In this document: positions 1-52,242 of the stretch, piece by piece
How positions within the stretch are numbered: position 1 is the first letter of the stretch
How the letters are laid out: each line of letters opens with the position of its first letter
Source of the DNA: Romeriopsis navalis LEGE 11480
Lineage (GTDB): Bacteria > Cyanobacteriota > Cyanobacteriia > Leptolyngbyales > Leptolyngbyaceae
Length of the DNA stretch: 52,242 bases
Assembly (NCBI RefSeq): GCF_015207035.1
Contig: NZ_JADEXQ010000037.1
Location: forward strand, 1-52,242
Direction of reading: 5' to 3'
The notes under the pieces: generated by a model
Told to the model about the DNA's origin: nothing
Database searches by the model: none
What the model saw: only the letters and a program-made list of their open reading frames with translations
Program-made: the position numbers and the translations under genes

Positions 1-1258
1 GGGCAATGCCACTCGTGAGGGTTTCGCGGGCCTTCGGGCTAATTTGGATGCGCGATCGGCGAGCATTATCGCCTTCTTCTTTGGAGACCATGCCCTGCTC
101 TACCATCCGTTCGAGTACCCGATTGCGGTATTCGACGGCATCTTGGTAGTTGCGCACCGGGTTAAAGGCATTGGGGGCGGGCAGGATACCAGCGAGGGTG
201 GCGGCTTCATTCAGGTCAAGATCCTTGGCGGGCTTCCCAAAGTAAAACTGTGACGCATCGGCGAAGCCATAGTTCCCGTAACCGAGGTACACCCGATTGA
301 GATATAGCAGCATCAACTGATCTTTGCTGTAGGCGGTTTCCAGCTTGAGTGCCACCACCGCTTCACGGACCTTACGCGCGGCCGAATCTTCACTGCCGAC
401 ATAACTGCGCAGGATATTCCGGGCTAACTGCTGAGTAATTGTACTCGCCCCTTCTTTGATTCCCCCCCCGGCCACGTTCGCGACGACGGCGCGAGTAATC
501 CCGATCGGGTCCACACCGGGATGCCAGTAAAACCGCGAATCCTCCGAAGCCATTACGGCTTTAGGCAAATAGGACGAATAATCTCGTAGGCTTTTTTGTT
601 CAACGTGACTCTGGTTCGGTGGCAGTGGGCTGAGCGGCGTTTGACCATCACGGGCATAGACGACGACGGGACCCTGCACGGAGTTCGGCATGGGCGACAC
701 CGAAAATCCCTGCCAGGCGAGGGCGATCGCCATCGTCGCGAGAGCGGTCCCGCCCGACAAGCTGTAAAGCAATAAACGCAGGGTTTTGAGCCAGAAGCTG
801 GGTTCTTCTTTGAATTGCACCCGAATGGCATCGGCTAAGTCGGGTGGTCCTAGGGTATAGACCTGGTTGTGATACAGCGTCGTGGATCGTAGGCGGCGTT
901 TGCCTTTATAAATCCCATTGGTGGAGTTCTCATCGCGTAGCCGAAAGCGGGTCCGAGGCAGTAGGCCCAAAAACCAGCGATCACCCCGATCCCGCGTAAT
1001 CGACGCATGGGTCTGACTGACTAATGAATTCCGAATCACAATGTCACAGGACTGTGAACTGCGTCCCATTAAGTAGCGATCGCCCAGCAATGGATAGACT
1101 TCGGCTTTCGCTGCCTCCGGCAACTGCACCCACACCTCAGCAACTTTGGCATTAGGTTTGAGTTGGAGTTGTGAGAATTTAACCTTGGTCGGCACCCCCT
1201 GAAGCAAGTTCGTCAGGCTGGTGAGGATGGTTTTGCGGGGTGGGCGCGGGGAATTCAT
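1..1258 (-). CDS. FHA-domain class A penicillin-binding protein, N-terminal part (cut by window edge)
   Basis: Bifunctional murein synthase of the PBP1A type: it would polymerise lipid II glycan strands and cross-link them on the outer face of the inner membrane. About 419 residues are inside the window and the C-terminal transpeptidase domain lies beyond it. Reading from the ATG at 1258, an FHA domain occupies residues about 58-135 (GRSSQSCDI at 65-73, SQTHASI at 81-87, NSTNGIY at 111-117). A membrane segment follows at about 157-182. The GT51 glycosyltransferase begins near 200, with the EDSRFYWHPGVD motif (catalytic Glu239) and GASTITQQLARN at 270-281. FHA domains bind phosphothreonine, so regulation by Ser/Thr kinases is inferred. 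FHA-PBP fusions are known in cyanobacteria. Confidence 0.9.
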   Translation of the reverse strand, partial: MNSPRPPRKTILTSLTNLLQGVPTKVKFSQLQLKPNAKVAEVWVQLPEAAKAEVYPLLGDRYLMGRSSQSCDIVIRNSLVSQTHASITRDRGDRWFLGLLPRTRFRLRDENSTNGIYKGKRRLRSTTLYHNQVYTLGPPDLADAIRVQFKEEPSFWLKTLRLLLYSLSGGTALATMAIALAWQGFSVSPMPNSVQGPVVVYARDGQTPLSPLPPNQSHVEQKSLRDYSSYLPKAVMASEDSRFYWHPGVDPIGITRAVVANVAGGGIKEGASTITQQLARNILRSYVGSEDSAARKVREAVVALKLETAYSKDQLMLLYLNRVYLGYGNYGFADASQFYFGKPAKDLDLNEAATLAGILPAPNAFNPVRNYQDAVEYRNRVLERMVEQGMVSKEEGDNARRSRIQISPKARETLTSGIA

Positions 1259-1438
1259 AGACGCAAAGACTCAAGGAACAGACAATATGAGCTAAATCGG
1301 TGAACTAGCGTTCACTACAATCACGCGCCCACATTTTCCGGTGCATTGCCTATTTTACCGATCGAAGTCGATTTACTGGGATGATTTTGGGTGGGAGTTT
1401 ACAGTTCGCAGTTTTCTTGCCACAGCGGATGGGCGCAG

Positions 1439-1942
1439 TCAGCGGGTCTGGCGGTGTTGGCGAAACCAGGCTTGTAACTGTTCGCGGCAGGATTCGGCGA
1501 GAATGCCGCCATATACGGTGAGTTTGTGATTGGACGCGGGGCCATCGGGGAGATTCAGGACCGATCGCACCGCACCGGCCTTTTGGTCGTCTGCCCCATA
1601 AACTAATGTGCCTAATCGGGACAGCACCAGGGCTCCAGAACACATCGGGCAGGGTTCGAGGGTGACATAGAGCGTGCAGTCGTTGAGATGCCAGTTACCG
1701 CGTTGTATTCCGGCTTGCCGCAGGGCGAGAACTTCCGCATGGGCCGTGGGGTCTTGGTCTTGTTCGCGGCGGTTGGCGGCTTCGGCCAGTACCTGGTTAT
1801 GCCCATCCACAATTACTGCACCCACGGGCACATCGCCAACTTCACCGGCTGCTTCCGCCAGTTCGAGTGCCCGCAGCATCCAATGGCGATGTCGCAGGTA
1901 TTCCGGGTGATCAAGTGCGGGTGGGGGAATGGAATAGGGCAA
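1439..1942 (-). CDS. tadA: tRNA adenosine(34) deaminase TadA
   Basis: Cytoplasmic zinc enzyme that converts A34 to inosine in the anticodon of tRNA-Arg(ACG), allowing it to read CGU/CGC/CGA. The 167-residue length fits the family. Zinc ligands and the proton-shuttle Glu are visible: HAEV (His68, Glu70) and PCPMC (Cys98, Cys101), followed by the conserved GALVLSRLGTLVYGA region. The N-terminal 15 residues before the first helix are a little longer than in the E. coli protein. It stands between the PBP gene, in the same orientation about 180 bp away, and the divergent antiporter gene. Confidence 0.93.
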   Translation of the reverse strand: MPYSIPPPALDHPEYLRHRHWMLRALELAEAAGEVGDVPVGAVIVDGHNQVLAEAANRREQDQDPTAHAEVLALRQAGIQRGNWHLNDCTLYVTLEPCPMCSGALVLSRLGTLVYGADDQKAGAVRSVLNLPDGPASNHKLTVYGGILAESCREQLQAWFRQHRQTR

Positions 1943-2067
1943 GGTTTGAGGCTGATTTGGGATCTGAAGCCTGTAAAGCCTACGGCTTATCCGATCGGCC
2001 CTTGGATTATCGCATTGGGTCTGACAAATATGCTTAAGTTAAATTTGATGATTTGCCAGGGCCCCCG

Positions 2068-3672
2068 ATGCTAGAGAGTATTCTGTGGATTGTGTTGATG
2101 GGTTTTTTTGTTGGGCAGATTGCCCGGCGGTTGAAAGCTCCGGCGCTGGCGGGCATGATTCTTGTGGGTCTGATGCTTGGTCCACAGGTGAGCCAGGTGA
2201 TTGCCCCTTCAGTTCTCGAATCAGCGGATGATTTAAGGACGATCGCCGTCATGGTCATTCTGATGAAGGCGGGGTTGGGGCTCGATCGTGACAAACTCGA
2301 CCAGCAAGGGAATGTCGCTTTGCGTTTAGGATTTCTGCCAGCGACTTTTGAGGCAATCACGGTAGCATTAGTTTCGATGTGGCTATTTCAGTTTAACTTC
2401 GCTACAGGGTTGTTACTCGGCTGTATCATCGGTGCCGAATCACCGGCGGTGATTGTTCCAGGAATGCTGCGGCTCAAAAGTCTGGGCTGGGGTGTAAAAA
2501 AGGGGATTCCCGATGCGATTCTAACGGGCAGTGCGCTATCAGATGTCTTGCTACTGTTGGTGTTTAGCTTGCTGCTGACGTTTCTGGCCCAAGGGACAAT
2601 GCAGGGTGTGACGATCGGCGCCCTCACATTTACCAGGCTGCAATTGCTCCCGTTCCAAATCATCATCCAAATCGGTTTGGGGATGCTGGTCGGCTGGCTG
2701 ACGGCCAAGGGATTGGTCGCTGTTTTACGCAAACAAAACTGGACCCAGAATACCGTCCAGGATTCCCTCGTTAGTGCTGGGATTGCGCTGCTGGTTGTGG
2801 TGCTGGCCAAACATCTGCCCATCTTTTCCGGCTACTTAGCGGTAATGGCGGCTGGTTTCTTTGTTACGACTTTGGATGCACCGTTGTCGCGGCGATTGCG
2901 GCAGGGGTTTGATTCGTTGTGGACGATCGCCCAGATTTTTCTGTTTGTGCTGCTGGGGGCAAATATTCAGCTGGATGTTTTGGAAAATCAGTTTTTGCCG
3001 GGGCTATTGCTGCTGGCGATCGGCACCCTAGGCGGCAGAATGTGCGGCTGGTATCTCGCGACACTGGGGAGCAATTGGAACTGGAAGGAAAAGCTGTTTT
3101 TGCTGCCGGGAAATTCGGCAAAAGCGACGGTGCAGGCAGCGATCGGGGCGATTCCTCTAGCCCAAGGCATCGCGGGTGGGGAAACAATTTTGGCGATTGC
3201 GGTACTGTCGATTCTGGTCACGGCACCCTTGGGGGCTTGGGCCATTCCCACGTTTGCGCCGAGGCTCTTAGAACAAGGTGAAGTGGACCCAACTAAAGTC
3301 GTAGTGGAACGTCAGATAAAAATATTGGCGGCGATCGATGATTCGCCCTTGAGCAAAAAGGTTTTGGCGAAGGCCGCAGAGTTAGCGCGACGGGGGGATG
3401 CTGAGGTGATTGTATTGCATGTCGATCGAGCGGAGAATCCCCAAATCATTGGACAACTGCAAATTCAGGCGCAAACCGTTTTAGCCGATATTCGGCATAA
3501 ATTTATTACAGATACAGGAGCAGTTGCGGAAGCAATCTTGGCAACGGCTCAGCAATCCGAAATTGATGAGTTAGTCATTGGTAAACGGGGTGGCTTTGGA
3601 CAGTTTCTGGTGGGTTCGGTGTCGCAGGCCGTATTGGAGGCAAGTACGATTCCGGTGGTGATTGTGGAATAG
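2068..3672 (+). CDS. CPA2-type cation:proton antiporter with C-terminal universal stress domain
   Basis: Integral membrane antiporter of the monovalent cation:proton antiporter-2 family. About 12 hydrophobic segments fill residues 1-395. A cytoplasmic UspA-like domain follows at about 405-534, starting IKILAAIDDSPLSKK and ending VPVVIVE. It contains the nucleotide-binding signature GKRGGFGQFLVGSVS, matching the G-2X-G-9X-G(S/T) pattern of ATP-binding USP proteins. Ion specificity (Na+ or K+) cannot be read from sequence. The ATG at 2068 is preferred because it starts directly before a membrane helix; an in-frame TTG at 2053 would add five residues. The gene is monocistronic and is followed by an inverted-repeat element. 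Confidence 0.88.
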   Translation: MLESILWIVLMGFFVGQIARRLKAPALAGMILVGLMLGPQVSQVIAPSVLESADDLRTIAVMVILMKAGLGLDRDKLDQQGNVALRLGFLPATFEAITVALVSMWLFQFNFATGLLLGCIIGAESPAVIVPGMLRLKSLGWGVKKGIPDAILTGSALSDVLLLLVFSLLLTFLAQGTMQGVTIGALTFTRLQLLPFQIIIQIGLGMLVGWLTAKGLVAVLRKQNWTQNTVQDSLVSAGIALLVVVLAKHLPIFSGYLAVMAAGFFVTTLDAPLSRRLRQGFDSLWTIAQIFLFVLLGANIQLDVLENQFLPGLLLLAIGTLGGRMCGWYLATLGSNWNWKEKLFLLPGNSAKATVQAAIGAIPLAQGIAGGETILAIAVLSILVTAPLGAWAIPTFAPRLLEQGEVDPTKVVVERQIKILAAIDDSPLSKKVLAKAAELARRGDAEVIVLHVDRAENPQIIGQLQIQAQTVLADIRHKFITDTGAVAEAILATAQQSEIDELVIGKRGGFGQFLVGSVSQAVLEASTIPVVIVE

Positions 3673-3699
3673 GGGGGATCGGTGGATTGCATGGGTTAC

Positions 3700-3775
3700 G
3701 ATCCCCCTAAATCCCCCTTCAAAAGGGGGACTTTGATATTTACTCCCCCCTTTTGAAGGGGGGCTGGGGGGGATC
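3700..3775. repeat. GC-rich inverted-repeat element (MITE-like or terminator repeat)
   Basis: Two arms of about 30 bp face each other: the left begins GATCCCCCTAAATCCCCC and the right ends GGGGGGCTGGGGGGGATC. Each arm itself contains a CCCCCTTC/GAAGGGGG hairpin. A further GGGGGGATC lies at 3672-3680. Palindromes of this GATCCCCC type are scattered widely in cyanobacterial intergenic regions. Here it lies between the convergent antiporter and arfB genes, so it may also stop transcription both ways. Confidence 0.75.
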
Positions 3776-3795
3776 ACAATTCTGTAACAAACCCA

Positions 3796-4215
3796 CTATT
3801 CCTCAACCCGACGCCGCGATGCTTTAAGTTGACTGCGTTTCGCCTTATTATCTAACCGCTTGCGCTTGGCCCCTTTTGACGGTTTTGTGGGTTTGCGTTT
3901 GGGTTGTGTGACGGTGATGCTTTTGATTAATTCTTTGAGCCGATCGAGGGCGTCCTGTTTATTCAGGGTTTGGGTGCGCTGGTTTTGGGCTTTGATGATG
4001 ATCACGCCATCTTTAGTGATGCGACGATCACGTAAGTTCAGCAGGCGTTCTTTGAACAAAGGATTCAGCGATGATGCCCGAATATCAAACCGGAGATGAA
4101 TTGCTGTTTCGACTTTGTTGACGTTCTGCCCCCCGGCTCCCTGAGATCGCGCTGCACTGAGTTCGATTTCACTCAGCGGAATTGATGTGCGGTTGGTGAT
4201 TTGCAGCTCAGACAT
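3796..4215 (-). CDS. arfB: Alternative ribosome-rescue factor ArfB (class I RF-like peptidyl-tRNA hydrolase)
   Basis: Codon-independent release factor that enters stalled ribosomes lacking a codon in the A site and hydrolyses the peptidyl-tRNA. The GGQ catalytic motif is at residues 28-30 in SQGAGGQNVNKVETAIHLRF. The protein is 139 residues, the usual ArfB length. The C-terminus is strongly basic (KRKPTKPSKGAKRKRLDNKA), consistent with the tail that inserts into the mRNA channel. There is no codon-recognition domain, which separates it from RF1/RF2. Confidence 0.9.
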   Translation of the reverse strand: MSELQITNRTSIPLSEIELSAARSQGAGGQNVNKVETAIHLRFDIRASSLNPLFKERLLNLRDRRITKDGVIIIKAQNQRTQTLNKQDALDRLKELIKSITVTQPKRKPTKPSKGAKRKRLDNKAKRSQLKASRRRVEE

Positions 4216-4297
4216 ACGGGGGGACTCTCAAACTCTTCGGCCAGGAATTAGGTTCAAGATAACTCGATCATACGGTGATTGCCCATATCCACACCAT

Positions 4298-4321
4298 TGT
4301 CAGACCTCAAACATTCTGACA
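4298..4321. promoter_or_regulatory. Inverted repeat upstream of nrtS, possible operator
   Basis: TGTCAGA and TCTGACA are separated by 10 bp, about 40 bp before the nrtS start. No GTA-N8-TAC NtcA box was seen. The regulator is unknown. Confidence 0.3.
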
Positions 4322-4358
4322 TGATGCAAACTCTAGGACACTGACTCTCGCCTCAACC

Positions 4359-4586
4359 ATGCAATTTCTCCAGCCGATCAAAGCCACACTGGCTGAACCC
4401 CAATGTCACAGCACCGCCCTGCGAGTTGCGATCGTCGTTGGTTCTATTCTTTTCACCATCAACCACGGCGATGCGATCGTCAGCGGCAAAATGACCCAAA
4501 GACGCTGGATTTCCGGCCTGCTCACCTACTGCGTCCCCTACTGCGTCAGCCTCCACGGCCAAAGCACCTGCTTCCGCAAGCCTTAA
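4359..4586 (+). CDS. nrtS: NrtS-family small nitrate/nitrite transporter
   Basis: A 75-residue membrane protein with two hydrophobic segments (about 20-36 and 52-66). The diagnostic INHGDAIVSGKMTQRRW loop lies between them, followed by LLTYCVPYCVSLHG. This pattern matches the NrtS family described as a small nitrate transporter in marine cyanobacteria and some proteobacteria; assignment is by remembered family similarity. It probably acts in the plasma membrane, perhaps as an oligomer. Its stop codon overlaps that of the convergent Uma2 gene (shared TTAA, 4583-4586). No other nitrogen-assimilation gene is in the window. Confidence 0.75.
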   Translation: MQFLQPIKATLAEPQCHSTALRVAIVVGSILFTINHGDAIVSGKMTQRRWISGLLTYCVPYCVSLHGQSTCFRKP

Positions 4587-5170
4587 GCCGTCAACCAGCC
4601 AAACACCTCCCCCAACGTCAATGCCAATCCTGCTGCAAATTCAGGCACCGGTAAAACCGTTTCGGATGCTTCAAACACTTGCACAGATCGCTGCTCGTCA
4701 TACACCAGAATCAACTGTTCTTCGGGGTCAATTAGCCAACCCATCACCGTACCGTGGGCCAAACAATGCAAAATATTTTGCGTTACCTTCGTCGAACTTT
4801 GACCCGGTGATAGGATTTCGTTCGCGTAGCGTTTCTGAAAGAAAATCGTCCAATCCGGCGCTAAATCAAACGTATTGGACACTTCCCCATTCGCGTCGCG
4901 TGGAATCTTCGACTCCTGAAAAACCACAATATCCGGCACGATCGACCGATCTCCAAAGGTACATCGCAACTCGGGAATCGCTTGGGCCAAACGCGTCGGT
5001 TTAAACGCAACCGTCAAAGCAAAGCACAAATCGCGTTGCAGAATACTGTGCTTTCCTTGAGGCATGGGCTTCTGAATCACCGCTCCATCGACGTATTCAC
5101 TCGCAGGCTTCGTCTCTGGCAATTCCAGAAATTCCGCCAATGTCACTGGTTTAGTGGGAGTTTGTACCAT
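4583..5170 (-). CDS. Uma2 family protein (DUF820, PD-(D/E)XK nuclease fold)
   Basis: Member of the large cyanobacterial Uma2 family, predicted restriction-endonuclease-like proteins whose role is unproven. Family landmarks: TLAEFLELPETKPASEYVDG near the N-terminus, the acidic RSIVPDIVVF strand, the EILSP segment and the GWLIDPEEQLILVYD C-terminal strand. The ATG at 5170 (MVQTPTKPVT) gives 195 residues, normal for the family. The in-frame start at 5200 adds ten residues of low similarity. The usual second catalytic pattern (E-x-K) is weak here, so activity is uncertain. Confidence 0.82.
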   Translation of the reverse strand: MVQTPTKPVTLAEFLELPETKPASEYVDGAVIQKPMPQGKHSILQRDLCFALTVAFKPTRLAQAIPELRCTFGDRSIVPDIVVFQESKIPRDANGEVSNTFDLAPDWTIFFQKRYANEILSPGQSSTKVTQNILHCLAHGTVMGWLIDPEEQLILVYDEQRSVQVFEASETVLPVPEFAAGLALTLGEVFGWLTA

Positions 5171-5406
5171 AGGGTCGATTTCTCCGATAAGACGATGCAC
5201 TTAAGCACCGAACGCCAAGCTAAGTGGATCACCGATATTGAATAATTGTATCGCGTCTATCATCTGCTACCGCCATCATGGCCCGGCCATCTGGCCCCGT
5301 CAAACCAGCAAATCGAAGTCAGACTTGACCCCAGCTTCTATCCATTTCACCACACCCAATAAACGCATCAACTCCATGATCCATCCGAAGATTGATCACG
5401 CCCAAA

Positions 5407-5437
5407 ATTAGCCATTTGGCACATGCCTCATGGCTAA
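5407..5437. promoter_or_regulatory. Operator-like site upstream of the two-component operon
   Basis: The 15-mer ATTAGCCATTTGGCA (5407-5421) recurs in opposite orientation at 7505-7519. Locally it sits in a perfect 7-bp inverted repeat, TTAGCCA-N16-TGGCTAA (5408-5437), with a nested GGCA-CA-TGCC. It lies about 50 bp before the kinase start. Autoregulation by the adjacent NarL-type regulator is inferred. Confidence 0.55.
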
Positions 5438-5487
5438 CATATGCGCCGCTTACAATACCTTCACATGCTTTTTGCTAGGGTTGGTTT

Positions 5488-6834
5488 GTGATCCCGTTTG
5501 CGACCATGAACCATTCCACAAACCTGCTTTATCACCGTTACCGCTTCATAGCTTTAGTGGTATACATCGCTGTCCTCGTAACCGGGATAGCCGATTGGTT
5601 ATATGGTGGTCTCGGTCCACGATCGCTCGTGATTGCCCCCGACTTCGATCGTTTTTGCATTTTTGCGCTATCGGTATTGCTGCTGATTGTTATCGAACTC
5701 CTATCCTTGGGACAAGCCGACTTCGATAAACGTCAACCAGGCCGATTATTGCCTTTTTTGCTGCGATTATGCTTGTTTGTGAGTGCTTGTGCCGTTACTG
5801 ATTTATTTTACTCCCCAATCCTCTTTCTGCCGATTCTGTTGTATTGCCACTTCGCCGTTAGTAAACGCTTGAGCTATGGCATCGCCATCTGCGGCGTCGT
5901 CACATTGTTCGGGCTAAGTGTCGCTAATATTGGCGGTATCAGTGCGAAACCGCCGCCACCACCTGTCACCAATCATATGCGGCCCCCGAGCAAGCCAATC
6001 GGTGGCTTAATCGATCGGAGCGCAGGAGCCTTAATTACCGTCCTATTCACCCTGCTACTCGCACGGGCCATGTCACAGGCTACTGCCGCTCAGCAAAAAC
6101 TCACCGACTTACTGAGCAACCTCGAAGCCTCCCATACGCAGCTACAAAGCTATGCCACTCAAGTTGCGGATCTCGCCGCCTCAGAAGAACGCAACCGGCT
6201 CGCACGGAATATCCACGATAGCTTGGGGCACCACCTGGCGGCCATTAGTATCCAACTTGCCAAAGCGCACGCTTACCGCGATCGCGATCCGATCCGGGCC
6301 AATGAAGCCATCACCTATGCCCAACATACGGTTCAAGATGCCTTAAAAGATGTGCGCGAATCCGTCAGCAGTTTGCGCCAAAACGGTGATGCCTTTGCCT
6401 TTCACACCGCACTCCAAGATCTGCTCCAGCGGATGGAGCATAGTGATCTGATATTGACCCTCCACCAAACGGGCGATAGCTCACACTACGGCCAGCTCAA
6501 GCTACTGATTTTGTACCGAGTGATTCAAGAAGGGCTGACGAATGTGCATAAACACGCCAAAGCCAGTCATGTCATGATCATTCTGCATTTTGGGCCGCAC
6601 TTCGCCCATCTCGAACTCGCCGATAATGGCGTGGGATTTAACGTGTCGGTTTGGCAAGAGCACGCTCATGAACCATCGACCTATGGCCTGATCGGCTTAA
6701 AGGAACGCTTGACTTTGGTGGGTGGTAGTCTTGAGATCAGCAGTCAGTCCACCGGTACAAAACTCAAAGTTAAGCTACCGCAGACGAATCAACCGGTTAG
6801 CTTTAGTCCTACCCCAGCCTATGACCACCAATAA
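5488..6834 (+). CDS. Membrane sensor histidine kinase, NarL/DegS type (HisKA_3)
   Basis: The sensor half of a two-component system, 448 residues. The first about 200 residues contain five or six hydrophobic segments with no large extracytoplasmic domain, suggesting sensing within or near the membrane. A coiled linker (about 205-235) leads to the HisKA_3 motif ERNRLARNIHDSLGHHLAAI, phospho-acceptor His243. The HATPase domain has the N box (VIQEGLTNVHKHAKA), the G1 box DNGVGF and a G2-type GLIGLKERL. The GTG at 5488 is chosen because AGGG precedes it at a proper distance; an in-frame ATG is at 5506. Its last 14 bases overlap the response-regulator gene, indicating translational coupling. Confidence 0.88.
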   Translation: MIPFATMNHSTNLLYHRYRFIALVVYIAVLVTGIADWLYGGLGPRSLVIAPDFDRFCIFALSVLLLIVIELLSLGQADFDKRQPGRLLPFLLRLCLFVSACAVTDLFYSPILFLPILLYCHFAVSKRLSYGIAICGVVTLFGLSVANIGGISAKPPPPPVTNHMRPPSKPIGGLIDRSAGALITVLFTLLLARAMSQATAAQQKLTDLLSNLEASHTQLQSYATQVADLAASEERNRLARNIHDSLGHHLAAISIQLAKAHAYRDRDPIRANEAITYAQHTVQDALKDVRESVSSLRQNGDAFAFHTALQDLLQRMEHSDLILTLHQTGDSSHYGQLKLLILYRVIQEGLTNVHKHAKASHVMIILHFGPHFAHLELADNGVGFNVSVWQEHAHEPSTYGLIGLKERLTLVGGSLEISSQSTGTKLKVKLPQTNQPVSFSPTPAYDHQ

Positions 6835-7474
6835 CATCCGAATTTTGCTCGTCGATGATCAATATCTGATTCGCGAAGGGATTGCTTCTTTGCTCGAACT
6901 GGAGGATGGCATCGAAGTTGTGGGACTGGCCGACAATGGCCAATCGGCGATCGCCCAAGCCCTGAAACTCAAGCCGTCGATCGTCCTGATGGATGTACGG
7001 ATGCCAGAGATGAACGGGGTGGCCGCTACCGCCAAGATTCGCAAAGCCTTGCCGACCTGCCAAGTCCTGATGCTGACTACATTTGACGATGAAGAATTTA
7101 TTGTGCAGTCGCTGTTGGCGGGGGCCTGCGGGTATCTGATGAAAGATATTCCGTCCAAAGACTTGGCTCAAGCGATCAAACTCGCCCACGCCGGGGTCTT
7201 TCAACTCGCACCAGAGGTGGCTGGTAAACTTGTCGGACAACTGCGTCAGCCACCGGGTAGCCAAACCAAGCCCCCCGCTGATCCAGCATTAACGACCCGA
7301 GAATTAGAGATCCTCAACCACCTGGCCAAAGGCGCAACTAATAAAGAAATTGCCCAGGATATGCATGTCAGCGAGGGCACTGTCAAAAATCATGTCTCCC
7401 ACATTTTGACCAAACTCGACCTGCGCGATCGCACCCAAGCGGCAGTCTATGCCGTCGAGCACCATTTGGAGTAA
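6821..7474 (+). CDS. NarL/LuxR-type DNA-binding response regulator
   Basis: Cognate regulator of the overlapping kinase, 217 residues. The receiver domain (5-120) has the acidic pair Asp12/Asp13, phospho-acceptor Asp58 in VLMDVRMPEMNG, and the LTTFDD and LMKDIP switch segments. The C-terminal LuxR helix-turn-helix (about 150-212) reads LTTRELEILNHLAKGATNKE and then VSEGTVKNHVSHILTKLDL. The ATG at 6821 begins a canonical receiver; longer in-frame starts reach back into the kinase gene and are rejected. Copies of an AGCCAT-based inverted repeat lie before the operon and just after this gene, so self-regulation and control of the YHYH gene are plausible. Confidence 0.92.
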   Translation: MTTNNIRILLVDDQYLIREGIASLLELEDGIEVVGLADNGQSAIAQALKLKPSIVLMDVRMPEMNGVAATAKIRKALPTCQVLMLTTFDDEEFIVQSLLAGACGYLMKDIPSKDLAQAIKLAHAGVFQLAPEVAGKLVGQLRQPPGSQTKPPADPALTTRELEILNHLAKGATNKEIAQDMHVSEGTVKNHVSHILTKLDLRDRTQAAVYAVEHHLE

Positions 7475-7499
7475 ATCGATTGCTAGCTCACATGAACTA

Positions 7500-7545
7500 A
7501 GCCATGCCAAATGGCTAATTGAATATGGCTGATTGGCACATGCGA
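7500..7545. promoter_or_regulatory. Second operator-like region, upstream of the YHYH gene
   Basis: A perfect inverted repeat AGCCAT-N5-ATGGCT (7500-7516) contains the reverse complement of the 5407-5421 15-mer (TGCCAAATGGCTAAT, 7505-7519). A partial third copy, TTGGCACATGC (7533-7543), matches 5415-5426 exactly. The pairing of these sites with the neighbouring NarL-type regulator is inference. Confidence 0.5.
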
Positions 7546-7598
7546 CCTCTGATGGGATTACTTTACATTCAAGCCAGTTTGTCACCCGCTCAGATTCA

Positions 7599-7645
7599 GC
7601 AAAGATTTTACGCGGGCAAATCTTTGCAGTTGCCTGCGTAAAATC
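7599..7645 (+). promoter_or_regulatory. Two mutually exclusive hairpins in the YHYH gene leader
   Basis: Hairpin A pairs GCAAAGATTT (7599-7608) with AAATCTTTGC (7618-7627), 10 bp perfect with a 9-nt loop. Hairpin B pairs GATTTTACGCGGGCA (7604-7618) with TGCCTGCGTAAAATC (7631-7645), 15 bp with one G-U pair and a 12-nt loop. They share 7604-7608 and 7618 and so cannot coexist. A switch or attenuator is possible, or the DNA may be a protein-binding palindrome. Confidence 0.5.
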
Positions 7646-7771
7646 GCTGTCTAAACTTCCGTTCTCGTGAGTTTTAGCAGTACCACTCGAATCATCGCTG
7701 CCAGCCAAAGATGGTGTTCCACGCAAAGATGATGTTAACGATCGCATCAGTTACGCATGTCCGGGATAAAA

Positions 7772-8830
7772 ATGAATTACACATATCGACGCCTCATTCC
7801 ATTGACCTTGGGTCTCCTCTCCTCATTTGCCGCATCATGCACATCGACTGGGGAATCAGCGCCCCCGCTCGCCGGATTGCCGACGAAACCTGAAATATCC
7901 GCGACCACTTCCAAACAATCCGTAGTTGCAGTTAATCCCGACTTTTTTATTCAGGCGAATTTAGCCAAGCCGATTCAGCAAGAAGATTGCACCCTCTCCG
8001 ATGGCACTAAAACGTCGTGCTATAGCATTACGATCAATCCGACTCCCCAAGAGCACAAAATGGGGCCGTGGTGCCCCACTCATGTCAAAGATGGCAAAGA
8101 CAAGGGGGGGCTGTGGTTTCGCGATGGGAAAATATACGATGTTGATGGGGCATTTATTGCCAATCTCGCCGATTTTTATGCTGACCCCGACTGGAAATTA
8201 GTCAATCCCGATGGCTCGATCCGCGTCACCAAAACCCAAGCAGCATTTGAAGCCGCCGCCCGCCCCGATGTCGATCCAAATTACAACAACTACTGCGTCG
8301 AGGGCCGTCCAGAATGGTACACAGTCCAAGCCAAAACTTATAAGATCCCTGTTACACCGATATATCAGAAAACGCCGACCCGCTTCGATCGTAATGGCGT
8401 TGGAGTGGCATTTAATGGGGTGAACTTTGATCCGCCTGCGCCGGTTGATGCGATATTGAACGCCCATACGCTAGCGCCCTTAGATGACAATGGTGGGCAT
8501 ATGAATCCGCATGCGGGTTATCACTATCATGCGGCAACGGGTCGAACCAAAGAAATCGCACAATCGGATAATCATGCCCCCATGATCGGTTATGCCCTGG
8601 ATGGATTTGGCATTTATGCCTTGCTTGACCCAGACACAAAAGCGCCCACCGATTTGGATGAATCGCGGGGACATTCTGATGCGGTACGGGGCTATCACTA
8701 CCACGCCGGAACGCCAGGGAGTAATGAAATTATTCGATCGTTTCGGGGAGCTGTCGTCAACTCTATGAGCGATCTGCCAGGTCAATCCGGCAGACCGGGT
8801 GCAGATGGACGGCCACCACGACCACGGTAG
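7772..8830 (+). CDS. YHYH-domain lipoprotein
   Basis: Secreted, probably membrane-anchored protein of unknown function. Residues 1-22 from the ATG at 7772 form a lipoprotein-like signal (RRLIPLTLGLLSSFAASC) whose lipobox Cys would be acylated; an in-frame ATG at 7757 adds five residues. The YHYH domain is clear: GGHMNPHAGYHYHAATG, then NHAPMIGYALDGFGIYAL, then GYHYHAGTPG. Its clustered His residues suggest metal binding, which is unproven. About 280 bp of leader carries the operator-like repeats and the hairpin pair, linking it to the two-component system upstream. The C-terminus is Pro/Gly/Arg-rich. Confidence 0.85.
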   Translation: MNYTYRRLIPLTLGLLSSFAASCTSTGESAPPLAGLPTKPEISATTSKQSVVAVNPDFFIQANLAKPIQQEDCTLSDGTKTSCYSITINPTPQEHKMGPWCPTHVKDGKDKGGLWFRDGKIYDVDGAFIANLADFYADPDWKLVNPDGSIRVTKTQAAFEAAARPDVDPNYNNYCVEGRPEWYTVQAKTYKIPVTPIYQKTPTRFDRNGVGVAFNGVNFDPPAPVDAILNAHTLAPLDDNGGHMNPHAGYHYHAATGRTKEIAQSDNHAPMIGYALDGFGIYALLDPDTKAPTDLDESRGHSDAVRGYHYHAGTPGSNEIIRSFRGAVVNSMSDLPGQSGRPGADGRPPRPR

Positions 8831-8839
8831 TGACATTGT

Positions 8840-8888
8840 GGCCGTCCCACCAATTGGTGGGACGGCCATATTTAGATGGCCATATTTA
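8840..8888. terminator. 28-bp perfect palindrome plus short direct repeat
   Basis: A perfect palindrome (8840-8867, GGCCGTCCCACCAA and its complement, no spacer) starts 10 bp after the YHYH stop codon. It runs into two copies of GGCCATATTTA (8864-8874, 8878-8888). It probably terminates the YHYH transcript, although the T tract is weak. Confidence 0.55.
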
Positions 8889-9032
8889 ATTGTTTAACTG
8901 TTGCAGGACGGCCACAGATTTGATGTTTCAGCCATATCAGATGGCGCGTAAGATTTGCCGAAGTGATACTCCGTCCGCTTGCGGCGGCGACGTTTTATCC
9001 AGCTTTGGATCACCACCAAAATGCCCCGAAAT

Positions 9033-9275
9033 ATGAACAGTCAGATATCGAGTAGCGGTAAATTAGCGGGTATCGGTTTCCGTGGTTTTATCTCGACGCA
9101 AAGAGTGTTGACCATCACCACACCGGGCTTCGCCTCAGTGAAGCAAATTATTGCCGAAGCGCGGGAGCGGCGGGAACTGATTGATGCCACCCACGGCCGG
9201 CGGATCAAGAGTGTCATTATCATGGATTCGGGCCACGTCATCCTGTCCGCCACTCCGCCCAAAAAAGTTGCTTAG
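9033..9275 (+). CDS. RemA-like DUF370 protein
   Basis: Small protein of the RemA/DUF370 family. In Bacillus, RemA is a DNA-binding activator of matrix genes; the cyanobacterial role is unknown. The family core is clear: GFRGFISTQRVLTI, SVKQIIAEARERRELIDATHGRR and VIIMDSGHVILSA. It is divergent: the usual IGFGN..VSANRV segment reads IGFRGFISTQRV, and the N-terminus carries a Ser/Gly-rich lead. Length is 81 residues from the ATG at 9033; in-frame starts at 9021 and 8979 are possible and none has a convincing ribosome-binding site. It may be a second, specialised copy. Confidence 0.72.
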   Translation: MNSQISSSGKLAGIGFRGFISTQRVLTITTPGFASVKQIIAEARERRELIDATHGRRIKSVIIMDSGHVILSATPPKKVA

Positions 9276-9427
9276 CAAGTGAGAGCGAATTCAGCATCGG
9301 TAGGTTCAGATAAGGCGATCGTGCCCCCCTCAAACCACCTGAAATTCCCAATTAACACCAGAAAATCGCCCCAGCGACGCAGGCATCACCGATACTAGTA
9401 ACGGTATTCGGTTCCGCCTTAATCTCC

Positions 9428-10021
9428 ATGTCCCAGCTTCAAATCCTTGCCCAATTCCTTTCCGGCGTTTACGACAATCGCGAACAAGCCTTGGCCGAAC
9501 CGATTTGGTATGTCCATCTGCGCTGCTGGATTCGCCCGACACCATGCTTTCGGGATGACAGCATTACCCTGTTCGTCGAACAAGCCAACATCCTCAATCC
9601 CGAACAGCCCTACCGCCAACGGCTCATGCGGCTACGGGAAACAAAGGGCCAACTGACCGCTCAGTTCTACAGTTTCCAAACCCCCAGCAGCGTGCTTGGC
9701 TATGGCCAAGATCCAAGCAAATTGGCCGAAATCCTCAATGCGCCGATCGACGAACTCCCGGGCTGTCAGCTAAATATTACGCAAATCGCGGACGATCGCT
9801 TCAGCGCCATGCCACCCGCCGACTGCATCTGTCAATTCACGTTCCCCGGTAAAGATGGTCAACTCCAAACTGGCCAAGTCGAACTCGGTTTCGAAGTGAG
9901 TCCGACCGAATTCCATAGCTATGACAAAGGCATCAATCCCACAACCCAAAAACCGATCTGGGGTGCGCTGATGGGGCCCTATCGCTATACCAAACGGCAA
10001 GTCTATTCACTACTGGACTGA
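9428..10021 (+). CDS. cpcT: CpcT/CpeT-type phycobiliprotein chromophore lyase
   Basis: T-type bilin lyase: it attaches phycocyanobilin (or a related bilin) to the conserved beta-subunit Cys of phycobiliproteins. The 197 residues match the family from the N-terminal LAQFLSGVYDNREQALAEP through YRQRLMRL and the ELPGCQLNI region to the C-terminal PIWGALMGPYRYTKRQVYS. T-type proteins form a lipocalin-like barrel, consistent with the alternating strands seen. CpcT and CpeT cannot be separated by eye. No phycobilisome genes are adjacent. Confidence 0.85.
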   Translation: MSQLQILAQFLSGVYDNREQALAEPIWYVHLRCWIRPTPCFRDDSITLFVEQANILNPEQPYRQRLMRLRETKGQLTAQFYSFQTPSSVLGYGQDPSKLAEILNAPIDELPGCQLNITQIADDRFSAMPPADCICQFTFPGKDGQLQTGQVELGFEVSPTEFHSYDKGINPTTQKPIWGALMGPYRYTKRQVYSLLD

Positions 10022-10070
10022 CGCTGCTGCCCTCCACTAACGATGGCGTGATCGCTTCTCAACAGCATAA

Positions 10071-10103
10071 AGCAGGGTATCAACACCAACATGACACCCT
10101 GCT
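10071..10103. terminator. Hairpin between convergent cpcT and STAS genes
   Basis: AGCAGGGT (10071-10078) pairs with ACCCTGCT (10096-10103). It lies between two convergent genes and may terminate both; there is no strong T run. Confidence 0.4.
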
Positions 10104-10143
10104 CAAAGCATATTGAATTGAGTCAAATCAATCTGAGTCGGCT

Positions 10144-10500
10144 TTAAGCAGCGCCTTGAGTCGCACCGGCCAGCGCTTCCTCTTCCGAATCATATATTTC
10201 AAACACCGAATCCATCATCGTCACCTCAAATACGAGACGCGCTTCTGGATGCACATTACAAATACGGAAGCTACCGCGTGCCTTATCAGCATCGCGCATT
10301 CCCGCGACCAGAGAAGTCAAACCAGAACTATCAATAAAGTTAACCTGGCCCAAGTTCACCACAATGTGGCGACTTTGCTTCGCGATACATTCTTGCAACT
10401 TCAACCGAAACTGCCAAGCAGTAGTAATGTCTAAGCGTCCTGTCGGGGTCAAGACAATCACACCATTACCATCACTGTTGGTATATTCCTGCTGTTCCAT
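10144..10500 (-). CDS. STAS-domain anti-anti-sigma-factor-like protein
   Basis: Single STAS domain of about 118 residues from the ATG at 10500 (MEQQEYTNSDG). Landmarks: VIVLTPTGRLDITTA strand, then VNLGQVNFIDSSGLTSLVAG with the conserved DSSGL serine that is phosphorylated in SpoIIAA/RsbV proteins. Such proteins switch partner anti-sigma kinases or other targets by phosphorylation; no partner kinase or phosphatase is adjacent. A longer in-frame start at 10557 adds 19 residues. It converges with cpcT. Confidence 0.85.
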   Translation of the reverse strand: MEQQEYTNSDGNGVIVLTPTGRLDITTAWQFRLKLQECIAKQSRHIVVNLGQVNFIDSSGLTSLVAGMRDADKARGSFRICNVHPEARLVFEVTMMDSVFEIYDSEEEALAGATQGAA

Positions 10501-10810
10501 GAGAATTGACCCTTGTCCTACGTCAATCACGGCTTCACCTACGACGGAATCTTTCAAAATCTGTAACTGATCTAGTTATGCCCAAGAAGACACACCTGTT
10601 CAACAAATCGTGTGAGCATTTCTTTGAAAATAGCCAGAACTCAAGACTGGATGTACTCTGGCCTTAGCCTAATCAAGACCGCATAACAATGCCGATAATT
10701 AGAAACACCGGATCGGCATGATCTTGATCACACGTGTGCCCAAAGAAAAATCCGCACCCTCAGGCACGGATTCTTCCCGAAATTTCTACTGGCTTAAACC
10801 TGACCGTGAT
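10501..10810. other. Intergenic region between hemF and the STAS gene
   Basis: This stretch holds the promoter region of the STAS gene and, at its right side, the hemF terminator. Nothing else was recognised. Confidence 0.5.
10741..10772 (-). terminator. Rho-independent terminator of hemF
   Basis: On the minus strand AATCCG and CGGATT form a stem around a partly paired GCC/GGG core, followed by TTTTCTTT. It lies about 40 bp after the hemF stop codon. Confidence 0.7.
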
Positions 10811-11872
10811 TTATTCCGGCTTCCAGTTTGCCCAATCTTGGGGCTTGAGAAAGACATCGTATAACTTCGCTTCGGGTGTACCTGGCTCCGGTGTATAGGC
10901 ATATTCCCAACGCACCAACGGTGGCAAGGACATCAAGATCGATTCGGTGCGACCATTGGTCTGCAAACCAAAGATAGTGCCCCGATCGTAGACCAGGTTA
11001 AATTCGACATAGCGGCCCCGACGATAGAGCTGGAAGTTGCGCTCGCGATCGCCATACTCGGTATCCTTCCGCTTCGCAACGATCGGTAAGTAGGAAGGTA
11101 AGAACGCGGCTCCACAATCCTGCACAAAGGCGAAAATATCATCCCAAGAGCGATTTTCCACCGGGCCAACTTTTTCGGAATACTTCGCGGCGGGCGTATC
11201 AAGGGGTGAACCCGGATACATCATCGGATACAGCACACCGCTCGTATCTTGGTAATCAAAGAAAAGACCACCGACACCGCGCGTCTCATCGCGGTGCTGC
11301 AAATAGAAATACTCATCACACCAGCGTTTGAAGGTGTTGTAATACTCCGGATGATGCTTATCGCAAGCGCCTTTCAAAGTGTTGTGGAACTGGGCCACAT
11401 CCTCTTCAAACGGATAATACGGGGTCAGGTCGATACCACCACCAAACCACCAAACCGGACCGGCCTCAAAGTAGCGGTAATTCAAATGCACCGTTGGCAC
11501 GTAGGGATTCTTCGGGTGTAGCACCATCGAAGTCCCGGTCGCGTAAAACCGATGACCCGCCGCTTCGGGGCGCTGCTTCAGAATCGACGGGGGCAGCTTG
11601 TCACCCCAGACCTCGGAAAAGTTGACGCCACCTTGCTCAAAGACTTTGCCATCACGCATGACGCGCGATCGGCCACCACCGCCCTCCGGACGCTCCCAAG
11701 CATCCTGCTTAAACTCGGCTGCGCCATCGGCCTCAGTCAACCCCTCGCAGACACTATCCTGAAACGACTGCAACCAAGCACTAACCCGCTCACGGGAGTC
11801 GCTGGGTGGCAAGGGTTGGGTTGCCTTCTTCGGAGTCTTTTCTGGCGCAGAAAACGTAGGGAATGCAGTCAT
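10811..11872 (-). CDS. hemF: Oxygen-dependent coproporphyrinogen III oxidase
   Basis: Catalyses the oxidative decarboxylation of coproporphyrinogen III to protoporphyrinogen IX, needed for haem, chlorophyll and bilins. The 353-residue protein is typical for the family. Signatures seen: [79 protein letters not shown], and [19 protein letters not shown] near the C-terminus. It is soluble with no leader, and carries a Pro/Lys-rich N-terminal lead of about 25 residues. It is monocistronic with its own terminator. Confidence 0.97.
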
Positions 11873-12306
11873 ATCGGATAAACAGCGTCTTTAGAAGTGG
11901 TCGTTTAGCAAAAACGTTTGGTTGGTGTTGGAAAAACCAAACAGCAAACCGCACAGATCAACAGGCTGGGAAAAACCGCCCTAATTACTGGCATCAGGCT
12001 CATAGCTCGGCCTACTGCTGTTAATAAACCTACCGTGAATTGACGATCCAACCAATGCGCCACCTGGCGGAATCACTCAAAATCCGGACAAAAAAACCGG
12101 CGAAATACTGATTGGCCAAACGTTTACCGCTTTGTTAAATTCTGCAACGAGACATTGTTACAAACCGACAATATTTCTCCAGGCGGAGGAATAATCGCCA
12201 TGACGGCAAGGCTTTTCCCTGATGAAGTTTCAGCCCGATCCCTAAGCACGGCACCGGAACAAGCTAAAATTAAGCGATCCTAAATATTTGCTTAAAAAAT
12301 CTGGTT
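11873..12306. other. Intergenic region between divergent hemF and mrp
   Basis: This 434-bp region should hold both divergent promoters. A CAGGCGGAGGAATAATCGCC stretch near 12180 looks like a ribosome-binding site before ATG 12200, but no open frame of useful length follows. Nothing else was recognised. Confidence 0.4.
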
Positions 12307-13383
12307 ATGCCTGCGACCCTCAGTGCTGAAAGCGTGCTTGAAGTCCTCAAGCCGGTCCAAGATCCCGAACTGCAAAAAAGTTTGGTGGATTTGAATATGA
12401 TTCGCAATGTGGCGATCGCGGGTGGTAACGTCAGTTTCACCCTAGTTCTGACCACACCGGCTTGCCCGTTGCGCGAGTTCATCGTCGATGACTGCAAGAA
12501 AGCCGTGAACACACTGCCGGGGGTTGAGGATATCCAAGTTGAGGTTACAGCCGAAACGCCACAACAGAAGGATAGTCTGCCCGATCGCCAAGGCGTCCCA
12601 GGGGTGAAAAATATTATTGCCGTTTCCAGTGGCAAGGGCGGTGTGGGAAAAAGCACCGTTGCCGTCAATTTGGCCGTGGCGCTGGCCCAAGCGGGCGCAA
12701 AGGTAGGCATGATTGACGCCGATATCTACGGCCCGAATGCGCCGATGATGCTGGGCTTAGAAGGCACCCAAGTCAAAGTCGAGCAAGGTGCCCAGGGCGA
12801 AGTCCTGGAACCCGCTTTCAACCATGGGGTCAAATTAGTCTCGATGGGCTTTTTGATCGACAAAGACCAACCCGTGATTTGGCGCGGCCCGATGCTGAAT
12901 GGCGTGATTCGCCAATTTCTCTATCAGGTCAACTGGGGCGAACTGGATTACATGATTGTCGATATGCCGCCGGGAACCGGTGATGCCCAGCTCACCCTGG
13001 CCCAAGCCGTACCGATGGCTGGGGCCGTGATTGTCACCACCCCCCAAAGTGTGGCCCTCTCCGATGCCCGTCGCGGATTAAAAATGTTCCAGCAGCTCGG
13101 AATTAACGTGCTTGGCATTGTAGAGAACATGAGTTACTTCACACCGCCCGATCTGCCCGATCGGCAATATGACATCTTTGGTTCCAAAGGTGGTGAGACC
13201 ACGGCCCAAGAGCTGGGCTTACCCCTCCTCGGCTGTATTCCGCTGGAGATGCCCGTGCGCGAAGGTGGCGATCAAGGATTACCGATTGTTGTGGCGAATC
13301 CCGATGCCCCAGCGGCGCAGGCATTAACGGCGATTGCCCAGCAAATGGCGGCGAAAGTCTCGATCGCGGCGTTAACTGCTTAG
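12307..13383 (+). CDS. mrp: Mrp/NBP35-family iron-sulfur cluster carrier ATPase
   Basis: P-loop ATPase of the ApbC/Mrp family that transfers Fe-S clusters to apo-proteins. An N-terminal MIP18/DUF59 domain (about 5-80) is followed by the ATPase with the deviant Walker A GKGGVGKS (109-116), DADIYGPNAPMMLG and VDMPPGTGDAQL. The CxxC pair that binds the bridging cluster in E. coli-type Mrp proteins is not visible after ENMSYF, where the text reads TPPDLPDRQYDIFG. My recollection is that several cyanobacterial Mrp proteins share this. It is followed after 34 bp by rodA in the same direction. Confidence 0.92.
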   Translation: MPATLSAESVLEVLKPVQDPELQKSLVDLNMIRNVAIAGGNVSFTLVLTTPACPLREFIVDDCKKAVNTLPGVEDIQVEVTAETPQQKDSLPDRQGVPGVKNIIAVSSGKGGVGKSTVAVNLAVALAQAGAKVGMIDADIYGPNAPMMLGLEGTQVKVEQGAQGEVLEPAFNHGVKLVSMGFLIDKDQPVIWRGPMLNGVIRQFLYQVNWGELDYMIVDMPPGTGDAQLTLAQAVPMAGAVIVTTPQSVALSDARRGLKMFQQLGINVLGIVENMSYFTPPDLPDRQYDIFGSKGGETTAQELGLPLLGCIPLEMPVREGGDQGLPIVVANPDAPAAQALTAIAQQMAAKVSIAALTA

Positions 13384-13417
13384 TTCTTCTCGTTCTCGGG
13401 TTTGTCCCTTCTACCCT

Positions 13418-14731
13418 ATGCTGTACCCAAAAACTTGGCCCAAGCTAAATCTGCGTCCCTTGCTACGTCCCTGGGAACAGGTTGATTGGTGGCTGGCCAT
13501 TGCCGTTGTTGGCATGATCGCCCTTGCGGGTCTGATGATTCGGAGTACCGAGATTCAGGTGTTGCTGGAAAAAGAAGGCTGGATGCAGCAATGGCTGAGC
13601 GGCTATGGCTGGCAGCACTGGGTCACTGGTGGAGTGGGGCTATTGTTCGCGACTTGTTTGGCCCGGTTCCGTTATGAGCTGCTGATGCAGTGGAAATGGG
13701 TGCTATACGGCATCACGAATCTGGGGCTTGTCGCGGTAAAGCTCGTCGGTGAGTCGGAACTCGGTGCGCAGCGCTGGATTAATATTCTTGGCTTTAACGT
13801 ACAGCCATCTGAGTTTGCCAAGCTCGCGGTGATTATTATGCTGGCCGGACTGCTGCATGAACGTCCGGCCACGTCGCTGTTATCGATGTTTCGGGCTTTA
13901 GCGATCGTCGCCTTGCCCTGGGCCTTGATTTTCTTTGAGCCAAACCTCGGCACCTCATTGGTTTTCGGTGCGATTACCTTGGGCATGCTCTACTGGGGCA
14001 ATGCGAATCCAGGTTGGCTGTTGCTGATGCTGTCGCCAATTTTCTCGGCGATCGGCTATAACGTGCTTTCTGGGTTTGGCCTTGGCTATTTGGCGATTTG
14101 GGTCGTTTGGATTTTAGCTTTGGGGTTTATTGCCTGGCGGACATTACCGTGGCGACACTGGGCGGGTTTGGTGGCAATAGGGATTAATCTGGCGGCTTCT
14201 TTCCTCAGTGGTTTTCTCTGGACCAATGTGTTGCGGGATTACCAGAAGCAGCGGGTCACGATGTTTATTAACCCCGAGCAAGATCCAACGGGCGGGGGGT
14301 ATCACTTGATTCAATCCCGGATTGCGATCGGGGCGGGAAAGGTCTTTGGGCGTGGCTTGCACAACGGTACTCAAACCCAAAACAGCTTTATCCCGGAGCA
14401 ACATACGGACTTTATTTTTACGGCGATCGGTGAGGAACTGGGCTTTATCGGTGCGGCATTGGTCCTGGTGATATTTCTCGTTATTTGCTTCCGGTTACTT
14501 GTGATTGCACAGAATGCAAAAGATGACTTTGGGTCATTGATCGCGATCGGGGTGTTCTCGATGGTGCTGTTCCAGACGGTGATCAATATTGGCATGACGA
14601 TCGGACTTTCACCGGTTACGGGGATTCCGCTGCCGTATCTAAGTTATGGTCGATCGGCCCTGCTGATGAACTGTTTGGCCTTAGGGATCGTTGAATCGGT
14701 TGCTAACTATCGGCGGCGAACACGCTTTTAA
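13418..14731 (+). CDS. rodA: Rod-shape-determining SEDS glycosyltransferase RodA
   Basis: Polytopic SEDS peptidoglycan polymerase that works with a class B PBP in side-wall synthesis. The 437-residue protein has about ten hydrophobic segments. Family signatures: GAQRWINILGFNVQPSEFAK, FFEPNLGTSLVFGAI, QDPTGGGYHLIQSRIAIGAG, GLHNGTQTQNSFIPEQHTDF with the conserved TDFIF, and GLSPVTGIPLPYLSYG near the end. It differs from FtsW in the FIPEQHTDFIF segment. It is co-oriented with mrp and may be cotranscribed. Confidence 0.94.
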   Translation: MLYPKTWPKLNLRPLLRPWEQVDWWLAIAVVGMIALAGLMIRSTEIQVLLEKEGWMQQWLSGYGWQHWVTGGVGLLFATCLARFRYELLMQWKWVLYGITNLGLVAVKLVGESELGAQRWINILGFNVQPSEFAKLAVIIMLAGLLHERPATSLLSMFRALAIVALPWALIFFEPNLGTSLVFGAITLGMLYWGNANPGWLLLMLSPIFSAIGYNVLSGFGLGYLAIWVVWILALGFIAWRTLPWRHWAGLVAIGINLAASFLSGFLWTNVLRDYQKQRVTMFINPEQDPTGGGYHLIQSRIAIGAGKVFGRGLHNGTQTQNSFIPEQHTDFIFTAIGEELGFIGAALVLVIFLVICFRLLVIAQNAKDDFGSLIAIGVFSMVLFQTVINIGMTIGLSPVTGIPLPYLSYGRSALLMNCLALGIVESVANYRRRTRF

Positions 14732-14754
14732 CGCCTCGATAATATGAGTAGAAG

Positions 14755-14796
14755 TAATGCGGGGAGATGGACTTGATGATTCATCTCTCCGCATTA
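14755..14796 (+). terminator. Hairpin after rodA
   Basis: TAATGCGGGGAGATG (14755-14769) pairs with CATCTCTCCGCATTA (14782-14796), a 15-bp stem with one G-U pair and a 12-nt loop, followed by CGTTTATT. It is probably the rodA terminator. Confidence 0.55.
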
Positions 14797-15009
14797 CGTT
14801 TATTGGGCAATGACCATAGAATGCAACAAGTCATCGAAGCCGCATCGTTGACGGCAAACGTTGGGGAGACTGTCTTGCGTACCTCTAACGTAGAGAATGA
14901 GTGCATATCATCCCGGCACAGGCCGTTTGCATTTGGGATTAGAGGGGCTTTATCCAGGCATTGCGATATAGATGGCTCATGGATTTAGGAAGATCTTGGA
15001 TAGTTGTAC

Positions 15010-15047
15010 GGTCGTTATTGCAGTTTCAACTAGCTGCAATAACGACC
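15010..15047 (-). terminator. Hairpin after the SDR gene
   Basis: GGTCGTTATTGCAG (15010-15023) pairs perfectly with CTGCAATAACGACC (15034-15047), six bases after the SDR stop codon at 15053. There is no T run, so Rho-independent termination is not certain. Confidence 0.5.
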
Positions 15048-15052
15048 AAGCA

Positions 15053-15835
15053 TTAGTTGTATTGGTTACGCCCAGCCATCACACCACCGTCAACATCCCA
15101 GACCGCACCCGTGACCCAGCTGGACTTGTCAGAGAGGAGGAACGCGATCGCTTCGGCCACATCTTCCGGTTTGCCCACGCGACCGATCGGGTGAAAGCTG
15201 TTGAAACCTTGCAGTGCCCCGTGGACATCATCTTTTGGGATAAAGCCTTCGTAGATCGGCGTTTCGACTACGGCAGGGGAGACGGCATTCACGCGGATTT
15301 GCTGATCCGCTAGCTCCATTGCTAAGTTTTGGGTGAGGGAATGCAGTCCCGCTTTGGCCATGGAATAAGCCGAAGAAGGTGTGGCGGCAACGGCTTGCTT
15401 GGCCCACATGGAACCGACATTGACGATCGCCCCTTTATGGTTGTGCTGGATGATGTTTTGGGCGATCGCTTGGGTAATGAAGAACGTTGCTTTATTTAAG
15501 TCGTGGTAGAGGTCGTAGTCGGCTTCGCCATATTCCAAGAAGGACTTGGGCAGGAACACACCAGCGGCATTTACGAGTAATGTCGCGTCGTTATGGTGTT
15601 GGTTTAGCCGCTGAATCAGTGTTTGGCGCTCTGCAGGTTGACGAATATTGGCTGATTCGCCCACAACCGGACCGTAAACCTTCAGCTCCTCAACGGCAGC
15701 CTGGAGCTTTTCGAGGCGGCGACCCACCAAAACGGCCGCACCCCCATTTTCCAGGATGATGCGGGCAACGGCTTTACCCATACCGCTCGTGCCACCGATA
15801 ACAATGAGTTTCTGACCTGTGAATGTCTGGGACAT
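15053..15835 (-). CDS. SDR family NAD(P)-dependent oxidoreductase
   Basis: Classical short-chain dehydrogenase/reductase, 260 residues. The Rossmann motif is [12 protein letters not shown] (Gly-rich, near residues 14-25), with NAAGVF, a catalytic Ser in VGSMW, and the YSMAKAG tetrad motif (Tyr/Lys). The C-terminus has [15 protein letters not shown], as in glucose/3-oxoacyl reductase-like SDRs. Substrate is unknown. The AGGAG site before ATG 15835 supports the start. It is the probable target of the TetR gene immediately upstream, whose operator-like palindrome lies between them. Confidence 0.9.
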
Positions 15836-15875
15836 GATGTGCTCCTAGAGTAAAAATGATCAATGATTCGAGAAT

Positions 15876-15891
15876 TACCTACTAGTAGGTA
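15876..15891. promoter_or_regulatory. TetR operator, SDR promoter
   Basis: Perfect 16-bp palindrome TACCTACTAGTAGGTA between the TetR and SDR genes. A related, imperfect site lies upstream of the TetR gene at 16498-16515. Confidence 0.7.
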
Positions 15892-15910
15892 GATGTTAGG
15901 GCAAAAAAAT

Positions 15911-16486
15911 TTAGCCCACAGGAAACTTCGCATTGAGCAACGGATAGACCATTTGCTCAAACGTGGCGGTGCGGTCAGCCGACGATCGGGCCAACAACTG
16001 CGCCCCTTGCAACAGGGCGATTAGCCCCTTAGCTTCATGCTCCACCGACGGATGGCAGACCCAAAGCTGGGCATCGACACCTTGCTGTAGCAGGCTCGTC
16101 AGGCAGGTTTCAATCTGCCGAAAGAAGACCTGCACTTCATCCCGAATCGGTTGGGGCAATACGTCAAAGTCAGCGGCCAACATGGCACACAAACAGATTT
16201 GATTGTCCGCTAACCCACTGCGATAGAGATTGGCAAATTCCACCACCCGTTCACCGGGAGTGGCATTGGATTTGGCGATGCGATCGCCGGCCCGTTGTAC
16301 CTTCTCCTGATAACCCTTGACCAGCGCTTCCACCAAATCATCCTTGGAGGCGAAGTGATAATGGATACTGGCCTTGCGAATTCCGACCTGCTTGGAAATA
16401 TCGGCGTAACTGAAGGCACTATAGCCACGGGTACGCACCATTTCCTGGGCAACATCGAGAATTTTTTTGGCGGTGTTGTTTTCCAT
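15911..16486 (-). CDS. TetR/AcrR family transcriptional repressor
   Basis: 191-residue regulator with the N-terminal TetR helix-turn-helix (about 8-55: ILDVAQEMVRTRGYSAFSYA, ISKQVGIRKASIHYHFASKD). The C-terminal ligand domain contains LCAMLAADFDVLPQPIR, typical of the subgroup near AcuR/NemR-like proteins that control reductases. Palindromic sites with the core CTAGTAGGTA lie on both sides of the gene, so it likely represses itself and the SDR gene. The inducer is unknown. Confidence 0.9.
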   Translation of the reverse strand: MENNTAKKILDVAQEMVRTRGYSAFSYADISKQVGIRKASIHYHFASKDDLVEALVKGYQEKVQRAGDRIAKSNATPGERVVEFANLYRSGLADNQICLCAMLAADFDVLPQPIRDEVQVFFRQIETCLTSLLQQGVDAQLWVCHPSVEHEAKGLIALLQGAQLLARSSADRTATFEQMVYPLLNAKFPVG

Positions 16487-16497
16487 GAATCAACTGT

Positions 16498-16515
16498 CTA
16501 CCATCTAGTAGGTAG
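16498..16515. promoter_or_regulatory. TetR operator, TetR gene promoter
   Basis: Imperfect palindrome CTACCATCTAGTAGGTAG, 12 bp before the TetR start, shares CTAGTAGGTAG with the site at 15876-15891. The adjacent pair of sites supports autorepression. Confidence 0.65.
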
Positions 16516-16621
16516 TTGTCAACCCCAAGGCGTTTAAAGATTTGGTGATCGGTCAAATGTCTGAGGGCACAAACGCTGGCAATCTCATGTTTGCAGGGGA
16601 TTGCCGATATGTCGCCACCGG

Positions 16622-17230
16622 TTAAACCTGACTCATCACATCGGCATATTCCTGTTCGCTCAACACCTTTGGCGGGGTGATCGGCGTATCTGAATCGACC
16701 GAGAAGAACGGTGTTTGTTTGTAGCTGCCATCAATTCTGGCGCGGATGATGCGCGATATACTGCGCAATATCGTTGGCAGTAACCCAACCGATTGAGGTT
16801 TTGGCTCGCCTTTCGCCGAATCGGTGTTGAGCTGCGTGCGTAATCCACCAAAGGCTGGTTCGAGGTTGGGGGACGATGCTGACTTTAAGCAGTTATGCAC
16901 TAGCCCAATAAAGGGCATTTTGACAGTTGATAAGGTATTACCGATCGGCGTATTGCAACAACTGCTATACCAACGCAGCAAGCCATTTTCGGTCAGTCGC
17001 ATACAGGCTAGAAATTCAGTCCCTTGGGTAAAGCTGACATTCTTCGGAAGCGTTTGCACGATGTCGCTGCCACCGAGTCGATCGAGGATCGCACCACTGT
17101 CGCCGAGGAAATGTGCAAATGCCTGACAATCCCGGCAGTAGCATTTCACACGGTTAGTTAGTTTGATATCAGCCAGATGGCCTTGGAGTTTGCCACAGCA
17201 ACATTGGATTGGATGACTCATGATTGGCAT
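16622..17230 (-). CDS. DUF6151 family protein (Cys-rich, GFA-like)
   Basis: 202-residue protein of unknown function. The N-terminal half resembles the zinc-binding GFA fold: CCCGKLQGH, then RVKCYCRDCQAFAHFLG, then WYSSCCNTPIGNT. Clustered Cys residues point to bound zinc. The pattern matches DUF6151 proteins; no enzymatic role is established. AAGG just upstream supports the ATG at 17230, with MSHPIQ at 17221 as the alternative. It lies downstream of the acyltransferase gene in the same orientation with about 50 bp between. Confidence 0.75.
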   Translation of the reverse strand: MPIMSHPIQCCCGKLQGHLADIKLTNRVKCYCRDCQAFAHFLGDSGAILDRLGGSDIVQTLPKNVSFTQGTEFLACMRLTENGLLRWYSSCCNTPIGNTLSTVKMPFIGLVHNCLKSASSPNLEPAFGGLRTQLNTDSAKGEPKPQSVGLLPTILRSISRIIRARIDGSYKQTPFFSVDSDTPITPPKVLSEQEYADVMSQV

Positions 17231-17284
17231 TTACCTTATGGAGTTAAATATCTAACCGAATCAAATAGCACCAAATTTGATGGG

Positions 17285-18624
17285 CTAAGCAACAGACCGC
17301 GTTAAATTGGTGATCACAGAATCAGCGAGTGTATTTGCCGTTTCTGGACTCATTAGCGGCGTCACATACGTGAATGTGCCGCATAACGTTTGATTAATCG
17401 TCACGGCACCCATCCAGCAGGACACACCGACAAGACTCTGTCCGGTCGCAAAGTGAAATGATTCTAGCGCAATTGAGCCATAGGCTGTTGGCGCATTCGA
17501 TTGTCCCAAATTAGAAACATGGCAAGTCGTTATCCGACCCATATTATGCTCAGCTAATTGGGCTAAGAATGAGGCTTGATATTGGTTCAATAGTTCAGCA
17601 CTCGACCCTCGATAGTGCGGGATTTTCGCCTGCACTAAGCGTGCGACATCAGCCTGACATTCACGGGCAAGATCCCAGAAATCAGCCTTTGGGGACACAT
17701 GATGACTGGTCGTAATATTGAAGGTTACACATCCTAGATCACTGGCTTCTACCAGCGGTTCACAGGCAGGCCGCAAATCCACACTAGAACCACAAGTAAT
17801 CGGAACTGGCACTTGAACCGCCAAGGATTGTGCCACACAGGCCAAGCTCAACGCCGCACATAAGGCTCCATGCACAGTTGTCTGCTCATCGCGACATCGT
17901 TGTTTCAGCCGCGACAAGTGGGCGGGATTCAGTTCAAATGGAATTAACCGCGTTTTGCGATCCGCGACTCGCGCCGTTTGCTCAATTAGCAGCTGCGGTG
18001 ATTCCGTTGGCTGACTTGGCAGGAGTTGCTCCAACTCGGCCACATCGAGTCCGGCCAGGCAGGGCGCAAGCAACTGTTCGAGCGGTGGCTTTAACGATCG
18101 ATCACTCACTGTCGGCGGGCTGACGCCTTCAATAACTTGCTGATAACAGGCGCAGAGCGCATGCATCACATGGAGCGCCGACATCCCATCCGCAATTGCA
18201 TGGTGGAACGTGACAATCAGTTCATTGTGGCTCGGTAAGGAGGATATCCGTTGGTTGGTTGGATTTTGCTCCGATGACTGTAAAAGTGTGATGCGACAAA
18301 GCGGTACCGATTCACCGGAGAATTGTTGCAACAATTCATTTTCAGCAATTTCTAACCACTGCTCCGGATGCTGCCGCTCAATCACACACAAAGGAATTTT
18401 TACTGTGCTATCAGCGCAAAAAAAAAGCCCGCTTCATTCTCCTGAAGATGTACCTGGAGGAAAGGATGCTGTTTTTGCAGTCCGTCGATCGCCGATCGCA
18501 ATGCATCCACGACAATCGGTCCTTGAATCCGCGCAACATTCACATAGAGCATGCCACCCATCGAATGGAGGGTGGCAAACAGCCGCTCAACTAAACCCAG
18601 CTTCCGACTGAAGTTAACCATCAT
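17285..18624 (-). pseudogene. Condensation-type acyltransferase, frameshifted at a T9 run
   Basis: Two reading frames together make one protein of about 446 residues related to condensation-domain/PapA-like alcohol acyltransferases. The N-terminal part (from ATG 18624) ends in frame at ENEAGFFFALIAQ-stop. The second frame continues through CVIERQHPEQWLEI, the catalytic HHAIADG (HHxxxDG), and the GSSVDLRPACEPLV segment. The break falls in a run of nine T on the coding strand (18418-18426). Ten T, or seven, would restore one frame (AGFFFCADSTVKIPLCVIER). Sequencing error, true mutation or transcriptional slippage are all possible. Substrates are unknown. Confidence 0.8.
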
Positions 18625-18736
18625 GCATACCTGATAGCTGTACACCCGAATATTTCTAATTTATCAGGCTTTCAATCACAAATACGGTTTGCTAAGCGCA
18701 TGCATTAAAACCTTCCGCGGCACGCGTTAAGCCAGA

Positions 18737-19105
18737 TTATCCGGCTTGCCCAACTGGCTCAGCCGCTGCTTCCTCGGCGCGGCGACGGACTTTGAAGTCA
18801 CTGCCCCACGCCTGCATTAGCTGCAGGATGGGTGCGAGGGATCGACCAAATTCTGTCACTTCATACTCGACTCGGGGCGGCACTTCGGCATAGACATGCC
18901 GCGCCACGACACCATCTGCCTCCAACTCGCGCAATTGGAGCGTAATCATCCGCTCCGTGGCATTGGGCGTTAGTCGTCGTAGCTCCCCGAAGCGCTTGCG
19001 CCCATCCAACAAATGGCACACCAGAATCGGCTTCCAACGCCCCCCGATCACGCTCAGCGTTGCTTCCACATCGCAACCCGTCTTCCAATTGTAGTTCCGC
19101 GCCAT
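18737..19105 (-). CDS. HxlR family transcriptional regulator
   Basis: 122-residue winged-helix regulator from the ATG at 19105 (MARNYNWK); an in-frame start at 19129 adds eight residues. HxlR signatures: the conserved N-terminal Cys in [20 protein letters not shown], then [30 protein letters not shown] and the wing [14 protein letters not shown]. HxlR proteins often sense aldehydes, quinones or other electrophiles through that Cys, and typically control a divergent oxidoreductase gene, as here. The C-terminal tail is Ala/Glu-rich. Confidence 0.92.
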
Positions 19106-19268
19106 AAGTGGTGGTCCTAATCCGTACAAGCATCTCCATTACTTACAAAAATGTGGGTACTTGTCAAGACTATTGTGTGCCCCTACGCTACAGAGAATAA
19201 ACCCACTAAAAACAGAGACATCCCAAAGACAAAGACATCGCAACTGCCCTGCGAGGAATAAACAGCAC

Positions 19269-20279
19269 ATGATGAAAGCCATTGGCTATAGGGATGCCGG
19301 TCCAATTGCCGCCCCTCACGCCCTAATTGAATTTGAGACCGAGACACCGGAGCCGGGTCCCATGGATCTGCTGGTGGAAGTGCGCGGGATTTCGGTCAAT
19401 CCAGTCGATGTCAAAGTCCGGGCCACGGCTTCGCCGGAGGGGGGCGCGCGAATTCTGGGTTTCGATGCCGCTGGTGTGGTCAAAGCCGTCGGGGCCGAAA
19501 CGACCCGGTTCAAACCCGGTGATGCGGTGTTCTACGCTGGCGACCTCACCCGGCCCGGGACGAATGCGGCGTTGCACGTTGTCGATGAGCGGATTGTCGG
19601 ACGGAAACCGACCGCTCTAGGGTTCACTGAGGCGGCGGGTATGCCACTCACCAGCATCACGGCCTGGGAAATGCTATTTGATAGTTTTGGGCTCAAAGCC
19701 GGCGAAGGGGCGGGTGAAGCCTTGCTGGTGATCGGCGGCGCAGGCGGCGTGGGGTCAATCTTGATTCAGCTCGCTAAACAACTGACAGGACTCACGGTTA
19801 TTGCCACGGCATCGCGGGACGATACGCGGGCTTGGGTAAAAAAGATGGGAGCCGACCATGTGATCAACCACCGCAATCCGCTTGATGCAGAAATCGCCGC
19901 GCTGGGGATTGCGCCACGCTATGTTGCAGCACTGACTCAGACCGGCAGACATTTTGAGGCGATCCAAAAGCTGATTAAACCCCGGGGACATATCGCACTG
20001 ATTGATGACCCGGAATCATTGGATATTCTGCCCCTGAAGGTCAAGGCCCTATCAGTCAGTTGGGAGTTTATGTTTACGCGATCGATGTTCCAAACGGCAG
20101 ATATCGCGGCCCAACATCACCTGCTAAACCGCGTCGCCGATCTACTGGATGACGGCACGCTGATTTCAACGGTGAATCACCACGGCGGCACATTAAGTGT
20201 GGACAACCTCCGCAAAGCCCATGAATTCCAGGAAAGTGGCAAGGCGATCGGCAAGACCGTGCTAGACGGTTTCAGCTAA
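19269..20279 (+). CDS. Zinc-type alcohol dehydrogenase-like / quinone oxidoreductase (MDR)
   Basis: Medium-chain NAD(P)H-dependent oxidoreductase of 336 residues, first gene of the cluster. The GroES-like half has [19 protein letters not shown] and [12 protein letters not shown]. The Rossmann half has [20 protein letters not shown]. The usual Cys/His zinc ligands of true alcohol dehydrogenases are not apparent, so it is probably a zinc-free quinone/enone reductase-like enzyme. GAGGA lies 11 bp before ATG 19269. The upstream in-frame start at 19161 would fall inside the promoter. It is divergent from the HxlR gene. A tandem repeat runs across its stop codon. Confidence 0.9.
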
Positions 20280-20307
20280 TCCCTAACCCGACTAATCCCT
20301 AACCCCA
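20276..20307. repeat. 16-bp tandem duplication across the ADH stop codon
   Basis: CTAATCCCTAACCCGA (20276-20291, containing the TAA stop) is followed directly by CTAATCCCTAACCCCA (20292-20307), 15 of 16 identical. Confidence 0.85.
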
Positions 20308-20346
20308 GATCCACAACGCAAGCCCGATTAACGCAGGACACCCAAC

Positions 20347-20706
20347 ATGGCCAAACTCACCATCACCGGAAACGTGGTTGCCCATCCGGCCAAGATTAAT
20401 TTAGTCAAAGCCGAACTAGAAAAGCTCATCCCGATCACGCGGCAAGCCGCCGACCACATTCAATATGACCTACATCAGGACCAGGAGAATCCGGCTTACT
20501 TTATGTTCTCCGAAAACTGGGAGTCGCGAGCAGGCGGGCCAATCCAAATCAATACGCCACACCTGGAAGCATTGATGGCCGCTGCGGAAGTTGATATTGC
20601 ACAATGGCCAATGCAGATGAATGCGCCACACCTTGATGCGTTTATGGCCGCTACAGAAGGGGCGATCGCGCAATTTTGGCTCCGCGAAATGACATACATC
20701 GCTTAA
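20347..20706 (+). CDS. ABM-domain (quinol/antibiotic biosynthesis) monooxygenase, copy 1 with internal duplication
   Basis: Small ABM-fold protein, 119 residues, normally about 95. It belongs to the putative quinol monooxygenase group (YgiN-like): KLTITGNVVAHPAKINLVKA, ITRQAADHIQYDLHQD, YFMFSENW. The excess is exactly 23 residues: P65-W87 (PIQINTPHLEALMAAAEVDI...) repeats as 88-110 (PMQMNAPHLDAFMAATEGAI...), while the neighbouring copy has one unit. The duplication would extend the last helix/strand pair and may alter folding. AGGA precedes the ATG. Confidence 0.85.
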   Translation: MAKLTITGNVVAHPAKINLVKAELEKLIPITRQAADHIQYDLHQDQENPAYFMFSENWESRAGGPIQINTPHLEALMAAAEVDIAQWPMQMNAPHLDAFMAATEGAIAQFWLREMTYIA

Positions 20707-20713
20707 TTGAGCG

Positions 20714-20775
20714 GATTTCAACGGTGAACAACTATGGCGGCGAATTCAGTGCAGACAACGTAATCGCTGAACCAT
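20714..20775 (+). pseudogene. Scrap of a second ADH 3' end between the two monooxygenase genes
   Basis: GATTTCAACGGTGAA at 20714-20728 is identical to 20162-20176 inside the ADH gene, and the following about 45 bp remain similar. In frame it reads ISTVNNYGGEFSADNVIAE against [20 protein letters not shown] in the intact gene. It is therefore the remnant of a duplicated ADH-monooxygenase block whose ADH copy has been mostly deleted. Confidence 0.8.
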
Positions 20776-20824
20776 CGAGCGCTGACAGACCAGTGATTGA
20801 ACAATCAAACTGAGGAAATGACAA

Positions 20825-21115
20825 ATGGCTAAACTCACCATTACCGGGAATGTACTGGCTGATCCCGACAAGATTGACCTCATCAAAGCCGAGCTAGAAA
20901 AACTCATCCCAATCACCCGCCAAGAAGCCGGTTGTATTCAATACGACCTCCACCAAGACAACGAAAACCCAGCCTACTTTATGTTCTACGAAAATTGGGG
21001 ATCCCGTGAGCTCTGGCAGAAGCACATGAATGCGCCCCACCTCGCAGCATTTATGGCGGCGACTGAGGGGGCGATTGAAAAGTTTTGGCTGCATGAAATG
21101 ACTCACATTGCCTGA
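20825..21115 (+). CDS. ABM-domain (quinol) monooxygenase, copy 2
   Basis: 96-residue ABM protein with the normal family length, closely related to the copy at 20347: shared MAKLTITGNV, LEKLIPITRQ, IQYDLHQD, NPAYFMF, MNAPHL and AFMAATEGAI. ABM proteins are cofactor-free dimeric monooxygenases or accessory proteins acting on quinols and related aromatics; the substrate here is unknown. GAGGAAATGACAA gives a good ribosome-binding site. The stop codon lies in a 15-bp tandem repeat. Confidence 0.88.
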   Translation: MAKLTITGNVLADPDKIDLIKAELEKLIPITRQEAGCIQYDLHQDNENPAYFMFYENWGSRELWQKHMNAPHLAAFMAATEGAIEKFWLHEMTHIA

Positions 21116-21166
21116 TTACGAATTGCCTGATTACGAATTGCCTGATTACGAATTGCCTAATTACCA
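21107..21166. repeat. 15-bp tandem repeat beginning at the stop codon of monooxygenase copy 2
   Basis: ATTGCCTGATTACGA occurs three times perfectly (21107-21121, 21122-21136, 21137-21151) and once degenerate (21152-21166). The unit is a multiple of three, so the text reads IA-stop-LR-IA-stop-LR repeatedly. Confidence 0.92.
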
Positions 21167-21188
21167 ATAATTCAATCGGAAATATCCC

Positions 21189-22034
21189 ATGAACTACGAC
21201 AACTTCACCACATTCAATGTCAAAGTCGAAAACGCGATCGCGTGGGTCACGTTTGACTATCCACCAGTCAATATTCAGGGTTTACCGATGCTCGCGGACC
21301 TCAATATGCTGGCCCAAAAGCTCGAAGCCGATCGCGATGTCAAAGTCGTTGTCTTCCAATCGGCTCATCCCGAAATCTTTGTTGCCCATGCTGACACGAA
21401 CTTCCTGAAGGATATGTCAGGCACAGCCGTCTCCCGTGACGAAGTTAAACTGCTCGATTTACAGGTTGTACTGGAGCGCATCAGCAAACTGCCCCAGGCC
21501 ACGATTGCCAAGATTGAAGGCTTTGCGCGAGGCGGGGGTCACGAATTTGCACTGGCTTGCGACATGCGCTTCGCCGCCCGTGGTAAGGCGAAGTTTATGC
21601 AGATGGAAGTGGGCATGGGTATCCTGCCATGTGGCGGTGGCGCATCCCGCATGGCCCGTCAAACCGGCCTAGGGAAGGCGCTCGAAATCATCCTCGGGGC
21701 CCAAGACTTTGATGCGGATCAGGCTGAAGCCTATGGCACCGTCAACAAGGCCCTCGAACCGGAAGCAATCGGCCCCTACGTGGAAGCCTTGGCTCAACGC
21801 ATCGCGCTTTGGCCGGCTGAATCGATCAATGCCTGCAAGCAAACCGTCTATGCTTCCATTGACAAACCCATTGATGAAGCCCTGAAAGACGAAGCCTATT
21901 GGCTCTATCAAGCCACCAGTCAAACGCCAGCATTAAAGCGCTTTACCTGGGCGGATGAAAAAGGCGCACAGTTTGATATGGGCAACCAACGCAGCTGGCC
22001 AGATATGGTGGTTAGTGTTCAGGCAGTGAATTAG
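21189..22034 (+). CDS. Enoyl-CoA hydratase/isomerase (crotonase) family protein
   Basis: 281-residue crotonase-fold enzyme. The oxyanion-hole segments are AHPEIFVAHADTNFL and KIEGFARGGGHEFALACDMRF, and GILPCGGGASRMARQTG resembles the second catalytic region. The first acidic residue of classical hydratases is not obvious and could be Glu in EVGMGI or absent. CoA-ester chemistry is inferred from the family; the substrate is unknown. It lies 73 bp after the monooxygenase gene in the same orientation and ends before a hairpin. Confidence 0.88.
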   Translation: MNYDNFTTFNVKVENAIAWVTFDYPPVNIQGLPMLADLNMLAQKLEADRDVKVVVFQSAHPEIFVAHADTNFLKDMSGTAVSRDEVKLLDLQVVLERISKLPQATIAKIEGFARGGGHEFALACDMRFAARGKAKFMQMEVGMGILPCGGGASRMARQTGLGKALEIILGAQDFDADQAEAYGTVNKALEPEAIGPYVEALAQRIALWPAESINACKQTVYASIDKPIDEALKDEAYWLYQATSQTPALKRFTWADEKGAQFDMGNQRSWPDMVVSVQAVN

Positions 22035-22066
22035 CGACTGACATCAATCTTGGCCCACGCCCTAAA

Positions 22067-22097
22067 TCCCTCTGCTAAATTTGGCAGAGGGACTTTG
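22067..22097 (+). terminator. Hairpin after the enoyl-CoA hydratase gene
   Basis: TCCCTCTGC (22067-22075) pairs with GCAGAGGGA (22084-22092), followed by CTTTG. A likely partial terminator inside the cluster. Confidence 0.6.
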
Positions 22098-22192
22098 CCA
22101 CTCGCCTTCCCCCAGAATCGGAAGTAAGGCGCAGATTTATCGTCAATTCAAAGATCGTCGATGGCAACCCAAGCCAGTGACCGGAGTTAACC

Positions 22193-23170
22193 ATGCTCAC
22201 ATCTGTCGAACCGATCAAGTTCAAGTCAATCAATCGAGGATACGACACCGTATTTCGACCCAATCGGTTGAGTCTGGGGTTAGTGGTTCCCATTGAGAAC
22301 TACAACCACAACCCAGTGCCGACGCTGGCCCATCATCTGGAGCGGGTTCAATTGGCTGAGCAACTGGGATTTGCTGCCGTTTGGCTACGGGATGTGCCGT
22401 TTGATGTGCCATCCTTTGGGGATGCAGGTCAGACGTATGATCCGTTTGTCTATCTGGGCTTTTTGGCAGGGCAAACTGAGCAGATTGCCTTGGGTGTCGC
22501 CAGTATCATTTTGCCACTGCGACATCCGGCCCATGTGGCGAAGGCGGCGGCGAGCGCGGATGTCCTTTCTGGGGGGCGGCTGATTCTGGGGGTGGCTTCT
22601 GGCGATCGTCCCGAGGAGTATCCCGCGCTGAATTTGCCCTTTGGCGATCGTGGCGCAAGATTTCGCGCCAGTTTTGACTACATCCGGCACATGAGTGAGG
22701 ACAGTCCAACCTTTGAAAACAGCTATGGCCAACCCAACGGTGGCATGAATATGTTACCGAAGCCGGTATCGGGAAAACTGCCACTGTTGATTACAGGTGG
22801 TAGCCAACAAGACCCCGAATGGATTGCGCAGCATGGGGATGGTTGGATGACTTATCCGCGCAATCCGGTGGCGCAGGCACAGGTGATTCGTGATTGGCAG
22901 GCGCGGGTGCAGACGGCGGGGAATTCGGCTAAACCGGTGATGCAGCCGCTGTATATTGATCTGACTGAAGATCCTGATGCTGTGCCACAAGCGATTCATT
23001 TAGGGTTGCGGCTGGGTAGTAAACATCTACGATCGCATCTCAAAGCGCTAGAGGCAATTGGCATCAATCATGTCGCACTAAACCTACGCTTTAACCAAGC
23101 CGACATCGAGACAACGCTGCAACGTCTTGCCGATGACGTATTGCCAGACTTCGCACAATCACAGAAGTAG
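22193..23170 (+). CDS. LLM class flavin-dependent oxidoreductase
   Basis: Luciferase-like monooxygenase fold, 325 residues, binding FMN or F420. Signatures: LSLGLVVPIENYNHNPVPTL, EQLGFAAVWLRDVPF, LASIILPLRHPAHVAKAAAS (start of the barrel), and GGRLILGVASGDRPEEY. The closest remembered group is the TIGR03571-type LLM oxidoreductases of unknown substrate. GGAG precedes ATG 22193. The stop codon is inside a 12-bp tandem duplication (reads QK-stop-PQK-stop). Confidence 0.88.
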   Translation: MLTSVEPIKFKSINRGYDTVFRPNRLSLGLVVPIENYNHNPVPTLAHHLERVQLAEQLGFAAVWLRDVPFDVPSFGDAGQTYDPFVYLGFLAGQTEQIALGVASIILPLRHPAHVAKAAASADVLSGGRLILGVASGDRPEEYPALNLPFGDRGARFRASFDYIRHMSEDSPTFENSYGQPNGGMNMLPKPVSGKLPLLITGGSQQDPEWIAQHGDGWMTYPRNPVAQAQVIRDWQARVQTAGNSAKPVMQPLYIDLTEDPDAVPQAIHLGLRLGSKHLRSHLKALEAIGINHVALNLRFNQADIETTLQRLADDVLPDFAQSQK

Positions 23171-23183
23171 CCACAGAAGTAAG
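23160..23183. repeat. 12-bp tandem duplication across the LLM stop codon
   Basis: CACAGAAGTAGC (23160-23171) is followed by CACAGAAGTAAG (23172-23183). The TAG stop (23168-23170) is followed in frame by TAA, giving QK-stop-PQK-stop. Confidence 0.8.
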
Positions 23184-23199
23184 CCCAGGAAACAAGACG

Positions 23200-24003
23200 A
23201 TGCAAAAAACGATTCTGATTACCGGCTCAACTGATGGCATTGGCTTAGCAACCGCTAAGATGCTGGTAGCACAGGGCCATAAGGTATTGCTGCATGGGCG
23301 GAATTCGACAAAGTTGGCAGAGGTGGAAACAGCACTCGCGGCGACCGGTGGGCATGTAGAAAGCTACGTGGCTGATCTGTCGCGCATGGCGGATGTCGAG
23401 GCGCTAGCAAAAGCCGTATCGGCCAAGCACACCCAACTAGATGTGTTGATCAACAATGCAGGAGTTTATCGCACGCCGCATTCCATTACCCAGGACGGTC
23501 TGGATATTCGATTTGTGGTGAATACAATCGCGCCCTATCGCCTCACGCAACGGCTCATGCCACTGATGGGAGCAGATGGACGGGTGATCAATCTGTCTTC
23601 AGCAGCACAATCCCCGGTCGATACAGCAGCAATGGCTGGACAAACGGCGCTAACCGAAGGCACAGCTTATGCCCAAAGCAAACTCGCACTGACGATGTGG
23701 TCGTACAGTATGGCGCTAGCGCGGAAGGAAAATGGCCCGATGATCGTCGCAGTGAATCCGGGATCGCTGCTGGGCAGCAAAATGGTGAAAGAAGCCTTTG
23801 GGATTGCCGGTAGTGATATTGGCATTGGTGCAGATATTTTGACGCGGGCCGCACTATCAGCGGAATTTGCTACGGCTTCTGGACAATATTTTGACAACGA
23901 TGCGGGTCAGTTTGCCTCGCCCCATCCGGATGCTCTCGATGTCCAAAAATGCGCGGCGATCGTACAGGCGATCGAGGCGATTCTGGTGGCGATTGGAGAA
24001 TGA
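23200..24003 (+). CDS. SDR family oxidoreductase
   Basis: 267-residue short-chain dehydrogenase with TGSTDGIGLATAKML (cofactor loop), LINNAGVYRTPH, VINLSSAAQSP and YAQSKLALTMWS (Tyr-x-x-x-Lys). NADP preference is suggested by the Arg in HGRNSTKL. Last gene of the HxlR-divergent cluster, 29 bp after the LLM gene with AGGA before the start. Substrate unknown. It converges with the GNAT gene. Confidence 0.9.
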   Translation: MQKTILITGSTDGIGLATAKMLVAQGHKVLLHGRNSTKLAEVETALAATGGHVESYVADLSRMADVEALAKAVSAKHTQLDVLINNAGVYRTPHSITQDGLDIRFVVNTIAPYRLTQRLMPLMGADGRVINLSSAAQSPVDTAAMAGQTALTEGTAYAQSKLALTMWSYSMALARKENGPMIVAVNPGSLLGSKMVKEAFGIAGSDIGIGADILTRAALSAEFATASGQYFDNDAGQFASPHPDALDVQKCAAIVQAIEAILVAIGE

Positions 24004-24059
24004 CAGGAACAACATGAAGATCGATCAGCAATTGAAAAAAATCCCGTTGAACAAAGGGG

Positions 24060-24617
24060 CTAAACCCATCGCCATATCCCCTGCGCATCTCTGACCGCCC
24101 GGCCTGGGTTAGATTCGCAATATCCCGCTAACACCAACGATTCCTTGACTGGCACTGGAGGTTGGTTCTCACGCATACTGCCTGGCAGAGTTAGACGCAC
24201 ACAAGTACAAGGATAAGCTTGGCATGAACCAGGAAAGGTTGCGGAGATGCGGAATCCCATCTGTTGATAGAACATAACCCCGCCAGTATTCTCAAGCGCT
24301 GTTGTCAGAAACGCATCCGGGCCTAGCTGCGGCAATACATACTCCACAAGCTGCTGGCCGACACCACGTCTGTGGTAGTTCGGGGAGACATACAACCATG
24401 AAAGTTCCGGTGGTTCGATACACATAAATCCGACAATATGATTGTTCATCAAGGCAACAAAGCAATCGCCCGCAAAGAATTCATCTTCTTCTGCAACGTC
24501 CTCTAAAGCTAGGACAGCCGCACCAGGCATAAAGTTATCGACTTCGATCGGACGGGCGGCATCATGAACCGTACAAACCTCAGACCAGTCGCTGTCTTGA
24601 TATCGACGAATATGCAT
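24060..24617 (-). CDS. GNAT family N-acetyltransferase
   Basis: 185-residue acetyl-CoA-dependent acyltransferase. The acetyl-CoA pyrophosphate loop is visible as LYVSPNYHRRGVGQQLVEYV, preceded by VGFMCIEPPELSWL and followed by NTGGVMFYQQMGFRI. The C-terminal about 60 residues (after SATFPGSCQAYPCTCVRL) extend past the GNAT core. The acceptor substrate is unknown. Confidence 0.88.
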   Translation of the reverse strand: MHIRRYQDSDWSEVCTVHDAARPIEVDNFMPGAAVLALEDVAEEDEFFAGDCFVALMNNHIVGFMCIEPPELSWLYVSPNYHRRGVGQQLVEYVLPQLGPDAFLTTALENTGGVMFYQQMGFRISATFPGSCQAYPCTCVRLTLPGSMRENQPPVPVKESLVLAGYCESNPGRAVRDAQGIWRWV

Positions 24618-24714
24618 GACTGATTTCGTTAATGTTGCCTATTAACTGTCGCCGATCAATTTTGCATGACAACCCGCTCAACGATCAACGTTCGGAGTGC
24701 ATGGGTATGGTTTA

Positions 24715-25525
24715 GGGAGTGTCATCAATTGAGCCAGATGACGCAGGCAGCGAGATAAATTGCTCCGAGAAAGTTGTTTGCCCGTTTGTCATAGCGAGTA
24801 GCAATTGCCCGATACTGTTTGAGTTTTGCAAAGAAACTCTCAATCAGATGCCGTGCTTTTTACAAGTGCTGGTCATAGTCATAGTCGCGTTGGACGCATC
24901 GATTTTGCTTGGGCGGAATTACAGCCACTTTCCCCGCGGCTTGGAGCGGGACCAATACCCGTGCATCCGCATCATAGCCGTTGTCGGCTATGATAACCCT
25001 CGCCTTCAGCGGCGGTAATAGCTGGTCTGCACCCTCTAAAGTACAGGCTTGACCCGGTGTCAGATGGAAATCTAAGGGATTACCCAAGGCATCACAAGTG
25101 GCATGAATCTTTGTGCTTAATCCGCCTTTGCTGCGACCGATGGCTTCTTGGCTGGCTGTTTAGCTTGGGCTCCAGCACTATGCTGATGTGCTCGCACAAT
25201 CGTGGCATCAATCATCGCATAGCGTTATCGAGTGATGTCGATAACGCTTGAAATACTCGTTCCCAGACCCCGGTTTTGTTCCATTGACTGAAACGAGTAT
25301 GCACCACGCGAAAATCACCAAGTCGAGTGGTAAATCCCGCCAGGGAATCCCCGCTCGGTAACGGTGCAATACCGCTTCGACAAATAAGCGATTATCCTTG
25401 GCTGTCACACCCACGGTCTCGGCACGACCCGGTAACAGCTCCTATCATCACATAGGGCATGGCGGCGTGCCATAAGACACCTCAAAGTCCTTGATGATCC
25501 AGTGTATCTATTTGATGACACACCC
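24715..25525 (-). mobile_element. Decayed IS5-family insertion sequence with TA target duplication
   Basis: Inverted ends GGGAGTGTCATCAA (24715-24728) and TTGATGACACACCC (25512-25525) match at 13 of 14 positions and are flanked by TA on both sides (24713-24714, 25526-25527). The 811-bp length and TA target fit IS427/IS1031-like IS5 groups. The transposase is broken, so the element cannot move by itself. Confidence 0.85.
24725..25473 (-). pseudogene. IS5-family transposase, multiply frameshifted
   Basis: The minus strand reads in pieces: a start MARRHALCDD, then [20 protein letters not shown], then [19 protein letters not shown], then PLDFHLTPGQACTLEGADQL and IADNGYDADARV, and finally KARHLIESFFAKLKQYRAIA and FLGAIYLAACVIWLN. 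These are the expected blocks of a DDE IS5 transposase in order. At least four frame changes and an internal TAA (before KARHLIE) separate them. The gene is dead, recently enough that all blocks remain recognisable. Confidence 0.88.
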
Positions 25526-26159
25526 TAGACTTAACAGACGTTAGGTGATCGATTGATATTTGAGAACAAAAATATAACCAAACAGCTCCACCAACAAATT
25601 TAAAGCCCTCCTCAAAAACTTGGACAATTGAATAGGGCAAAGGAATACGGGACTGGATGAGATCAGTTCCTATTGATAAAGCGAGTAATGTACCTGCCAA
25701 AATGAAAGAAAAACTGTCAACAGCTATGATCTTACGAAAATGCCGCACTAGTAGTGCTCCAGCAGTCAATGCATAAGCTAGATAACATAGCTTTTGGTCT
25801 ACATATCGATCATGTATCATAAAAAAGTCATCAACAGCTAGAATCGATGAAAATGTTCCTACTAAAAAAACCATCTCTTTGCCTCTAATACTTGATTTGC
25901 TATTGAATAATGAAAAAAAGCAAATCGCAGTAGAAGAAACCCATAACCAAACACCGATGTTAGACAAAAAGCCTAGAAAACTTGACTGACCGCTTTGTTG
26001 AGCAGGATCTCTTAAGATCTCCATCAGAGTAAATCCATTGCCAAGAAGAAACGCTAGAGAAGCAACAAAAAATATACTTGCAGGCAGCAAAGAAAACAAT
26101 AAGCAACCTATAATAATTTTTTGAGTGGTATTTTTCTTCAGAGATTTCAAATAATACAT
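25482..26159 (-). CDS. AT-rich multi-pass membrane protein, C-terminus replaced by the IS end
   Basis: 226 residues with about six hydrophobic segments (IIIGCLLFSLLPASIFFVAS, NIGVWLWVSSTAICFFSLF, FSFILAGTLLALSIGTDL and others), and charged loops. No family recognised. AAAGGAG five bases before ATG 26159 fixes the start; the longer in-frame TTG at 26213 is rejected. Base composition is clearly more AT-rich than neighbours, suggesting transfer. The last residues (VCHQIDTLDHQGL) are encoded by the IS end; without the IS the frame would continue KPYPCTPNVDR and stop near 24677. Confidence 0.65.
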   Translation of the reverse strand: MYYLKSLKKNTTQKIIIGCLLFSLLPASIFFVASLAFLLGNGFTLMEILRDPAQQSGQSSFLGFLSNIGVWLWVSSTAICFFSLFNSKSSIRGKEMVFLVGTFSSILAVDDFFMIHDRYVDQKLCYLAYALTAGALLVRHFRKIIAVDSFSFILAGTLLALSIGTDLIQSRIPLPYSIVQVFEEGFKFVGGAVWLYFCSQISIDHLTSVKSRVCHQIDTLDHQGL

Positions 26160-26247
26160 CAGGTACTCCTTTCTTATTAGTAAACTCAACTGTTGGTAGA
26201 TGGAAATTTTCAACCTCTGGTTGAATCATAGCAATCCTGAATGAATT

Positions 26248-26586
26248 ATGAGTCGCGGTGACACGCGCATTCTAGCCTTGTATCTTGAGGGAGCCAGTGA
26301 AGCCGTTTAACAGCCTCGGTGTTTGACACCGGAATCGTAGCCAGGGTCACGGCTAAAATTGAGCAAGGCGTAGTCAGACCCTTACAGCCTGGGTGAATTC
26401 ACACTGCACCGTAGCCATGGTAATAACTACGCCGTGGGCTGTGAATCGAAACTCGAACAGTCGCGCGAAGCTCAACTTCGGATGCGCAAGGAGGAGTTGG
26501 CCTTACAGCGAGATCGAACCATTCTCTTCAGGATAGTTGATGATTATGGCCAATACCAATCAATGCTGGGTAGGAATCGATATTAG
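26248..26586 (+). pseudogene. Remnant of a gene of unknown function
   Basis: Three plus-strand pieces line up if two frameshifts are allowed: MSRGDTRILALYLEGASEAV, TASVFDTGIVARVTAKIEQG..., and EFTLHRSHGNNYAVGCESKL continuing into a charged helical tail (SREAQLRMRKEELALQRDRT) and LGRNRY-stop at 26584. Stop codons interrupt each frame. I do not recognise the parent family. It ends exactly against the SRPBCC gene. Confidence 0.5.
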
Positions 26587-27005
26587 TTGGGTTGCAGCGA
26601 TCTGGCGGCGGCGATAAAACGCTGAGTTTGTGCCGGTAAACCATTGGCATGTTTTCGTCCAACCAATACCCCCCATATGGGCGCAAACATGCCTTCAATC
26701 ACAATTTGGATATCGATCGTTGTGGCATCACCTTTGATCAGCCGATGCGTTGTTTTCATCGTTGCAAAGGGCATTTCGCAAATATCGGCATAGGTCACGG
26801 GCGGCTCAAAGTCACAAATCTGGAAATGCAAACGTGGACCACCTTTGGGCTTGAGCATAAACGTCGAATTCTTGGCCGGGACTCCATCAACGCTTATTGT
26901 TTCAATATTTTCATCAATCTCGGCCCATCCCGAAACGTCGGCAAGTACCGACCAGAGTGCTTCTGGAGATAGGTCGGTCTGCTGCTGGTAATGATGAGTC
27001 CACAT
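26583..27005 (-). CDS. SRPBCC family protein (START-like lipid/ligand-binding fold)
   Basis: 140-residue helix-grip fold protein from ATG 27005 (MWTHHYQQQTDLSPEALWSV). The opening matches polyketide-cyclase/SRPBCC proteins (LSPEALWSVLADVSGWAEID), with the central VTYADICEMPFATMKTTHRL strands. The ligand is unknown. Longer in-frame starts run through the divergent MarR gene and are rejected. It is divergent from the MarR gene with a shared 8-3-8 operator and is its likely target. Confidence 0.85.
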   Translation of the reverse strand: MWTHHYQQQTDLSPEALWSVLADVSGWAEIDENIETISVDGVPAKNSTFMLKPKGGPRLHFQICDFEPPVTYADICEMPFATMKTTHRLIKGDATTIDIQIVIEGMFAPIWGVLVGRKHANGLPAQTQRFIAAARSLQPN

Positions 27006-27038
27006 AATTCGAGTATCCTGCAAAGCAACGCACAATAT

Positions 27039-27057
27039 TATCTTGACTATCAAGATA
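27039..27057. promoter_or_regulatory. MarR operator between divergent SRPBCC and MarR genes
   Basis: TATCTTGA and TCAAGATA are separated by CTA: a perfect inverted repeat of the size MarR dimers bind. It lies 16 bp before the MarR ATG (27073) and 34 bp before the SRPBCC gene. Confidence 0.7.
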
Positions 27058-27072
27058 AATGTTTTAACTGCT

Positions 27073-27501
27073 ATGGTCAACCACGTCGAATCACTGCTGC
27101 TGGAAACCCGGCAGCTATACGAAGCCATGTACCGGTTTGATGCGGCAGCTGCGGCTGAACTCGGTATCCACCTCAGCGACCTCCGGTGTGTGAATGCGCT
27201 AGAAAATGGCCCACTCACAGCGGGCGCGATCGGTGAGCGGCTGGGACTAACGAGTGGCTCAGTCACGGCCCTAATCAATCGGCTGGAAGCAGCAGGATTT
27301 GTCGTCAAACGTCGTTCAAAAGCCGATGGACGGCAAGTCCAGGTGCAGCTAAAACCCAAATTCTATCAACAAGCCGATGCTATCTATGCAAGGCTGGGCA
27401 GGTCAGTATCAAGCCAGTTTCAAGAGCTGAGTGTGGCGGAGATAGAACAGGCGATCGCCACAATAAACCGATTGGCAGCCGGATTTGACCAGGCGGACTA
27501 G
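27073..27501 (+). CDS. MarR family transcriptional regulator
   Basis: 142-residue winged-helix dimer. The DNA-binding region reads LTAGAIGERLGLTSGSVTAL, then NRLEAAGFVVKRRSKADGRQ with the wing Asp-Arg pair. The terminal helices (VNHVESLLLETRQLYEAMYR and the C-terminal QELSVAEIEQAIATINRL) form the dimer. The ATG at 27073 is preferred because the earlier TTG at 27043 falls inside the operator. It probably represses itself and the divergent SRPBCC gene; the ligand is unknown. Confidence 0.9.
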   Translation: MVNHVESLLLETRQLYEAMYRFDAAAAAELGIHLSDLRCVNALENGPLTAGAIGERLGLTSGSVTALINRLEAAGFVVKRRSKADGRQVQVQLKPKFYQQADAIYARLGRSVSSQFQELSVAEIEQAIATINRLAAGFDQAD

Positions 27502-27607
27502 CGCGAAGTGCCGCCTAGAAATGATTGCTCAGTTGTAGAAGTTCGATCGCAAACACACAATCAACGACACAAGCATTCCAGGATGAACGACACCCTTTGG
27601 CTTGGCA

Positions 27608-27654
27608 CTGTCTTGTTAAGGAATGAATTTGTATCAAGCCCTTTAACAAGACAG
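27608..27654. terminator. Hairpin between MarR and peroxiredoxin genes
   Basis: CTGTCTTGTTAA (27608-27619) pairs perfectly with TTAACAAGACAG (27643-27654), with further G-C pairs inside. It lies between two convergent genes and may terminate both. Confidence 0.5.
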
Positions 27655-27720
27655 CAACGCGCCTGATCAGCGACGTGATTCGGGGCGATCGAGCTACAAA
27701 CCAACAACGATTCAAACAGG

Positions 27721-27756
27721 ATTTCTTAAAGCGATTGCATTTCTTAAAGCGATTGC
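27721..27756. repeat. 18-bp tandem duplication across the peroxiredoxin stop codon
   Basis: ATTTCTTAAAGCGATTGC occurs twice in a row (27721-27738, 27739-27756). On the minus strand it reads QSL-stop-EM-QSL-stop. Confidence 0.9.
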
Positions 27757-28403
27757 ACTTCCGCTAGCACTTCAGCAGGCTCGGCCCGCAGCGTGTAGTC
27801 CGCATTCGCATAGGCATAGCGCACCGTACCCGATGTATCCACAACATAGGTCGCGGGGACCGGCAAGTCATAGCTCTCATCGCCATTATGCGCGGGAATA
27901 TCAATGCCAAATCCTTGATACAACGGACGCAGCGATGCATCGAGCGAAAATACCAATCCATAATCACGGGCAACCACATTCCCCACATCGCTCAGCACCG
28001 GAAAGCTCAGCTCATGCTTCTCTTGCATCGTCAGGGAATTATCGGGCAGCTCCGGCGAGACCGCTACGACCTGCGCTCCGGCTTGCTGAAACTCCGGCAA
28101 TAGCTGCTGAAATGCGCGAATTTCTAAGTTGCAGTACGGGCACCATTCACCCCGATAAAAATTCAACACCACTGGCCCATTCACCAATAATGCGCTGAGC
28201 TTCACTCGCTTACCCGTGGGGTCAGACAATTCAAAATCGGGTGCTGTTGCGCCCACCTTCAAGCTCTTATCCACAATGCCGGAATTCGCCAAATCAGCCG
28301 TGGCTTTCGACATTGTTTCCACCACTGCCTGGGGGACTTTTGGAAGAAAGTCATTTTGAAAGTCTTTGAGCTGTGATGCAAGTGTGTTTTGAACCGTCAT
28401 CAT
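27744..28403 (-). CDS. Peroxiredoxin-like AhpC/TSA family protein
   Basis: 219-residue thioredoxin-fold peroxidase-like protein. After an N-terminal helical lead of about 45 residues comes GATAPDFELSDPTGKRVKLS and the active-site strand VLNFYRGEWCPYCNLEIRAF with Cys88 and Cys91 in a CPYC motif. The C-terminal PATYVVDTSGTVRYAYANAD is typical of the family. It would reduce peroxides or act as a thiol oxidoreductase in the cytoplasm. AGGAG before ATG 28403 sets the start; the longer frame overlaps the TetR gene. It has its own promoter with a TetR-type site. Confidence 0.9.
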   Translation of the reverse strand: MMTVQNTLASQLKDFQNDFLPKVPQAVVETMSKATADLANSGIVDKSLKVGATAPDFELSDPTGKRVKLSALLVNGPVVLNFYRGEWCPYCNLEIRAFQQLLPEFQQAGAQVVAVSPELPDNSLTMQEKHELSFPVLSDVGNVVARDYGLVFSLDASLRPLYQGFGIDIPAHNGDESYDLPVPATYVVDTSGTVRYAYANADYTLRAEPAEVLAEVQSL

Positions 28404-28447
28404 CTGTCTCCTAGAAAGGGAAAATTGAACAAGTATGCGAAATGGGA

Positions 28448-28463
28448 ACCAATCGGTCAACAA
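28448..28463. promoter_or_regulatory. TetR-type operator, peroxiredoxin promoter
   Basis: ACCAATCGGTCAACAA, 15 of 16 identical to the site at 29143-29158 upstream of the TetR gene, same orientation. Confidence 0.6.
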
Positions 28464-28510
28464 AAGCCCAAAAAAAGGCCACAATCCAACTAACTTGACG
28501 CCACCAAACG

Positions 28511-29092
28511 TCAAGCCAGCAGCTTCAGCAGAATATCGACTTGCTGTTGCAGGGCCGCCACAGCCACACCTCCCTTAGAACGAATCACCAAACTCTGAAG
28601 CAAATTCAGCACCATTAGGCTCAGATCAGCGGCTGGAATATCCGCACGAAACTCCCCCAAGGATTGCCCCTTGGCGATCGCCCCGGCCAGCATCGTCTGC
28701 TTATGGCTCAAATGTGCTTCCAAGAGTGTTCTGACCGCCTCATCATGGGGCGCTAATTCCACTAGGGAATTCAGCATAAAGCAGCCGCGCCGCGCCTGAT
28801 CGTTCCCTCGCTGAGCAACGATCGTATGGAGCAAATCCGCCACCCCGGCCTTAGGCGAAACGGCATCCTCCAAACACTGACGACTAAAGGCATTACTCTG
28901 ATCTAAGTACTGCCGCAAGGCCAACATAAACAACGAATGCTTATCGTTAAATGCCTTGTAGATACTGCCCTTGTTCAAGCCCATCGCCGCCATCAAATCT
29001 GCCATCGACGTTGCTTCATAGCCGCCCAGCCAAAAAGCCTGCATTGCTGCATCCAAAGCCACATCTGTGTCAAATTCGCGTAAGCGCGCCAT
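28511..29092 (-). CDS. TetR/AcrR family transcriptional regulator
   Basis: 193 residues. The N-terminal helix-turn-helix reads ALDAAMQAFWLGGYEATSMA, then LMAAMGLNKGSIYKAFNDKH. The C-terminal domain (RRGCFMLNSLVELAPHDEAV) resembles the TetR_C_16/AcuR group. Gene order TetR then peroxiredoxin, with a matching 16-bp site before each, indicates control of a peroxide or thiol stress response, by inference. Confidence 0.9.
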   Translation of the reverse strand: MARLREFDTDVALDAAMQAFWLGGYEATSMADLMAAMGLNKGSIYKAFNDKHSLFMLALRQYLDQSNAFSRQCLEDAVSPKAGVADLLHTIVAQRGNDQARRGCFMLNSLVELAPHDEAVRTLLEAHLSHKQTMLAGAIAKGQSLGEFRADIPAADLSLMVLNLLQSLVIRSKGGVAVAALQQQVDILLKLLA

Positions 29093-29142
29093 AGCTAAAA
29101 CAAGATTTGTTTCTTAACTGAATCAACTATAGCAAATTAAAA

Positions 29143-29158
29143 ACCGATCGGTCAACAA
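29143..29158. promoter_or_regulatory. TetR-type operator, TetR gene promoter
   Basis: ACCGATCGGTCAACAA contains the palindrome ACCGATCGGT and pairs with the site at 28448-28463. Confidence 0.65.
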
Positions 29159-29342
29159 TTTCCTCAATGCGGTGCCGATGTGCGTAAAATTCCACCTCAT
29201 GCCAAGTCTAAAAATAGATGCAACAGATTCAGCGCCTCCCTACGGATCTTCAAAAGAGAGACTTAGGGAGACCACCAACTGTAGCAATAACCGTTTGATT
29301 TGGTATCACGCACTTTAAGTTGTCGGCAATTCTGACCTCTAT

Positions 29343-29840
29343 TCAGTAAGCCGTTCTTACTTTCACCATGACAGTGTTGGTATCAAAATCAATTACAGCA
29401 AACATATAGTCTCGGAGTTTTGAGCCGGTTGCTGCCGTCACCACGGTTTTGGCATTGAGAATATCATCCCCACTATGGCGACAGGAATACCAGCGGTGAT
29501 TGCTTGGGTGTGAAAGCTGGCCATCAAAAATTTGGGTAATACGATCGACCTGCATCCGCTGCAATAACCCACTAGACACAGGAAAGCGCTGCCAGTCGGG
29601 AGAGTTCTTAACGTGCTCCTTCAAGCGTTGGGCCTCTATCTCACTCAACTTAAACTTCGTCAAAATTCTCAGGTTCTCACGCACGATCGACTGTGGTTTT
29701 GCCTGATAAAGCAATGTCTTCGCATTTGAGGGCAGCTCAAATGTGGCTTTGATCGCACTGATGTCTGCCCCTTCCTGGGAACCAAAACAGCCCGCGAGTA
29801 GCAGTGGCAAAATTGCAATCAATCGTTTGAATCGTTTCAT
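29343..29840 (-). CDS. Hypothetical lipoprotein
   Basis: 165 residues from ATG 29840 (MKRFKRLIAILPLLLAGC), an unambiguous lipoprotein signal with lipobox LAGC, so a membrane-anchored exported protein. The mature part is mixed alpha/beta with no recognised family; single Cys in WYSCRHSGDD. It follows the small membrane protein gene within about 40 bp, in the same direction, and the methyltransferase gene further upstream. Longer in-frame start at 29870 is possible. Confidence 0.65.
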   Translation of the reverse strand: MKRFKRLIAILPLLLAGCFGSQEGADISAIKATFELPSNAKTLLYQAKPQSIVRENLRILTKFKLSEIEAQRLKEHVKNSPDWQRFPVSSGLLQRMQVDRITQIFDGQLSHPSNHRWYSCRHSGDDILNAKTVVTAATGSKLRDYMFAVIDFDTNTVMVKVRTAY

Positions 29841-29879
29841 TATGCTTCTGTGCCACACTTCCAGCATCAAAGGAATTGA

Positions 29880-30290
29880 TCAGTTAGCGAAACCCAAGTC
29901 AGCCCAAAACCCCACCAGCACCGAGAGAAATAAGAGAACCGCCGTCACGCTCATCCATTTTGCCGTTGCTCTGTCGACTAGGGCGGTATCGCTTAACGTT
30001 TCAACAAAATTTCCCTGACAAATCATCCAAAACGCGACAAATCCCGGTAGAAGTAATGAAACCGTTACCAGAATGGTGAATCCAAGCTGATCGGTGGGGG
30101 TGATCGCCTGTAGACTTTGGCAAATTTGCTGCCGCGATGCAGGCGTTAAAAGTGAGACACCGATCAGAAATGACATCACAAACGCTGTCCCAGCCATAAA
30201 TTGGAGCAACCGATACAGCGATGCGAGTCGTTGTTTTTCTTCTAAGGTCAGGCTTTCAGACAAGCTATCAGCAATCTTTTTTCGCAGCAT
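29880..30290 (-). CDS. Hypothetical small membrane protein
   Basis: 136 residues with three hydrophobic segments (about 33-50 FMAGTAFVMSFLIGVSLL, 70-92 LGFTILVTVSLLLPGFVAFW, 112-132 WMSVTAVLLFLSVLVGFWA) and a charged N-terminal helix (KKIADSLSESLTLEEKQRLA). No family recognised. Probably cotranscribed with the lipoprotein gene that follows. Confidence 0.6.
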   Translation of the reverse strand: MLRKKIADSLSESLTLEEKQRLASLYRLLQFMAGTAFVMSFLIGVSLLTPASRQQICQSLQAITPTDQLGFTILVTVSLLLPGFVAFWMICQGNFVETLSDTALVDRATAKWMSVTAVLLFLSVLVGFWADLGFAN

Positions 30291-30438
30291 GGAGCAACAA
30301 AACCTAATTGTCTACGCTTAGAGTTCCCTGATAAGAAGCACATCGCCGAATCCAGTTTGATCAATTTAGGAAAACCACCGCCGAATTCTTGCGATTGACG
30401 AGCTGACAATGCCTCAAGTGATATGGTGGCTAGTCAGA

Positions 30439-30470
30439 ATAAACCACCGGTCAACTGACCGGTGGTTTAT
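30439..30470. terminator. Strong hairpin downstream of the methyltransferase gene
   Basis: ATAAACCACCGGTCA (30439-30453) pairs perfectly with TGACCGGTGGTTTAT (30456-30470), a 15-bp stem. It is downstream of the methyltransferase gene on the minus strand and ends in TTTAT/ATAAA on each side. Confidence 0.7.
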
Positions 30471-30589
30471 CAAATGCAGTGTATGAAGTAATCGCTACAG
30501 TAACAGCCGAATCAATTGTCAGAACCCCAAAACTCGATTGTGGGGAAGTCGATTATTTTGTGTATTCATCGGCAATTCACTTGTGCATC

Positions 30590-31543
30590 TCACCGGACTT
30601 GTGCAATCAGCGTATGGTGCCGGGGACTGGTGATGCTGCGAATCGGCGGCGCGAAGCCTGCATCAACGAACGCCTGCTCAAAGTCAAACGCGAAATAATC
30701 ATCCATGTACGGTTCTGTGCTTTTGAGCAGCGTCAAAATGTAGGGGGGCATTTTGACATAGCCTTCCGCCTTGGGATTAGAATCCATCATCGCAAAATAA
30801 CCGCCAGGACGTAGAACACGGCGTGCTTCTTGGAGGATTTCCCGGGTGGCGGTTTGGGGCAGCTCATGGCACAGCAAGAAAGCAGAGACGAAATCGATCG
30901 AATTATCCGGCAAACCAGTCGATTCGGCGGCGGCATGCTTCCACTGAATGGCCGGGAATGATTGTTTAGCCTGCTGTTGCGCACGATATTGGGCGATCGC
31001 TAAGAAGTAAGGCGATAGATCCACGCCCGTAATTTGTGCTTGGGGATAGGCTGTTTGCAAGGCGAAGGTACTAATGCCAACGCTGCAGCCCATGTCCAAT
31101 ATCGCTCGCGGTGCAGTGGTGAACTGGGCATTGAGGGCATCGAGATAGTTATGCCGCAGTCGCATTGTGCTGCCGGCATTGGTTTCGGGCCAGAGTCGCG
31201 AATGTACTGCCTTGGCGGCAACTTCGACTTCTGTGGCGGCTTCCCAGCTCAAGTTGCCCTGGTCATAGGCATGAAACGGTTGTAAATAGTAGTCGGGATA
31301 GATCAGAGCAGGATTTTGGATTTGGGCTAATTCCTGTTCCCAGGCTGGATCGAAATCGAGTTCGCTATCCCGAGCGCGTAGCTGTTGCACTTCGCTGTGC
31401 CAGTCAACCCCGATCGCTGCCGCACGTTTGATCATCATTGAACGGGCTTGCCGCTTAGCAACGTTAAATAGTGGTTTGATCGCTAAAACCCCATTGACTA
31501 AACGTGACGCCAAACCAGGGGATGTGTCTTGTGCAACAGTCAT
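30590..31543 (-). CDS. Class I SAM-dependent methyltransferase
   Basis: 317 residues. Motif I is ILDMGCSVGISTFALQTAYP, the acidic end of strand 2 is QITGVDLSPYFLAIA, and motif IV/post I are DNSIDFVSAFLLCHELPQTA and RRVLRPGGYFAMMDSNP. A helical N-terminal domain of about 130 residues precedes it. The methyl acceptor is unknown; the pattern suits small-molecule or lipid methyltransferases. Confidence 0.9.
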   Translation of the reverse strand: MTVAQDTSPGLASRLVNGVLAIKPLFNVAKRQARSMMIKRAAAIGVDWHSEVQQLRARDSELDFDPAWEQELAQIQNPALIYPDYYLQPFHAYDQGNLSWEAATEVEVAAKAVHSRLWPETNAGSTMRLRHNYLDALNAQFTTAPRAILDMGCSVGISTFALQTAYPQAQITGVDLSPYFLAIAQYRAQQQAKQSFPAIQWKHAAAESTGLPDNSIDFVSAFLLCHELPQTATREILQEARRVLRPGGYFAMMDSNPKAEGYVKMPPYILTLLKSTEPYMDDYFAFDFEQAFVDAGFAPPIRSITSPRHHTLIAQVR

Positions 31544-31901
31544 CGTTTAATACCTTATTATCCAGGTTTAATAACTTCCTATCCAGCTTACTTGCCCCGA
31601 TTATGCTCACCGCGTAAACCAGAAATTGCCCTGGGGAAGGTGATTTCAGCTGGGAAAATCTCGTTAGATTGTATCGCATCGAATCGGTGGATATTGCGAT
31701 CACTAAGTTTTGAAACTTCCCATGTCGTCATTGCTGCACAATTCTCCACCGCATATGCGACACCTAAATCCTTTGCAGGTGGGGCGTAAGTGAAGGACTC
31801 TCAGCTTGATAATGATGTCCGATCGCCCACAATTCTTCCGTGGAACTGGTTCGGCTGGGAAATATCACTTAAACGGATTTGCTCCATGCCGCAAATCCGA
31901 A
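31544..31901. other. Intergenic region, methyltransferase to SMI1 gene
   Basis: This 358-bp stretch contains the methyltransferase promoter region and, at its right edge, the SMI1 terminator hairpin. Nothing else was recognised. Confidence 0.45.
31874..31899 (-). terminator. Terminator hairpin after the SMI1 gene
   Basis: CGGATTTGC (31874-31882) pairs perfectly with GCAAATCCG (31891-31899), immediately after the stop codon; TTTAAG follows on the minus strand. Confidence 0.65.
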
Positions 31902-32555
31902 TTATCGCCATAATCCAGCAGCAGTGCCGACTACGCCATATTTTTGATAAATTGGCGTGAGAATGGATAGGTTATACGTGTGGTCTAGATAAATATCAAG
32001 CTCCTTGTTGGCATCGTCCATACGCATATATTCTGCCGAAATTCCATCATAGGTTTTGATGCATTCAGCCATTGCTTGCATGAGAGCCGTAATGCTTGGC
32101 GCAAAGAAACTGGGACAGAAATTCCCCCAGATGGGCTTGGTATCGCCTGGCATGATCCGTCCATCAAAAAAGAAAATCGGTGAGGTTGCTTGACCCGCCA
32201 CAGCCTGAGGAATCACATAGTACGCATCATCGCCAACAAATAACGGTAAGTAGGGGCGATACGGAACATGCCCTTGGATCATTAAGGACATGGCATGATC
32301 CAGAGAACTCAAACTAATCGGGTTAGCCATCTCGCCCATCAGGATGTTGCCATCATGCCATTGATAAAGTTCATAGACTTCTTCCGAAAAGCAAAACCTA
32401 CACTCTTCCGCATAAAGATCAATGATGGCTCGCTCTAATCCTGGATGAGCACCATACACAGGCGCAGCATTCTGACGAATATGCAGTGCATGCCAAGATT
32501 GACTGTGATCAATCCAGTCGTCAATTTCGTTCAAGGCTTGCGTCAAAGGGGGCAT
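31902..32555 (-). CDS. SMI1/KNR4 family protein
   Basis: 217 residues. The EVYELYQWHDGNILMGEMAN stretch with the preceding Cys/Phe-rich strand, and the later PLFVGDDAYYVIP and SPIFFFDGRIMPG, match the SMI1/KNR4 (SUKH) fold. Some SUKH proteins serve as immunity proteins of polymorphic toxins; no toxin is adjacent, so that role is not claimed. The lipoprotein gene lies 35 bp upstream in the same orientation, probably one transcript. Confidence 0.7.
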   Translation of the reverse strand: MPPLTQALNEIDDWIDHSQSWHALHIRQNAAPVYGAHPGLERAIIDLYAEECRFCFSEEVYELYQWHDGNILMGEMANPISLSSLDHAMSLMIQGHVPYRPYLPLFVGDDAYYVIPQAVAGQATSPIFFFDGRIMPGDTKPIWGNFCPSFFAPSITALMQAMAECIKTYDGISAEYMRMDDANKELDIYLDHTYNLSILTPIYQKYGVVGTAAGLWR

Positions 32556-32590
32556 AAAATCAGTGGTGTTGTCACGATGAGTCAGCTTAC

Positions 32591-33103
32591 CTAGTTCCAG
32601 TCTTCCCGAACGTAATACCAGTTAGCATTGATTTTTGTATTCCACCGCTCGTGGGGTAAATCCGCAGCCAACTTGTATCCCGGCTCATATACGTATCGCT
32701 GTCGCACAAACTCGTGGGTGCAATCAAACTCGGCATAAACTATTTTTCCCGCCGCATCATATCGAATATCGGAAATCACATAAACTCCGGATCGTGTCAA
32801 TTTTACCTGTTGCCACATCTGCTCAAAATCGGCCTCAGCTTTAGTGCTGAATGCCTTCGGTGTCTCCGATGGCTGTGCCCTACAGTAGTCCGGTTCCGGT
32901 GTTTTGACAAAACTGCCGCGCTTGTAGCTGAGCAGCTTGCACCAATCTTGATAGTGAAAGTTGGTCACTTTGTTTTTTTCGAGGACGGGCAGCAGCTTCG
33001 CTAACGCCACCGTATCCGGGGCATGGCGCGATGGGTCTTTTGCGGACGTGGCACAACCAGTAAGTAAAACAATGCTTAGAAGTAATGATAAAAATTTCTG
33101 CAT
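32591..33103 (-). CDS. Hypothetical lipoprotein
   Basis: 170 residues beginning MQKFLSLLLSIVLLTGC, a clear lipoprotein signal with lipobox LTGC. The mature part has four Cys (DWCKLLS, DYCRAQ, FDCTHEF and the acylated Cys) and a C-terminal WNTKINANWYYVREDWN. Similar surface-antigen-like lipoproteins occur in proteobacteria and cyanobacteria, with no known function. Confidence 0.65.
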   Translation of the reverse strand: MQKFLSLLLSIVLLTGCATSAKDPSRHAPDTVALAKLLPVLEKNKVTNFHYQDWCKLLSYKRGSFVKTPEPDYCRAQPSETPKAFSTKAEADFEQMWQQVKLTRSGVYVISDIRYDAAGKIVYAEFDCTHEFVRQRYVYEPGYKLAADLPHERWNTKINANWYYVREDWN

Positions 33104-33680
33104 TATGATTCAGTCAGATATCTTAAATTCATAGCTATTTATACTTAACCTCTGCGGCATATTCCGAATTCAAGCAGGTAAATGATGCCTGATTTGGTTG
33201 GAGATGAGGGCACCCAACGGGAGTGCCAACGAAAATCAAAACCAATATAGCAATGACAGTTCAAGCTATTGATATAAATTTACTGCGTTTAAGTCATGCT
33301 ATTTGTACGGCGTGATCTAGAGTATGAGGATAGAAAAAGAACCAGACTATCAAGGATGAGAATCGCCATGGCGCGACAATTTATCCGCGGCTTTTTGGTA
33401 AAGGGAAACACTCGACTGCTTTGGTATTTAACCAACTAAATTTGGCGGGATTAAACGATATGAAGCCGTTCTGTGTGTGCCCATTAACATTGGTGCTTTA
33501 TGGGATGAAAAATTTGAGGATAAGGAGTCCCAAAATTCATGGTGGTCAGGCTGATCGCTCGACTCGCGTACTGTATGAGGAATACTCAATCGATACCTGC
33601 GCCATACGTTACTCAAGTGAGCCACATACTCAAATTGATCGGTAGATTCTGGTTGGTCGGTAGATTCTGGCCCCGCCTGA
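33104..33680. other. Probably degraded region, no intact gene
   Basis: Plus-strand text from about 33433 to 33550 reads KRYEAVLCVPINIGALWDEK and then FEDKESQNSWWSG-stop, with stop codons in the frame just upstream; it looks like a gene remnant of unknown family. An 18-bp near-perfect tandem repeat lies at 33635-33670. Confidence 0.4.
33635..33670. repeat. 18-bp tandem duplication
   Basis: TTGATCGGTAGATTCTGG (33635-33652) and TTGGTCGGTAGATTCTGG (33653-33670) are 17 of 18 identical, ten bases downstream of the next gene's stop codon on the minus strand. Confidence 0.85.
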
Positions 33681-34022
33681 TCAACTATCGCTCCATGTTA
33701 CTGGCCCCTCTGCTTGCAGCCGATGCCAGCCCCGTGCCAGCCCCTCGTATAAATGCGATGAAGTGTAAAGCACGTTAACACCGTCAAAGCCTAAATTGAT
33801 GGCGTGGTGATGTGCCGCTGCGTAACTCAGGAACTCGGTATTGCGGCCCAGTAGATAGATGGCCACCACTTCTGCTAGCTCATGGAGTGGCAGCATATCC
33901 AGTGCATCAAATACCTCATGGGCTATCGGGGAATCCGTGGGAGCCGCGATCGTCGCACAATGGCGCGATCGTTCACAGAGATACTGAAATTCTGCCTCAC
34001 GAGATTGTAGATGCGGCATCAC
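33681..34022 (-). CDS. Hypothetical protein
   Basis: 113 residues, soluble, His-rich in the centre (YAAAHHHAINLGFDGVNVLY). The segment ALDMLPLHELAEVVAIYLLG recalls DUF3775-like helices, but I do not claim the family. It is an isolated small gene on the minus strand next to a degraded stretch. Confidence 0.45.
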   Translation of the reverse strand: MMPHLQSREAEFQYLCERSRHCATIAAPTDSPIAHEVFDALDMLPLHELAEVVAIYLLGRNTEFLSYAAAHHHAINLGFDGVNVLYTSSHLYEGLARGWHRLQAEGPVTWSDS

Positions 34023-34167
34023 TTGACCTCGGTATGCATGGCGCTAACGGTACTTAGTCAGACACACAAGTATTACTACTCTAAAGTACTAAAGTCCGCG
34101 CTAGTCGCATGTGCCAATATGGGCATAATTGTTAGAATGCTGACTAACCTGATTGTGTTTTGCCCTT

Positions 34168-35121
34168 ATGCGTCGCTCGCTCGCTGTTTTTACCATTAGT
34201 GGCACCTTGCTCCTCGCCGCCGCTATACATATTCGAGCGATCGCCCAGAAGTCTCCAACGCCCCCGGCAATGACCCAATCGGTAGTGACTCATCATGCTA
34301 CCGCTCAGGCAAAACGTCCGACTCAACAGCTCTCAAAGCTTGATCGGCAGGAGTTTGACTATATTCTCAAGCAAGTTAAAACGGGCAAAATTGCGACGAC
34401 CGATTTTGCTATGACAATTCAGGCGATCGCCCAGGAATTTCGCGGCTACCGCTACACCGCTGATTTGTTAGACCAAGCCGAGCCAGAAATCCTCCGGCTT
34501 TCCCTCAAACAGTTTGACTGTGTATTATTCATCGAGGCGATGCTGGGGCTGACCCGGACCGTCCACAGTCATGATCCGACCGAGTCACAGTTCGTCGCGC
34601 AAATCCAAGCCCAGCGCTACCGCAATGGGCAAGTCAGTGATTATTGCAGTCGGTTGCACTATTTCTCCGAGTGGATCTTAGAAAATCAGCGCCAGGGTCG
34701 AGTCAAAGATTTAGGGGCGGAACTCAAGGGGATCCCACTGAACCGCACGCTCGACTTTATGAGTCAAAACTGGCGTAAGTATCCCCGCCAAGCCCACGCT
34801 CGCAACCGCCGCTGTATTAAGGCGATGGAGCAGCAGCTGGGCCGCGTTAACCTGCGTTATGTTCCGACCAACCAGATTCGTGCGAGTTATCCCCGGCTCA
34901 AACCCGGTGATATTGTGGCGATTGCTACCCGTATTCCAGGACTTGACGTGACTCACACGGGCTTAGTCTATCGCACCCCGAATGGTGGTACTGGAATGAT
35001 CCATGCAGCACCACGTGTAGGAGTCATAGTGTCACAGGATTTACATCGCTATGTGCAACAACTAGGCAATGAGTCGATCGGCATCCTAGTGGCTAGACCC
35101 CTCGCCCCACAGGCTTTTTAA
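34168..35121 (+). CDS. DUF1460 N-acetylmuramoyl-L-alanine amidase-like protein
   Basis: 317 residues from ATG 34168, with a signal peptide (MRRSLAVFTISGTLLLAAAI). The DUF1460 domain, NlpC/P60-like, has the candidate nucleophile Cys in KQFDCVLFIEAMLGLTR and the His in GLDVTHTGLVYRTPNG, followed by IHAAPRVGVIVSQDL. It probably cleaves peptidoglycan or cell-wall peptides in the periplasm. An in-frame start five codons upstream is less likely. Confidence 0.85.
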   Translation: MRRSLAVFTISGTLLLAAAIHIRAIAQKSPTPPAMTQSVVTHHATAQAKRPTQQLSKLDRQEFDYILKQVKTGKIATTDFAMTIQAIAQEFRGYRYTADLLDQAEPEILRLSLKQFDCVLFIEAMLGLTRTVHSHDPTESQFVAQIQAQRYRNGQVSDYCSRLHYFSEWILENQRQGRVKDLGAELKGIPLNRTLDFMSQNWRKYPRQAHARNRRCIKAMEQQLGRVNLRYVPTNQIRASYPRLKPGDIVAIATRIPGLDVTHTGLVYRTPNGGTGMIHAAPRVGVIVSQDLHRYVQQLGNESIGILVARPLAPQAF

Positions 35122-35141
35122 GAACCCTAACGAATCTAAAG

Positions 35142-35173
35142 AAAACCTTAAGTCTGGCGTCTTTAGGGTTTTG
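35142..35173 (+). terminator. Terminator-like hairpin after the amidase gene
   Basis: AAAACCTTAAG and CTTTAGGGTTTT form an imperfect stem ending in GGTTTTG, about 20 bp after the stop codon. Confidence 0.5.
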
Positions 35174-35256
35174 TAATGCCAGTATATACATACGTTAAAA
35201 CTACTTATTAATTAGAGCTGCTTCTTAATAAAGGCTCTAGCGCATAATATTTCGGG

Positions 35257-35290
35257 TTGGGTGTCAGGTTTACTTGGCACCCAATTCTTT
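35257..35290 (+). terminator. Terminator, plus strand
   Basis: TTGGGTG-TCA (35257-35266) pairs with TTGG-CACCCAA (35275-35284), followed by TTCTTTT. Downstream of the amidase gene. Confidence 0.6.
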
Positions 35291-35325
35291 TGGGGCGGCT
35301 ACTTTGCTGCTGCTAGGTAAGCTCC

Positions 35326-35358
35326 CAATAAAAAACCGCCCTTGAATTAGGACGGTTT
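35326..35358 (-). terminator. Rho-independent terminator of gyrB
   Basis: On the minus strand AAACCGTCC and GGGCGGTTT form a stem followed by TTTTATT, 26 bp after the gyrB stop. Confidence 0.8.
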
Positions 35359-35383
35359 CGCCAAATCACAATTTTGTAACTTG

Positions 35384-37348
<1,965 letters not shown>

Positions 37349-37507
37349 TTAAAGCGATTTGGCGGGTTTAATATAGCAAATATATTCAAAATTTTAACAC
37401 AAAAGCCTTGAAGACGATTTTAAGTCGGTTTCCGAGCCGGATAAAAATGTGGGTGGAGGGGGCTGAAAAATCCCTATTACCAATTGTGTCGAAATGTCGC
37501 AGGATAC

Positions 37508-38470
37508 ATGCAGTTGAGTAGTTCTATTGTACCGTTTTTGCTTGTCGTTTGTGGCGCGACGGCAAGTGGTAAATCTGGTTTGGCGATCGCCCTGGCGCAG
37601 CATTTGTCGGCTCAGGGGCGGAACTCGGTGATTATCAGTGCCGATTCGCGCCAAGTGTATCGAGAGTTTAGCATCGGAACTGCCAAACCGAACGCTTTTG
37701 AGCAAAGTCAGGTGCCGCATTATTTGGTTGATGTCTGTGACCCGACGGAAACTCTGACGGTGGCGGACTTTCAGTCAAGAGCGAATCAGATTATTCAGGA
37801 CGGTCATGGGCAGTCTCCAGCCGTGATTCCGATTTTGGCTGGTGGGACGGGTCTGTATATTAAGTCGATCGTGCGGGGGATGAAGATTCCCCGTGTGCCA
37901 CCTCACCCTGAGTTGCGGCGGCAGTTAGAACGCCTGGGGCAGAAGAGCTGTTATGCGATGCTCGAACAAGTGGATCCGATCGCGACAGTCAAAATTCATC
38001 CGAACGATCGTGTGCGGACCCTCAGAGCCCTAGAAGTGTTTTACGTCACGGGCATCCCCATGACCGATCAGCAGGGTGAGCGGCCACCGCGTTATCCGAT
38101 TTTGCAAATTGGGTTAGACACCCCGGAAATTGACGCGCGGATCGCCCATCGCACGGCCCAAATGTTTGAGCAAGGGTTTGTAGCGGAAGTTCAAATGCTA
38201 ATGGCAAAATATGGTGAGACGTTAGCCTTGCTCAATACCTTAGGCTATGCCGAAGTCCGGCAATACTTGCGGGGTGAGATTAGTGAAACCGAAGCGCAAC
38301 GTTTAACGGTGTTGCATACGCGCCAGTTTGCGAAACGGCAGCGGACCTGGTTTCGTGGGACGCCCGAGATTGAGTGGTTTGATAGTAATGCGGTGGATTT
38401 AGTGGCGCGGGTTGTGGATCGCGTCGATCGGTTTATGTTGCAATATCAAGCTGGCTTGCCAGAAGTCTAA
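37508..38470 (+). CDS. miaA: tRNA dimethylallyltransferase
   Basis: Isopentenylates A37 of tRNAs reading UNN codons, using dimethylallyl diphosphate. 320 residues from ATG 37508 (AGGA upstream). P-loop GATASGKSGLAIAL, then SADSRQVYREFSIGTAKP, the GGTGLYIKS motif, and HPNDRVRTLRALEVFYVTG. The C-terminus has LRRQLERLGQK-type and RQFAKRQRTWFRG segments. An upstream in-frame TTG at 37484 is rejected. Confidence 0.97.
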   Translation: MQLSSSIVPFLLVVCGATASGKSGLAIALAQHLSAQGRNSVIISADSRQVYREFSIGTAKPNAFEQSQVPHYLVDVCDPTETLTVADFQSRANQIIQDGHGQSPAVIPILAGGTGLYIKSIVRGMKIPRVPPHPELRRQLERLGQKSCYAMLEQVDPIATVKIHPNDRVRTLRALEVFYVTGIPMTDQQGERPPRYPILQIGLDTPEIDARIAHRTAQMFEQGFVAEVQMLMAKYGETLALLNTLGYAEVRQYLRGEISETEAQRLTVLHTRQFAKRQRTWFRGTPEIEWFDSNAVDLVARVVDRVDRFMLQYQAGLPEV

Positions 38471-38583
38471 ACCCCCGGCTGAATCACTGGCGGAGCCACC
38501 TGATCTAATCTGAATTGGAGTTTTGGCGGATGGGGCGATCGCGCCTCGCGAATGTTCCCTTGAAATGCCCAGCGGAGTAACTT

Positions 38584-41500
38584 GTGACTCAGGCAGATGA
38601 TCTCTCAACCTTGTTATCACTGAATACCGAAGTGGCGATTGATCGGAATCCACTGCGGGTGAGCGGTGATCTGTTTGTCTGTGATGTTTTAAGGCAAATG
38701 GCGGGGCGATCATTGCCGCCGGCAGACGCGGCTGCGGGTGCGTCTGTGCGATCGAGCTATGCCTTAATTGTTGAGCAGGGGCAACTGTTAGGGATTTTGA
38801 CGGAACGTGATGTTGTCCGATTAACGGCCCAAGGTGAAGACTTGGCGACGACTAAAGTGGCAACGGTGATGACGACGGGGGTGATTAAATCGTCGCTGGA
38901 AGAGCTGAGTCATCCGCTGTCTGTGCTGGAAGTTTTGCGTCAACATCAGATTCGGCATATGCCGGTGATTGATGATCAGGGCGAAATTGTCGGTGTTGCG
39001 ACGTTGGAGCATATGCGCCAGTCGCTCAAGTTCTGGGATCTGCTGCGATTGCGTCAAGTGCATGAGGTTATGTCACCGTCGGTGGTGACGGCACCACCGA
39101 CGCAGTCGCTCTTAACCTTGGTCCAAATCATGGCGGAACGACGGATTAGTTGTGTGGTGATTGCTGTGCCACATCCCGATGATCCGACCGCGCAGCAACC
39201 GATCGGGATTGTGACCGAACGCGATATTGTCCAGCTGCAAACCCAGCAATTAGCATGGGCCGATTTGACTGCGGCGGATGTGATGAGTGCACCCCTGGTT
39301 TGTATGGATGTTGAGGCCAGTTTGTGGGAAGTGCATTTGCGGATGCAAGCTCTACGGGTGCGGCGGATGGTGGTGGTTCGGCAGGGAAAATTGGCTGGCT
39401 TGATTACGCAAACAAGCCTGTTGGCCGCGCTTGATCCGATCGCGATGTATAACGCGATTCTGTCGCTCAAGGCGGAAGTCGATGACTTGAAGCAACAGCA
39501 GATGCGGCTATTGCAACAGCAGAATGCGCAGTTAGAAGTGCAGATTTCGAAGACGGACCGCCGATTTCAGGCAATCTTCAATAATACCTTTCAGTTTACG
39601 GGCTTGCTTTCCCTCGGTGGAATGTTGCTCGAGGCGAATCAGACGGCTTTAGATTTTGGCGGGCTGAAGCCGGAGGATGTCCTGCATCGACCGTTTTGGG
39701 AAGCCCATTGGTGGACCATTTCTGCGGCAACGCAGGCGCAGCTGAAAGCGGCCGTGCGACGGGCCGCCCAAGGTGAATTTGTCCGCTACGAAGTGGAGGT
39801 GTTGGGGGCGAATGCGCAGGTGATGTGTATTGATTTCTCGATTCGCCCCTTGCGGGATGAATCGGGTCAGATTGTCCTCTTGATCCCTGAAGGCCGTGAT
39901 ATTACGGCCCAAAAAATCAGTGAACGGGCGTTGCAAACTCAGCTTAAGTTGAATCAGTTAGTCGCGGAGATTTCGACGCGGTTTGTGCAGATCCAACCCA
40001 ATCAAGTTGGCGCACAAGTTCAGCGGGCCTTGCAGGAATTGGGTGAATTTATTCAAGTTGATACCAGTTATGTCTTTCATCTCGATCACGAAAATCGCTG
40101 TTTCAGCATGACCCATGAGTGGGTGCAATCCGGTTTGACAGCGCATATTGCCCAAGCGCAGGCGATTCCGCAGGAGGCATTCCCTTGGAGTCTTGCCCAA
40201 CTGCGGCGGGGGGAGATTTTGCAAGTCGATGATCGCCGGGCGCTGTCGCCGGCGGCGGCAGTCGATCAGCAGGCCTGGGAGAATTTCGACCTGATGTCAT
40301 TACTGGCAATTCCCCTATTGGTTGATCAACAAATCGTTGGCTGGCTGGGATTTGGGACGTTTGCCCGGGTCTATACCTGGTCCGATGACCATATTCGACT
40401 ATTGAAAATCTTTGCGGAAATGTTGACCCATGTCTTGCAGCGTCAGCAGGCGTCACAAGCGCTACATCAGAGCGAACAGCGTTACGCGATTCTAGCGCAG
40501 GCATCGCCCGTTGGAATTTTCCGGACGAATGTTAACGGTCAATGTTTATCGGTGAACGATCGCTGGAGTCAAATTGCGGGGTTATCGATAGCGGCGGCGC
40601 TCGGCGATGGATGGGCCACGGCAATTCATCCAGATGACCGCGATCGCGTATTCGAGGAATGGAACGCCTCGGTGGTGGAAAATCGCCCCTTTAACTTGGA
40701 ATATCGGTTTCAACGATCGGATGGGACAGTGACTTGGGTGCTGGGGCAAGCCGTCGTTGAATGCGATGAAAGCGGCCAAAGAACTGGTTATGTCGGAACG
40801 ATTACTGATATTACTGCGCTTAAGCAAGCGGCCCGGCTTAAGAGTGAACTGCGTCTCCTCGAAGATATTGTCGAAGCAACTTTGGCGGGATATTGGGATT
40901 GGGATATTACGGCCCAAACCCTATATTTGAGTCCCACGTTTAAGCAAATGTTAGGCTATGCCGACGCGGAACTCACGAATGTGCCCGAGACGCTCGAGCG
41001 CTTAGCGGTGCATGAGCCTCAGTCTGAGAGTATCTTTGAGCGATTAATTCAACATGCGCAAACCCGTGGCCAAGCACCATTCCACGCTGAAGTGCGATAT
41101 CGCCATAAAAATGCGGATGTGATTTGGGTGATTTTTGCCGGGCGGGTGATTGAGTGGGATACCTACGGTCAGCCCCGTCGCTTTGTTGGTTGTCATGTTG
41201 ACATTACCCCGCGCAAACGCACGCAACAGCAACTACAAAAGCTCAATCAGGAATTACAACGATCGAATCAAGAACTTGAACAGTACGCTTACGTGACCTC
41301 CCATGATTTACAGGAACCGTTGCGGGCCATTACGGGCTATACCCAGTTATTACTCCAGAATTATGGAGCGCAATTAAGCGAACCCGAAGCCCAGGAATAT
41401 CTCGATTACATTATGGGTGGTGCATCGCGGATGCGGCAATTGATTCAAGATCTGCTTGAGTACTCGCGCCTCGGTCGGCATGATTTAGCGCTGGAGCGAG

Positions 41501-41991
41501 TGGATTGTGCGGTCGTGTTAGATGATGTATTGCAAGACTTACAGGGGGCGATTCAGGCTGCGAATGCCACCATCACGAGCGATCCATTACCGATGGTGTT
41601 GGCCGATCGGCATCAGCTCTATCAACTGTTTCAGAATCTGTTGAGTAACGGCATTAAATTTCAAAGTGATCAGCCGCCCCAAATTCACATTAGCGTTGCG
41701 ACGCAATCAACTGCGGATGGCGTCTTGCAACCGGAATCGCCAGATCCAATGTGGTGTTTCGCAGTATGTGACAATGGAATCGGGATTAAGTCGCAATATC
41801 ATGAGCGCATTTTTGCAATTTTCCGGCGCTTGCATTCCCAAAATAAATTTCCTGGTACCGGTATTGGGCTGGCGATTTGCAAAAAGGTGCTGGAATTACA
41901 TGGTGGGAAAATCTGGGTCACTTCCCAACTTGGTGCTGGTTCAACGTTTCACTTTACCTGGCCAATTGCGGTTGAAGAAGAAGATGATTAA
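38584..41991 (+). CDS. Multi-domain sensor histidine kinase (CBS x4, PAS, GAF, PAS, PAS, HisKA, HATPase)
   Basis: 1135 residues, GTG start, no membrane segments, so cytosolic. Two CBS pairs fill about 20-300 (for example GILTERDVVRLTAQGEDLAT and GIVTERDIVQLQTQQLAWAD), a coiled coil about 300-328, PAS about 329-445, GAF about 454-625, PAS about 634-752, PAS about 757-880. The DHp helix reads YVTSHDLQEPLRAITGYTQL with phospho-acceptor His907, as in cyanobacterial phytochrome-type kinases; the HATPase has GTGIGLAICKKVLELHGG. CBS domains suggest adenylate sensing; no bilin-binding Cys was seen in GAF. Followed by an Rcp1-like regulator. Confidence 0.92.
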   Translation: MTQADDLSTLLSLNTEVAIDRNPLRVSGDLFVCDVLRQMAGRSLPPADAAAGASVRSSYALIVEQGQLLGILTERDVVRLTAQGEDLATTKVATVMTTGVIKSSLEELSHPLSVLEVLRQHQIRHMPVIDDQGEIVGVATLEHMRQSLKFWDLLRLRQVHEVMSPSVVTAPPTQSLLTLVQIMAERRISCVVIAVPHPDDPTAQQPIGIVTERDIVQLQTQQLAWADLTAADVMSAPLVCMDVEASLWEVHLRMQALRVRRMVVVRQGKLAGLITQTSLLAALDPIAMYNAILSLKAEVDDLKQQQMRLLQQQNAQLEVQISKTDRRFQAIFNNTFQFTGLLSLGGMLLEANQTALDFGGLKPEDVLHRPFWEAHWWTISAATQAQLKAAVRRAAQGEFVRYEVEVLGANAQVMCIDFSIRPLRDESGQIVLLIPEGRDITAQKISERALQTQLKLNQLVAEISTRFVQIQPNQVGAQVQRALQELGEFIQVDTSYVFHLDHENRCFSMTHEWVQSGLTAHIAQAQAIPQEAFPWSLAQLRRGEILQVDDRRALSPAAAVDQQAWENFDLMSLLAIPLLVDQQIVGWLGFGTFARVYTWSDDHIRLLKIFAEMLTHVLQRQQASQALHQSEQRYAILAQASPVGIFRTNVNGQCLSVNDRWSQIAGLSIAAALGDGWATAIHPDDRDRVFEEWNASVVENRPFNLEYRFQRSDGTVTWVLGQAVVECDESGQRTGYVGTITDITALKQAARLKSELRLLEDIVEATLAGYWDWDITAQTLYLSPTFKQMLGYADAELTNVPETLERLAVHEPQSESIFERLIQHAQTRGQAPFHAEVRYRHKNADVIWVIFAGRVIEWDTYGQPRRFVGCHVDITPRKRTQQQLQKLNQELQRSNQELEQYAYVTSHDLQEPLRAITGYTQLLLQNYGAQLSEPEAQEYLDYIMGGASRMRQLIQDLLEYSRLGRHDLALERVDCAVVLDDVLQDLQGAIQAANATITSDPLPMVLADRHQLYQLFQNLLSNGIKFQSDQPPQIHISVATQSTADGVLQPESPDPMWCFAVCDNGIGIKSQYHERIFAIFRRLHSQNKFPGTGIGLAICKKVLELHGGKIWVTSQLGAGSTFHFTWPIAVEEEDD

Positions 41992-42116
41992 GCCGCTAGC
42001 AGTTTGTCCATCGCATGTTCGGCCGCAATTTACCCATGAAGTTGGTGCAGAATGGTGGTGTGCGACCAAATTCATTTGACAACAACTTCAAGCGATTATC
42101 TGTGGAGCAAGTGAGT

Positions 42117-42563
42117 ATGGTTCAGTCATATCCGGCAGCGGCGATCGAGATTCTGTTAGTTGAGGATTCGCCCAGTGATGCGACCTTGACCATGCGGAAT
42201 CTGGAACAGAGTAAATTGACGAACCGCGTGACTTGGCTGGAAGACGGTGAAACCGCAATGCGCTATCTCCGTCAAACCGGGGAATATACCCAATCACTGC
42301 GGCCGGATCTGGTGTTGCTAGATTTGAATCTACCGGGACTCGATGGGCGTGAGGTATTGCATGAAATTAAGACCGATCCGCACTTGCGAACCATTCCCGT
42401 GGTCGTCTTGACCACATCAGCCCGCGAAGCGGATATTCTGGCAGCCTACGAGATGAATGTGAATTGCTACATTACTAAGCCGGTCGATATTCAACAATTT
42501 ATTCAAGTAATTCAGTTGATTAATGACTTTTGGCTGACGATCGTCAAGCTACCCCCAACCTAA
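42117..42563 (+). CDS. Rcp1-like single-domain response regulator
   Basis: 148 residues, a receiver domain only. Acidic pocket in ILLVEDSPSDATLTMR, phospho-acceptor Asp in PDLVLLDLNLPGLDG, VVVLTTSAREADI and NCYITKPVDIQQF. The VEDSPSD lead and C-terminal length match Rcp1, the partner of Cph1. GGAG before ATG 42117 decides the start. It is 125 bp after the CBS-PAS kinase gene and is its likely partner. Confidence 0.9.
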   Translation: MVQSYPAAAIEILLVEDSPSDATLTMRNLEQSKLTNRVTWLEDGETAMRYLRQTGEYTQSLRPDLVLLDLNLPGLDGREVLHEIKTDPHLRTIPVVVLTTSAREADILAAYEMNVNCYITKPVDIQQFIQVIQLINDFWLTIVKLPPT

Positions 42564-43004
42564 GCGCAATGCGACGTTGATGCAGGCTTCATCGTGTCTT
42601 CCTTGTGCTGCTTCGGCACTAATCTCAGGAAAGCCTGACAATTATTAATGCTTTTCCGCAAAATTTTACGGATATATGCGTTTTTTAAGAATCATGTGGG
42701 TTTTCGCCAACCATACTACTTGGATTGCTTATAATAATGGTTATATTAGATGTGCTAATTGGCATCATTGAGGGGTGTAATCAGCATTTTGTATCGGAAT
42801 CAATCAGGTTTTGACTTGGAGTCTGTTTGAGTTGCAGATGCGGTTATACAAAATTCAGAGCATGCCTTCATGAATGGCGCATTTCGGTCGAAGCGCGCAC
42901 TGGATAGGATTCGTGAAGGTTTGCCAGTGAAATCATTTGTAAACGCTAGTTAGCTGCATCAGCTGATCGTAATGATGACGAACGACTGCGATGGCAGGTG
43001 AACT
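42564..43004. other. Intergenic region before the REC-HATPase gene
   Basis: 441 bp, AT-rich in its middle (a TATAAT at about 42730-42735 could be a -10 element). Two very small hairpins lie at about 42607-42640. No open frame of interest was seen. Confidence 0.4.
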
Positions 43005-44207
43005 ATGAGCGTTACAATGCAACCCCCGACCCAAATTTTGCTGGTTGAAGATAGTCCGAGTGATCTGGATATGCTCAAGCGGACATTTTCCCAATCGATT
43101 GATCACACCTGGTACTTAGCCGATGTGGACAGTTTGGATGAGGCGATTTTGGCCTGCCGCAGCTATGCCGCAATTTCCCCCGATGCGAGTACTTTTGATG
43201 TGGTGTTGCTGGATTTGGGGTTGCCTGATTCGACTGGGCTAGAAACTTTGATGCAATTTCGAGCCGCGGTGCCGGATACGCCGATCGTGGTGTTGACTGG
43301 GCTGGATGATGATGAGATTGCTTTGCAGTCGATTAGTGCGGGGGCGCAGGATTATTTGGTGAAAGGGCAGATCACGCTACAGCGGCTGCATCATACGTTG
43401 CGGTTTGCGATGGAACGGCAGCAGACGTTACTGAAGCTGCAGCAAAATGAGGCGCGTTCCCGCCGCGACTTAGCGATGGTGCAGGAATTGGACAAATTTC
43501 AGCTGGACTTTGTCGGTGTGGTTTCGCAAGAGTTTCGCGAGTTATTAGGGGTGATTTCTAATGCTGTGGAGTTATTGCGCACGCTATTAGTTGGGGCGAT
43601 CGATACCAAAATTGAAGGCTTCATCAATCAAATTCAGCGATCGTCGAGTTACATGGTGGAGTTCATCCACGATGTGGTGATCTGCAACTATGTACAATCG
43701 TTGCAATTGATGCCCATGTTCGCGACTTGTGATGTGGGCAGCCTTGCTCGATTGTTGGTTCAATCTGCGCGTGCAGGGCTGAAACCGAATCAGTCTATTA
43801 TGTTTCAGTCATCGGGAGATCTAACGCAAATACAGACCGATCGCATGTTGCTCGAGCACATCTTAAATTACCTCATTGCAAATGCCATCCAATATTCATC
43901 AGCGGGCGGCGATATTCAATTGGATGTGCAGTTAGATCTGGGCCAAATGGTAATTTCCGTGCGTGATCACGGCATCGGGATTCCGGTCGCTGACCAACCG
44001 GAAATATGGACCGGGTTTAGGCGTGGGAGTAATGTGGGTGAATTATCGGGTACGGGCTTGGGTTTGACTATCGTCAAGCGTTGTGTGGATCTGTTAAATG
44101 GGGAGGTTGTCCTAACGAGTCAGATCAACCAAGGCACGATGGTGCAAGTTATATTGCCGATGCTTGACGTCTTATCGATCGCCGACACGTCACTTTCGAC
44201 GAATTAA
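43005..44207 (+). CDS. Receiver-HATPase hybrid with degenerate histidine site
   Basis: 400 residues. A receiver domain (8-125) is complete: Asp16 in VEDSPSD, Asp70 in FDVVLLDLGLPDSTG, Thr98 and Lys120. The region that should be DHp reads LDFVGVVSQEFRELLGVISN, with Gln175 where FxxxVSHEFRTPL kinases have His. The HATPase domain is intact (HILNYLIANAIQYSS, VRDHGIGIP, GTGLGLTIVKRCVDLLNG). Without the phospho-acceptor it probably acts as a phosphatase, scaffold or ATP-binding regulator. It follows the Rcp1-like gene. Confidence 0.88.
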   Translation: MSVTMQPPTQILLVEDSPSDLDMLKRTFSQSIDHTWYLADVDSLDEAILACRSYAAISPDASTFDVVLLDLGLPDSTGLETLMQFRAAVPDTPIVVLTGLDDDEIALQSISAGAQDYLVKGQITLQRLHHTLRFAMERQQTLLKLQQNEARSRRDLAMVQELDKFQLDFVGVVSQEFRELLGVISNAVELLRTLLVGAIDTKIEGFINQIQRSSSYMVEFIHDVVICNYVQSLQLMPMFATCDVGSLARLLVQSARAGLKPNQSIMFQSSGDLTQIQTDRMLLEHILNYLIANAIQYSSAGGDIQLDVQLDLGQMVISVRDHGIGIPVADQPEIWTGFRRGSNVGELSGTGLGLTIVKRCVDLLNGEVVLTSQINQGTMVQVILPMLDVLSIADTSLSTN

Positions 44208-44312
44208 GTATCGCTGTATCCCTTCGACTGAACGATCCCTTAGACTAAGCTTAAGTCGTTGCTTGATTTAGGGATCGAGCAGACTTGTTGGTAATTGATC
44301 GTAGACCCCCCC

Positions 44313-44786
44313 ATGACTCAAAATATTTCTGACATCGCCGTTAAGACCCTCACGGGTGAAGCGAAAAAAATGAGTGACTATGCTGGTAGCGTTTTGCTGC
44401 TGGTGAATGTGGCTTCTTACTGTGGCTATACGGGCCAATACACTGGACTTGAAGCGCTGAATCAGAAATTTGCCGCGCAAGGCTTGAAAGTGATTGGTAT
44501 TCCTTGCAATGATTTTGGGGCACAGGAACCCGATAGCAATGAGCAAATTGCGACTTTCTGCGATACGAAGTATGGCGTCACCTTCGATATGTTGGATAAA
44601 GTCAAAATCCTGGGTGGTGATAAGCATCCACTCTATGCGGCTTTAACCACAGCAGTTGAGCCTCAAGGCGATGTGAAATGGAACTTCGAAAAGTTCTTGG
44701 TCGATCGTCAGGGGAATGTTGTAGGACGCTATCCTAGCAGCACGACGCCGGAAGCCTTGGAGTCGATTATTAGCCAAGCACTTTAG
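44313..44786 (+). CDS. Glutathione peroxidase family protein
   Basis: 157-residue thioredoxin-fold peroxidase. The catalytic Cys37 is in VNVASYCGYTGQYTGLE, the Gln region is GIPCNDFGAQEPDSNEQIAT, and the Trp/Asn of the tetrad are in VKWNFEKFLVDRQGNVVGRY. Cys rather than selenocysteine, so probably thioredoxin-dependent. An in-frame ATG at 44295 adds six residues. Confidence 0.93.
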   Translation: MTQNISDIAVKTLTGEAKKMSDYAGSVLLLVNVASYCGYTGQYTGLEALNQKFAAQGLKVIGIPCNDFGAQEPDSNEQIATFCDTKYGVTFDMLDKVKILGGDKHPLYAALTTAVEPQGDVKWNFEKFLVDRQGNVVGRYPSSTTPEALESIISQAL

Positions 44787-44839
44787 GTCGCTGTCTGAGG
44801 CGGCTACTGGAGACGGCGGTTAAGTGCGATGACTAGGGA

Positions 44840-45970
44840 TTAATTCCCCCTGGGTGATGTCAACATTTTCACGGCTGTAATATCCTGGACGGTGCCTTCG
44901 TAGTAAATGACGCCACCTTGTTTATTGCGCACCGCGCGCATGTTTTCGGAAACCCAGATCACACTGCCGTCGTAGCGACGAATGCGGGATTCAGCCCCGA
45001 TGATTTGTCCCGTTTCTTTGAGCTGTCGATGCAGCTCCATTAAGCGTTTTGGATCGTCATATAGTTGAATCCCGATGTCGCTGACCAGTTCGATCATCTC
45101 ATGGGGTTTGCCGTAGCCATAAAGCCGCGAGTAAGAGCCATTAACGGCGATAAATCGGCCACTTAAATCGGCTTGAAACATCGGTTCAAGGGCATTGTCA
45201 AAGAGTCCGCGATAGCGGGCTTCGACTTCATGCCGTTCGTGCATTTCATCCTGGAGGCGCAGATTTTGGGCTTCCAACCGCTTTTGTAAATTACGTAGGC
45301 GCAGTTGGTTTTCGACGCGCGCGCAGACTTCCTCCATTTGAAAGGGTTTCAGGATAAAATCAGCCCCACCGAGGGCGAAGGCTTTGACTTTGCTGCTAAC
45401 CTCGTCGCTGGAGCTAACAAAAATGATCGGGACGTCGCGGACGATCGAGATTTTCTTGAGTTCTTCGCAGACTTCATAGCCACTCATTTCCGGCATCAAG
45501 ATATCGAGGATGACGACATCCGGTAGAGTGTCTTGAATTGTCTCGATCGCCGTTTTCCCACTACTGCTGCTTTCAACCCGGTAGCCTTGCTGTTTGAATG
45601 TACTGGCGAGGAGTTGGAGGTCGCCCGGTGCATCATCGACGATCAGGATGCAACCTTTCCCCATGGGATCGCAAAACTCAAACCCGAAAATTTTGAAGAT
45701 GGCAGTTTCGGTGGCTTGCAGTTCGGTGCGGTTGGTGGCGGCGGAGCCACTGAGGGTTTGGTGGACGATCGTCAGACGATCGAGTTCTTGAATCGCTTTC
45801 AGCTTCCGGCCGAGGGAGGGGTATAGACTATCAAGGACTTCATTGAGATCGCGTGTACCATCGGCAACTAGGGCATGACCATCGATCCGCACGAAACGCA
45901 GTCGATCGAGGTTTTGCCGCAGGAGTTTGCGGACGTAATAGATAATACCGGGAGAGATAGGAAGAGACAT
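44840..45970 (-). CDS. Receiver-PAS response regulator with an unusual N-terminal extension
   Basis: 376 residues. Residues about 1-101 (beginning MSLPISPGIIYYVRKLLRQN) are an unrecognised alpha-rich segment. A receiver follows (about 105-225, ILIVDDAPGDLQLLAST; phospho-acceptor Asp in PDVVILDILMPEMSG; FILKPFQMEEV). A coiled coil (about 230-255) leads to a PAS domain ending YYEGTVQDITAV. There is no output domain. An in-frame ATG at the receiver (MGKGCILIVDD) is an alternative start. Adjacent to the kinase island but on the opposite strand. Confidence 0.85.
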   Translation of the reverse strand: MSLPISPGIIYYVRKLLRQNLDRLRFVRIDGHALVADGTRDLNEVLDSLYPSLGRKLKAIQELDRLTIVHQTLSGSAATNRTELQATETAIFKIFGFEFCDPMGKGCILIVDDAPGDLQLLASTFKQQGYRVESSSSGKTAIETIQDTLPDVVILDILMPEMSGYEVCEELKKISIVRDVPIIFVSSSDEVSSKVKAFALGGADFILKPFQMEEVCARVENQLRLRNLQKRLEAQNLRLQDEMHERHEVEARYRGLFDNALEPMFQADLSGRFIAVNGSYSRLYGYGKPHEMIELVSDIGIQLYDDPKRLMELHRQLKETGQIIGAESRIRRYDGSVIWVSENMRAVRNKQGGVIYYEGTVQDITAVKMLTSPRGN

Positions 45971-46255
45971 TCGTCTAGGGACACAGGGGGAGATTGCTGA
46001 TGCGCGGCAACGTTGATCAATAACGCTGACCGGAAGCCGATAGAACTAATGTGACACCCTTGACATCACGGAAAATTTGGCAAATGCGCCAAGATTCAAA
46101 TGACGTTTAGCTTTGTTATTGTGCCCAAATTGCCGCTCAATCTCATGGTGATCAAACGTAAGTTTGCGGTGGGTAAAGCGAGCTCGTTATGATGATTAAT
46201 CCTGACCACCCCTGACTCCTCCCCTGTTTATGCTGCTTGGCCTTTGGCATCTGCT

Positions 46256-47947
46256 ATGAAACGGACGATCGTCTGGTTTCGCCGTGATTTACGCCTTTGT
46301 GACCATGCACCATTGGCCCGTGCCGTGGCGCGAGGGGCGGTGATTCCCGTATTTATTCTCGATCGTGCCCTATTACATCATCCGGAAACGGGGGTGGCAC
46401 GGGTGGCATTTATGTTGGACTGTTTACGGTCGTTGGATGCGGATTTACGATCGGTGGGTGGCCGGTTGATTATTCGCTCTGGGGATCCGGTGGCGGTGTT
46501 GCCAGAGCTGATTCGCTCTACCCAGGCTGACGGGATTTACAGCTATATCGATTATGAACGGATCTATGGTCGGGTGCGGGATGCCCGGCTGAATCAGGCG
46601 CTTGATGCCGCTGGGATGCGCGTGCGTTGGTTTGAACCCACGGCTGCGACGGGGGCGTTGATGCCTTACCCGGATTATCGCCAGCTCTGGTATCGCGAAA
46701 TGTCTGAAGCCTTAATTCCCGCGCCCCCAACCCTAGAAGTGCCGGAAGACGTGGTTTCGGATGGGATTCCGACATTGGCAGAACTCGGGCTGCTGATTGA
46801 TCAGAAAACGATTCCCACGGGTGGTACACAGGCGGCCCGCAAACTGTTGCAGGAATTTTTGACGGAGAAGACCGATCGCTACTACTGGCAGTTGTCGATT
46901 CCCAGTGCGGAAGCGACATCGGCTTTGAGTCCCTATATCAAGTTTGGCGTTATTTCCGTGCGCGAATGTTTTCAGGTGGCCCAACACCAGCTAAAAGGGG
47001 CACAGGATAAACGGGTGCAGCTCAGTTTGAAGCAGTTTATTTCGCGCTTACGCTGGGGATCGGGGTTTGCCCAGCGATTTCGGTATTTGCCCCAGTTAGA
47101 GCTGCGATCGCTCTATCCCATCTGTGACGAATCCGGCTGGGCGTTTGATGAGGCCATGTATGCGGCCTGGCAAAATGGTGAGACGGGCTTTCCGATTATT
47201 GATGCGGCGGCGCGGTGTTTGCAAGAAACGGGCGGTTGGTTATCGCTCAACTTTCGGACGCGGGCGATTTACGCCAGCTTCTTGAGTAATTTACTGGGCA
47301 TCGACTGGCGCTATGGGGCGTTGCATTTTATGCGGCATTTGATCGATGGGGATTGCCCGATCGATCATTATCAATGGGCCATGCAAGCGGGTGTCACCCA
47401 CTGCATTGATAAGTCTTGGACGCGGATTTATAACCCGGAACAAACCGCCGTCGATCGCTGTGACCCCGAAGGGTTATTTATTCAAAAATGGGTGCCCGAG
47501 CTAGCCCAGCTCAAACCGGCGGAGTTGGGTTTGCCGCAATTAGCGAAAGGCTATCCCAAACCAATTTTGAATTATAAAGCGGCGCGGCAAACCCGAGTGC
47601 AGCAGCTCGAACAACAGCGACAGTCGTTTCGGCGACAGCGGGATATTGTGCCGTTTCTGGCCCGGATGCCTGAGTCGATCGTGCCCTTTGGGGCCGATCG
47701 GTTTAACAGCGAAATCCGTTGGGCTGAGACCGATCAGCCAGCGATGTTCCCGCCGCCGTTGGCTTTGGATGATTTGACCCTGGCGCAGAGCCAAGCACTG
47801 CGGACCTGGCTGGTGGCCCATGTGAATGTGAATCCCCGCACCAAACCGCCGCATTCATCCTCGGGCAAGCCCCCGCGTGCTAAACGTCAACCAAAGCCCA
47901 AGCCACATCCTGACGGAACGCAATTGAATTTATTGCTGGAGGATTAA
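46256..47947 (+). CDS. Cryptochrome/photolyase family FAD protein
   Basis: 563 residues. The N-terminal alpha/beta antenna domain starts RTIVWFRRDLRLCDHAPLAR. The FAD domain has ETGGWLSLNFRTRAIYASFL, GIDWRYGALHFMRHLIDGDC, and the Asp/Asn region YQWAMQAGVTHCIDKSWTRI. The family may repair UV dimers or act as a blue-light receptor; which cannot be decided by eye. It departs from CPD photolyases in the segment after DGD, where the usual NNGGWQW is DHYQWAM. A Pro/Lys-rich tail closes it. ATG 46256 is preferred over TTG 46244. Confidence 0.88.
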   Translation: MKRTIVWFRRDLRLCDHAPLARAVARGAVIPVFILDRALLHHPETGVARVAFMLDCLRSLDADLRSVGGRLIIRSGDPVAVLPELIRSTQADGIYSYIDYERIYGRVRDARLNQALDAAGMRVRWFEPTAATGALMPYPDYRQLWYREMSEALIPAPPTLEVPEDVVSDGIPTLAELGLLIDQKTIPTGGTQAARKLLQEFLTEKTDRYYWQLSIPSAEATSALSPYIKFGVISVRECFQVAQHQLKGAQDKRVQLSLKQFISRLRWGSGFAQRFRYLPQLELRSLYPICDESGWAFDEAMYAAWQNGETGFPIIDAAARCLQETGGWLSLNFRTRAIYASFLSNLLGIDWRYGALHFMRHLIDGDCPIDHYQWAMQAGVTHCIDKSWTRIYNPEQTAVDRCDPEGLFIQKWVPELAQLKPAELGLPQLAKGYPKPILNYKAARQTRVQQLEQQRQSFRRQRDIVPFLARMPESIVPFGADRFNSEIRWAETDQPAMFPPPLALDDLTLAQSQALRTWLVAHVNVNPRTKPPHSSSGKPPRAKRQPKPKPHPDGTQLNLLLED

Positions 47948-47964
47948 GCGGCGCTGTGCTGGGT

Positions 47965-49857
47965 TTATGTGCGTTGGAGGGGAGCGTAGTTGGGCCGGTT
48001 GTTCTCCAGGATGCGCAGCGATCGCTGCACGCGCTTGAGTGGTCCACGGTTAAACTTCGCACCGGGTTTTTCCATGATGTCGAGGACTTGCTGCAGTTCG
48101 ATGATGCTCCGTTCTCGATCCGTCGCGGGTAAATTGCCCCGCAGCGATTGCCGACTGAGCGATCGGGCAATGTTGCCGAGCACCGTGGCACTGTAGCCGC
48201 GTAATGTTTTATTTTGGCTGGTCAGGAAAGTGCGTAAATCCGGCACCGCTGGCAGCGCCGCTGGGCCTAGGCGCCCGAGGGCGAGGATGGCTGTCGCTTG
48301 CTGCCGGGATGGGGTTGCTTTAAGTTGATTGCGCCAGTAGGTCGTGAGATAGGGCGCGGCGGGTGGGCCGATTGCTTGGAGCAAAGTGCGGGCTTCTGAT
48401 GCTATTTGTTGGTCCGGGATATTCATCAGGCCCGCCAAAATCCGGGCGGCATTCCGACGATCGAAGGAATTCGATCGCAGTTGGAGGATGGCCCAAGCAC
48501 TGGCGAGGCGCATGGTTGCAGCGTCATCGCTAAATCCGGTCAGCAGTGCTTGACGTAATTTTGGGGTGAGTTTGGGTTTGAGGCCGCCAAGGGCCAAGGC
48601 GGCTTCGACCCGGATCAGTTGGTTTCTCGCTAGTCGGGGGCGGCGGCGGAGATTGGAGCGTCGCCAGTGCGACGGCCGTCGCATGGGCTGGAGCTGCGGT
48701 AGGGCCGGTAGTTTGGAGAATCGTTCTGGGGGTGGCTGATACTGACGGCGATCGGCGAGGGCGGCAATTAATTCGGTGATCGTATCGGGATTGCTGGCCT
48801 TCAAGCTACCTAGACTGCGAATTGCCTGGAGTTTTAGCAGTGGGCTGCCACCTGCGAGTTGCTGGGTCAATGCGGGGATGGCTTGATCGCCAAACTTCCG
48901 GATAATATTGCGGCTTTGGTCGCGGACGGTGATATCTGGGTCATCCAGGCGTTGGATAAATTGTTCAATGATTTGGCTGTCGGTGGTGGTGCCGATGAGT
49001 TTGCGGGTGAGCGATCGCGGATTAGTCAGGGTATAGCTGGTGGCCTGTCGGACAGCGGCGTTGGGATGTTCGAGTAAGGCGAGATAGGTGGGCCAGGTCG
49101 GAATATCCGCGCCAATGTGATTCAGGGCCCAGGCGGCGGTGAGCTGCATCCAAGGACTGCGATCGGTTAGCGCTTTTTGTAACTGGGGTTGCACAGTGTT
49201 GCGTTGGGTTGCGCCAATGTTGCCTAATGTGGCGGCGGCGGTGACGCGCACGAATTGCTCTGGATTGCGGGGTGGCCAGTAGTAGGTGGGCTTCGCGATC
49301 GGGACTGGGCTTGGTTTGACCGGCCGCAGTCTTGGCTTTGCGGTGATGCGGGGTTGGCGGCGTAAGCGGCGGCTTGGCCGGCGCTGGATGCCAATGTCTT
49401 TCGGTGGTAATGGCTTGGGGCGAATTGTGCGTGGGCGTAGCCTTGGAACAGGAAAAATGCGTGGCAATTCTGTGTTTGGCAGCAGCCAGCGCTGTTGGTT
49501 ATTCAGCAGTTTGAGCAGGGCGGGGATGGCGGGAGCCGCATCATCGCCGAAGTGCCCCAGGCTTTGAGCCGCGGCACTCAGGACAAAGGGATCACTGGAA
49601 TCGAGTGCCGTAACCAGTTGGGGAACGCTGCTTGGCCCCATGCGTTTAATTTCTTGGATAATCCGCGATCGTTGTTGGCGATTGGCCGTGCGGAGTTGTT
49701 CGAGTAGTTGTTTTAACCGGGCTTTGCGGACACTCGGAATCGGCGACACCTTGACGACTTGCGCCTGGCTCGGGGTAATGCTGTTGATACTGACACCACA
49801 AGTCAGAATGAAGGTTAGCAGCATTGCCTGAGTGGACCGATGGAAACGGTGGTGCAT
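47965..49857 (-). CDS. Exported HEAT-repeat protein
   Basis: 630 residues. A signal peptide (about 1-33: AMLLTFILTCGVSINSITPS, then AQA cleavage) directs export. The rest is an alpha-solenoid with about eleven HEAT/PBS-lyase-like repeats, for example VPQLVTALDSSDPFVLSAAA, AIPALLKLLNN and ALPAVPDLRTF. Interspersed are two very basic Pro/Arg-rich stretches (PRLRPRTIRPKPLPPKDIGI; RRPSHWRRSNLRRRPRLARN). Probably a protein-protein scaffold outside the cytoplasm; partner unknown. Confidence 0.85.
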   Translation of the reverse strand: MHHRFHRSTQAMLLTFILTCGVSINSITPSQAQVVKVSPIPSVRKARLKQLLEQLRTANRQQRSRIIQEIKRMGPSSVPQLVTALDSSDPFVLSAAAQSLGHFGDDAAPAIPALLKLLNNQQRWLLPNTELPRIFPVPRLRPRTIRPKPLPPKDIGIQRRPSRRLRRQPRITAKPRLRPVKPSPVPIAKPTYYWPPRNPEQFVRVTAAATLGNIGATQRNTVQPQLQKALTDRSPWMQLTAAWALNHIGADIPTWPTYLALLEHPNAAVRQATSYTLTNPRSLTRKLIGTTTDSQIIEQFIQRLDDPDITVRDQSRNIIRKFGDQAIPALTQQLAGGSPLLKLQAIRSLGSLKASNPDTITELIAALADRRQYQPPPERFSKLPALPQLQPMRRPSHWRRSNLRRRPRLARNQLIRVEAALALGGLKPKLTPKLRQALLTGFSDDAATMRLASAWAILQLRSNSFDRRNAARILAGLMNIPDQQIASEARTLLQAIGPPAAPYLTTYWRNQLKATPSRQQATAILALGRLGPAALPAVPDLRTFLTSQNKTLRGYSATVLGNIARSLSRQSLRGNLPATDRERSIIELQQVLDIMEKPGAKFNRGPLKRVQRSLRILENNRPNYAPLQRT

Positions 49858-50006
49858 AGTTTGAAGTGGCAGTGGCGAGCATCTACTGTTATCTAATCAT
49901 GTTGTCATTCAAGATATGCAAATTTACGTCAATCTTGATCGGATTTCTTAACCTCGTCTACCATAGCGGCCTTACGTGCGCTCGTATAATGTTGGGAATT
50001 ACATCT

Positions 50007-50432
50007 ATGTTGACTTTAGTGATGGCGTTGTCTGACGCAGAAATTGTTGAGCTATTGACGGTGGCAACGACGGACGTATTTTGGGTCAGTGAATCCGAAG
50101 CGCCGTTTGAGGTTTTGCATTGGTCAGAATTATCGCGTGATACGTTTGATGCGGCGGTTTTGCGGCAGCAGGTTGCGGTGGCGGCGGATGTGGCGATCGG
50201 CACTTGTGAAGCGGCGAAGTTTTTTCAAGCGGCGATCGAACCCCAGGATTGGCATGGAGATATTGAACAACAAGCGATCGAGCAATATCAACATATTATT
50301 TTCTTATTGCAGCAGCATTTAACCCAGGTGCAGGTGTATTGCGTGGGGGAATGTGAGATGGATGTTTATATTGTGGGCAAAACTCCGGCGGATAATTGGG
50401 TGGCGTTGAAGACAATGAGCGTTGAGACTTAA
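50007..50432 (+). CDS. Nuclease A inhibitor (NuiA) family protein
   Basis: 141 residues from ATG 50007 (GGGAA about nine bases upstream); the longer open frame to 49866 is mostly hydrophobic leader of doubtful reality. The NuiA pattern is clear: LSDAEIVELLTVATTDVFWV, SESEAPFEVLHW, and the C-terminal VYCVGECEMDVYIVGKTPAD. NuiA of Anabaena binds and inhibits the sugar-nonspecific nuclease NucA. No nucA is in the window. Confidence 0.85.
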   Translation: MLTLVMALSDAEIVELLTVATTDVFWVSESEAPFEVLHWSELSRDTFDAAVLRQQVAVAADVAIGTCEAAKFFQAAIEPQDWHGDIEQQAIEQYQHIIFLLQQHLTQVQVYCVGECEMDVYIVGKTPADNWVALKTMSVET

Positions 50433-50606
50433 AGCAACCGACCGGTTGCATGCCATCGTGCAAGACTGTTGCTATCGACCGAACCTCATGGCAAGTTAGG
50501 CCAGATTGGCCGTGATTTAGGAGTCAGTATAAACTTTTCTCTCGGCGCAAAGTCAGTGACGGCATAACTTCACGCCCCCTTGTCATGGGTTAGCGCTGTG
50601 CGTGGT

Positions 50607-51485
50607 CTAGCGTTCTGATTGAATTTTCTGAATGGCCTCGATCGATAATCCGGTTATCTGACTGATGGATTCGATCGGGAGATTCGATCGCAGCATATTG
50701 ATGACAATTTCGCGATCCCTTTGCGTACGACCTTCTTCGCGACCCTCTTCGCGACCCTCTTCGCGGCCTTTATCGAGGGCCGTATCCACCACATTCTTCA
50801 AATCGCGATAGTATTTCAAGCTGTCTTCATAGATCTCTCGCTCTGTCGGTGAAAATTGGGCAATCTCTGCCACCTCAAATAATCGCTGAAATACGCCTTC
50901 CTGTAATGCTGCCGGTGGATTATCCAACTCATACAGATGCTTCAGCAGAAATAGCCATTTCTCGAAATGATTCTCCAGCTGGTCGATCGTCTTGGTGAAT
51001 TTGGGTAGCTCCAGATAGATGAATTTCAGTTTGTCGTAAAACACTTCTCCCTGTTGGTTTTTTAGTTCGACGACGTGCATGATTGTGGGGTCATCTTGAT
51101 GGTCGTCAAAGATGAAGTCGAGCACGCCGACGGTATAAACCGCTGCTAGTTGGTAATTCCAATCCCCTTTGGTCGCCTGTTCCTGAATGGGGAAGGTGGC
51201 GTAGTAGACGCTCCGGTCTTTGAAGTAATTTTGTTTGGCTTTTTGGATTTCGACGATAAATTTTTCGCCGCTGTCGCTTTCGCAGTAAATGTCGAAGATC
51301 GCTTTACGGTCGAGGATGGTGTTGCCGATGTTTTCGTTGTTGCGATAGGTCACATCGTGCACGTGATGCTCGGGGGGCAAGAGCGTGTTGAGAAAATCGA
51401 TTAGCAGGTCTTTGTGCGGCTCTGTACCAAACAGCCGCTTGAAGCCGAAATCGGTGAGTAGATTGATGTAGCGTTCACGCAACAT
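50607..51485 (-). CDS. Rpn-family PD-(D/E)XK nuclease/transposase-like protein
   Basis: 292 residues from ATG 51485. Family landmarks: YINLLTDFGFKRLFGTEPHK, KAIFDIYCESDSGEKFIVEI with the D...ExQ catalytic set, and the KDRSVYYATFPI segment. The C-terminal linker carries a repeated GREEGREEGREEGR tract, encoded by a 12-bp DNA repeat, then an HTH-like tail (INMLRSNLPIESISQITGLS). Rpn proteins promote recA-independent recombination in E. coli; the role of this clade is unproven. The in-frame TTG at 51512 is a less likely start. Confidence 0.85.
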   Translation of the reverse strand: MLRERYINLLTDFGFKRLFGTEPHKDLLIDFLNTLLPPEHHVHDVTYRNNENIGNTILDRKAIFDIYCESDSGEKFIVEIQKAKQNYFKDRSVYYATFPIQEQATKGDWNYQLAAVYTVGVLDFIFDDHQDDPTIMHVVELKNQQGEVFYDKLKFIYLELPKFTKTIDQLENHFEKWLFLLKHLYELDNPPAALQEGVFQRLFEVAEIAQFSPTEREIYEDSLKYYRDLKNVVDTALDKGREEGREEGREEGRTQRDREIVINMLRSNLPIESISQITGLSIEAIQKIQSER

Positions 51486-51686
51486 GGCAAGACGATCGTA
51501 AATATGGCTCAAACCCCTTGAGCGGAGTATTTTCTGCGGAAAGCATCATTAACTCAGTGGCTCAGTCCGAGGGAATCAATGCGGCGATCGTAGCACAGCA
51601 CACCCGATGCCTCATCCGCTAACAATGGGAGTCTGGATTGAGTGCCTATCGCCTATGCATCAGAAAAATAACAGCATGGAAACCCC

Positions 51687-52242
51687 CTACCGCCATAATC
51701 CGGCGACCCAATCCACTGTCTTCTCCCACCATGATGGCTGCGGTGTTGGCTGACGTGCTTCTAGCCAGGGGCGGGCATCGCAGGCGGCTTTCGCATCCCG
51801 GCCAACCTGGATTAATTCTCCACTGACTACGGTTTCTGGTGCATTTAGCAATGGGTGATACTGGAGTCGATCGCAGGCCAAACGCATCAAGCCGGACCAA
51901 TCACCGGGCCAAATGCGCAGGGTCTTGTCACTACTGCCACTGACAATGCGTTTTCCATCGGGGCTAAAGGCGACAGACCAGACAGAATTTGAATGTCCTT
52001 TGAGCGGTTGCCCGATGGGTTGTCCGGTTTGTGCATCCCAGAGTCGCAGCGTCTTGTCCCAACTGCCACTGACAATGCGTTTGCCATCGGGGCTAAAGGC
52101 GACAGACAAGACAGGATTTGAATGTCCTTTGAGCGGTTGCCCGATGGGTTGTCCGGTTTGTGCATCCCAGAGGCGCAGCGTCGCGTCCCTACTGCCACTG
52201 ACAATGCGTTTGCCATCGGGGCTAAAGGCGACAGACCAGACA
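51687..52242 (-). CDS. WD40-repeat protein, C-terminal end (cut by window edge)
   Basis: About 185 residues of the C-terminus of a larger beta-propeller protein; the gene enters from the right edge. At least two 43-residue repeats are nearly identical (SVAFSPDGKRIVSGS, then TLRLWDAQTGQPIGQPLKGH), separated by 129 bp at DNA level, which invites recombination. The tail after the last blade contains DWSGLMRLACDRLQYHPLLN and ends WVAGLWR. Cyanobacterial WD40 proteins with near-identical repeats often carry an N-terminal NACHT or caspase-like domain; that part lies outside the window. Confidence 0.9.
   Translation of the reverse strand, partial: VWSVAFSPDGKRIVSGSRDATLRLWDAQTGQPIGQPLKGHSNPVLSVAFSPDGKRIVSGSWDKTLRLWDAQTGQPIGQPLKGHSNSVWSVAFSPDGKRIVSGSSDKTLRIWPGDWSGLMRLACDRLQYHPLLNAPETVVSGELIQVGRDAKAACDARPWLEARQPTPQPSWWEKTVDWVAGLWR

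What the first reader, a model, noticed from the sequence alone, without database searches (positions are those of the whole stretch)
20276..27756. Short tandem duplications spanning stop codons in four genes
The ADH (16 bp x2), second monooxygenase (15 bp x3-4), LLM enzyme (12 bp x2) and peroxiredoxin (18 bp x2) genes each have a tandem repeat containing the stop codon. In three the unit is a multiple of three and reiterates the same stop in frame: IA-stop-LRIA-stop, QK-stop-PQK-stop, QSL-stop-EMQSL-stop. This clustering is unexpected. It may be local replication slippage at gene ends, or backup stops or readthrough-generated C-terminal variants.
Basis: partly seen in the sequence, partly recalled or inferred. 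Interest (0 to 1): 0.65.

Follow-up and report, generated by a model that had tools for sequence, protein, structure and literature searches.

The report
Short tandem duplications across stop codons
In this cyanobacterium, short stretches of about 13 to 18 bases are often copied next to themselves across the ends of genes, where the extra copy leaves the protein unchanged; this looks mostly like a tolerated by-product of DNA copying errors rather than a backup stop system.

Summary
The repeats are real. Three of four are strong (ADH 16 bp x2, second ABM monooxygenase 15 bp x4, peroxiredoxin 18 bp x2); the LLM repeat is weak (10 of 12 bases). They belong to a genome-wide pattern: in 1.65 Mb of this cyanobacterial genome 22 strict arrays contain a stop codon and 2 span a start codon; a looser detector finds one at 41 of 936 gene ends outside the window. 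Density rises from 88 per Mb deep between genes to 315 just after stops and 990 across stops.

The stop lies in the first copy in 20 of 22, so the protein is unchanged. Units ignore the reading frame (9 of 22 multiples of three; 57 of 66 inside genes), second stops are not significantly preserved, and in-frame stops are not enriched. Backup-stop and readthrough ideas fail; slippage survives.

Best reading: ordinary short duplications, tolerated and preserved at gene ends. None of six other cyanobacterial samples peaks on the stop. Against it: this genome's excess over the nearest flank is 1.8- to 3.1-fold, and in convergent spacers the strict arrays still favour stops (9 crossing against 8 inside, p=0.002), though the looser detector there gives 1.6-fold (p=0.09). 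A stop-linked duplication hot spot is not excluded.

The parts
20276..20305 (+). 16-bp tandem duplication spanning the ADH stop (TAA 20277-20279); the unit is largely two heptamer-like halves CTAATCC/CTAACCC
19269..20279 (+). zinc-type alcohol dehydrogenase gene (PF00107, PF08240); start chosen by a home-made gene caller
21107..21168 (+). 15-bp x 4.1 tandem array spanning the stop (TGA 21113-21115) of the second ABM monooxygenase; repeats IA-stop in frame
20825..21115 (+). second antibiotic-biosynthesis-type monooxygenase gene (PF03992); start chosen by a home-made gene caller
23160..23183 (+). weak 12-bp duplication (10 of 12 identical) spanning the LLM stop (TAG 23168-23170); second copy carries TAA in frame
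22193..23170 (+). luciferase-like monooxygenase (LLM) gene (PF00296)
27721..27761 (-). 18-bp x 2.3 tandem duplication spanning the peroxiredoxin stop (27744-27746)
27744..28403 (-). peroxiredoxin / AhpC-TSA gene (PF00578); start chosen by a home-made gene caller

Best explanation
These are ordinary short tandem duplications, mostly 13-18 bp in noncoding DNA, made by DNA copying errors (slippage or template switching) across this cyanobacterial genome. They are seen where they do no harm and last longest. Duplicating a unit that contains the stop leaves the gene with its original stop in the first copy and pushes the spare copy into the 3' untranslated DNA, so any unit length is silent for the protein. 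Inside genes mainly units of a multiple of three survive, and near starts duplications would disturb the ribosome-binding site. The coding half of a stop-crossing pair is also held by selection on the protein, so the pair stays recognisable longer. Shown here: the distribution, the frame behaviour, the first-copy rule. Inferred: the slippage step itself, the harm near starts, and the weak selection on 3' flanks.
For: Strict arrays in 1.65 Mb: 66 coding, 42 intergenic, 22 stop-spanning, 2 start-spanning. Stop in the first copy in 20 of 22, and in 41 of 45 with the loose detector. Units a multiple of three: 57 of 66 coding, 15 of 42 intergenic, 9 of 22 stop-crossing, so stop-crossing arrays behave as noncoding. 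Unit lengths resemble those of other noncoding copies: 15-17 bp in 19 of 38 crossing, 13-17 bp in 24 of 36 within 60 bp after stops (window left out). Density falls with distance from the stop. In convergent spacers of 60 bp or more the loose detector finds crossing copies at 19 of 284 ends against 11 and 13 in the next two zones, p=0.09; a decay simulation, with coding sites assumed to change at 0.3 of the neutral rate, gives crossing pairs 1.27-1.28 times longer detectability. In none of six other cyanobacterial samples is crossing denser than the first flank, although counts are small in all but G027. Exact copies mostly have 2 bp or less of flanking homology: 11 of 12 stop, 20 of 24 intergenic, 32 of 35 coding. 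Ku was found in 0 of 29 genomes, which argues against Ku-dependent end joining.
Against: With strict arrays and the window left out, crossing density is 3.1 times that of the first 40 bp of flank (19 against 11 arrays, p=0.0017); with the loose detector 1.8 times (41 of 936 against 21 of 871, p=0.03), unlike the other cyanobacteria pooled (23 of 827 against 37 of 765, p=0.04 the other way; heterogeneity p=0.0035). Convergent spacers, where no promoter is expected, should be evenly rich if only tolerance counted; the strict arrays there are not: 9 crossing (1413 per Mb), 6 within 40 bp (568), 2 further in (131); crossing against all inside p=0.0024, against the first 40 bp p=0.066 (window left out). 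No second strain was available to see births.
Confidence: 0.66

Rival explanations
1. A duplication hot spot tied to the end of translation in this lineage: after ribosomes leave at the stop, uncoupled RNA polymerase pauses or backtracks, conflicts with replication and leaves short duplications of about 16 bp there.
For: Crossing density above the nearest flank in this genome, also in convergent spacers with strict arrays; unit lengths centred on 15-17 bp; little flanking homology. Cyanobacteria lack Rho, and in Synechococcus elongatus most transcription units are not ended by known pathways (PMC13289151, abstract and outline seen). The link from polymerase backtracking to breaks is recalled, from no call.
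Against: No stop peak in six other cyanobacterial samples. Array coverage is not raised from 45 to 16 bp before stops. With the loose detector the convergent excess is 1.6-fold, p=0.09. Perfect, presumably young, copies do not make up a larger share at stops: 5 of 41 against 27 of 123 intergenic, p=0.25.
Confidence: 0.2
2. Selection for fail-safe second stop codons, or for readthrough-extended proteins.
For: Three of the four reported repeats give an in-frame second stop; 12 of 14 in-frame units keep the second stop.
Against: No bias to multiples of three (9 of 22, 14 of 41). Out-of-frame units keep the stop in 16 of 25 (p=0.27). No in-frame enrichment of downstream stops. In a relative's LLM gene the in-frame copies of a stop-linked 15-bp array read CAG, not a stop (L008, by eye). 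Ho and Hurst report no evidence for selection for additional stops in eubacteria (PMC6764699, abstract and outline seen).
Confidence: 0.04
3. A role for the duplicated 3' DNA in RNA (terminator, spacing of a terminator from the ribosome, RNA stability).
For: Array coverage is highest in the first 60 bp after stops.
Against: Folding z-scores of the four window ends are 0.67, -0.38, 1.07 and 1.43. None of the 8 terminator-like sites found in 19800-28500 lies at the four arrays, and their number is that of shuffles (8 against 9.2). By eye no motif is shared among the units, and the place of the stop within the array varies (3 to 25 bases from its start).
Confidence: 0.07
4. Footprints of mobile elements: target-site duplications left at stops after excision.
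For: Little flanking homology.
Against: Unit lengths vary from 10 to 33 bp and up to four copies occur; coding and intergenic duplications share the character. Copies further than 70 bp apart were not searched for, so elements still in place would have been missed.
Confidence: 0.03

Closest known systems
Short tandem duplications by replication slippage (recalled as a class)
   Same: Adjacent copies, any sequence, mainly in-frame units inside genes
   Different: Here frequent and piled up at gene 3' ends, with units of about 13-18 bp
TAACTGA direct repeats of Beggiatoaceae and cyanobacteria (PMC4679880; passages and section 15 read)
   Same: Tandem arrays, also in cyanobacteria; in 13 cases there repeats overlap the stop of an upstream gene, and the author argues that insertions at the ends of proteins are more likely to become fixed
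   Different: There one fixed heptamer; here each array has its own unit and a longer period
Cyanobacterial short tandemly repeated repetitive (STRR) heptamers (recalled; only a search listing seen)
   Same: Tandem arrays in cyanobacterial intergenic DNA; the ADH unit looks like two heptamers
   Different: Removing arrays with internal period 7 leaves this genome's counts outside the window unchanged
Additional (fail-safe) stop codons (PMC6764699, abstract and outline seen)
   Same: In-frame stops downstream of the main stop in part of the cases
   Different: Not frame-biased, not enriched, not significantly conserved here

Membership tests
Neutral short tandem duplication (slippage type) | Copies adjacent, unit sequence taken from the local DNA | tested here: met
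   the detectors look only for adjacent copies
Neutral short tandem duplication (slippage type) | Frame selection only where the protein would change | tested here: met
   multiples of three 57 of 66 coding, 15 of 42 intergenic, 9 of 22 stop-crossing; stop in first copy 20 of 22
Neutral short tandem duplication (slippage type) | Even density over equally unconstrained noncoding DNA | tested here: inconclusive
   convergent spacers: loose detector 19, 11, 13 of 284 (p=0.09); strict arrays 9 crossing against 8 inside (p=0.0024)
Neutral short tandem duplication (slippage type) | New copies arise with no preference for stops | not testable with these tools
   no close strain or mutation-accumulation data; the 28 relatives listed are of other genera
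Fail-safe additional stop codons | In-frame stops enriched or conserved downstream | tested here: not met
STRR heptameric repeats | Seven-base unit | tested here: not met
   units 12-18 bp in the window (the ADH unit is partly heptameric); the internal-period-7 filter removes none of the 19 stop-crossing arrays outside the window
TAACTGA direct repeats | Repeated TAACTGA unit | tested here: not met
   TAACTGA is in none of the four window arrays, either strand
Transposon target-site duplication | Constant-length duplication flanking an insert | tested here: inconclusive
   length not constant; spaced copies were sought only up to 70 bp apart

The most novel reading that the evidence does not exclude
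In this cyanobacterial lineage the end of translation marks a hot spot for short (about 16 bp) DNA duplications, a mutational process coupled to stop codons, perhaps through RNA polymerase that backtracks once ribosomes have left.
Probability: 0.18. Interest if true: 0.65.

Novelty: new member of a known kind. Interest (0 to 1): 0.35.

Why it matters
It gives a simple way in which 3' untranslated DNA can lengthen without touching proteins, and a caution that in-frame duplicate stops are not by themselves evidence for backup stops. If the excess at stops in this genome held up, it would link translation termination to mutation in a phylum without Rho.

Tried and rejected
Backup stops: rejected on frame, retention and enrichment. 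Terminator or RNA structure: no signal at the four window ends. Ku-dependent end joining: Ku found in 0 of 29 genomes. Heptamer STRR: the filter changes nothing in this genome outside the window. Mobile-element footprints: thought unlikely because unit length is not constant, but only spacings up to 70 bp were searched. Aggregate lag-matching around stops gave no clear peak. An early count by zones in convergent spacers saw some arrays from both ends and was replaced. Conservation of the same arrays in relatives could not be tested properly: the best full-length 16S match among the relatives searched is about 91% identical. By eye: the peroxiredoxin of G027 (15-bp unit) and the LLM gene of L008 (15-bp unit) have duplications of their own and the second ABM gene of G027 has degenerate repeats, while the ADH orthologs and the other LLM orthologs shown have none that I noticed. 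Age: 5 of 41 crossing pairs are perfect against 27 of 123 intergenic, p=0.25.

Literature: full-text searches listed no paper whose title or opening lines describe stop-crossing short duplications as a class; several lists were cut (15 of 421, 12 of 42, 12 of 23, 10 of 50), and the library lacks most subscription journals.

Rows dropped: low-complexity arrays in the main detectors (the first loose run had no such filter); overlapping weaker arrays; L009 was left out of the cyanobacterial loci after because it is a contig of G027; spacers shorter than the stated limits. Gene calls come from a home-made hexamer caller, or from long open frames for mixed loci. Stretches were cut at 20 kb, so genes at cut ends may be missing or shortened. 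The counts compared were copied by hand.

Full report
What is there. The window is contig 37 of an unnamed 6.47 Mb draft genome in 251 contigs. It is cyanobacterial: two genomes listed as of the same class, G027 and G020, have matching contigs whose lengths equal those of named cyanobacterial records. The four reported repeats were read directly. The ADH, second ABM monooxygenase and peroxiredoxin arrays are strong. The LLM one is weak: 10 of 12 bases, not listed by Tandem Repeats Finder at minimum score 30, and its second stop is TAA where the first is TAG. Gene identities come from Pfam: zinc ADH, two ABM monooxygenases, enoyl-CoA hydratase, luciferase-like monooxygenase, SDR, AhpC-type peroxiredoxin.

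Is it chance? No. I read 80 stretches of 20 kb from the same genome plus the window, 1.65 Mb, called 1250 genes with a simple hexamer caller and searched for ungapped tandem arrays of period 8-40. There are 132 arrays, 80 per Mb, against 5 per Mb in Markov simulations of 20 of the 81 stretches. 66 lie inside genes, 42 between genes, 22 contain a stop codon and 2 span a start codon.

Are stops special? Leaving the window out, and counting per position where a duplication could begin (crossing: 16 positions per gene end), the density is 990 per Mb across stops (19 arrays), 315 in the first 40 bp after the stop (11), 223 at 40-100 bp (8), 88 further in (11) and 71 in spacers without a 3' end (11); across against first flank p=0.0017, against 100 bp and more p=3e-10. 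A looser detector with a shuffled-partner null finds crossing copies at 41 of 936 gene ends (null 0 or 1.5), 21 of 871 just after the stop (null 3 or 2), 14 of 775 at 20-34 (null 0 or 1), 7 of 637 at 50-64 (null 0 or 1) and 9 of about 1200 inside genes (null 4 or 2).

Is it for backup stops? Units that cross stops are multiples of three in 9 of 22 strict and 14 of 41 loose cases, as expected for one in three, while inside genes 57 of 66 are. The second stop survives in 12 of 14 in-frame and 16 of 25 out-of-frame units (p=0.27). Stops in the next ten codons are not enriched in frame (490, 544 and 498 of 10,330 for frames 0, 1, 2). This agrees with Ho and Hurst (PMC6764699; abstract and outline seen), who found no evidence for selection for additional stops in eubacteria.

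Why at stops then? The stop sits in the first copy in 20 of 22: the protein is untouched whatever the unit length. Unit lengths resemble those of other noncoding duplications here, though centred a little higher, as expected if longer units cross stops more easily. With the loose detector in convergent spacers of 60 bp or more, crossing copies occur at 19 of 284 ends against 11 and 13 in the two adjacent zones (p=0.09), and a decay simulation with an assumed constraint on the coding half predicts about 1.28-fold; in codirectional spacers it is 16 of 529 against 10 and 6 (p=0.04). MacGregor (PMC4679880; passages and section 15 read) made a similar tolerance argument for another tandem repeat.

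Result against this reading. With strict arrays, convergent spacers are not evenly filled: outside the window 9 arrays cross a stop (1413 per Mb), 6 lie within 40 bp of one (568) and 2 further in (131); crossing against all inside p=0.0024, against the first 40 bp p=0.066. Tolerance of promoter-free DNA alone would not predict that, unless the middle of these spacers is constrained by something else. Numbers are small.

Other genomes. In the loose detector the samples of G027, G013, G005, G006, G028 and 21 cyanobacterial loci together give 23 of 827 crossing and 37 of 765 in the flank (p=0.04 towards the flank), so no stop peak; G027 gives most of these counts. The 58 non-cyanobacterial loci give 2 of 448 crossing, equal to the null of 2, and 1 of 600 with strict arrays. 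Orthologs of the window genes in relatives sometimes carry different duplications at the same stop: peroxiredoxin in G027 and LLM in L008 (by eye). This fits recurrent formation in array-rich genomes.

What stays open. This genome's crossing-to-flank ratio (1.8, p=0.03) differs from the other cyanobacteria (0.58; heterogeneity p=0.0035). These comparisons were made after looking at the data and on small counts. The birth process was not observed; Ku-dependent joining is unlikely because Ku was found in 0 of 29 genomes, and exact copies mostly share 2 bp or less of flanking homology. Slippage or template switching is therefore inferred, not shown.

Verdict. A real and statistically solid pattern, most likely with an ordinary explanation, plus an unexplained excess right at stops in this genome that leaves room for a stop-linked mutational process.

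Noticed in passing
window 20159-21117: The two ABM monooxygenase genes look like a tandem duplication that also carried the 3' end of ADH: 20347-20582 is 74% identical to the start of the second gene, and 20159-20207 (inside ADH) is 80% identical to DNA just after the first ABM gene. ABM1 also seems to hold an internal in-frame duplication at offset 69 bp (38 of 47 bases match).
   Followed up: partly
window 20276-20305: The ADH unit is largely made of two heptamer-like halves (CTAATCC, CTAACCC), reminiscent of cyanobacterial heptamer repeats (recalled).
   Followed up: partly
window 24720-25510: Transposase remnant (DDE_Tnp_1 fragment at 24860-25087, minus strand) between the operon and the peroxiredoxin; the extent is judged by eye.
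   Followed up: partly
window 19269-24003: ADH - ABM - ABM - enoyl-CoA hydratase - LLM - SDR gene row with an HxlR regulator gene upstream (18737-19105, minus strand). The LLM protein is 63-83% identical in the 80 kept loci (of 260 found) from cyanobacteria, proteobacteria and other phyla, and several cyanobacterial loci hold neighbouring genes too. Function unknown to me.
   Followed up: no
   Followed up: partly
window 51915-52242: 129-bp tandem repeat in a WD40 repeat protein running off the contig end.
   Followed up: no
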